Assembly (NCBI GenBank): GCA_016201275.1
Contig: JACQDB010000105.1
Coordinates: 1-34,588 of the forward strand
DNA: 34,588 bases
Reading direction: 5' to 3'
Source of the DNA: Acidobacteriota bacterium
Lineage (GTDB): Bacteria; Acidobacteriota; Blastocatellia; UBA7656
The notes beneath the pieces were generated by a model. That model was not told the origin of the DNA and searched no databases. It worked only from the letters and a program-made list of their open reading frames with translations. A program made the translations under genes and the position numbers. This document shows positions 1 to 34,588 of the stretch, piece by piece. Positions within the stretch are counted from its first letter, which is position 1. Each line of letters begins with the position of its first letter.

Positions 1-148
1 CTTCGCAGGCTAGACCGTCATGCTCCTTTGCTACCCAGGGTTCCGCTGTGCGTCACCCTGGGCTATATGCTATCGCCCACTTCGCGGACTAACGGATCAA
101 TTGTTAATCACAAGCGCACAAGATATGGGTAAAAGTAAGGGTAAACGG
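1..148 (-). repeat. Left-end copy of a dispersed repeat (inverted at the right end)
   Basis: A 30-nt stretch at 58-87 is the exact reverse complement of 34501-34530, and a 16-nt stretch at 124-139 is the exact reverse complement of 34450-34465. The gap between the two blocks is 36 nt here and 35 nt at the other end, so the same element lies at both ends in opposite orientation. It contains a CCCAGGGT/ACCCTGGG inverted repeat (about 35-61). A second, diverged copy of its CTTCGC boundary begins at base 1 and is cut by the window edge. No coding content is apparent. Confidence 0.8.
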
Positions 149-215
149 CTAGGGTGGATGATCGCTTAGAATGATGGGTGAAATAACTTGCAAGACTTGA
201 GTGATTTTCCCATGC

Positions 216-251
216 CCTGTATGGGCGACCACAGAGGGTCGCCCATACAGG
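216..251. repeat. 15-bp perfect inverted repeat downstream of the 63-aa gene
   Basis: The arms 216-230 and 237-251 are perfect reverse complements around a 6-nt loop. The hairpin lies 26 bp beyond the stop codon of the minus-strand gene at 278-469, where a terminator would be expected. On the minus strand no T-run follows it, so it is either a factor-dependent or atypical terminator or simply another intergenic palindrome. Confidence 0.6.
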
Positions 252-277
252 ATTGCACTTTATTTCACCCTCCATTC

Positions 278-469
278 TTAACTGCCGAACATACCGCCCA
301 GGCCACCGAGTTTTTCGGCGATGCCGCCCAATCCGAATTTGTTCAAGTATTCGCTGAGTTGTTCGGGATGTTCTTTGACGTACTCCAAAACCGTATCAAT
401 CGCCTGATTGGCTTTCTCTTCGTCCAGTCCAACTTTGGCGACAAGCAATGACACCAGTTGTTCTTTCAT
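278..469 (-). CDS. Small conserved-looking acidic protein of unknown function (63 aa)
   Basis: I do not recognise a named family. The protein begins MKEQLVSLLVAKVGLDEEKA and is predicted to be mostly helical for about 45 residues: an N-terminal helix, then a helix around DTVLEYVKEHPEQLSEYLNK. It ends in a glycine-rich tail (GLGGIAEKLGGLGGMFGS). It has no signal peptide or membrane segment. A textbook AGGAGG lies 5 nt upstream of the ATG, which supports real translation. The composition and helix pattern resemble short stress-associated or DUF2267-like helical proteins, but that is only an impression. It sits 107 bp downstream of the BON-LysM gene on the same strand and could be co-transcribed with it. 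Confidence 0.75.
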   Translation of the reverse strand: MKEQLVSLLVAKVGLDEEKANQAIDTVLEYVKEHPEQLSEYLNKFGLGGIAEKLGGLGGMFGS

Positions 470-576
470 AACGCCTCCTGAATTGCGATTCGGTAAATGA
501 CAGAGCCGCCAACAAGCCTCTGCGGTCGGCTCGAACAGGTGACAGCGGCGCGTTGCATCAAGACGCCGGACGCTGG

Positions 577-966
577 TTATTCAAAGTTGGGAATGATGAT
601 TTTCTGACCGATACGAATTTTATCGGGATCATCGAGTTGATGGCGATTGGCTTCAAAAAGCTGATGCGGAGTCAGTTTGCCTTTGCTGAGGTGTTGCGCG
701 ATGCGCGTCAAATTTTCGCCGGGCTTGATTTCGTGTTCGCCGTAGATGTCGGAACGCGCAGGCGTCAAACTCAAGGTCAAGTCGCCATCATCAAGACCTG
801 GGTCAATCTCTTTGGCTTTGTCCCAAACTTGATTGACATCGTATTTGGTGGGCAGTTGACCGCTGATGGTCAAATGGCCGTTGTCTTCGTTGGCGGCCAG
901 ACCGCTGCCGCCGAGTTGCTCTGCGAGAATGTAAACCGGGCCGTATTTATCGGTTAATGCTGACAT
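577..966 (-). CDS. BON-LysM domain protein (Kbp/YgaU-like, 129 aa)
   Basis: The N-terminal half (about residues 5-70) looks like a BON-type alpha/beta domain, with GHLTISGQLPTKYDVNQVW followed by DGDLTLSLT. The C-terminal half (about 75-128) is a LysM domain, seen in GEHEIKPGENLTRIAQHL and IRIGQKIIIP. This two-domain order and length match the E. coli Kbp/YgaU family, where the protein is cytoplasmic and binds potassium; LysM domains elsewhere bind peptidoglycan. No signal peptide is visible, which favours the cytoplasmic Kbp-like type. I chose the ATG at 966 over an upstream one at 1014 because GGAGG lies 9 nt upstream of it and homology begins there. The family call is good; potassium binding is inferred. 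Confidence 0.85.
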   Translation of the reverse strand: MSALTDKYGPVYILAEQLGGSGLAANEDNGHLTISGQLPTKYDVNQVWDKAKEIDPGLDDGDLTLSLTPARSDIYGEHEIKPGENLTRIAQHLSKGKLTPHQLFEANRHQLDDPDKIRIGQKIIIPNFE

Positions 967-1152
967 ATCGTTAATCCTCCAAACTGATTTGGTTCTTTCC
1001 ATAAGTATGCTCAAACTCTATGCATGAGGGGATGAGGCAGCCAGAGTACAGGCTTTATGGGATGGCATACACATGGACTATAGACAGCCCGACCACCGAG
1101 TAGCAAATGGATTTCGCTTGCTGTGGCGCTTGACAGATCAGCGCTCATCATT

Positions 1153-1264
1153 GCGGCGAAGGGAAAGAAAAATCTTGGCGACGAAGGGAAAGAAAAATCT
1201 CGGCGGCGAAGGGAAAGAAAAATCTCGGCGGCGAAGGGAAAGAAAAATCTCGGCGGCGAAGGGC
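1153..1264. repeat. 25-bp tandem repeat, four units plus a partial
   Basis: The core GAAGGGAAAGAAAAATCT recurs at 1158, 1183, 1208 and 1233, with a truncated fifth copy at 1258, giving a strict 25-bp period. The first two copies differ from the others by one or two bases in the GC-rich spacer. Because 25 is not a multiple of three, short open frames across it are not proteins. It lies in the 348-bp gap between the DUF2339 gene and the BON-LysM gene and directly abuts the palindrome at 1265. Nothing else is recognisable in the gap. Confidence 0.9.
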
Positions 1265-1297
1265 GCGCCATCGGCTATGAATCATAGCCGATGGCGC
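1265..1297. terminator. 16-bp perfect palindrome downstream of the DUF2339 gene
   Basis: The arms 1265-1280 and 1282-1297 are perfect reverse complements around one central base. The element starts 18 bp after the stop codon of the minus-strand DUF2339 gene, so it is well placed to end that transcript. No T-tract follows on the minus strand; the 25-bp tandem repeat follows instead. A terminator role is therefore probable but not certain. Confidence 0.55.
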
Positions 1298-1314
1298 GGC
1301 GTTTGGTTATCGCT

Positions 1315-4300
1315 TCATGGATTATCGGACCGCAGCGGCGGGGCTTCTTTCGCTTCGTCTTTTTTATCTACAAACAGAAAGCGGAAGCGTTGATACAACA
1401 ACGACACTGCCAGCAAGATCATTCCCAAAACCAGGAACGACATGATGCGATAGAGTTTTTCCAGTCCCGCAAGGTCAAAGATAAAGACCTTGAGTATCGC
1501 CAGACTCAACAGCAACAAGGCCATAATGCGTAACAGACGACTGCGGCGCAATATGCCTATGGTCAACATCACGCCGCCATAGATCGCCCAGATCACCGAC
1601 AGCGATAGCTGCTGCGCCAAACGCAGATCACGCAGTTGAGTGTAATCGAAATCCACGGCGTCGAAATTCCTGGCGATGATGCGCTTTTCAAAATAGCCCC
1701 AAGCTTCGGCGCTCAACGCCACCAAGGCCAAAGCGTTCACCGCCACAATCAATACCGGAATGAGGCCCAAGCGCTCTTCGCTTTCCACCGCTTCGGAATG
1801 CTCGTAATACCACGCCGCAGCACCGAGCGCCGCTATCATCAAGGCGAAAGCACCGAAGGTGGAGTTGAAAATCAGGCTGTGCCAGTTGGCGTTGTAGTTG
1901 GTCAAATCTATGACCAACAACTTGATCACCGTGATGGTCAACAACAGCAGGCCGCCCGCTCGCAACAGTTTTGCGCCGCGCCGTATGCCGACAAACAGCG
2001 CCGCCGCGCCATACAACGTCCACAAAATCGAAAGCACAAATTGTTTGCGCTCTTCTATCGGCGCAGCAACAAGCGCCTGATGGTCGCTGTCGTGGTACAA
2101 GCGGCGTTGGAAATGACCAACAACTTCGGCGCTCAAGGCAAAGACCGCCAGCACATTGGCCGCGCCAATCAAAACCGGCAAGATGAAATGGCGCTCGCTT
2201 TCATCAAGATATTCAGCACGCGAATAAAGCCAGATGCCACACCCCAACGCCGCAATAAGCGCCGCAAACGAAGCGAACGTCTGATTGAAAATCGGCGTGT
2301 GCCAGTTGGCGTCGTAGTAAGAAAAATCGAAGACGAAAATTTTTACCGTGGTGATGAACAACAACAACAGCGCGGCAAAACGCAGTACGCTCAAGCGCCG
2401 CGTGACGCCTATGAATAAGGCCGCCGCCGCATACATCGCCCACAAAGCGGTGATGGCGAACAGTTGTTGATTGCCCAATTGTTGATACGCATCGGTCGTC
2501 GGCAAGTTGTTCAGCGCTTTTCGCTGGTCAAAATAATTATTGATGTCGAGGCTCAACAAAGTGATGGCGAAAACATTCGCGCCCAGCAGATAAAGGCCGT
2601 TGAACATCGAACGCTCGTCGTCTCGCAAATGCGCGCCGAGGCGTTTATACATCAGCGCCGCCGCCGCCAGCGCCGCCACCAGCACGGCGCACGACAGGCC
2701 GCGATTGTTCCATATCGGCGTGAAGCTTGTCCCCGCACGATAACCGAATTGCGGCGCATCAATGGTAAACCAGTGAAACGCCGCGATGCCGAAAACCACC
2801 AGCGCGGCATAGAGCGAAGTTTTATCTTTGACGCGCAAACCGATGTAGGTCATCACCGCGCCTTCAATCGCCCACGCCATCGTCACCCATTGTTGATCGA
2901 GTTGAATTGGCGCGGCGAGAACCAGAAACAGAAAAGCCAAACCATAAAACGTCAAGATCAACAAACGGTCTTCGCGGTCACGACGGTAGGTGAAAAAGCC
3001 CAGCACGCCGTAAAAGCAGGCCATTAACACCGCGAAGCCGCCGAGGTAGGCGTGATACCTGCCCGCCTGTTGTGAGGCGCTCATCAACGAATAGCTGGCC
3101 GAGAAATAAAGCAGCGCATTGAGAAACACCAAGGTCAAATCCAGCCACGTCGTCAGGCGTTTGTTGACCACGTTGTACAGCACCGCAATCAACGCGAAAG
3201 TGATGAAGAACAGGGTCAGGAAAAAAATCGTCGTCCACAATTTCGCCGGAGCGTACCATTCGAGAATCCACGCCAGCACCATCACCACGGTTGCCGAAAA
3301 ACATAAATAATTCAGGCTGCGCCATTGCTTGGTGAAGGCTAAAGCGAGAACTCCTGCATTGAGCAACGCGATGTAGCCGAATAAACCAGTTTCATTATCC
3401 ACGCCGGTCGAAAGCAATATCGGCGTCAAAAAACCGCCAAACAAGCCGAGTATGGCGATGACGATGGCGTTGTAGCGCGCCGCTAGAATCACTGCTACAG
3501 CGGTAATCAAGGCCATGAAAATGAAGGCCGTGCGTTGCTGTAACAGATCATAGAGTTTGAACGATGACCAAGCTGATAGATACAGAATCAGTATGCCGCC
3601 GCCGCTCGCCCTGTACGCATAAGAAGCGTAGGTTTTTCGCAGCCATTCGCCCGCCGCCAGAAATCCCAAGCCAACCAAAACGCCCGTCAATACGCGATAA
3701 ATCGGCGTAATCCAGCCGCTTTCAAAGGCGTATTTGAGGAAGAAGCCGACCGCAAAAACGATGACCACAACACCGATGATGTTGAACCAGGTGCCGCCGA
3801 TGCGAAATTCCAGATCGTCGCGATTTTTGGGTGGCGCAGGCGGCGGAAAATTGGGCGGTCGAAATCTCGGCGTCGTTCCAGTGCTTGAACCATAAGCGCC
3901 GAATGAAGGAACGCGCTCGGCGGTCGGTTGCGCTTGATTTGGTTGCGCCGGACGCGCTTCCTGTTCCGCCGTCTGACGCGGCATAGCTGGCGAAGTCGGC
4001 GAAGAGGATGACAAGGGTTCGTATGGCGAAGGGGGGCTTGATGCTTCAAGCGCTGGTGGCGTGGGGCGTGGCTCCGGGTGCGGTGGCGCAGAGGGTTTGG
4101 CAAACGGTTGCGGCGGCCTTGAGGGTTGCGGCGGCCTTGAGGGTTGCGGCCTGTAGGCTTGCGGCGTGATGCCCATTCGCATTTCGATTTCGTAGAGGCG
4201 CGACAGTTGCTCGCGCAGCACGCGCTCCAGATAACCTACGCGCTCCAGAATTTCTTGCAACTGTTTTTGCGTGTGGTCTTCTTTCACTCGATCTGCGGCA

Positions 4301-4338
4301 AGCGGGTCAGGCTTATCAACAGCGTTCTCTTCATCCAT
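1315..4338 (-). CDS. DUF2339 giant polytopic membrane protein (1007 aa)
   Basis: The N-terminus is cytoplasmic in character, with a predicted coiled coil at about residues 23-55 (KQLQEILERVGYLERVLREQ). A proline-rich linker of about 100 residues follows, including an 18-bp tandem repeat encoding PQPSRP. From about residue 175 the rest is a long series of hydrophobic segments, more than 20 by eye, with internal repeats: the pattern IFNxTFxxFAxxIAALG appears twice and FALSAEVVG/VALSAEAWG twice. This layout of coiled coil, Pro-rich linker and many helices is that of DUF2339 (predicted membrane protein) family members, whose function is unknown. AAGGAG lies 5 nt upstream of the ATG. It is a monocistronic minus-strand gene, about 300 bp downstream of trmL. 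Confidence 0.9.
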   Translation of the reverse strand: MDEENAVDKPDPLAADRVKEDHTQKQLQEILERVGYLERVLREQLSRLYEIEMRMGITPQAYRPQPSRPPQPSRPPQPFAKPSAPPHPEPRPTPPALEASSPPSPYEPLSSSSPTSPAMPRQTAEQEARPAQPNQAQPTAERVPSFGAYGSSTGTTPRFRPPNFPPPAPPKNRDDLEFRIGGTWFNIIGVVVIVFAVGFFLKYAFESGWITPIYRVLTGVLVGLGFLAAGEWLRKTYASYAYRASGGGILILYLSAWSSFKLYDLLQQRTAFIFMALITAVAVILAARYNAIVIAILGLFGGFLTPILLSTGVDNETGLFGYIALLNAGVLALAFTKQWRSLNYLCFSATVVMVLAWILEWYAPAKLWTTIFFLTLFFITFALIAVLYNVVNKRLTTWLDLTLVFLNALLYFSASYSLMSASQQAGRYHAYLGGFAVLMACFYGVLGFFTYRRDREDRLLILTFYGLAFLFLVLAAPIQLDQQWVTMAWAIEGAVMTYIGLRVKDKTSLYAALVVFGIAAFHWFTIDAPQFGYRAGTSFTPIWNNRGLSCAVLVAALAAAALMYKRLGAHLRDDERSMFNGLYLLGANVFAITLLSLDINNYFDQRKALNNLPTTDAYQQLGNQQLFAITALWAMYAAAALFIGVTRRLSVLRFAALLLLFITTVKIFVFDFSYYDANWHTPIFNQTFASFAALIAALGCGIWLYSRAEYLDESERHFILPVLIGAANVLAVFALSAEVVGHFQRRLYHDSDHQALVAAPIEERKQFVLSILWTLYGAAALFVGIRRGAKLLRAGGLLLLTITVIKLLVIDLTNYNANWHSLIFNSTFGAFALMIAALGAAAWYYEHSEAVESEERLGLIPVLIVAVNALALVALSAEAWGYFEKRIIARNFDAVDFDYTQLRDLRLAQQLSLSVIWAIYGGVMLTIGILRRSRLLRIMALLLLSLAILKVFIFDLAGLEKLYRIMSFLVLGMILLAVSLLYQRFRFLFVDKKDEAKEAPPLRSDNP

Positions 4339-4638
4339 AAGTCTCCTTGAAGGTCGCCGATTCTATAACACGCGCAGGTGGTTTGCTACAAGCAACGGGC
4401 TTAGATGACGGGAGGCAAAAATTGGTTCTGACCTGATTGAAAAAATGTCTGATGACCTGAACGGGGATTCCTGATGAAAATTTCGCCGAACCCAATCGCA
4501 AGGTAAAAAAACCTTCACGCAAAATTGAGGCAACAAAATTTCTTCGCTAGATTTTGCGTATCTTGGCGGCTTGGCGGCTTGGCGCGAACTCTTGAGGAGA
4601 AAGTCATCTCACCGTCGGCAAGGCTGCGCCAAAGAACT
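4339..4638. other. Intergenic region between trmL and the DUF2339 gene
   Basis: This 300-bp stretch has no credible gene. It contains an 8-bp tandem repeat (CTTGGCGG, three copies, 4562-4585) and a short inverted repeat CGCAAAA/TTTTGCG (from about 4518 to 4560). The promoter of the downstream minus-strand DUF2339 gene should lie here, but I cannot fix -35 and -10 boxes with confidence. Confidence 0.6.
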
Positions 4639-5139
4639 TCACGGCTCCTGGCGCAGCATCGAAATTTGCCGGAGCGCTTCATACAAGACAATGCCAACGG
4701 AAGTTGCCAGGTTCAACGAGCGTATGCGTTGATTCGGCATGGGAATTGTCAAACATCTTTCCCAATGAGCGCGCAATAACTCTTCCGGCAAGCCGCGAGT
4801 CTCGCGCCCGAAGACCAGACAATCATGCGGCGCATACTGAAAATCGCTGTAAAGGCGTTCGGCTTTGGTGGTGAAATAGAGGAAGCGACATTCCGGCAAG
4901 GCGTCATAAAGCGCTTCGATATTGCGATGATAACGAATTTCCACAGCGTCCCAATAATCCAGACCGGCGCGCTTTACGGCCTTGTCATCGGTGCGAAAAC
5001 CGAGTTTGCCGACGAGGTGCAAGGTCGTAAAGGTCGCGCCGCACAGCCGCGCAATGTTGCCGGTATTGGGCGGAATCTCCGGCTCGATCAAGGCGACGTG
5101 AAGTTGTGAATTAGCTTTTGATTCGTTATTCGTAGTCAT
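4639..5139 (-). CDS. trmL: tRNA (cytidine(34)-2'-O)-methyltransferase TrmL
   Basis: SPOUT-class methyltransferase expected to 2'-O-methylate the wobble base (C34/U34) of leucine tRNAs using S-adenosylmethionine. The SpoU/TrmL motifs are all visible: HVALIEPEIPPNTGNIARLC at the N-terminus, LVFGRETRGLP in the middle, and IPMPNQRIRSLNLATSVGIV with the trefoil-knot cofactor site at the C-terminus. The length (166 aa) is typical of TrmL, which lacks the N-terminal extension of TrmH/RlmB. The ATG at 5139 is preferred; a TTG three codons upstream is possible, and neither has a strong ribosome-binding site. It follows the Nudix gene by 25 bp on the same strand, so the two are probably co-transcribed. 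Confidence 0.95.
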   Translation of the reverse strand: MTTNNESKANSQLHVALIEPEIPPNTGNIARLCGATFTTLHLVGKLGFRTDDKAVKRAGLDYWDAVEIRYHRNIEALYDALPECRFLYFTTKAERLYSDFQYAPHDCLVFGRETRGLPEELLRAHWERCLTIPMPNQRIRSLNLATSVGIVLYEALRQISMLRQEP

Positions 5140-5164
5140 TGATTGCAAGCTGATTTCAAATCCA

Positions 5165-5605
5165 TCAACCTTCGAGTCCCATTGATTGGAGCGCGGCGCG
5201 AATAATTTTTTTATGATCGAAGGCGAGTTTCGGCAAGCCTTTTACAGGATGCCAGGCAGCAGCTTTGGCGTCGTCTGCGCCGGTGACTATCGGTTTGCTT
5301 TTCAAGATCGCGGCAAAAGCTATGCTGACGGTGTGACCGCGTGGGTCGCGTCCGGGATCGCCGAATGCGCCGATCTGTTTGAACTTTGCGCGGCGCAGTT
5401 GGGTCTCTTCCAACAACTCGCGGACAGCGGCGGCGGCCAGCGCTTCGTTTTCATCAACGAAGCCGCCCGGTAATGCCCAGTGATCTTTGAAAGGGTCTTT
5501 GGCGCGTTGAACGAGCAGAACTTCCAAGCCCTCTTTCGCCGCGTAAAACAACACGATGTCCACCGTCACCGCAGGGCGCGGATAGTCATAGCAAAATTTT
5601 TTCAT
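5165..5605 (-). CDS. Nudix hydrolase (146 aa)
   Basis: The Nudix box occupies residues 48-70: G48, E54, R62, E63, E66 and E67 are all in place. The conserved glycine near the end of the box is Q69 (EETQL), a change often tolerated in the family. The N-terminus (RPAVTVDIVLF) and the LPGGFVDENE context resemble ADP-ribose pyrophosphatase and NrtR-like Nudix domains, but there is no C-terminal winged helix, so it is a stand-alone enzyme. The substrate (ADP-ribose, an oxidised nucleotide or another nucleoside diphosphate derivative) cannot be set from sequence. The ATG at 5605 is chosen because homology starts with MKKFCYDYPRP; an upstream in-frame start at 5641 adds 12 residues with no family counterpart. 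It is the first gene of a probable two-gene unit with trmL. Confidence 0.9.
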   Translation of the reverse strand: MKKFCYDYPRPAVTVDIVLFYAAKEGLEVLLVQRAKDPFKDHWALPGGFVDENEALAAAAVRELLEETQLRRAKFKQIGAFGDPGRDPRGHTVSIAFAAILKSKPIVTGADDAKAAAWHPVKGLPKLAFDHKKIIRAALQSMGLEG

Positions 5606-5691
5606 GCGACGGATTATACGCACTCCATTTGAAAAGACCAATGTAACGATGATGACAATTTCATCCGCGCAGGTTCCGGGCGACCCTCTGC

Positions 5692-5759
5692 GTGGCCTCT
5701 GCGTCCTCTGCGGTTAAACGTATGGAAATCCGTTTAACCGCAGAGGACGCAGAGGCCAC
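5692..5759. repeat. 29-bp perfect inverted repeat (hairpin element)
   Basis: The arms 5692-5720 and 5731-5759 are perfect reverse complements around a 10-nt loop, one of the longest perfect palindromes in the window. It stands in the 361-bp gap upstream of the Nudix start and before the TMTC-like gene. Short CTCTGCG/CAGAG echoes continue on both sides. It looks like a dispersed intergenic repeat rather than a terminator, because it is flanked by the 5' ends of divergent genes. Confidence 0.9.
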
Positions 5760-5810
5760 ACAGAGACCACAGAGAAGGCTCAACGCTACAGAGCCGTTGC
5801 AAGGTTCGAT

Positions 5811-5837
5811 TACGGAAATTCGATTAAACGAATTCGT
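5811..5837 (+). repeat. 27-bp dispersed repeat, copy 1
   Basis: This stretch (starting TACGGAAATTCGATTAAACG) is the exact reverse complement of 15204-15230, nearly 10 kb away. Each copy lies next to a long hairpin (5692-5759 here, 15113-15197 there), which suggests that hairpin and 27-mer form one repeat family. Confidence 0.85.
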
Positions 5838-5966
5838 CGTTTTGGTTTGGTGAGCATTGGACTTTCGTGAATCAATGAATGAACCCTGCAACTTCCTTGC
5901 CCACCTTAACCTCCACATTGCTTTTCCTCCCTAAATCGCGCAAGATTTTCATTTTCTGAAAACCCG

Positions 5967-7859
5967 ATGATGACGAATACCGATAAGAACAAGAAGCTAT
6001 GGTTGACGCTGGCGCTGTTGCTACTGGCGGCAATTGCTTACTGGCAGAGTCTGCAAAATGGCTTTGTCCTCTATGATGATGATGTGTATGTCACGCAAAA
6101 CGCCGAGGTGCAGAGCGGCGTGAATGGGCAAACGCTCGCCTGGGCGTTGACTTCGACGAGCGCGGCGAACTGGCATCCGCTCACCTGGATTTCGCATCTG
6201 CTGGATTATCAATTTTACGGTTTGAACCCCGCCGGTCATCACTTCACCAGTGTGCTGCTGCATCTGGCAAATGTAGCACTGCTGTTGTGGGCGCTGCATT
6301 ATCTCACCGGCTCAATTTGGCGCAGCGCCTTTGTAGCCGCCTTGTTCGCCGTGCATCCGCTCAATGTCGAATCGGTTGCGTGGGTCGCCGAACGCAAAAA
6401 TGTTCTCAGCACGTTGTTCTGGATTTTGACGATTTGGAGTTATGCGTGGTATGCGCGGCGACCCGAATGGCGGCGCTACCTGCTCGTTGTCTTGATCTTT
6501 GCAATGGGTTTGATGGCAAAGCCTATGCTGGTGACTTTGCCTTTCGTTTTGCTGCTGCTCGATTACTGGCCGTTGCGACGTTGGCCGTGGCAGGCTGCCG
6601 ACAACCGCAAGGAAGCAACGGTCAAGAGCAAAAGGCGCAGTAAAAAATCCCCCGAAAATACAGGCTTTTCTACACGCAGTTGGCTGCAGTTGATAATTGA
6701 AAAAGCGCCCTTGCTGGTAGTGGCCGCCGCCAGCAGCGCCATTACTTTTTTCGCGCAAAAGCAGGGCGGCGCGGTCGCTTCGGTCACCAAAATTTCACTG
6801 GCGGCGCGTTTGGAAAATGCTATCGTCGCGTATGCGGACTATCTCTATCAAATGCTTTGGCCGACTGGTCTGGCGGTCTTTTACCCGCATCCCAAAGGCG
6901 CAATTCCGCTCTGGCAATTTCTGCTTGCCCTCGTCGCGCTGCTGTTAATCACGGGATTCGTTTTATGGAAAGCCCGACGCTTCGCCTATCTGCCGGTGGG
7001 TTGGTTCTACTATCTTGGCACCCTCGTGCCGGTGATCGGTATCGTGCAGGTAGGCGAACAGGCTAGAGCCGACCGTTATGCTTATGTGCCGCTGATTGGT
7101 ATCTTCATTCTGGTGGTGTGGGGCGGCGGCGAAGTGCTGAAAAAATTTCCCCAACAACGAAACGCTATAATCGGCGTGGCCATTGGCTGGCTTATCGTTT
7201 TGACCGTGGTCACGCGCACGCAGGTGCGCTATTGGCGCGACAGCGCGACGTTGTTTAGGCGTGCGGTCAGCGTCACCGAGAACAATTATCTGGCCTATAA
7301 CAATCTCGGCGAGGCGTTGGCCTTGCAGGGCAAAGTTGACGAAGCCGCCAAAGAGTTTGAAACCTCCATCGCCATCAATCCGCAATATGACAAAGCGCAG
7401 CACAATCTGGGCATGGCCTTGCTGCAACAGAAGAAGCCGGACGACGCAATTGACCATCTCTACAAGGCCGTCGAAATCAATCCGAATTTTTATGACGCTT
7501 ACAACAAACTCGGCGCGGCGCTGGTCGAGGTCAATCGTTTCGAGGAAGCCGAAGCCAATCTTGATAAGGCGCTCGAACTCCATCCCGGCTACGCTTCGGC
7601 CTATGCCAACTTGGGCATACTGATGGAAAAACAGAAGCGCACAGACGACGCGCTTGCCGCTTATACTAACGCTTTGAAATTTTCTGCCAACAATGCGATG
7701 TCGGCGCAGATGCGTTATAAACTCGGCAGTCTTTACGAAAAGCGCGGCGAGGTGCAGGAAGCCATACAGCAATATCGCGAAGCCTTGAAACTTGCGCCCA
7801 ATCACAAACCGGCGCAACAGAGCCTCAATCAACTATTGGAAAGAACCGGCAAACCATAA
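5967..7859 (+). CDS. TMTC-like polytopic membrane protein with C-terminal TPR repeats (630 aa)
   Basis: The first helix (about residues 11-27) is followed by a loop with the acidic cluster D37-D39 (FVLYDDDVYVTQN), the position of the catalytic acidic motif in GT-C glycosyltransferases. The segment HPLNVESVAWVAERKNVLS (130-148) is the hallmark of bacterial relatives of the eukaryotic TMTC proteins. About ten membrane helices run to residue 425. From about 438 to 620 there are five TPR units (for example AYNNLGEALALQGKVDEA). Eukaryotic TMTCs are O-mannosyltransferases; for this protein a sugar-transfer role with a periplasmic TPR domain is inference. The start is ATG at 5967 or the adjacent one at 5970; no clear ribosome-binding site is seen. 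It is monocistronic and divergent from the Nudix-trmL pair. Confidence 0.85.
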   Translation: MMTNTDKNKKLWLTLALLLLAAIAYWQSLQNGFVLYDDDVYVTQNAEVQSGVNGQTLAWALTSTSAANWHPLTWISHLLDYQFYGLNPAGHHFTSVLLHLANVALLLWALHYLTGSIWRSAFVAALFAVHPLNVESVAWVAERKNVLSTLFWILTIWSYAWYARRPEWRRYLLVVLIFAMGLMAKPMLVTLPFVLLLLDYWPLRRWPWQAADNRKEATVKSKRRSKKSPENTGFSTRSWLQLIIEKAPLLVVAAASSAITFFAQKQGGAVASVTKISLAARLENAIVAYADYLYQMLWPTGLAVFYPHPKGAIPLWQFLLALVALLLITGFVLWKARRFAYLPVGWFYYLGTLVPVIGIVQVGEQARADRYAYVPLIGIFILVVWGGGEVLKKFPQQRNAIIGVAIGWLIVLTVVTRTQVRYWRDSATLFRRAVSVTENNYLAYNNLGEALALQGKVDEAAKEFETSIAINPQYDKAQHNLGMALLQQKKPDDAIDHLYKAVEINPNFYDAYNKLGAALVEVNRFEEAEANLDKALELHPGYASAYANLGILMEKQKRTDDALAAYTNALKFSANNAMSAQMRYKLGSLYEKRGEVQEAIQQYREALKLAPNHKPAQQSLNQLLERTGKP

Positions 7860-8038
7860 GCTTCTCTACGATTGCAGAGGTGCGACAGGTCATTAAAAAT
7901 ACTCAATAAAACCGGGGGTTTTCGTGTCTTTCGGTAGAGAGTCAAGGCCGTAAGAAAAGAAAAAGTGGTGATGGATCAAGGAGGAGAGAGGGAGTTTGGA
8001 GTTCCGCCTTTAGACAGTTTTATAGTTTGCGGCAGCAG

Positions 8039-8067
8039 CCGCCTTCAGGCCAATGGCCTGAAGGCGG
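8039..8067. terminator. 13-bp hairpin between convergent TMTC-like gene and glgC
   Basis: The arms 8039-8051 and 8055-8067 are perfect reverse complements with a 3-nt loop. It lies 17 bp beyond the glgC stop (minus strand) and 180 bp beyond the plus-strand TMTC-like stop, so it can serve convergent transcripts. There is no T-run on either side. The neighbouring motif GTTTGGAGTTCCGCCTT (7994-8010) recurs at 11058, so part of this gap is repeat DNA. Confidence 0.55.
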
Positions 8068-8083
8068 TATGATGAAACGATTT

Positions 8084-9373
8084 TCAAATCACCGTGCCGT
8101 CGGTGATGATGCCGTTTTTCGGCACGATGACGATGCCATCGCGGATGAAATAGCCATCACCATCGTGATGCTGGCGATTGCTTTCGTTGACGATGCGGAC
8201 GCCGGAACCGATGCGTGCATTCTTGTCAATAATCGCCCGCCGTATGAAGCAGTTGTGACCGACCCCGAAACGCGGCAATCCGGCGTTGATGTCGGCCTGC
8301 ATGATTTCCAGGGTTTGGTACGAATCTGCGCCCATCATCAACACGCCTTCCAATTGCGAACCGTGTTCGACGCGACTGCGAATACCGATGACCGAATCTT
8401 TAATGATCGCGCCGTTCAAGATGCAGCCTTCGGTGATGATGCTGCTCTGCACATGACAATCCAGAACTTTTGAGCCGGGCAGATAACGCGGGCGCGTGTA
8501 CATAGGCGCATCGGCATCAAACGCATTGAACGGCGGCAGCGGCAAAGTCATATCCAGATTGGCGCGATAAAACGAACTGATAGTGCCGATGTCTTCCCAG
8601 TAGCCGTCAAACAGATACGCCTGCACGTTATAACGCGACAAGGCTTGCGGAATAACCTCTTTGCCGAAATCAATCGCCGCAGGCAACTGGTTCAACAACA
8701 GATCGCCCAGCACCTCTTTGCGAAAAACATAGATGCCCATCGAAGCCAGAAAAGGTCGCCGCGCCGCTTCTTCGCTACTCAAACCGAGAGTCGTAGTATC
8801 CACGCGCATCTTTTCCAGGTCTTCGCCGGTGGGCTTTTCGCTGAACTCTATAATCTTGCCGTTCGCGTCGGTCTTGAGCAGCCCAAAGCCGGAAGCATCT
8901 TCGCCGCGTGCGGCAGTCACCGAGATGGTCAAATCGGCTTGGGTGTCGTGATGCTTGGCGACGAACTTGCTGTAATCCATGCGATAAAGATGGTCGCCCG
9001 ATAAGACCAGCACGGTTTCATCGGGGTAATCCTGTAGGTGATGAAAGCATTGGCGCACGGCATCGGCAGTGCCTTGAAACCAATCGGCACTGGATGGCGT
9101 GATTTCTGCCGCCAGAATTTCGACAAAGCCATTGGTGAAACGGCTGAAGCGATAGGTGCGCGCGATGTGCCGATTCAAAGAAGCCGAGTTGTACTGCGTG
9201 AGGATGAAAATTTTGATAATGTCGGAATTGATGCAATTGGAAACCGGTATATCAATAAGGCGATATTTGCCGCCCAACGGCACCGCCGGTTTGGCGCGCT
9301 GTTTGGTCAACGGATAAAGTCTTTGACCCGCTCCACCGCCTAGAATAATCGCTATCGTATCTTTACTGGCCAT
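8084..9373 (-). CDS. glgC: Glucose-1-phosphate adenylyltransferase (ADP-glucose pyrophosphorylase)
   Basis: Makes ADP-glucose from ATP and glucose 1-phosphate, the committed step of bacterial glycogen synthesis. The N-terminal nucleotidyltransferase domain has the substrate motif [17 protein letters not shown], then [41 protein letters not shown] (Mg-binding Asp) and [10 protein letters not shown]. The C-terminal third is a left-handed beta-helix with hexapeptide-type repeats, ending in the [17 protein letters not shown] typical of cyanobacterial and plant-like enzymes. Its 429 residues match full-length GlgC. GGAG lies 9 nt before the ATG. No other glycogen gene is next to it. Upstream is the long repeat-filled gap shared with psuG, which must contain its promoter. 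Confidence 0.97.
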
Positions 9374-9460
9374 CGTCTTCGTCTCCTGTCAAAGAATTTA
9401 TGCGGCACAGTATAACTAGGTTCGCGCCGCTTGTCAGTTGGACTTTGGGAGGAGTTATTT

Positions 9461-9516
9461 GTTATTGGTTATTGGTTACTGGTTATTGGTTATTGGTTAC
9501 TGGTTATTGGTTATTG
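9461..9516 (+). repeat. Heptamer tandem array (GTTATTG/GTTACTG), eight units
   Basis: Eight contiguous 7-bp units run from 9461 to 9516, two GTTATTG followed by one GTTACTG in a regular alternation, then a partial unit. The array lies 88 bp upstream of the glgC start. The same heptamer occurs in reverse complement as an 11-unit array at 10044-10120 next to psuG, with scattered units at 9650-9690. It resembles the short tandemly repeated heptamers known from cyanobacteria in form, not necessarily in origin. Confidence 0.95.
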
Positions 9517-9519
9517 GTT

Positions 9520-9650
9520 ATGCGAATCAAGAGTTGAAAAATGTCCGTGTTGAAAGGGAAGGACTTATCAACTCGGCTTTGGGGGTTTTGCCCAGATGTC
9601 GCCTGTAAATCGTTGATTCTTTATCGCTGATTTCAACTCTTGATTCGCAT
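9520..9650. repeat. 131-bp element with 20-bp terminal inverted repeats inside the heptamer tract
   Basis: The arms 9520-9539 (ATGCGAATCAAGAGTTGAAA) and 9631-9650 are perfect reverse complements, enclosing 91 bp with no open frame of interest. GTTATTG-like heptamers flank it on both sides in the same orientation, so the element looks as if it were inserted into, or grew within, a heptamer array. No target-site duplication can be called because the flanks are themselves repeated. Confidence 0.75.
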
Positions 9651-9687
9651 TGGTTATTGAATATTTGGTTACTGGTTACTGGTTATT

Positions 9688-9751
9688 GGATATGGGTTAC
9701 CGGTTGCCCTGACTTCGCTTGGATATGGGTTACCGGTTGTCCTGACTTCGC
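9688..9751 (+). repeat. 33-bp direct tandem repeat, two copies
   Basis: The block beginning GGATATGGGTTACCGGTTG occurs at 9688 and again at 9721 with one C/T difference, a 33-bp period. It grades on the left into the heptamer tract and on the right into the nested palindrome. The open frames that run through it are products of the repeats. Confidence 0.85.
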
Positions 9752-9767
9752 CCTGAAGGGGCGCAGG

Positions 9768-9907
9768 AAATTAGCCGGGGGTGAAGCCCCCGGAATTGCC
9801 CATCAAGGAAAATGCGCCCTGAAGGGGCGCAGGAGGGCGTTCTCCTGCGCCCCTTCAGGGCGCGGCGGCGGTTGTCTTACTCCGGGGGCTTCACCCCCGG
9901 CTAATTT
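9768..9907. repeat. Nested palindromic element (27-bp outer, 22-bp inner arms)
   Basis: The outer arms 9768-9794 and 9881-9907 are perfect reverse complements, and each also contains its own small palindrome (CCGGGGG...CCCCCGG). The inner arms 9814-9835 and 9842-9863 are perfect reverse complements around a 6-nt loop. The whole can fold into a large branched cruciform. A diverged half-element is present at 27059-27101 with the same order: CCCTGAAGGGG-like hairpin, GGAAATTAGCC, then a second hairpin. Confidence 0.9.
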
Positions 9908-9914
9908 TCTCTAC

Positions 9915-9995
9915 GCCTTCGGCGCAATGGAAACAACGGATATGCCTTCGGCGCAATGGAGACAACGGATATGCCTTCGGCGCAATGGAGACAAT
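9915..9995 (+). repeat. 29-bp tandem repeat, nearly three units
   Basis: The phrase GCCTTCGGCGCAATGG recurs at 9915, 9944 and 9973, a strict 29-bp period, with AAACAACGGATAT or GACAACGGATAT between. The third unit decays into the right-hand heptamer region. Confidence 0.9.
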
Positions 9996-10043
9996 TGGTT
10001 GCCATGATGGATTATTGGTCATCAGCAAAGCATGAATCTGTTG

Positions 10044-10120
10044 CCCAATAACCAATAACCAGTAACCAGTAGCCAGTAACCAATAACCAGTAACCAATAA
10101 CCAGTAACCAATAACCAATG
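10044..10120 (+). repeat. Heptamer tandem array (ACCAATA/ACCAGTA) ending in the psuG start codon
   Basis: Eleven contiguous 7-bp units occupy 10044-10120. The last unit reads ACCAATG, and its ATG (10118-10120) is the most upstream psuG start codon. The array is the reverse complement of the one at 9461-9516. Because it fills the whole 5' leader, any gain or loss of units would move the psuG promoter relative to the gene. No Shine-Dalgarno sequence is visible within it. Confidence 0.95.
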
Positions 10121-11050
10121 ACAAATTCCATGATAAAAATTTCTGAATCTATTGCTCAAGCGCTGGCCGACCGAAAAGCAGTGGTCGCTTTGGAGTCCAC
10201 GGTCATCGCGCACGGTTTGCCGTATCCGCTTAACCTTGAAGTTGCTGCCGAATGCGAACGCCTCGTCCATGACGCCGGAGCCATCGCCGCAACTATAGGC
10301 ATAGTGGACGGCACGCCAACGGTCGGTTTAAGTCAAACGCAATTGCAAAGCTTCGCGCAAGGCCAAGCGCCGGACGGCAGCCCGATAGAAAAAGTTGGCT
10401 GGAACAATCTGGCCAGTGTGATGATGAAGCGGCAATGGGGCGCGACCACGGTTGCCGGGACGCTGCGAATCGCACGGCTGGCGGGCATAAAGGTGTTCGC
10501 TACCGGCGGCATCGGCGGCGTGCATCGCGGCGCGGCGGACACCTTCGACATTTCGGCGGATTTAACGGCGCTTGCGGAAATCCCTATGGTCTGCGTCTGC
10601 GCCGGAGCCAAAGCGATTTTGGATTTGGCCAAGACTCTCGAACGCTTGGAAACTGTAGGCGTGCCGGTCGTCGGTTTTCAAAGCCCTACCTTTCCGGCGT
10701 TCTATTCGCGCAGTAGTGGCTTGCCGGTTGACAGCGTTGCCCAGACCGCAGACGAAGCGGCGCAGTTGGCTTTGCATCATTGGGCGGCGGGTTCGACTTC
10801 GGCGCTGCTGGTGTGCGCCCCTGTGCCGGAAGCGTTCGAGATTGCCTATGAAGAGATCGAACGCGCTACGGCGGAAGCCATGCGTCTGGCCGAAATCGCC
10901 GGCATACGCGGCAAAGCCGTGACGCCTTTTTTGTTATCACGTATGAAGGAAATCACCGCAGGAAAATCGCTTGAAACCAATCGCGCTCTGTTGCTCAACA
11001 ACGCGGCGATTGCCGCGCAAATCGCCGTGAGCCTCGTGCGCCTGCGCTGA
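10118..11050 (+). CDS. psuG: Pseudouridine-5'-phosphate glycosidase
   Basis: Cleaves pseudouridine 5'-phosphate to uracil and ribose 5-phosphate in pseudouridine salvage. The family signatures are clear: VVALESTVIAHGLPYP near the N-terminus, ATIGIVDGTPTVGL, VFATGGIGGVHRGA, CVCAGAKAILDLAKTLE (containing the catalytic lysine in the CAGAK motif), and GVPVVGFQSPTFPAFYSRSSG. Its 310 residues match the stand-alone enzyme; there is no fused or adjacent PsuK kinase. Two ATGs are possible, 10118 (inside the heptamer array) and 10130; neither has a Shine-Dalgarno sequence, and conserved residues begin after both. It converges on the subtilase gene. Confidence 0.96.
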   Translation: MTNSMIKISESIAQALADRKAVVALESTVIAHGLPYPLNLEVAAECERLVHDAGAIAATIGIVDGTPTVGLSQTQLQSFAQGQAPDGSPIEKVGWNNLASVMMKRQWGATTVAGTLRIARLAGIKVFATGGIGGVHRGAADTFDISADLTALAEIPMVCVCAGAKAILDLAKTLERLETVGVPVVGFQSPTFPAFYSRSSGLPVDSVAQTADEAAQLALHHWAAGSTSALLVCAPVPEAFEIAYEEIERATAEAMRLAEIAGIRGKAVTPFLLSRMKEITAGKSLETNRALLLNNAAIAAQIAVSLVRLR

Positions 11051-11057
11051 AAAAAAT

Positions 11058-11125
11058 GTTTGGAGTTCCGCCTTCAGGCGGCTGGTTCAATATGGAACCC
11101 ACCGCATCAATGCGGAACTCCAAAC
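11058..11125. terminator. Inverted repeat between convergent psuG and subtilase genes
   Basis: The arms GTTTGGAGTTCCGC (11058-11071) and its exact reverse complement (11112-11125) fill the 90-bp gap between two convergent genes, with a small CCGCC/GGCGG hairpin beside the left arm. The position fits a bidirectional terminator. The left arm plus a few bases recurs at 7994-8010, which points to a dispersed repeat that has been used as, or merely lies at, a transcript end. Confidence 0.6.
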
Positions 11126-11140
11126 CTCACACATCCCTGC

Positions 11141-14100
11141 TTATATCAATTGCACAGACACCAGTCCGGTCAGCGGGTTGACCGTAAAGCGCAACAGGCT
11201 GGAACCGCTTGCGGCAGTTCCCGAACCGCTCGATGAGGAGCCGCCCGGGTTCGCGCTCGAAGAAGTTCCGCTCGTGCTTGCTGAAGAACTGCCGCCGCTG
11301 CCGGTCAAGACGTAAGCCTTGACTCGCGCCGTGAAGGTGAAGAGTTGCGTGTTCGGATTGGTGAAACGCAAAGTGCGATTACCGGTCTCTTCGTTGGCTA
11401 CCAAATCAGCGCCGAAGAGTTGCGAATAATCGAACACCGCAGGCGTCGTCACACCGTCGCCGCCGTTGTCTGCATTGATGACTCGCACGGAATTACCGGT
11501 GGATTGCACCGCGACGATTTCCATACGCACATAAGGAACGAACACCGTCGCAGATTGATTTTTGAGCGCGGTGACCAGTTCCGTAGCCCCCGGAGGAAAG
11601 GTGATGCTGCGGTTGACGGCGGTGAGGTAAGAAGTCGCGTCAATCTCTGCGCGCCGCGACACCGTGATGCTTGCGACGTTGCTCGGAATAGTGACAAACT
11701 TGCCTATGCGACCAGGCGTGATCGAACGCACGCGATAACTGTGCGTGCCTTCCGACATATTCGCGTAAGCGACGCTCGTTGTCGTGTTGCTGACAGCGCT
11801 GACCACATTCCAGTTGATGCCGTCGGTTGATTCTTCGACTTCGTAGCTCAGAACGCTGCCCTGCGCTTGCCAGTTCAACACATAGTTGCCGTCGAAATCA
11901 AAACTCTGCGCGCCCATCGTGAGGTCGGCGGCAAAAGCTTGCACAATCGGCGGCGCGCCACCCATCAACTGCGTGCTGCTGATGCTGAAATTGGTGTTGG
12001 CACTAGCCCAGCCATAAACACGATAGACGTAGGTTCCCGGTATGGTGGTATTGGCGGCGACGTGTTCGGGGCCGCTGCTGTTACCGGAACTGTCTATCTG
12101 ATTGCCGTTCGGGTCATACAGCAAAAAGTCCAGATCGGGCAAAGCCAGCCCGGCTCCCGGCACTTCGGTAGAATCCCACGACAACGTGCCTTCAATCTTC
12201 AAAGTCGCCGCGCCGACTGGAAACGGCACGTCAACATACGTAGCGTTTCCGGCAACATAAATATCGTTGTCGCGTTGCACACCGGCATCGCCGGCGAGAA
12301 CCGTTCCGGTGTAGGTGCTGGTTTGCGAAGAGGAGATGGCGTCGGAAGGCACGGTCGGCGTCGCCAGCATATACATAGGCATACGTATGACTTCGCCGCT
12401 GCCCGTGCGTTGCGCCGCGACATACCATTGAAATTGCGTAGGCGTGGTATCGCGCACCACATTGCCATCAATGGTAATCGTGGCGGTAATCGTGGCGCTG
12501 CCATTCGCAGGAACGGTGACGCTCGAAGGGCTGACCGAAGTAGCGACGCCAGCGCGATTGGTAGCGCGATTGTTGACGCTCGAAAGCGTAAAGGAGCCGC
12601 CCTGCCCCGATACATCTTTGATTAGCGCTGTGACTTGATAGGTGTTGACGATGCGATTATTCAACACCGGCGTTTCGCCAAACGAATGACTGGCTAACAA
12701 AGCCGGTTCGACGATGCCATCGCCTTCCACGCCCATCAAGGCTTTGGCGCGCACGGCGGCGGTCACATCAATCAAGCCGCCTCCCTGTTCATTGATGGAG
12801 TTGGCGATGTTGTCGGCTTTGGGAACGCCTGTAGAGGTTCGCAAATTGGTAGCCGTGTTGATTAACGCGGCGCGAATCATATCGGGCGTCCAATTCAGAT
12901 GCGCCTGTTTGATGAGGGCAACGGCCCCGGCAGTCTGCGGCCCGGAAAAGCTAGTGCCGCTGGCGGCTATGTAACCCGTGGGGTCGAACATCGTGCCGCC
13001 GCCGGAAGTCGCGCCGCCAACGCGCACCGTCGCCGAAGTCACGTTGACACCCGGAGCCGTGACATCAGGCTTCACCTGCCCTAAGCCCTGCACAGGGCCG
13101 CGTGAACTGAAGCCTGCGGTTTCACCTACGAAGATGTTGGTCAGGTAAGGATTCAAGCGAATCGGCAATTCCGAAATCGTGCCGTGTGGCGGATCAACGG
13201 CATTGTTGTCATTCGATAACAATGCGTCTATGAGGACTTCGCCTTCTTCGGGCGAAATGATTGCCGAAGGAATCGTGCCGCGTATCGCTGTGGGATTGGT
13301 GGTGCTGCTGATTAAAACGCAGCCGACAGCGCCTGCGAGTGCGGCGTTGTTGGAAATATCGAAGAAGGTCGCAGAGGCCAGTCCAGACTCTTTCACCAAA
13401 GCGATGCGTCCGCGCACGCTGGCCGGATAGGGCGTATTTACCAGGTCGTTGATGAACACATAGTGCTGGGCGATGGAGCCAGCCGCAGGGTTTGGCGTAC
13501 CGGCCATCGGGTAAAGTTTCAAGCGATTGAAGCCGCTGGCGGCAGGCAGTTGGCTGGCCGGAGTGACCGCACCTATAGTGCTTTGCGGAACCGCGCTGGC
13601 GGTCAGTACATCAACCGACCAGTTGGCATTGGCCGCGCCGGGATGCGTGGTTGCGCCTACGGCTATGACGTGGCGACCGGCGGCGGGGGAACCCACAGTG
13701 CTTTCGCCGGGGCCGGAATTGCCAGCCGAAGCAACCACCGTGGTGCCTAACAAAGCAGCGTTCGAGGCGGCGACGGCGGTGGCATCATCGGGGCCGCCCG
13801 AACCGCCCAAACTCATATTGATGACGTGGGCGATGGGTTTCGGTTGCAGGGTTAAGGTGACGGGCGACACCGCATCTTCGATACCGAGAATGGTCGAGGC
13901 GCTGAGGCAATTGCCGCTGCCTGTGCAGACCTTGTAGCCCATCAAACGGGCTTGCGGGGCGACGCCATGCAGGCGGCGATCATCGGCAGTGCCGGGGATG
14001 CCATCGGCTCCCGGAGCGATCCCCAAGTAGCCCGCCGCATCTGCCGAAGCGTGCGAACCATGACCGAAATCATCCATCAGGCCGCCGGTGAACGACAGAT

Positions 14101-14836
14101 AATAGATCACCTTTTGATTGGAATTGGTAGCGGCAGTCGGCGGCAGAAGTCCGAGGCGCGGCGGCGTCGGATCACCACCAAACATTTGATGTGTCCAATC
14201 AATGCCGGTGTCGAGTACGGCAATGTTGATGCCCTGCCCTTCATAGCCTTCGCGGAAATTATCAAAGGGCGTCAACTCCGCATACTGCCCGTAGCTTGCG
14301 GGAGCGTTGATATAAGGAACGCTCTTGTCCAGGGTGATGCGAAAATTGCTGTTGTTGGAAACCCGACTGACCTGCGGCATCGCTTCGATGACGGCAATAG
14401 CGGAGGCCGGAACTTTCAAGGTCACGCCGTTCAAGACCAGTGTAAAGCGAAAATCGGCGCGCCCGGCAGTCGTGCCGTCAAAGTCCTGTATGTCCACGCC
14501 ATCCAGTTGATAGTTGATGCCGTTGGCTTGCAGCGCGGCGAGGAATTGATCCTGCTTGCCGCGCAACGTGTTGCGATAGGCTTGCAAATCTTCTGCGGTT
14601 ATTTGGCCACCGGCCTTTTCGGTTTTGGCTTTCCAGACCGCGCCGGGGTCGTCCTTCAACTCGACGATGACCGAGCGCGCTATGCCGCTGGCGCTTGAAG
14701 ACGGCAGCAGATTGATGAACATGAACAGCGCCATTGCCGCAACGAGGGCGAAGGCAACGGCGATAGCCGAAGCGTATTTGAAGCGTTTTTGTCCTCGCAG
14801 CGAAACCTCTAAGGAACCAGAGTTAGTCCTTTCCAT
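11141..14836 (-). CDS. Secreted or membrane-anchored subtilisin-like serine protease (S8, 1231 aa)
   Basis: A hydrophobic segment at about 21-43 acts as signal or anchor. Residues about 55-165 form an inhibitor-I9-like propeptide. The S8 domain carries the full triad: D209 in VLDTGIDWTHQ, H259 in FGHGSHASA and S629 in SGTSFSGPQTAG, with the oxyanion region at INMSLGGSGG. The long stretch between His and Ser holds a protease-associated (PA) insert, as in Vpr/C5a-peptidase types. Downstream are beta-sandwich domains, including a pre-peptidase-C-like piece (VPGAGLALPDLDFLLYDPNG) and a fibronectin-III-like segment, then a Ser/Gly-rich linker and a short C-terminal strand. The ATG at 14836 is preferred because AAGGAG precedes it by 10 nt; an upstream in-frame ATG at 14965 adds a non-signal-like extension. 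Likely an extracellular protease for nutrient acquisition; the substrate is unknown. Confidence 0.94.
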   Translation of the reverse strand: MERTNSGSLEVSLRGQKRFKYASAIAVAFALVAAMALFMFINLLPSSSASGIARSVIVELKDDPGAVWKAKTEKAGGQITAEDLQAYRNTLRGKQDQFLAALQANGINYQLDGVDIQDFDGTTAGRADFRFTLVLNGVTLKVPASAIAVIEAMPQVSRVSNNSNFRITLDKSVPYINAPASYGQYAELTPFDNFREGYEGQGINIAVLDTGIDWTHQMFGGDPTPPRLGLLPPTAATNSNQKVIYYLSFTGGLMDDFGHGSHASADAAGYLGIAPGADGIPGTADDRRLHGVAPQARLMGYKVCTGSGNCLSASTILGIEDAVSPVTLTLQPKPIAHVINMSLGGSGGPDDATAVAASNAALLGTTVVASAGNSGPGESTVGSPAAGRHVIAVGATTHPGAANANWSVDVLTASAVPQSTIGAVTPASQLPAASGFNRLKLYPMAGTPNPAAGSIAQHYVFINDLVNTPYPASVRGRIALVKESGLASATFFDISNNAALAGAVGCVLISSTTNPTAIRGTIPSAIISPEEGEVLIDALLSNDNNAVDPPHGTISELPIRLNPYLTNIFVGETAGFSSRGPVQGLGQVKPDVTAPGVNVTSATVRVGGATSGGGTMFDPTGYIAASGTSFSGPQTAGAVALIKQAHLNWTPDMIRAALINTATNLRTSTGVPKADNIANSINEQGGGLIDVTAAVRAKALMGVEGDGIVEPALLASHSFGETPVLNNRIVNTYQVTALIKDVSGQGGSFTLSSVNNRATNRAGVATSVSPSSVTVPANGSATITATITIDGNVVRDTTPTQFQWYVAAQRTGSGEVIRMPMYMLATPTVPSDAISSSQTSTYTGTVLAGDAGVQRDNDIYVAGNATYVDVPFPVGAATLKIEGTLSWDSTEVPGAGLALPDLDFLLYDPNGNQIDSSGNSSGPEHVAANTTIPGTYVYRVYGWASANTNFSISSTQLMGGAPPIVQAFAADLTMGAQSFDFDGNYVLNWQAQGSVLSYEVEESTDGINWNVVSAVSNTTTSVAYANMSEGTHSYRVRSITPGRIGKFVTIPSNVASITVSRRAEIDATSYLTAVNRSITFPPGATELVTALKNQSATVFVPYVRMEIVAVQSTGNSVRVINADNGGDGVTTPAVFDYSQLFGADLVANEETGNRTLRFTNPNTQLFTFTARVKAYVLTGSGGSSSASTSGTSSSANPGGSSSSGSGTAASGSSLLRFTVNPLTGLVSVQLI

Positions 14837-15112
14837 TTTTCGTTTTCTCCTTGTAATGATAGATAGCGTCCGCGCTTTCGGTTGGCCGTTTACCGCGCCT
14901 TGAAGCTTTGGGGATTGCGCCCGAAAGAATGCCGTTCGCCGACAGCATCCACGATAACCGGGCAATGTTGAAGAAACCTTGAGGAAGAAAAAGCCAGAGG
15001 AGGTGTATCCACTTGAGCAAATCTTGAGGTGACTTGAGCGGAGCCGTTCAAGTATGCGATACAGGCCGATTTAAGGGAGCGCCGAAGATTCGATGTACGC
15101 TCTTTCAAAAGA

Positions 15113-15197
15113 AATTCCCAGCGGATTCGACGGATGCAGCGGATAGGGACGGATCATCCGTCCTCATCGGCTCAATCCGCCTGATCCGCTGGGAATT
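15113..15197. repeat. Long imperfect hairpin element
   Basis: The sequence is symmetrical about position 15155. The outer arms AATTCCCAGCGGAT (15113-15126) and 15184-15197 pair perfectly, the inner arms GGACGGAT (15147-15154) and 15156-15163 pair perfectly, and the zone between is partly paired. It looks like a mobile or dispersed palindrome of the same class as 5692-5759. Confidence 0.8.
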
Positions 15198-15203
15198 CAC
15201 ACA

Positions 15204-15230
15204 ACGAATTCGTTTAATCGAATTTCCGTA
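15204..15230 (-). repeat. 27-bp dispersed repeat, copy 2
   Basis: Exact reverse complement of 5811-5837. It begins 7 bp after the long hairpin at 15113-15197, which supports the idea that hairpin plus 27-mer is one composite repeat. Confidence 0.85.
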
Positions 15231-15525
15231 GCACGATTGTGCGGTTCACTTCACAGGTTGAAATTAAAGGTAATCGTGCCGACGACTTTCACCGACGCGA
15301 AAGCAATTAATCTTTTCATGGTTTCGACTCTTCGATTTTCCTGCGGTTTGACGACAACCAAATCTTACCAACGGAATCGGCTGAAAATATTTGAACCCAG
15401 GCGAAGAAAAAGGGCGCGGGGATTCTATGTGCTTTTCAAAGTGAATTCAAGGTGAAGCAACTGGCCATGCGAAATCGGCAAGCGCTACACCAGAGGCTTT
15501 CAGTTCTCTGAGAACAAGAAGAAAG

Positions 15526-15589
15526 CACCGATGAACACCGATAAGAAAACCCAAGCGATCTTGGCTTTTCTTATCGGTGTTCATCGGTG
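15526..15589. repeat. 24-bp perfect inverted repeat with a secondary inner stem
   Basis: The arms 15526-15549 and 15566-15589 are perfect reverse complements, and the 16-nt loop contains a further CCAAG/CTTGG stem. It lies about 100 bp after the stop of the last gene of the MoxR/VWA operon (minus strand), so it could end that transcript, but there is no T-tract at the right place on the minus strand. Confidence 0.85.
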
Positions 15590-15662
15590 TTCATCTGTGG
15601 TTCCCTTGCTCTCTTCTTTGACCAGCAATGTATGACTCTGGCAGCACACTGCAACTTTTTAC

Positions 15663-15683
15663 TTTTGCCTTTTGCCTTTTGCC
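15663..15683 (+). repeat. Heptamer run TTTTGCC, three units
   Basis: Three perfect TTTTGCC units end 5 bp before the stop codon of the 198-aa gene. Together with the array at 16294-16342 this places heptamer repeats on both sides of that gene. Confidence 0.85.
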
Positions 15684-15688
15684 TTCTT

Positions 15689-16285
15689 CTACTCTCTGCC
15701 GTAATTGGCGGCGGCTTCTTCGGCAGCTTTGCGCGCCATCTCTTCGCGTATCAAACGGGCGCGCTCTTCGGCTTCCCGCGCTGCTTTCACGACGCGCACG
15801 CGCTCGACACTATCGAGCGTCGTCAATCGGTCTTGTGCCTGCTCGATGCTTTCGCCTGCCGGACGCAAGCCCAGCCCTTTCAAACAGAGGCGCGCTAATT
15901 CTTCGCGGCGGTCGGGGTCGGAAACGAATTTCGGCGGGTCAACCAGCTTGGCCACTTCGCGCAAACCGTCGCGCAATAATTCATAAGCCGATTGTGCCAA
16001 CTGGCCGCGTGTGCGAAACCATATATCGTGCAGCAACCAACTGGCAATCAACACCAGCCGCAGATGATTGCGCTCGTCTTTCACTTGCGGATTGCGGAGG
16101 CGAAAATTGTCGGCCTCCGATTTCGGCAACCCTTTGCCGCCCAAGTCGCGCAGTAAATCAAAGACCACGGCGGCTACTTCGATTTGCCCTTCGCCTTTCA
16201 CCGAACGCGGCTCGACCAGAAACTCGCCAGGGCACTCGGCCAAACGGCGCGTCAGGATTTCAAGTTGTGGCCCTTCGTCTTTCAT
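15689..16285 (-). CDS. Unknown helical protein, last gene of the MoxR/VWA operon (198 aa)
   Basis: I do not recognise a family. The protein has no signal peptide or membrane segment. The middle (about residues 70-115, HLRLVLIASWLLHDIWFRTR) looks like packed helices. The C-terminal 50 residues (ESIEQAQDRLTTLDSVERVR to AEEAAANYGRE) are a strongly charged, Ala/Glu/Arg-rich predicted coiled coil, suited to binding a partner. It follows the VWA-metallopeptidase gene by 52 bp on the same strand, and that gap is almost entirely a heptamer array. Position and size suggest a small adaptor of the MoxR/VWA system. The ATG at 16285 has no clear Shine-Dalgarno sequence; the repeat unit supplies only AGTGAA-like bases. 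Confidence 0.75.
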   Translation of the reverse strand: MKDEGPQLEILTRRLAECPGEFLVEPRSVKGEGQIEVAAVVFDLLRDLGGKGLPKSEADNFRLRNPQVKDERNHLRLVLIASWLLHDIWFRTRGQLAQSAYELLRDGLREVAKLVDPPKFVSDPDRREELARLCLKGLGLRPAGESIEQAQDRLTTLDSVERVRVVKAAREAEERARLIREEMARKAAEEAAANYGRE

Positions 16286-16293
16286 CTATCACT

Positions 16294-16342
16294 ATTCACT
16301 TTTCGTTATTCACTTTTCACTTTTCACTTTTCACTTTTCACT
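16294..16342. repeat. Heptamer array (TTTCACT and variants), seven units, containing a stop codon
   Basis: Seven contiguous 7-bp units run from 16294 to 16342: four perfect TTTCACT, two ATTCACT and one TTTCGTT. The TGA stop of the VWA-metallopeptidase gene (complement of 16338-16340) lies inside the unit at 16336-16342, and the array extends to within 9 bp of the next start codon. Unit gain or loss would change only the distance between the two genes. Confidence 0.95.
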
Positions 16343-18092
16343 TTTGTGCGCCGTATTTCGCTTTGCTGAAGGCGCGGGCGAATTCTACCAGTTGCTGCCA
16401 ATCCTGCACGCGGTGGATGTCCCAGCCCAATTCATTATGGGCTTTCAAAAGTTTGGGAAATTGTTGCCAGTCACTCCACAGGTTCAACACGAAGGTGCCT
16501 CCGGCGCGCCCTTTTTCCAACGCCATACGCGAAATGTCCCAGCCGATATTGCCTTTCTCGTCGTTGTCAAACATGGTGTCAACGCCGTCATCAGAAATTA
16601 CCAGTATATGCACGGGTCTATCGGTCGGCTTGCGATTTTCAAAGGTCTCGCGCAGCAGATGAATCGGAAACGCGGTTGCGCCGCCGATGTAACCCGTCAG
16701 AATTTTCATGATGTCATGTTCATCACGTATGAATTCCTTGGTGGTTTGAAAATCATGTTTGCCGCTCCACAACGTCGCCTGCACTCTCGACCCGGCGCGC
16801 AACGCCGACAGCGCGATGATGGCTCCCGCTAAGGTCAAAAACGAGGTGTTGTATTGCGGGTTCGGCATAGACCCAGAGCAATCCACATACAAATCCAAAT
16901 CCACCGGCTCGCGTTCCGGCAACGTCCCGCTCGATAATCCATAAGTGCGCTGCACCGTCGTCACGCCGGGAATGATTTGCGGACTCACCAATGTGCTTTC
17001 CAGCCAGTCCACTTCGTCAATCGCGCCGCCCACATCCCACACATCCAAGCCCTCCATCAAAGGCTCTTTCGATTCGGGCAGCAGGCGCGCAGGAAATTTC
17101 ACCAGCTGCGGCACGGCGCGCTCTCGATAATAACGAATCGCCAATTCCTGCGGGCTTAAATTGACGCCTAGGCCTTTCAGAATTTCGCCGTATTCAAAAG
17201 GCTCGCGCATCTGTCCTTGCGAACTTGTATTGTTCAACACCGGCGCGACCGCTTGTTGCCCGTCGCTTACGCCATCGCCGGTGGAATCAATGCCCGCCAA
17301 TTCATCATCCATCGCCGGATGAATCGCGCCTTCGATTTCGTCGTCTTCAATATCAATCAGGCCATCAGGAATGCCGCCCGCTCCGGCATTGCGTAGATCG
17401 CTCCAGCCTTTGATAATTTTCTGCATATTGGTGGCGTTGTCTTCGAGCAGATAAGTCAGGCACAAAGCGGCAAAGCGACCCGCGCCTTTCAACCAGTCTT
17501 TGGCATAAACGCGAATCACCCGCGCTCCAAGTTGGGCGTCGAGTTCGAGCGCCGAAGTAATTTCGCCTTTCGCCAGCGAGGCTTTTTTCAGGCTCCATAA
17601 AATTTCATAGACGCGCATATAAAACGTCCACATCTTGTCTGTGGAATCGTTGCCAAGAGTGCGATAGACCTCGGCCATACGCAGATTGGCGCTGCGTTGC
17701 AGGCGGTCGTTGATGAGCAAATCGGCGTAGAGATTGGCAATCAATGGTGCGTGTTGTTCTTTCGACGGCAGAGCGCGCCGCATACGCGCCAGCATTCTGC
17801 CTTGATCGGTCAAATCGCCGGGACAATAAACGTGATGGCCGATTTCGTGCGCCATGATTTCGAGCGCAAAATCTTCCAGCTTGTGAGCTTTGATTTGCGA
17901 TATGCTGACGACTACGGCATGGTCGGTGAGGCGAATCATAGCGAAACTGCCGGACAAATCTTCGGCCTTTTCGTCTTTCTCGTTGAAGCACCAGCGCGGC
18001 TCGCGCAGTTTGGTGAACTTGCTCCACAAGGCTATGGCATCAGGCCAGCGCGCCTGCCATTTTTTTTGTATGGTGAGTAAATCTACGTTCAC
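16338..18092 (-). CDS. HExxH metallopeptidase-like domain fused to a VWA domain (584 aa)
   Basis: The N-terminal domain carries a zinc-protease motif, HEIGHH at residues 82-87, followed by NLYADLLINDRL at 120-131, whose Asp is a candidate third ligand. This pattern is like that of the predicted metallopeptidases (COG3864/DUF2201 type) that pair with MoxR ATPases. The C-terminal part is a von Willebrand A domain with an intact MIDAS motif, D404-C-S-G-S408, then LTLAGAIIALSALRAG and HILVISDDGVDTM. The two central segments are acidic. The protein is cytoplasmic. The start is GTG at 18092, 36 bp after the DUF1016 gene; no better start exists. MoxR ATPases typically remodel or load metal into VWA partners; the peptidase activity and target here are inferred. 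Confidence 0.88.
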   Translation of the reverse strand: MNVDLLTIQKKWQARWPDAIALWSKFTKLREPRWCFNEKDEKAEDLSGSFAMIRLTDHAVVVSISQIKAHKLEDFALEIMAHEIGHHVYCPGDLTDQGRMLARMRRALPSKEQHAPLIANLYADLLINDRLQRSANLRMAEVYRTLGNDSTDKMWTFYMRVYEILWSLKKASLAKGEITSALELDAQLGARVIRVYAKDWLKGAGRFAALCLTYLLEDNATNMQKIIKGWSDLRNAGAGGIPDGLIDIEDDEIEGAIHPAMDDELAGIDSTGDGVSDGQQAVAPVLNNTSSQGQMREPFEYGEILKGLGVNLSPQELAIRYYRERAVPQLVKFPARLLPESKEPLMEGLDVWDVGGAIDEVDWLESTLVSPQIIPGVTTVQRTYGLSSGTLPEREPVDLDLYVDCSGSMPNPQYNTSFLTLAGAIIALSALRAGSRVQATLWSGKHDFQTTKEFIRDEHDIMKILTGYIGGATAFPIHLLRETFENRKPTDRPVHILVISDDGVDTMFDNDEKGNIGWDISRMALEKGRAGGTFVLNLWSDWQQFPKLLKAHNELGWDIHRVQDWQQLVEFARAFSKAKYGAQK

Positions 18093-18128
18093 CGCAGGGG
18101 TCTCAATCTCTTCGTAAAAAGTACGGAT

Positions 18129-19229
18129 TTACGGGCGTTTTTTCGCTTCATCGGCGAGTGGCAGCGAATTCAATTCCGCTTCCAACTCTTCGATGGTCGG
18201 CAAACTCGCCTGATATTCTTCCGGCAATGCCTCGCCCAATTGAAAGGCCGACACGCCTATGGGTTTTTGCGTATCGCGCAAAGCATATTCAACGACAATT
18301 TTGTTTTTGCCTTTGCACAAAATCATGCCCAGCGTTTGATGATCCTGCGGTTGCCGGAGCAGATCGTCCACAGCCGATAGATAAAAGTTCATCTTGCCGG
18401 CATACTCCGGTTTGAATTCGGTCATCTTCAAATCCACCACAACAAAGCAGCGCAACTTCAAATGGTAAAACAGCAAATCCAGAAAGAAGTCCTGGTCGCC
18501 GATTTCCAGATGATACTGACTGCTGACAAACGCGAAGCCCTGTCCCAATTCCAGCAGGAACTCGCGTATGTGCTGCATCAATCCGCGTTCAAGGTCGCGT
18601 TCGTGCGCGGCATCACCGAGGGTTAGAAAATCAAAATTGTAGGGGTCTTTGAGCAGTTGTTGAGCCAGGTCGGATTGCAGCGGCGGCAAGGTCTGCGCGA
18701 AATTCGAGACCGCCTTGCCCTGCCGCCGATAAAGGCCACTTTCGATTTGCAGGACAAGAACATTGCGACTCCAGCCATGCTCTATGGTTTTATGAATGTA
18801 CCATTCGCGCTCAGCGGCGGTGCTTGCTTTATCAAGCAAAACGCAGTTATGAAACCAGGGAATTTGTGCAGCAACCTGCTGCACAAATGGCTCATCCGGC
18901 CAGGCTTCGGCAAAAGCCCGCATATATTTCAGATTGCGTGGCGAAAAGCCTTTCATTTCGGGGAACGCTTTTCGCAAATCCGCCGACAAGCGGTCAATGA
19001 CTTTGGCTCCCCAGCCTTTCTGCGTTTGACGTTGCAGAATGTCGCGCCCGATTTGCCAATACAACAACACCAACTCGCGATTGACCGACAATGCCGCGCG
19101 AACCTGTGCCGTCCGAATGCGGGTTTTCAGGTCGCGTAAAAATTCTTCATAACCCATCAATGCGGCCTGCGATTTTCCTGAAACGGAAGCCGCACTTGTC
19201 TTTTTCATCAGAGATTTTTTTCCACTCAT
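18129..19229 (-). CDS. DUF1016/YhcG-family PDDEXK nuclease-like protein (366 aa)
   Basis: The N-terminal half has the DUF1016-N signature: ALSVNRELVLLYWQIGRDIL, GWGAKVIDRLSADLRKAFP, GFSPRNLKYMRAFAEAWP and the IPWFHN motif. The C-terminal half is a restriction-endonuclease-fold domain with D251 in DQDFFLDLLFYH and D266-x-K268 in FVVVDLKMTEF, matching the PDDEXK core, then AGKMNFYLSAVDDLLRQP. Family members are often found beside restriction-modification or other defence genes and in mobile DNA; their biochemical role is poorly known. The ATG at 19229 is preferred because GAGGTG lies 6 nt upstream; a GTG three codons earlier is the alternative. It sits inside the MoxR/VWA operon, 59 bp after the 341-aa gene and 36 bp before the VWA gene, and may be an accessory insertion. 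Confidence 0.92.
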   Translation of the reverse strand: MSGKKSLMKKTSAASVSGKSQAALMGYEEFLRDLKTRIRTAQVRAALSVNRELVLLYWQIGRDILQRQTQKGWGAKVIDRLSADLRKAFPEMKGFSPRNLKYMRAFAEAWPDEPFVQQVAAQIPWFHNCVLLDKASTAAEREWYIHKTIEHGWSRNVLVLQIESGLYRRQGKAVSNFAQTLPPLQSDLAQQLLKDPYNFDFLTLGDAAHERDLERGLMQHIREFLLELGQGFAFVSSQYHLEIGDQDFFLDLLFYHLKLRCFVVVDLKMTEFKPEYAGKMNFYLSAVDDLLRQPQDHQTLGMILCKGKNKIVVEYALRDTQKPIGVSAFQLGEALPEEYQASLPTIEELEAELNSLPLADEAKKRP

Positions 19230-19288
19230 GCCATTCACCTCGCAGTAAAAAATCCCCCCGCCTGATTATGTCATGCCTGCCCGCATGA

Positions 19289-20314
19289 TTAATGTGTCGT
19301 CAATGCCACTAAATAAACCCCGAAGGAGATCGGCACGGTGACCGCCAGCGTCGTGTCGTTGGCGGCGAAACTGCTCGGCGTCTGCAATTCGGAAAAGGTC
19401 ATTTGTTGTTCGGCAAATTTCACCAAACCGGTTTTATCAATCGAGGCATTCGAGCGCGCCGCTTGATCGGGATTCGGTAGCGTTGCGCCAATGCGATGCA
19501 ATGTCGCGCCAAATAAATCGGCGGTCATCAGCCAGCAGTTTTCATTATCGAAAACGTAAAAATCGCCGTTCGATAAGACCACTTCCGGCGGCGACATGAA
19601 CAAACCGCCAAAGCCGCGAAACGCCCCGACTACCGCAGTGATTTTCAAACGCCGGTTGCCATTCGCCGCACTTGCCGCAACCCACGGCGACAACCAAGGG
19701 TCGCCGCGCAATTGGTCAACAACTCTTTCGAGATTCGTACCCGCTTCTTCTTTAATGCACAAAGCTGCCAGCGCCAGTGGCGGCTCAAGCTGCAAACACG
19801 CCGCCAAAGCGCCTTCCCGATAATGCGCCATGCCGGATCGCCAGGCGACGATTTTGCCGACTTCGAGAAACGCCTCGACATCGTTGCACGCTTGGCCGAT
19901 TCTCAACATTTCGTTGATCCAGAAATCGGGTCGCGTGTTCTGATTGATGGAAAGATTATAGAGCGCGTTCGATACCGCTGCGGCAAAGGTCAAAGGCTCC
20001 TGCGCGAGCAGTTGCGGAAACTGCGCGAAGAGTTGCGTCCAGCCTTTCAGCAAGGCCGGATAACGCGTCTCTGCGCCGAACATTCCTTTGCCCAGTAAAT
20101 CCAAAGAGAAGTCGTAGAGCGCCATCAACACCTCGTCAACTTTTGCCGCCGCCACTTGATTGACCGCTTCGATAAGCGGCGCGACCAGCAAACGCAGATG
20201 CTCTTTGAACGCTTCGCCATCAAGCGACGGGTAAGCGTGCCGCGCATAAGCGAATTTGGTATTAAGTTTGTCGCGGTTATTTTTCAAAGCCTGCGCGAAG
20301 GCTTCCGAAGTCAT
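19289..20314 (-). CDS. Unknown protein coupled to the MoxR ATPase (341 aa)
   Basis: No family is recognised. The first 200 residues look all-helical (for example AFAQALKNNRDKLNTKFAYA and ALYDFSLDLLGKGMFGAETR). The last 120 look beta-rich, with AFRGFGGLFMSPPEVVLSNG followed by FYVFDNENCWLMTADLFG. It has no signal peptide or membrane helix. The start ATG at 20314 overlaps the stop of the AAA+ gene as ATGA, with GGAAAGG just upstream, so translation is coupled and near-equal amounts of the two proteins are expected. That makes it a likely direct partner of the ATPase, possibly the third component of a MoxR-VWA ternary system. A longer in-frame start at 20422 would run deep into the ATPase gene and is unlikely. 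Confidence 0.85.
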   Translation of the reverse strand: MTSEAFAQALKNNRDKLNTKFAYARHAYPSLDGEAFKEHLRLLVAPLIEAVNQVAAAKVDEVLMALYDFSLDLLGKGMFGAETRYPALLKGWTQLFAQFPQLLAQEPLTFAAAVSNALYNLSINQNTRPDFWINEMLRIGQACNDVEAFLEVGKIVAWRSGMAHYREGALAACLQLEPPLALAALCIKEEAGTNLERVVDQLRGDPWLSPWVAASAANGNRRLKITAVVGAFRGFGGLFMSPPEVVLSNGDFYVFDNENCWLMTADLFGATLHRIGATLPNPDQAARSNASIDKTGLVKFAEQQMTFSELQTPSSFAANDTTLAVTVPISFGVYLVALTTH

Positions 20315-21894
20315 CCTTTCCATTTCAACCACTTCAAATAATTGGTGTAGCGTTGATGCAGATATTTCAATTTCAATATGTCGTCGAACAGGTGGCCGTA
20401 GAGTTTGCGGCCTTTGCTCCAATCGGTAAGCAAGCGTTCAATCTTGACGAGTCGCGCACGGACTTCTTTTTCGGTCACGCCTTCCAAACCCACTTCAAAT
20501 TCGGCCTGTAAATTTCCTACGGGGTCGTCGCGGTCTAAATCCAGACGGTCATATTCCTGACAGGATAAATCAAAGAGCGTGCGTATCCAGCCGACTTTAT
20601 CGCTGCGAAAGACGCTGTTGCCTACGGCTTCAAAAAACGGCGAATCGGGTTCCTGCACCAGTTTGTCGTGCAGCACAAACGGCGTCATCTGGCGCACGTC
20701 TTCAAACTCGACCTCTTCTTTACCGCGAAACCACGCCATCGCTTTGGCAAATGAAAGCACGGTCATCAAAGCGCGCACCGACAATCCGTTGCGCGTTTGG
20801 CTGCCGAGGTCTTTGACTTTGTCTTTGCCTGTGCCTTCGGGCAGGGTCGAAAAATCGAGCGCCGCCAACTTCACCGTGTCTTTGGTTTTGTATTCAACTT
20901 GATGCGCCGCGCCGTCATAAAATTCAAAGTGGCTGGTGAAAAATTCTATGCGACGGCGCAAAGGGCCGGACAAACGCACTTCGAGAATCGCTTTGTAAGC
21001 ATCGTCAATCTCCTGCTGCGTGAAAATAATCTGCGGCGGCACGACCTCTTCGGGCTTGATGTTCTCTTCGATGCGGGTCAACAACTCGCGCAAGAATCGC
21101 GTGTTGAAATGCAGCGCCTTGACGACAATATCTATGCGGTCGCGCAAAGCTTCGATGACTTGATAGGTTCCACCGCCCGCGTCGTCGTTGGCGGTCAGAT
21201 ACCAGGCAGCTTCCGGGCATTCATAAATCTGGTCGAAGATTTCAGCATAGTTGTCGCCCATCACGGTCAAGAGCGCCGATTGTGTGCGCGTTGGAATGCG
21301 GTTGTATTCGTCTATGATTTTGACGCGCATACCGAGCCACTTGCGCCAACTGATTTGCACTTCGTCCATGCTCTTTGCGCCGACCAGTGTCGAAGGCAAG
21401 GGGTTGCCGAGCAAATCGGAAATCGTCATCTGCGGTTGGCCGTGTTGAATGGCGCGTTTGATGTCTTTGATAGAATACCCGGCAACCACGCCCATCAACA
21501 CAGCGCTGGCGGTTTTGCCGCGACCGGGGCCGCCAACAAGCAGGCAACGCCGCCGCAACACCAGATTCAACAGCGGCAATAAAACGAAACTCGAATAGCT
21601 TTGATCGGAAGGCAGATTGACGCGGCTCTTCTGATCGCCGAAGGTGAAACTCTGCGGCGGCCCGTCGTTGTACTCGATGTCGTAATAAGGGCTGATGATG
21701 GCGTGATTGACAATCCAGAAATAGGCTTGCCGGAGTTTTTCATCAAGCGCCGTGGTGTTGGCGGCCTGCGCCTGGCCGGAGTTGAGCGGCCCTGCGTAGA
21801 GGTCCGCCACATCGAATTTCTTTTTGGCTTTGGCGGGCTGCGGATTGGTCGGTGAAGCGGATACTTTCGCCAGAGGTTTATATTCGGAAGTCAT
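20311..21894 (-). CDS. MoxR-like AAA+ ATPase (527 aa)
   Basis: Walker A is GGPGRGKT (121-128), Walker B IIDEYNR (193-199), sensor 1 N236 in YLTANDDAG, and the arginine-finger region EALRDRIDIVV (248-258). The motif set and the downstream LSVRALMTVLSFAKAMAW segment are of the MoxR/RavA type, a helix-2-insert AAA+ clade that acts with VWA-domain proteins in protein remodelling, metal-centre maturation or counter-invader systems. An N-terminal extension of about 100 residues precedes the ATPase core and a C-terminal basic region follows. It is the first gene of the five-gene minus-strand operon and overlaps the next gene by 4 nt (ATGA). The ATG at 21894 has no strong Shine-Dalgarno sequence. Confidence 0.93.
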   Translation of the reverse strand: MTSEYKPLAKVSASPTNPQPAKAKKKFDVADLYAGPLNSGQAQAANTTALDEKLRQAYFWIVNHAIISPYYDIEYNDGPPQSFTFGDQKSRVNLPSDQSYSSFVLLPLLNLVLRRRCLLVGGPGRGKTASAVLMGVVAGYSIKDIKRAIQHGQPQMTISDLLGNPLPSTLVGAKSMDEVQISWRKWLGMRVKIIDEYNRIPTRTQSALLTVMGDNYAEIFDQIYECPEAAWYLTANDDAGGGTYQVIEALRDRIDIVVKALHFNTRFLRELLTRIEENIKPEEVVPPQIIFTQQEIDDAYKAILEVRLSGPLRRRIEFFTSHFEFYDGAAHQVEYKTKDTVKLAALDFSTLPEGTGKDKVKDLGSQTRNGLSVRALMTVLSFAKAMAWFRGKEEVEFEDVRQMTPFVLHDKLVQEPDSPFFEAVGNSVFRSDKVGWIRTLFDLSCQEYDRLDLDRDDPVGNLQAEFEVGLEGVTEKEVRARLVKIERLLTDWSKGRKLYGHLFDDILKLKYLHQRYTNYLKWLKWKG

Positions 21895-21951
21895 CAGCTA
21901 GGATTATCTAGCCGTTTGATTGAATGTCAAGAAGGGATTCTGAAAAGTAAC

Positions 21952-21988
21952 AGGCCGCCGTTCTTGTAATCAGGAAGAACAGCGGCCT
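21952..21988 (-). terminator. Hairpin terminator of the discoidin-like gene
   Basis: The arms 21952-21965 and 21975-21988 pair at 13 of 14 positions around a 9-nt loop. On the minus strand the hairpin starts 28 bp after the stop codon at 22016 and is followed by GTTACTTTTC, a modest T-rich tract. This is the most terminator-like hairpin in the window. It also separates the discoidin gene from the MoxR operon, so that operon should have its own promoter in 21895-21951. Confidence 0.7.
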
Positions 21989-22015
21989 ATCGGAAACGAA
22001 TCATCGGATTTGGCT

Positions 22016-23359
22016 TTATCCGCGAATCTTCAATTTATAAATTGACCACCATTGCCGATTGTTCTGCGTATCGGTGGCGGTGATGCGGATGAAGCGGGTT
22101 CGCACTGCCGGAAAATCCGCTACCGAGCGCGAGCGTTCGCCGCTGCCTTCAAACACCGTGCGCCAGCGATTGCCATCGCTGCTGACTTCTACGCGATAGC
22201 GTCCGGGAAAATCCCTGTCATCGGGTTGGTGAATCTGCACGACCCGCGACACCGTGTAACTGCCGCCCAAATCCGCCTGCACCCAACTGCCTGCATAACG
22301 CGCATTGTCGGTGGTCGCTCGCGTCGTGTTGTTGTCATCGGTCACGCTGTTGATGTTGGACAAACCCTGCGCGGTAATCGCTCGTATGGTGCGCGGCGTC
22401 AAATTGTCTTCGTCGCGGTCTATGGCTTCGGGGTCGTGGTTGGTGCGAAGTTCATCTATAGACCACCAATGCGTGCGATCACGATTGCGAAGCGCAGTGA
22501 TGCGAATGTAGCGCGTGATGACCGGCGCGAAACGCGCCACGCTGCGAGTGGCCTGACCGTTGCCGCGCCACACTTCGCGGAACTTGCTTTCATCGCGTGT
22601 GCGGCTCACTTCGATTTTATACTCGGCAGGAAAATCTTCGCTCTTCGCGCCATGAATTTGAATGACCCGCGAGATTTCATACTCGCCGCCTAAATCCCAA
22701 AGGTAAAACATTCCCGCGTAATCGGGCGTGCCGCTGCTGGCAAACGTACCGTCCCTGCCATCCAAAGCCGCTGCCGCATCGTGCAACGATTTCGTCACCG
22801 CAGGAGGCAACGACCCGGGGTTGCCATCAGCGGTCGCGTTGGGAATCACACGCGGCGTTTGCCCGGGGTCTATGCCACCGCGAATTTCGGCGATGCTCCA
22901 TTCATCATTGAAAGTGGTGTTGACAGCGGTTGCCGTAACGCGAATATAACGCGCCCGTATGGCCGGAAATTTCGCTTTGCTTTCGCCGCGCACGCCTGCG
23001 CCTTCCCAGGCTTGCAGCCACGGACCGTTGGCGTTGGCCGCCACTTCGACTTTATACGCGCCGGGATAATGCGTAGGCCAACGCCCGTGATCCTGCGACA
23101 CGCCTATGACATTTTGCTCGGAGCCTAAATCAACAGTGAAATTCATGCCGACATAATTTTTTTTGCCCGAATACGCGCGCGTCTCCAAACGATCATCAAG
23201 AGTGTTGCGTAAGTCGAGCAGATCGCCGGACACATTGGCCGGTGTCACGGCACGCGATTGCGCGGTCTGCTGTGCCTTGACTCTTATATTCAAGGTCAAC
23301 AGCGTCGTTATGGTAAGCCCAAATAAAAGCGTGATGGATAAAAATTTTGCTCTCATCAT
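22016..23359 (-). CDS. Secreted protein with three discoidin (F5/8 type C)-like domains (448 aa)
   Basis: The N-terminus MMRAKFLSITLLFGLTITTL is a Sec signal peptide with probable cleavage after VKA. Three repeats of about 130 residues follow, each with the discoidin pattern: an aromatic/Gly-containing YAGMFYLWDLGG or VGMNFTVDLGS strand, then VIQIHGAKSEDFPAEYKIEV or its equivalent, and a final RYIRITA strand with a WWSI motif. Such domains bind carbohydrates or surfaces; no catalytic domain is present. AAAGGAG lies just upstream of two adjacent ATGs (23359 and 23356); the second has the better spacing. It is divergent from the WD40-caspase gene across 273 bp, and both products are exported, so they may share regulation. 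Confidence 0.88.
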   Translation of the reverse strand: MMRAKFLSITLLFGLTITTLLTLNIRVKAQQTAQSRAVTPANVSGDLLDLRNTLDDRLETRAYSGKKNYVGMNFTVDLGSEQNVIGVSQDHGRWPTHYPGAYKVEVAANANGPWLQAWEGAGVRGESKAKFPAIRARYIRVTATAVNTTFNDEWSIAEIRGGIDPGQTPRVIPNATADGNPGSLPPAVTKSLHDAAAALDGRDGTFASSGTPDYAGMFYLWDLGGEYEISRVIQIHGAKSEDFPAEYKIEVSRTRDESKFREVWRGNGQATRSVARFAPVITRYIRITALRNRDRTHWWSIDELRTNHDPEAIDRDEDNLTPRTIRAITAQGLSNINSVTDDNNTTRATTDNARYAGSWVQADLGGSYTVSRVVQIHQPDDRDFPGRYRVEVSSDGNRWRTVFEGSGERSRSVADFPAVRTRFIRITATDTQNNRQWWSIYKLKIRG

Positions 23360-23632
23360 CCTCTCCTTTGCTTCAGTATTTTCACATTCGTGTTGATGCG
23401 ATGACAACCGCCTCGAAACAAGTTGCTTAAAGCGCCTAAGCCCCACAAGGCGCAACCGCCGGTGCTTCAGAAATGCGCCGACGGCACTCGCAGCAATTCC
23501 ATTCTATCAACTCTGGCGTTTCAAGTTTGTATCGCTCGAAGTTTTTTGCCATCATTTGAGCCTGAGCTAATACCCCTTCACTATTTCTATTTTGAACCGA
23601 CGGTTGATTCATGCTGAAAGGAAATTTTTCCG

Positions 23633-26600
23633 ATGGATATTCGTTTTTCACCAAGAGCCGCAAGCAGTATGGTTTTACTCTTCATCCTGCTTTTATCCAG
23701 CAGCGCGTACCACGCCCAGCGCACCGGCAAATCATCGTCTGCCTCGACCAAATCACAGAAGAAGTCCGGTAAAAATAGCGCTGATAAACCGTTGCCGCCG
23801 CCGCCGCAAAAACCCGCGCCACCAAAGCAAAAACCCGCGCCGCGTATGGAAAAACCGGAACTCGTTATTCAAAACGGCCACTCCGATAACATACGCTCCA
23901 TCGCTTACAGTTTCGACGGCAAACTATTTGCCTCTGGCGGCGCAGACAAAACCATACGAATCTGGGATGCCGAAAATAACCGCCTGATTCGCCTGCTGCC
24001 GGACATCTACGATGACGTTACCTCGCTCGCCTTCAGTCCGAACGCCAAGACCATCGCAGCGGGAAGCTTGGAAAAAACCGTCAAGGTGTGGGACGTAGCG
24101 ACAGGCAAATTGCTGCACTCGTTCACCGATCATGATAACGGCGTCAGTTGCGTCGCCTTCAGCGCCGACGGCAAAATCATCGCTTCCGGCAGCCTCGACC
24201 AGACCATCAATTTCTACGATGCCAACAACGGCGATTTGCTGCTCACCCTCGAAGGCAAAGCGGGCGGCATACGTTCAATCAGTTTCAGCCCCGATGGCAA
24301 ACAACTGGCCGCCGCCTGCGAAGATAAAACCGTAAAACTCTGGGACACCACCGACGGCAACTTGCTACGCACCTTTGTCGGTCACAGCGCCGACGTGCGC
24401 TCGTTGGCCTTCAGTCCCGACGGCAAGACATTGATTTCCGGCAGCGCCGATAAAACCGTCAAAGTCTGGGACGCCGCAAACGGCACAGCGCTGCACACCC
24501 TCAAAGGCCATGCGAGCGGCGTGGTCGCGGTCGCCTTCAATACCGATGGCAAAATTGTCGCCTCCGGCAGTCAAGATAAAACGCTCAAGTTATGGGACAC
24601 CGACAGCGGCAAGTTGCTTCGCACGCTTGAGAATTTCCCTCAACCGGTCAACGCCATCGCCTTCAATAACGACGGCGCGACGATTGCCGCAGCGAGTTGG
24701 AAAACCATTTTTCTCTGGGACGTAGCGACCGGCAAATGGTTAAGCAATCTGGACAGCCACTCTTTTGCCGTGCGCGAAGTGGCGCTCAACCCTGATGGAA
24801 AAATTGCCGCCTTCACCAATGCCCGCAGCGTCAAGTTGTGGAATGCTGGCGAAGGTCGCTTGCTGCACAGTCTGGACGAGCATACCTCGGAAGTCAGCGC
24901 CGTGGCTTTCAGCCCCGACGGCAAAACTCTAGCGTCCGGCAGTTGGGATAAAACCCTGAAGCTTTGGGAAACCAACAGCGGCAAAGTGCTTCGCACCTAC
25001 AAAGGTCACGACGCAGAGATTCACGCTCTTGCCTTCAGCGCCGATGGCAAGTTGCTGGCTTCGGGCAGCGAAGACCGCACCATCAGAATCTGGAACGTCA
25101 GCACAGGCAAATCGCTACGCACGCTTACCGGTCATCATAGTTTGATTACTGCCGTGGCCTTCAGCCCAGACAATAAAACTCTGGCCTCGGGCAGCGTAGA
25201 TAACAGCGTCAGGCTTTGGGAGGTCAACACCGGCAAATTTATACGCTCGCTCGATGGTCACTTCGGATTGGTCAGTTCGGTCGCCTTCAGCCCAGACGGC
25301 TACACGCTGGCATCGGCAAGCGGCGATAAAACCTTCAAGTTGTGGAATGTCGCAAGCGGCGAGTTAATCAAAACCGTCAACGCCAACTCTTTCGATCTGC
25401 TGGCCATCGCTTTCGCACCCGATGGTCGCAGTCTGGCAACCGGCGGCTTCGACAAGAGCATAAAATTATGGGACGCGGAAAGCGGCAAGATGCTTCGCAC
25501 GCTTGAAGGCCACACCAGCCCGGTTTCTTCTATAGCTTTCAGCGCCGATCAAAAAACTTTGCTGTCGGGAAGCTGGGATACGACGGCAAAAGTCTGGTCG
25601 CTTGAAACCGGGCGCTTAATCACCACTTGGCTGGCCTTCAATGATGGCAACTGGATTGCGTTTACGCCGGACGGTTATTACGACGGCTCTGAACACAGCG
25701 CTTCGTATGTCACCTGGCGCAGCGGCAATAAGGTTTATGATTTCGATCAATTGTTCGAGCGTTTTTACAAGCCAGAGATCATCCCGCAAGCGCTGCAAAA
25801 CCTCAGCCTCAAACCGGCCTATACCATCACTCAAGGCTTTGCCTCTTCGCCGGAAGTGAAGATTGTTTCGCCCTCCATGAACGCCAGTTTCAACGCGGCG
25901 GAAGCAGAAATTAAAGTCGAGGCCAAAGACACCGGCGGCGGCGTTAAGGAAGTCAAGCTCTATCAAAACGGCAAGCTCGTTGATCCGAATCTGCGCGGCC
26001 TGAAAGTCGTCAAGAGCAATGCAACGGCGAGCTTTCGCGTTTTGCTCACGGAAGGCGAAAATAATTTCAAAGCCATCGCCTACAGCAACGATTTCACCGA
26101 AAGCCGCCCGGTTGAATTGACGCTGCGGCTTGCTGCGCCTGTCAAAGAAGCGGCTTTACACCTGTTGGTAGTCGGCATCAATCAATATAAAAATTCGGCG
26201 TTGAACTTGAACTTCGCCAAGCCGGATGCCGCCAGCATCGCCGACTTTTTCGAGCAGAAAGGGAAACGCTTATTCCGCGAAGTGACCATCACTAAACTCT
26301 TCAATGAAGAAGCCAGCCGCGCCAATATCATCAAATCGTTTCAGACCCTCACGGAAAAAACCCAACCGCAAGATGTCGTCATTATCTATTTCGCCGGTCA
26401 CGGTGACAGTCGTGAAAGCCAATGGTACTTTGTGCCTTACGACATCATTCAACCGGAAAGGGATGAGGTGCTGGCGGCGCAAGGCATCTCGTCGAAAACC
26501 ATCTCAGACCTTCTGGTGAAGTTGCGTTCGCAAAAAGTTTTGTTGTTGTTGGACGCCTGCCGCTCCGGTGCAGCGGTCACCGCCTTCCGCAGTTTTGAAG

Positions 26601-26902
26601 ACCGCAAAACGCTCTCGCAATTAGCGCGTGCCACCGGCATACACATCATCGCCGCCTCTTCGCCCGATCAGGACGCAACCGAAGTGCAATCGTTAGGTCA
26701 CGGCGTTTTTACCTACTTGTTGCTGAAAGGCTTGGGCGGCGAGGCCACTATAGGAGCGGCAAAAAAGACGGTGACAGTGCGCGGCCTGCTCGCTTACATT
26801 GAAGACCAGTTGCCGGAAATCTCGCAAAAGTACAGAACGCAAGCGCAGTATCCGGTCAGTTCCTCCAAAGGCATGGACTTTCCGTTGGCTCTGCTGCAAT
26901 GA
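23633..26902 (+). CDS. Exported protein with 14 WD40 repeats and a C14 caspase domain (1089 aa)
   Basis: A signal peptide (SSMVLLFILLLSSSAYHA) is followed by a Lys/Pro-rich linker. From about residue 78 to 664 there are 14 WD40 repeats of about 42 residues, most with GH and WD-type ends, enough for two seven-bladed propellers. A link of about 60 residues and an Ig-like segment (AEIKVEAKDTGGGVKEVKLY, about 765-830) lead into a peptidase C14 domain from about 840, with the catalytic dyad H923 in YFAGHGD and C976 in LLLDACRSG. Metacaspase/orthocaspase relatives cut after Arg or Lys; the target here is unknown. An exported caspase on a double propeller suggests surface or periplasmic signalling or defence. 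AAAGGA precedes the ATG. Confidence 0.93.
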   Translation: MDIRFSPRAASSMVLLFILLLSSSAYHAQRTGKSSSASTKSQKKSGKNSADKPLPPPPQKPAPPKQKPAPRMEKPELVIQNGHSDNIRSIAYSFDGKLFASGGADKTIRIWDAENNRLIRLLPDIYDDVTSLAFSPNAKTIAAGSLEKTVKVWDVATGKLLHSFTDHDNGVSCVAFSADGKIIASGSLDQTINFYDANNGDLLLTLEGKAGGIRSISFSPDGKQLAAACEDKTVKLWDTTDGNLLRTFVGHSADVRSLAFSPDGKTLISGSADKTVKVWDAANGTALHTLKGHASGVVAVAFNTDGKIVASGSQDKTLKLWDTDSGKLLRTLENFPQPVNAIAFNNDGATIAAASWKTIFLWDVATGKWLSNLDSHSFAVREVALNPDGKIAAFTNARSVKLWNAGEGRLLHSLDEHTSEVSAVAFSPDGKTLASGSWDKTLKLWETNSGKVLRTYKGHDAEIHALAFSADGKLLASGSEDRTIRIWNVSTGKSLRTLTGHHSLITAVAFSPDNKTLASGSVDNSVRLWEVNTGKFIRSLDGHFGLVSSVAFSPDGYTLASASGDKTFKLWNVASGELIKTVNANSFDLLAIAFAPDGRSLATGGFDKSIKLWDAESGKMLRTLEGHTSPVSSIAFSADQKTLLSGSWDTTAKVWSLETGRLITTWLAFNDGNWIAFTPDGYYDGSEHSASYVTWRSGNKVYDFDQLFERFYKPEIIPQALQNLSLKPAYTITQGFASSPEVKIVSPSMNASFNAAEAEIKVEAKDTGGGVKEVKLYQNGKLVDPNLRGLKVVKSNATASFRVLLTEGENNFKAIAYSNDFTESRPVELTLRLAAPVKEAALHLLVVGINQYKNSALNLNFAKPDAASIADFFEQKGKRLFREVTITKLFNEEASRANIIKSFQTLTEKTQPQDVVIIYFAGHGDSRESQWYFVPYDIIQPERDEVLAAQGISSKTISDLLVKLRSQKVLLLLDACRSGAAVTAFRSFEDRKTLSQLARATGIHIIAASSPDQDATEVQSLGHGVFTYLLLKGLGGEATIGAAKKTVTVRGLLAYIEDQLPEISQKYRTQAQYPVSSSKGMDFPLALLQ

Positions 26903-26990
26903 AGTTTCATCCTTGGCGATTTGGAAAACGGTTCGGGCATTGTTGGATTGTAAAACCAATGCAGCTGGTGGATTCTTCCTGAATGGTTTG

Positions 26991-27029
26991 GCGGATTCTT
27001 TTTTAGCGGGTTCTTTTTTAGCGGGTTCT
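26991..27029 (+). repeat. 15-bp tandem repeat, 2.6 units
   Basis: GCGGATTCTTTTTTA, GCGGGTTCTTTTTTA and GCGGGTTCT follow one another at 26991, 27006 and 27021. The region lies about 90 bp after the WD40-caspase stop. The T-runs could help end transcription, but there is no GC-rich hairpin directly before them. Confidence 0.85.
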
Positions 27030-27058
27030 CTTGATGTTTAACAACTCAGCCGGATTTG

Positions 27059-27101
27059 CCCCGAAGGGGTGTAGGAAATTAGCCAGTGCTGTAGGCACTG
27101 G
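27059..27101. repeat. Two small hairpins related to the palindromic element at 9768
   Basis: CCCC-GAA-GGGG (27059-27069), the shared phrase GGAAATTAGCC, and CCAGTGC/GCACTGG (27083-27101) occur in the same order as in the glgC-psuG gap. The hairpin bases differ but compensate, so pairing is kept while sequence changes. Confidence 0.75.
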
Positions 27102-27139
27102 AATAGAGCCATTCAAATGTCTCCCCATAACAGAGAATC

Positions 27140-27196
27140 GTGAATCGTGAGCCGTAAAAAGTTGTGAGCTACAGTTTCGCTCTACTCACGATTCAC
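27140..27196. repeat. 12-bp inverted repeat touching the MFS stop codon, with heptamer-like units
   Basis: GTGAATCGTGAG (27140-27151) and its exact reverse complement (27185-27196) flank 33 bp. The right arm ends on the first base of the complement of the MFS stop codon. The adjoining 27191-27240 repeats ATTCACT-like units, so the last dozen codons of the MFS gene (VNREIVNSENQ) are encoded by heptamer-derived sequence. Confidence 0.7.
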
Positions 27197-28629
27197 TATT
27201 GGTTTTCACTATTCACTATTTCCCGATTCACTGATTCTGTATTGGCCGTCATCCACTGTTTCAAACGATCTAGGCTTTGCGCGAAAGGCTTCAACCCAAA
27301 CCACAACAAAAGCGCCGCAAAAAATTCTGCTATCGCACCGACAATCAGCAGAGAAAATTTAATCGCGTTGTCATCGTGAAAAACATAATCATTCATCAAC
27401 GCCACTGCCGTCGGCCCTAAGCCTAAGCCAATGACGTTGACCATAAAAATGTATAGCGCCGAAGCCTGTCCGCGCATGGCGTTGGGCATCATCTGCTGAA
27501 TCGCGGCGGGCGCAACACCAAACGGCGCACTCGCAAAAAAAGCCAGCGGCACAAATAACCAAGCGGCTATCTCGCCACTTGGCGCTAGATAAAAAGCCGC
27601 CCCGCTCGGTATCAACAAACACGATGCCAACAATCCAACCCGCATCGGCGCATCTTGGTAACCACGCTGCGAAAGCCAATCGGAAAAACGCCCCGCTGCA
27701 ACGATGCCTGCGGTTCCTGCCGTTGCCAGCCCTAGACCTAAAACGATTCCCGATTTTGCCGGCGTCCAGCCGTGATTGCGAACAAAGTAGCTGGGATTCC
27801 AGAACCCTCCGGCATTGGTGGCAAGCGAAATCAGCCCAAAACCCACATTGTGACAAATGAAGGTAAGCTTATTTTCACGGATGTAGTCGAAGACTTGCCG
27901 CAGGGAGAAGTCTGCAGATTTCATTGCGCCGGTTAGCGATTGCACCAAACGGCGATCCCGACGCGCTGGCTCTTTTACCGTATATAACAACAACGCCAAC
28001 AACACTCCGGGCAACCCTATGATAAAAAAAATCACCTGCCACGAGCGCATTGTTCCGAGCAGAGGCAAGTTGTAGGTCTCTTGCGAATCGGCAAAACCTG
28101 TGACGATACCGCCGAGCAAATTAGCCATTCCCGCGCCTAAATAAATGCCCATTGAATAGACGCTGATGGCGGTTGCTAATCGCTTTTTAGGGAAGTAATC
28201 AGTGATTAAAGAGAAGGCTGATGGCGACAGCGAGGATTCGCCAACCCCCACCCCAATTCTGTATAAAAACATCTGGAAGAAGTTTTGCGCCACGCCGCAC
28301 AACGCCGTCATTAAACTCCACAGCACTACGCCAAATGCGATAATTGTGCGACGACTTTTGGAATCGGCAAGGCGTCCAAAAGGTATGCCGCCAAGAATGT
28401 AGAACACGACAAAAGCAAAGCTGGTTAAAAAACTAATTTGTGTGTCGTTGATATGAAAATCGCGTTTGATGTGTTTGACCAACAACGCCAAGATCACCCG
28501 GTCAAGAAAGGAGAAAATGTAAACCAGGGTCAACACTCCGACGACATACCAAGCATAGCCTACAGGCGGATAAGGAATTTCGTCTTCGCGAATCGAAGGT
28601 GCTTCAGGTTGTCGGATTTCGGTGGTCAA
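27196..28629 (-). CDS. MFS transporter, Spinster-like (477 aa)
   Basis: A 12-helix major facilitator. The first loop has motif A as GIPFGRLADSKSRRTIIAFG, and helices 4-5 carry GVGVGESSLSPSAFSLITDYFPKKR, the signature of the Spinster-like branch (GEA-type loop and DYFP). Eukaryotic Spns proteins move sphingolipids or lysolipids; bacterial members have mostly unknown substrates, so none is assigned. The TTG at 28629 is preferred as start because AAGGAG precedes it by 6 nt; an in-frame ATG at 28674 has no ribosome-binding site. The last residues are encoded by heptamer-like repeats, a likely recent change at the C-terminus. It is a monocistronic minus-strand gene. Confidence 0.9.
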   Translation of the reverse strand: MTTEIRQPEAPSIREDEIPYPPVGYAWYVVGVLTLVYIFSFLDRVILALLVKHIKRDFHINDTQISFLTSFAFVVFYILGGIPFGRLADSKSRRTIIAFGVVLWSLMTALCGVAQNFFQMFLYRIGVGVGESSLSPSAFSLITDYFPKKRLATAISVYSMGIYLGAGMANLLGGIVTGFADSQETYNLPLLGTMRSWQVIFFIIGLPGVLLALLLYTVKEPARRDRRLVQSLTGAMKSADFSLRQVFDYIRENKLTFICHNVGFGLISLATNAGGFWNPSYFVRNHGWTPAKSGIVLGLGLATAGTAGIVAAGRFSDWLSQRGYQDAPMRVGLLASCLLIPSGAAFYLAPSGEIAAWLFVPLAFFASAPFGVAPAAIQQMMPNAMRGQASALYIFMVNVIGLGLGPTAVALMNDYVFHDDNAIKFSLLIVGAIAEFFAALLLWFGLKPFAQSLDRLKQWMTANTESVNREIVNSENQ

Positions 28630-28736
28630 AAGATTCTCCTTGAAAATTTTGATGAGCAAGCGTAACAAGCGCATTTCCGGGCGTCAAAGTTTTATCCACG
28701 CCGCTATCGAATCATTCATCAACGCCCGCGACCCCG

Positions 28737-28865
28737 CTAGAGCGGTTTTGGTTTGAGATTACGGAAACCTCAAACCCGTTGAGCGGCGGTCGAAGACCTT
28801 CGCGCCGTCGAAGACCGCTGCTCAACGATAGCGCGTTCCGTACACACATATGCAAACCGCTCTAG
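28737..28865. repeat. 129-bp palindromic element with CTAGAGCGGTTT ends
   Basis: The terminal arms 28737-28748 and 28854-28865 are perfect 12-bp reverse complements. Inside, 28777-28791 and 28813-28827 pair at 14 of 15 positions, and GTTTGAG/CTCAAAC forms a further stem. It carries no gene and has the form of a small non-autonomous inverted-repeat element (MITE-like), though no target duplication was found. Confidence 0.75.
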
Positions 28866-29007
28866 TTAGAAAATACTGGTTTGCTGCAAAAAACCTATGT
28901 TTATTGGCTTATTTGAAAAATCATGGCGTTGCTAACTAGCGGCGTATTTACTGTGACCTGTACGAAGCTCGACTTTGTACATTTTTCAGAGGCGAACCGA
29001 GCTTGCC

Positions 29008-29376
29008 AATCCCCCCGATGGCAGTCGGGGGATGGTTAAAGTCCAACCTACAAAACGCAGCCAACGAGAAACGAATCCCCCCAACGGTAGTTGGGGGGAT
29101 GCTTAAAGTCCAGCCTACAAAACGCTGCCAACGAGAAACGAATCCCCCCGATGGCAATCGGGGGATAGTTAAAGTCCAACCTTGCCCGATGCTCAAGGCT
29201 GGACTTTAACCATCCCCCAACTACCGTTGGGGGATTGAAAAAAAAGCTTAGTGGCTTGCGATGTAGGCTGGACTTTAAGCATCCCCCAACTACCGTTGGG
29301 GGGATTACAAAAAAAACTTTGCTTGCTTGGTGTGTAGGTAGAACTTTAAGCATCCCCCAACTGCCGTTGGGGGATT
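29008..29376. repeat. Mirrored array of six hairpin units (three forward, three reverse)
   Basis: Three forward units begin at 29008, 29074 and 29141 (spacing 66 and 67 bp), each a CCCCCC-x-GGGGGG-type hairpin followed by TTAAAGTCCA and a spacer. Three reverse units follow, with hairpins at about 29210-29236, 29280-29307 and 29350-29376. The turning point is around 29186, where GTTAAAGTCCAACCTTG (from 29168) faces its near-complement ending at 29210 (16 of 17). The loop bases vary (GATGGCAGTC, AACGGTAGTT, GATGGCAATC) yet keep the stem paired. A 16-bp direct repeat, ATTTTTCAGAGGCGAA, flanks the array at 28981 and 29516. It has no CRISPR features: the spacers are repeated, not unique. Confidence 0.92.
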
Positions 29377-29685
29377 CAGATGAATAGCCAAATTGCCTCG
29401 GCTCTCCGTTGCTAGGTAGGTAGACAAAAGTTTTTTGAAAAATAATCACAGAAAACCCTTGTTTTTCAGGCTTTTTAATAAATCTTTTTCAAAAGATATA
29501 CGCAAACCTACTTAGATTTTTCAGAGGCGAATCATCCTGGTTGAATCTGCTTTTCCTTTCAACCCCTGAAATTATTGAAACTCACTTCAAAAAATTGAGG
29601 CGCAATAATTGCAGATGCTAAAGGCAACGTAAGCGCTGGAGTGATGCTGGCCAATCTCAACTTGTACAAAGTCGAATCAGTGCGG
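29377..29685. other. Intergenic region after the hairpin array
   Basis: A 309-bp AT-richer stretch without a credible gene. It holds the right copy of the 16-bp direct repeat (29516-29531) and GTACAAAGTC near 29663, the reverse complement of GACTTTGTAC near 28970, so the repeat block may extend over about 28970-29672. No terminator hairpin is evident for the minus-strand DUF3857 gene ending at 29686. Confidence 0.55.
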
Positions 29686-31656
29686 TTATTTTTGTTTGAA
29701 CGAGATCAAGGCGCGGTCGGCCTGACCGACTTGATCGAAGAACGCCTTGACCGTGGCGTACTGGCTGGCGGTGAAGAAGATGGCGTTGACCAGCAAAGTG
29801 CGTTCGTAAACGATGCGATTGCCATCTCGCACAAAGGTCGCACGATAACGCGCCGCGCCAATGTCCAGATCAATCGGGTCAGGAAGTTGTTCCAAGTCGT
29901 AACCTGCGGGGATGTCTATCACATCGCGTTCGCTCTCCGACCACGGATAATGAAAGTATAAACTGTTGACGCGGGTCGCCGCCGATAAAAAATTTTCATC
30001 GCGGCGAGTCAGCAAAGCAGGCTTGAGCAACAGGCGTTTTTCCGTCGGTGTGGCGGCCTGTGGCAAAGTAAATTGATACGCGGCATTGACCGCCTGCACG
30101 GGATTCACGGCCTCCGAAATCATCACCGACGCTTCGTTGATGGTCGCCGTAGGCAGATGGTCTTTGGCTGTCGTCAACACACGCTGGCGTTGTTGCTCGC
30201 GGGTCAACCCAGTCATCTCGCTGCACAGTTCCAGCGCTCGCAAACCCGTCATTTTCGCTTCCATATGCACCTCTACGCGCCCATCGGCAAACGGCGTGAT
30301 GAGCAATTTTTTTTCTTCACCGTTGCGCTCGGCCTGCGATACCGAGGTCTCCACAAAGCGCGCATCTTTCTTGCCATACAGCAAAGCGGTGACCGCTTCT
30401 TTCTCCCACGCCAGCGAACCGAAAGGGCAATACTGGGTGCCGGGGTCATAGAATTTTAGGCCGCCATCGGGGGCCACTATTGCGGTCACTTCGCTGTTGA
30501 ATTGAAAGGCATCGGCAAACGACTTCTGAAAAAAATTTTCGTCGCGGGTGGTCAACTCCGCCACTCTGGCGTCGAAACCGGCAGCTCGGAGCAGAGCGAT
30601 AAACAGGCGATTGATTTCGCGTGGCGTGCCGTAACGACGCTTGAGCGTGTCGTCGGCAGTGTTGTTGACCTTGAACGGCGAAGCCACGGTCGCGGGTTTG
30701 TCGGGGTCTTCTTCGTGGTCGTCGCGGGTTCCGATGTTTTGAATTTCGCTCTGCACATAATGGTACAGGCGGGCGATTTTTTCAGTGGGCTTGTCGTTGA
30801 CAGTGGTGAGGGTCTCGACGATGCGGCGAATGGTTTTTGTCGGCTTGGTTTCGGCGTTGGCGCGATTATTCAGGCGTTGGGCATAATCGCGCCAGTATTT
30901 GTCGGGCTTCATTTCCAGTTCATCGGAGTAATAAAGCCAAGCCCACATCTTGACGGTCAATTCGGGCGGCATCATCGGCTCGCGTTTGAACGGCGCGATG
31001 TTTTCCACTTTGATGTTGAACGCGCCGTCCCACACCGGTTGAAAGCGTTTGTCATCCTGCACGTTAAAAGTCACATAGCGAACATCGGATTTCGAGAGCA
31101 ACGGCGGAATGATGCGATAATTCAGTTGCCGTATGAAGAGATCAGATTGCAATTCGAGTTGAAAATAGCGAAAGCCTTTCGGATAGGTTTGCCGGTAACG
31201 ATATTCGATAATCGTACCGGGTTCGACGCCGGGCATGGAAAAAACTTTAGCGCGATGTGTGCCTTCGCTGTTTTTGAAAATCAGTTTGTCGAAAATATCT
31301 TTGCCTTCGACTTCGATAATCGTGCCATCCGGGCGTATGGCGCGGGCTTCCACGTCGGTGATTTTTCCGAGTTCGACTTTGTACGGAAGTTGTATATCGC
31401 CAAACCGACGGCCTCTGTCATTAAAGATTTTCAGGCGTATGTACAAGCGCAAACTGGTGCCGTCGTTTTCATCGTCGGTGAGAATGCCATCGCGAAACAG
31501 GATGGCAGCATCGGCTTCGGGGTCGCCGATGTCGGCGGCGCTGAATTTCAAATCCTGCGGCGTGACCGGCTTCCAACCGCCCGCTGCGAGGTTCGCTGGC
31601 GCGGTCAAATGCCCCACTATGCAGAACAAGATCAGCGTGATGAAGCGGCGAAGCAT
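29686..31656 (-). CDS. DUF3857 protein with a degenerate transglutaminase-like core (656 aa)
   Basis: The signal peptide is MLRRFITLILFCIVGHLTAP. The DUF3857 domain (about 45-240) includes VEARAIRPDGTIIEVEG and GVEPGTIIEYRYRQTYP. The transglutaminase-like core (about 330-440) has YGTPREINRLFIALLRAAGF, where catalytic relatives read YGDCKD, so the active-site Cys is replaced. The His position (FNHV in relatives) reads FNSE, while the Asp region FYDPGTQYCPFG remains. The C-terminal part is a DUF3858-like beta domain. It is therefore probably a non-catalytic exported or periplasmic binding or scaffold protein. The ATG at 31656 follows GGGGA by 7 nt; a TTG two codons earlier is possible. It is divergent from prmA. 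Confidence 0.88.
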   Translation of the reverse strand: MLRRFITLILFCIVGHLTAPANLAAGGWKPVTPQDLKFSAADIGDPEADAAILFRDGILTDDENDGTSLRLYIRLKIFNDRGRRFGDIQLPYKVELGKITDVEARAIRPDGTIIEVEGKDIFDKLIFKNSEGTHRAKVFSMPGVEPGTIIEYRYRQTYPKGFRYFQLELQSDLFIRQLNYRIIPPLLSKSDVRYVTFNVQDDKRFQPVWDGAFNIKVENIAPFKREPMMPPELTVKMWAWLYYSDELEMKPDKYWRDYAQRLNNRANAETKPTKTIRRIVETLTTVNDKPTEKIARLYHYVQSEIQNIGTRDDHEEDPDKPATVASPFKVNNTADDTLKRRYGTPREINRLFIALLRAAGFDARVAELTTRDENFFQKSFADAFQFNSEVTAIVAPDGGLKFYDPGTQYCPFGSLAWEKEAVTALLYGKKDARFVETSVSQAERNGEEKKLLITPFADGRVEVHMEAKMTGLRALELCSEMTGLTREQQRQRVLTTAKDHLPTATINEASVMISEAVNPVQAVNAAYQFTLPQAATPTEKRLLLKPALLTRRDENFLSAATRVNSLYFHYPWSESERDVIDIPAGYDLEQLPDPIDLDIGAARYRATFVRDGNRIVYERTLLVNAIFFTASQYATVKAFFDQVGQADRALISFKQK

Positions 31657-31881
31657 GGACAATCCCCGCAGAAAAATTGGTTGAACAACGATTGATTAAT
31701 TCACAGCCCGGTTGATTGATTCAGTGTCACTGCCTGAAACTGGTTGTGGCGCTTCAAGCGAAAAAAATTTTACTGTGTGGGCGCGCATACAGCAATGACA
31801 ATTGCAGCGGATATGCCGATTTGAAAAAGCTAAGGCATTGTCTGTAGTATTAGCTGCACCCTGAAAAGTTGAACCAACATT

Positions 31882-32772
31882 ATGAAATCGAAACATTCGC
31901 AGGAAAAAATCTGGCATCTTGTCACCGTAACCATAGCGCCGACAGTTGAAGAAACCGTCAGCGCTATGCTCTTTGATTTGGGCGCAAACGGTTTGATTAC
32001 CCTGGAAGAAAATGAATCAAGCCTGCGACTCGGCGCGTATTTCGACCAATCAACGAAGGCCGAAACGCTTGCCAGAGAGATCGAAGGCGAATGCGGACGC
32101 GCCGGAATTTTGCCTTTCCTGTTGAGCCTAGAGCTTGCCGATATTGCCGATCAGGACTGGATGCAGAAATGGAAAGAGGGCTTCGAGCCGATCAATATAG
32201 GCGAGCGCTTGATGGTCGCGCCGTCGTGGAAATTGCCTGCCGATGCCGCCAACCGCGCCGTCATTCAAATTGATCCAGGCATGGCCTTTGGCACGGGAAC
32301 CCACGAAACCACGCGCCTGTGTTTAGAAGCGCTTGAAGCACGCTGGACAGGCGGTTCGCTGATTGACGTAGGCACAGGCACAGGCATACTGGCGATTGCC
32401 GCCGCCTTGCTTTCGACACAAGCGCGCATCGTGGCGATAGACATTGACCCGCTGGCGGTCGCCGTCGCCAGCGAAAATTGCGCCATCAATAACGTCGAGC
32501 AGCGCATAGAAGTGCGCCAAGGTCAGCCATCGGATTTTGCCGGACTGCAATTCGATATGGTCGTCGCCAATCTCACCGCCGAAGTCATCATCGCGTTGAT
32601 GGACGATTTGACACGCTGTGTAAAACCGGCGGGCTTGATGATTTTATCGGGCATACTGACCACCTTGCGCGGTGATGTGGAACGGGCAATTGAGGCGGCG
32701 GGTTTGACCATCAGCGAACGCAAAGCGGCGGGCGAATGGTCAATGCTCGTGGCGCGAAGCGAGGCAACTTGA
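31882..32772 (+). CDS. prmA: Ribosomal protein L11 methyltransferase
   Basis: Methylates lysines and the N-terminus of ribosomal protein L11 with S-adenosylmethionine. The N-terminal L11-recognition domain (about 1-90) includes DQDWMQKWKEGFEPINIGER. The class I methyltransferase domain begins at IDPGMAFGTGTHETTRLCLE, with the cofactor motif LIDVGTGTGILAIAAALL, the acidic end of strand 2 at VAIDIDPLAV and the catalytic-site motif VVANLTAEV. Its 296 residues are normal for PrmA. The start is ATG at 31882 with only a weak ribosome-binding site. It overlaps rsmE by one nucleotide, a common pairing of translation-related methyltransferases. The 225-bp upstream gap divides it from the DUF3857 gene and must hold both promoters. 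Confidence 0.96.
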   Translation: MKSKHSQEKIWHLVTVTIAPTVEETVSAMLFDLGANGLITLEENESSLRLGAYFDQSTKAETLAREIEGECGRAGILPFLLSLELADIADQDWMQKWKEGFEPINIGERLMVAPSWKLPADAANRAVIQIDPGMAFGTGTHETTRLCLEALEARWTGGSLIDVGTGTGILAIAAALLSTQARIVAIDIDPLAVAVASENCAINNVEQRIEVRQGQPSDFAGLQFDMVVANLTAEVIIALMDDLTRCVKPAGLMILSGILTTLRGDVERAIEAAGLTISERKAAGEWSMLVARSEAT

Positions 32773-33524
32773 TGCAGCGGCGCAGATTTTATGCAGCCCC
32801 GGACGAGCGCGACCAAACGCGCATCATGTTGTCGGCAGACGAATCACATCACTTGCTTCAGGTGTTGCGCTTGTCGTGCGGCGCAGAGGTTTTTGTTTTC
32901 GACGGCTGCGGCACAGAGTTCCGCTGTGAATTGATTGCCCAGGTCGGCAAACGCGCCGTCCTGGAAATCATTGAAGAGTTGACTGACGCAGTGGAATCGC
33001 CTTTGCGATTGACGCTCGCGCAAGCATTGGTGAAAGGCGAGAAATTCGATTTCATTGTGCAGAAAGCCACAGAGCTTGGCGTCCATCGTATCGTGCCGCT
33101 GGCCTGCGAACACGCCGACCTGAAATTGAACCGCGAATCGGCGGCGAAAAAAATCGAGCGCTGGCAACGCATCTCTATGGAAGCCTTGAAGCAATGCGGT
33201 CGCCGTGCGCGCGTGGCAATTGATAGCCCCTTGACGGTGGCGGAATTTCTCTGTGCCGACGAGGCAGCGGCAACAGCGGCGATGTTATTTTTCAACGAAC
33301 GCGGCGGCGCGGTGCTGCAACAGACGCTTGAGGCCTTGACTGACCAACGCACCATCAGCGTGTTAATCGGCCCCGAAGGCGGATGGAGCAACCACGAAAT
33401 TGCCTTGATGAATAACAGCGGTTGTCGAGCAGTCACCTTGGGCAAACGTATTTTGCGAACCGAGACAGCGGCGCTGGTGGCCTTGACGTTGTTGCAGCAC
33501 CGGCTTGGCGATTTGTCGCGGTGA
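32772..33524 (+). CDS. rsmE: 16S rRNA (uracil(1498)-N3)-methyltransferase
   Basis: SPOUT enzyme that methylates N3 of U1498 in 16S rRNA. The N-terminal PUA-like part starts MQRRRFYAAPDE and includes ADESHHLLQVLRLSCGAEV. The knotted domain shows QALVKGEKFDFIVQKATELG, VLIGPEGGWSNHEI and LGKRILRTETAALVAL, the three classical RsmE motifs. Its 250 residues match the family. The start ATG at 32772 shares its first base with the TGA stop of prmA, so translation is probably coupled; the in-frame ATG at 32736 lies inside prmA and is not needed. Confidence 0.96.
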   Translation: MQRRRFYAAPDERDQTRIMLSADESHHLLQVLRLSCGAEVFVFDGCGTEFRCELIAQVGKRAVLEIIEELTDAVESPLRLTLAQALVKGEKFDFIVQKATELGVHRIVPLACEHADLKLNRESAAKKIERWQRISMEALKQCGRRARVAIDSPLTVAEFLCADEAAATAAMLFFNERGGAVLQQTLEALTDQRTISVLIGPEGGWSNHEIALMNNSGCRAVTLGKRILRTETAALVALTLLQHRLGDLSR

Positions 33525-33612
33525 ATCATTAAAGAGGCGCGTGGATTGCCACACCGATGTTGAAAATTGAAGCCGTAGGCTTGCGGTGTTTTTGCGAAGC
33601 GGAAAATTATTT

Positions 33613-34227
33613 ATGACAAACCAAATTTTGCGTCAACCTCTAATCGGCGAACCTGCGCCCGATTTTTCTCTACCTGCCACCGATGGCCAACTCGTTCATC
33701 TTGGCGATTATCCCAAGCCCGTCAGCCTGACCTTTCTGCGGCATCTTGCCTGAGTGTTCTGAGCCGATTACGTGATGCAGTTGCATCACCCAAACGTGCA
33801 AAACCAATTAGCCAAACAGGAGGCGCACTTGCTGGTCGTGTCGTTTGCGCCCGTGCAGGAGTTGCAGGATTGGCTGCCATTTTTCCAAAAGTATTACGTG
33901 GAAAAATTTTTCCGCGAACAAAAGCTTGAGCAACCTACAGCCGTGTTGGCGCGCACGCGCTTTGTTGCCGACCCCGAATTACAAAGCTATCACGCTTATG
34001 GCCTGGGCCGACATTCAACCAGGCAGGCTTACGGCTGGAAAATCGTGCGCCGTTTTCTGCGGCTCCTATGGCAAGGCAAACCCTTGCGAAGACCCAACGG
34101 CGACACTTTGCAAAAGGGCGGCGATTTCGTCATCAACCGTCAAGGGCGTTTGACGCTTTCGCACATAGGCCGCGACCAGAGCGAACGCCCAACGGTCGCC
34201 GAAGTGCTTGCCGCATTGCAAAAATAA
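33613..34227 (+). CDS. SelL-like selenoprotein: AhpC/TSA_2-type redoxin with a UxxU active site (two recoded UGA)
   Basis: Reading from ATG 33613 gives 46 residues of a peroxiredoxin-like N-terminus (LIGEPAPDFSLPATDGQLVH, then PVSLTFLRHLA), then TGA at 33751-33753, Val, Phe, TGA at 33760-33762, and an open frame to TAA at 34225-34227, 204 aa in all. In this family the segment after FLRHLx is the redox motif CxxC, so both TGAs sit exactly on the two cysteines (U47-V-F-U50). The rest is intact and conserved in character: ADYVMQLHHPNVQNQLAKQE, SYHAYGLGRHSTRQAYGWKI and QKGGDFVINRQGRLTLSHIG. A hairpin fit to be a SECIS follows (33772-33789). SelL proteins of bacteria and aquatic animals have this UxxU motif and form a diselenide. 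Likely a thiol/peroxide oxidoreductase. It follows rsmE by 88 bp. Confidence 0.88.
33772..33789 (+). promoter_or_regulatory. Putative bacterial SECIS hairpin serving two UGA codons
   Basis: GTGATGC (33772-33778) and GCATCAC (33783-33789) form a perfect 7-bp stem closed by the loop AGTT, within the coding frame (V-M-Q-L-H-H). Bacterial SECIS elements lie just after the UGA, with an apical loop about 16-37 nt away and a G among the first two loop bases. Here the loop begins 16 nt after the second TGA and 25 nt after the first, with G as its second base. One hairpin in this position can serve both codons, as described for bacterial SelL genes. Confidence 0.75.
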
Positions 34228-34312
34228 TCGCCGCGCTCTGTCGTTGCGGCCTCGAAAATTAATCGCTGTGTCGTTGTCATAGCGTCGCTGGATCAAGGAA
34301 AGGACAATCACC

Positions 34313-34444
34313 ATGCAGGCATTTCCCGCCACAGACGTTGGCCACGAGCGTCCGCCCAAAGCCCGCCGCACCTTGGTGCCAGCACAGGCATACGTCAAAG
34401 CGCGAACGACTCAATTTGAGTTCGAGTCGTTCGCGCTCTGGTAA
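34313..34444 (+). CDS. Possible small ORF (43 codons)
   Basis: An ATG at 34313 with AAAGGA 8 nt upstream opens a 43-residue frame (MQAFPATDVGHERPPKARRT at the start, FEFESFALW at the end). Nothing is recognised in it. Its last third is encoded by an inverted repeat (34399-34437), and its stop lies 6 bp before the dispersed repeat at the window end. The good ribosome-binding site is the only positive sign; it may be chance. Confidence 0.3.
   Translation: MQAFPATDVGHERPPKARRTLVPAQAYVKARTTQFEFESFALW
34399..34437. terminator. 14-bp hairpin downstream of the selenoprotein gene
   Basis: The arms 34399-34412 and 34424-34437 are perfect reverse complements with an 11-nt loop. It is 170 bp after the selenoprotein stop. 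A short T-rich tract follows only after a gap (about 34450-34460), so a terminator role for the plus-strand gene is possible but weak. Confidence 0.5.
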
Positions 34445-34449
34445 ACGGC

Positions 34450-34588
34450 CTTACTTTTACCCATAAGTCAGAACTTCATCAACTGCGATAGTTTTTTAGC
34501 CCGCGAAGTGGGCGATAGCATATAGCCCAGTGCGTCAGCGCTGGGTAAATGCGAAACCATCTCTCGCTAGCCCGCGAAGCGGGTGATA
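34450..34588 (+). repeat. Right-end copy of the dispersed repeat (inverted relative to base 1-148)
   Basis: The blocks 34450-34465 and 34501-34530 match the reverse complement of 124-139 and 58-87 exactly, with nearly the same spacing. The boundary phrase TAGCCCGCGAAG starts at 34498 and again at 34569, so the element is at least partly tandem with a period near 70 bp. It runs off the window end. Confidence 0.8.

Follow-up and report, generated by a model that had tools for sequence, protein, structure and literature searches.

A probable two-selenocysteine, SelL-related redoxin gene with a single candidate SECIS element in an acidobacterium

We have analyzed a 34,588-nucleotide stretch of DNA (the window), which constitutes contig C7 of a 6.84-Mb Acidobacteriota genome that is 98.7% complete. 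The window contains a gene that most likely encodes a redoxin with two selenocysteine (Sec) residues in its active site and that ordinary annotation would shorten. From the sequence data, we estimate a probability of about 0.87 that this locus is a SelL-related, peroxiredoxin (Prx)-like UxxU selenoprotein gene, in which one hairpin recodes both UGA codons (UGA1 and UGA2) and the active-site pair consists of U47 and U50.

Translation of the locus (Table 1) gives a single frame of 204 codons with no stops other than the TGA codons at 33751 and 33760, as an earlier reading of the sequence alone had proposed. When TGA is read as Sec, U47 and U50 sit within the segment FLRHLAUVFU. That sequence-only reading had also predicted that automatic annotation would reduce the protein to 151 residues without the active site, and standard ORF calling at the locus does return only a 151-residue ORF, which starts at the GTG at 33772.

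Table 1. Features of the UxxU locus and its upstream neighbours, in window coordinates.
Feature	Position	Strand	Basis
Predicted UxxU Prx-like (SelL-related) selenoprotein gene, 204 aa	33613..34227, stop codon included	+	translation, family profiles, model
Predicted first Sec codon UGA, U47	33751..33753	+	TGA or Cys codon at the homologous site of relatives
Predicted second Sec codon UGA, U50	33760..33762	+	TGA or Cys codon in relatives read, except UxxP (L039) and UxxA (L066)
Candidate bacterial SECIS, 7-bp stem GTGATGC / GCATCAC, AGTT loop	33772..33789	+	model constraints, covariation
rsmE-type RNA methyltransferase, upstream neighbour	32736..33524	+	window ORF
prmA (ribosomal protein L11 methyltransferase), conserved neighbour	31882..32772	+	window ORF

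The window protein (P0001) matches the Pfam families AhpC-TSA_2 (34.3 bits) and AhpC-TSA (33.9 bits), both above threshold. Its earlier assignment to the SelL family holds in part. The protein has a UxxU motif in a thioredoxin/Prx-like fold, and the NCBIfam profile NF040769 (SelL-related redox protein) is matched at E up to 1e-5 by all 49 relatives in a set of chosen rows (A6) that does not comprise every gene; the window protein itself, however, scores 117.1 bits (E 6.2e-34) against a cut-off of 120. The subclade to which it belongs carries an insert of ~20 residues relative to the other rows. The AlphaFold model (pLDDT 95.8, pTM 0.92) places residue 47 immediately before a helix comprising residues 48–56. 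Among the best structure matches are Bcp4, with a Z-score of 18.5 for 152 aligned residues at 2.5 Å, and human prostamide/prostaglandin F synthase (PGFS; 9us9, 9usa), with a Z-score of 17.3 for 155 aligned residues at 2.4 Å, in an entry titled as a C44S/C47S mutant. Many other peroxiredoxins lie within 1–2 Z units of the best matches, which include Bcp, AhpE and Prx proteins. The likeness to PGFS, which we take to be a member of the PRXL2 family, extends to the sequence: the family profile aligns with it over positions 17–177 of 182 and shares its GCxxC. Unlike the window protein, PGFS is eukaryotic and has Cys in place of both Sec residues, and the similarity does not imply a common substrate. 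As judged from its sequence, the product is a peroxiredoxin/thioredoxin-fold protein with UxxU, which the model places where the first helix begins.

We favor U47 and U50 as a redox pair. A rather unlikely alternative is that U50 serves as the peroxidatic residue, in the manner of a 1-Cys peroxiredoxin. This arrangement would agree with the Bcp, AhpE and Prx proteins among the top structural matches, and with the alignment of the N-terminal half of the family profile with an archaeal PrxQ, in which the second Cys meets a Cys. Against it, the CxxC of the same half of the profile aligns with the CxxC of ResA, and PGFS also aligns through its CxxC. Furthermore, the first residue of the motif is the more constant one, as it is either Sec or Cys among the family members that were read, whereas the second is replaced by Pro in one relative (L039) and by Ala in another (L066). 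These UxxP and UxxA sequences hint that the first Sec may be able to work alone in some members. The canonical peroxiredoxin motif is TxxC/TxxU according to PMC13188914; the window protein lacks the Thr three residues ahead of the catalytic Cys/Sec and has U47 in its place.

A candidate SECIS hairpin starts 9 nt past the second TGA, with its loop beginning 16 nt past UGA2 and 25 nt past UGA1. The loop carries a G at its second position, and the predicted energy of the hairpin is −10.3 kcal/mol. The published bacterial SECIS model (PMC13188914, legend to Fig. 2) has a loop of 3–9 nt, a stem of 4–16 bp, a G at one of the first two positions of the loop, a spacing of 16–37 nt and a minimum free energy of at most −7.5. 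The window hairpin conforms to this model for both TGA codons, so that the single in-frame SECIS envisaged by the sequence-only reading has a candidate within the published spacing of each UGA.

Comparison of 33 UxxU genes, aligned without gaps (set A3: the window gene, six genes found by homology and 26 found by a DNA pattern scan described below), indicated that the stem covaries. The paired cells amount to 81.8% (66.1% in shuffled alignments), the double-change cells to 39 (13.0 shuffled) and the covariation score to 0.432 (0.172 shuffled); none of 500 shuffles was as high for any of these measures, although such counts are not probabilities because the sequences are related. Two measures are weaker: the pairs that show a double change number 6, a value reached in 7 of 500 shuffles, and the further pair types number 14, reached in 82 of 500. 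Sliding the pairing partner by 1–3 columns leaves 24.7–64.1% of cells paired. As an example of compensation, an A-U and a U-A pair of the window stem are G-C and C-G in L029. None of the stem columns is covered by the pattern of the scan from which 26 of these genes came. In the eight CxxC homologues (set A4, all that were read), the same columns are 58.9% paired with 0 double changes; in set A5 (22 UxxC genes; of the 26 read, L028, L045, L053 and L075 are left out), they are 48.7% paired with 15 double changes, and the register is not common to the UxxC set. The UxxP and UxxA genes belong to none of the three sets. Since relatedness weakens the shuffle counts, it is the double changes, together with the CxxC control, that carry the argument for a SECIS.

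Synonymous recoding (300 recodings per gene, with codon weights taken from the window genes and used for all species) matched the native hairpin in at most 5% of cases for 23 of 33 UxxU genes, 7 of 22 UxxC genes and none of the 8 CxxC genes. For the window gene, 3.2% of 5,000 recodings matched the hairpin, 11% gave all 7 pairs and 6.3% gave all 7 as Watson-Crick pairs; many recodings form the stem because the protein sequence itself favors it. Folding 50 nt of the window on its own gives a z-score of −1.37, with 21 of 200 dinucleotide shuffles as good, and RNAalifold predicts only 4 pairs (24–27/34–37) at −2.35 kcal/mol. One UxxU gene (L082) has no hairpin, and the loop is shifted in five others (L088, L092, L103, L104 and L106). 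Most likely, one SECIS recodes both UGA codons, as suggested by its placement and covariation. Recoding could nevertheless be unequal at UGA1 and UGA2, giving a mostly truncated product and a selenium-dependent function or regulation, with the two-Sec form as a minority. The loop lies at the lower limit of the 16–37 nt range (PMC13188914, as above) from UGA2 and at 25 nt from UGA1, as this alternative might lead one to expect. Both spacings are in range, however, and both TGA codons are retained in all six UxxU relatives found by homology; we thus assign unequal recoding a limited chance.

When the protein was used to search 396 genomes from the phylum, 18 gave matches. Of the six UxxU relatives found by homology, three belong to the same family as the window organism (G009, G508 and G509) and three lie outside it (G008, G172 and G148); both TGA codons occur at homologous positions. 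A further genome of the family (G510) has a UxxC relative, and two of the seven family genomes (G259 and G507) gave weak matches only, with best E-values of 4.8e-13 and 4.7e-15, as ordinary peroxiredoxins would give. For a broader survey, one genome per species from 84,980 species was scanned at the DNA level for F-x-R-H-[LF]-[AG]-U-x-x-U. Translation of the resulting 30 stretches identified 29 UxxU homologues and one chance match (Vibrio, L093). The homologues are mostly from Chloroflexota, with three from Acidobacteriota, one from Myxococcales, and single metagenome-assembled genomes (MAGs) labelled Akkermansiaceae and Bacillota. As the pattern demanded both TGA codons, these genes demonstrate spread rather than independent retention. 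The record titles of UxxU homologues mention groundwater, Lake Baikal and the marine station ALOHA. Besides the chance match, duplicates were removed from the UxxU counts (L079 is the gene also listed as L067, L084 that of L035 and L107 that of L031).

The genes read also include 26 with UxxC and 8 with CxxC, so that all three motif types anticipated at the TGA site are represented, and the aligned CxxC relatives place the two TGA codons at both of their Cys positions, as had been claimed. A profile search of the class matched at least 161 of 162 genomes, a figure that is not a family count, and its weaker matches resemble ordinary peroxiredoxins; only loci with an RH..U/C motif were used from it. 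Scanning close-relative contigs with P0001 gave 31 pattern matches and no relatives by tblastn, presumably because back-translation sets Cys codons at the TGA positions and because the protein is divergent.

In a tree of 63 rows, for which both active-site residues were masked, the window gene is sister to that of G009 (97/94). Both fall in a nine-row UxxU clade (100/99), whose other members are G508, G509, one MAG from Myxococcales and four from Chloroflexota. The tree leaves out L045, L053, L066, L068, L069 and L075, as well as L059 (a near copy of L057) and L101, a member of the covariation set that loses its frame ~50 codons on. The UxxU label needs three changes on this tree, a result that speaks neither for nor against a single origin of UxxU.

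The G009 protein is 59% identical to the window protein over 204 gap-free columns. Downstream of both TGA codons, the two genes differ by 0.36, 0.19 and 0.59 at codon positions 1, 2 and 3, respectively, with dN of 0.34 and a saturated dS of ~3. The excess of third- over second-position differences and the low dN relative to dS indicate purifying selection on the frame past both TGA codons. The sequence-only reading had considered chance errors at both sites unlikely, and the recurrence of both codons in G009, G508 and G509, which were found by homology and not by their TGAs, bears this out. A pseudogene or sequencing error, in which two TGC/TGT codons became TGA and the frame is dead, might be suspected from two stops in one short gene that ends ~0.36 kb from the contig end, but it is contradicted by the independent genomes within and outside the family that carry both TGAs, by the purifying selection past the stops and by the covarying hairpin, and is thus very improbable.

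The host genome encodes a complete Sec machinery; all four genes that the sequence-only reading had proposed to look for are present. The tRNA-Sec (selC) scores 66 bits against a gathering score of 47 and has the anticodon TCA (ARAGORN), and selB (364 bits), selA (539.6 bits) and selD (356.5 bits) are each above cut-off. The selD gene itself has an in-frame TGA inside SCAGUAAK, presumably the catalytic Cys/Sec site of SelD, followed by a strong hairpin. A changed genetic code, with TGA read as Trp or Cys without selenium, would leave the frame open just as well, since it is open whatever residue TGA encodes, but we give it hardly any weight: rsmE and prmA of the window both terminate in TGA, and the code is therefore not altered overall, the Sec machinery is complete, and the two TGAs fall at active-site Cys positions ahead of a SECIS-like hairpin. 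In the class Blastocatellia, selA is above cut-off in 145 of 162 genomes, and Sec use looks near-universal by this marker. A comparison of Sec machinery with motif type within the class was uninformative, as the 145 genomes include seven (group g11) with CxxC genes. The host genome also has another Prx-like selenoprotein candidate, of the UxxC type (L070; G000 C24:80400-81900), with a TGA in FYRGYWUPYC and a predicted hairpin after it; similar genes with a TGA occur in G009 (L072) and G510 (L076).

The genes upstream of the window gene, prmA and rsmE, precede the UxxU gene of G009 in the same order, with one ORF of 135 residues lying there between rsmE and the UxxU gene. Both are house-keeping genes and thus give no hint at function. 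On the 3′ side of the window gene, the contig comes to its end. Downstream, the UxxU gene of G009 is followed after ~0.13 kb by an FAD-dependent disulfide reductase of the GGDCTWTGCVPSK type (C31; L108:5694-7133). A reductase of this type, 54% identical to that of G009, also occurs at the end of a Chloroflexota MAG contig (L086), ~0.58 kb downstream of the UxxU gene. A motif scan found no GGDCTWTGCVPSK-type reductase at the remaining UxxU loci scanned, many of which are on short contigs. Five of ten genomes with UxxU genes, including that of L086, have a match to the FAD reductase at E up to 1e-80, three of them at 52–55% identity; in the window organism, the best relatives are just 30–32% identical and none is close. 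The GGDCTWTGCVPSK-type enzyme is a possible diselenide reductase, given its position at two loci.

Three further observations concern the window. An inverted repeat, GCGCGAACGACTC / GAGTCGTTCGCGC, at 34400-34436, 3′ of the selenoprotein gene, appears terminator-like by eye. A match to the Acido-Lenti-1 RNA at 34498-34545 on the minus strand (34.3 bits, E 9.7e-5) is just under the Rfam gathering threshold of 37. A protein of 1089 residues with 13 WD40 stretches is encoded at 23633-26902 on the plus strand.

We propose that SelB and Sec-tRNA-Sec would bind the single hairpin just 3′ of the UGA codons, and that UGA1 and then UGA2 would be recoded from it. The product would be a peroxiredoxin/thioredoxin-fold redoxin whose active-site pair, U47 and U50, sits where the first helix begins. 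By homology, this pair would most likely cycle between diselenol and diselenide (or selenenylsulfide) forms. The putative role would be the reduction of a peroxide or disulfide substrate, with recharging by a thioredoxin-type system. A more far-reaching proposal, that the Acidobacteriota/Chloroflexota/Myxococcota set is a true diselenide enzyme made from one SECIS serving two UGAs nine nucleotides apart, with the GGDCTWTGCVPSK-type reductase as its partner in some members, is tentative and, in our view, doubtful.

Selenoprotein L (SelL) has a UxxU spacing and one SECIS for both Sec residues; it was reportedly described by Shchedrina and colleagues in 2007 as forming a diselenide. The window protein resembles SelL in having two predicted Sec residues in its redox motif, and the same spacing and a shared SECIS are predicted here as well. 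In the literature, SelL is described as having two Sec in a redox motif (PMC2397514, PMC3473315), with a diselenide bond and a restriction to aquatic organisms, namely fish, invertebrates and marine bacteria (PMC2397514, 2008). Unlike SelL so described, the present gene is from Acidobacteriota; it is likened to SelL through the motif and the NCBIfam profile, with the diselenide only putative. The ~20-residue insert and the sub-threshold score also distinguish the window protein from the NF040769 group that its relatives match.

UxxU Prx-like selenoproteins are already known as a kind. A Prx-like thiol:disulfide oxidoreductase selenoprotein (pfam00578) with UxxC/UxxU is tabulated without an aquatic limit in PMC9312934 and PMC13188914, with WP_010940744.1 as an example and, in the table of the latter, one to two Sec residues; the window protein is similar to selenoproteins of this kind in its Prx-like Pfam domain and UxxU motif. 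Several UxxU sequences of a Prx-like family are reported from the Global Ocean Sampling set (PMC2398784), and a table in PMC1794560 already gives four selenoproteins for Acidobacteria. Within the accessible portions of the openly licensed literature, a scope that takes in few subscription journals, we came across no account of a UxxU or SelL selenoprotein from Acidobacteria. The extension of the known range that the sequence-only reading had suggested thus stands against the aquatic limit of PMC2397514, but it is a modest one, as the later reviews, in their tables, set no such limit (PMC9312934, PMC13188914). What is new is the acidobacterial range and a covarying SECIS positioned to serve two codons.

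Through this locus, the two-Sec proteins gain a well-supported candidate, one that standard ORF calling shortens, removing the active site, and UxxU redoxins are now seen in both Acidobacteriota and Chloroflexota. From the 33-gene covariation set comes a precise model by which two neighbouring UGA codons could share one bacterial SECIS. Diselenide enzymes are, to our knowledge, few, and a bacterial source outside the sea would therefore help in asking how cells reduce a diselenide.
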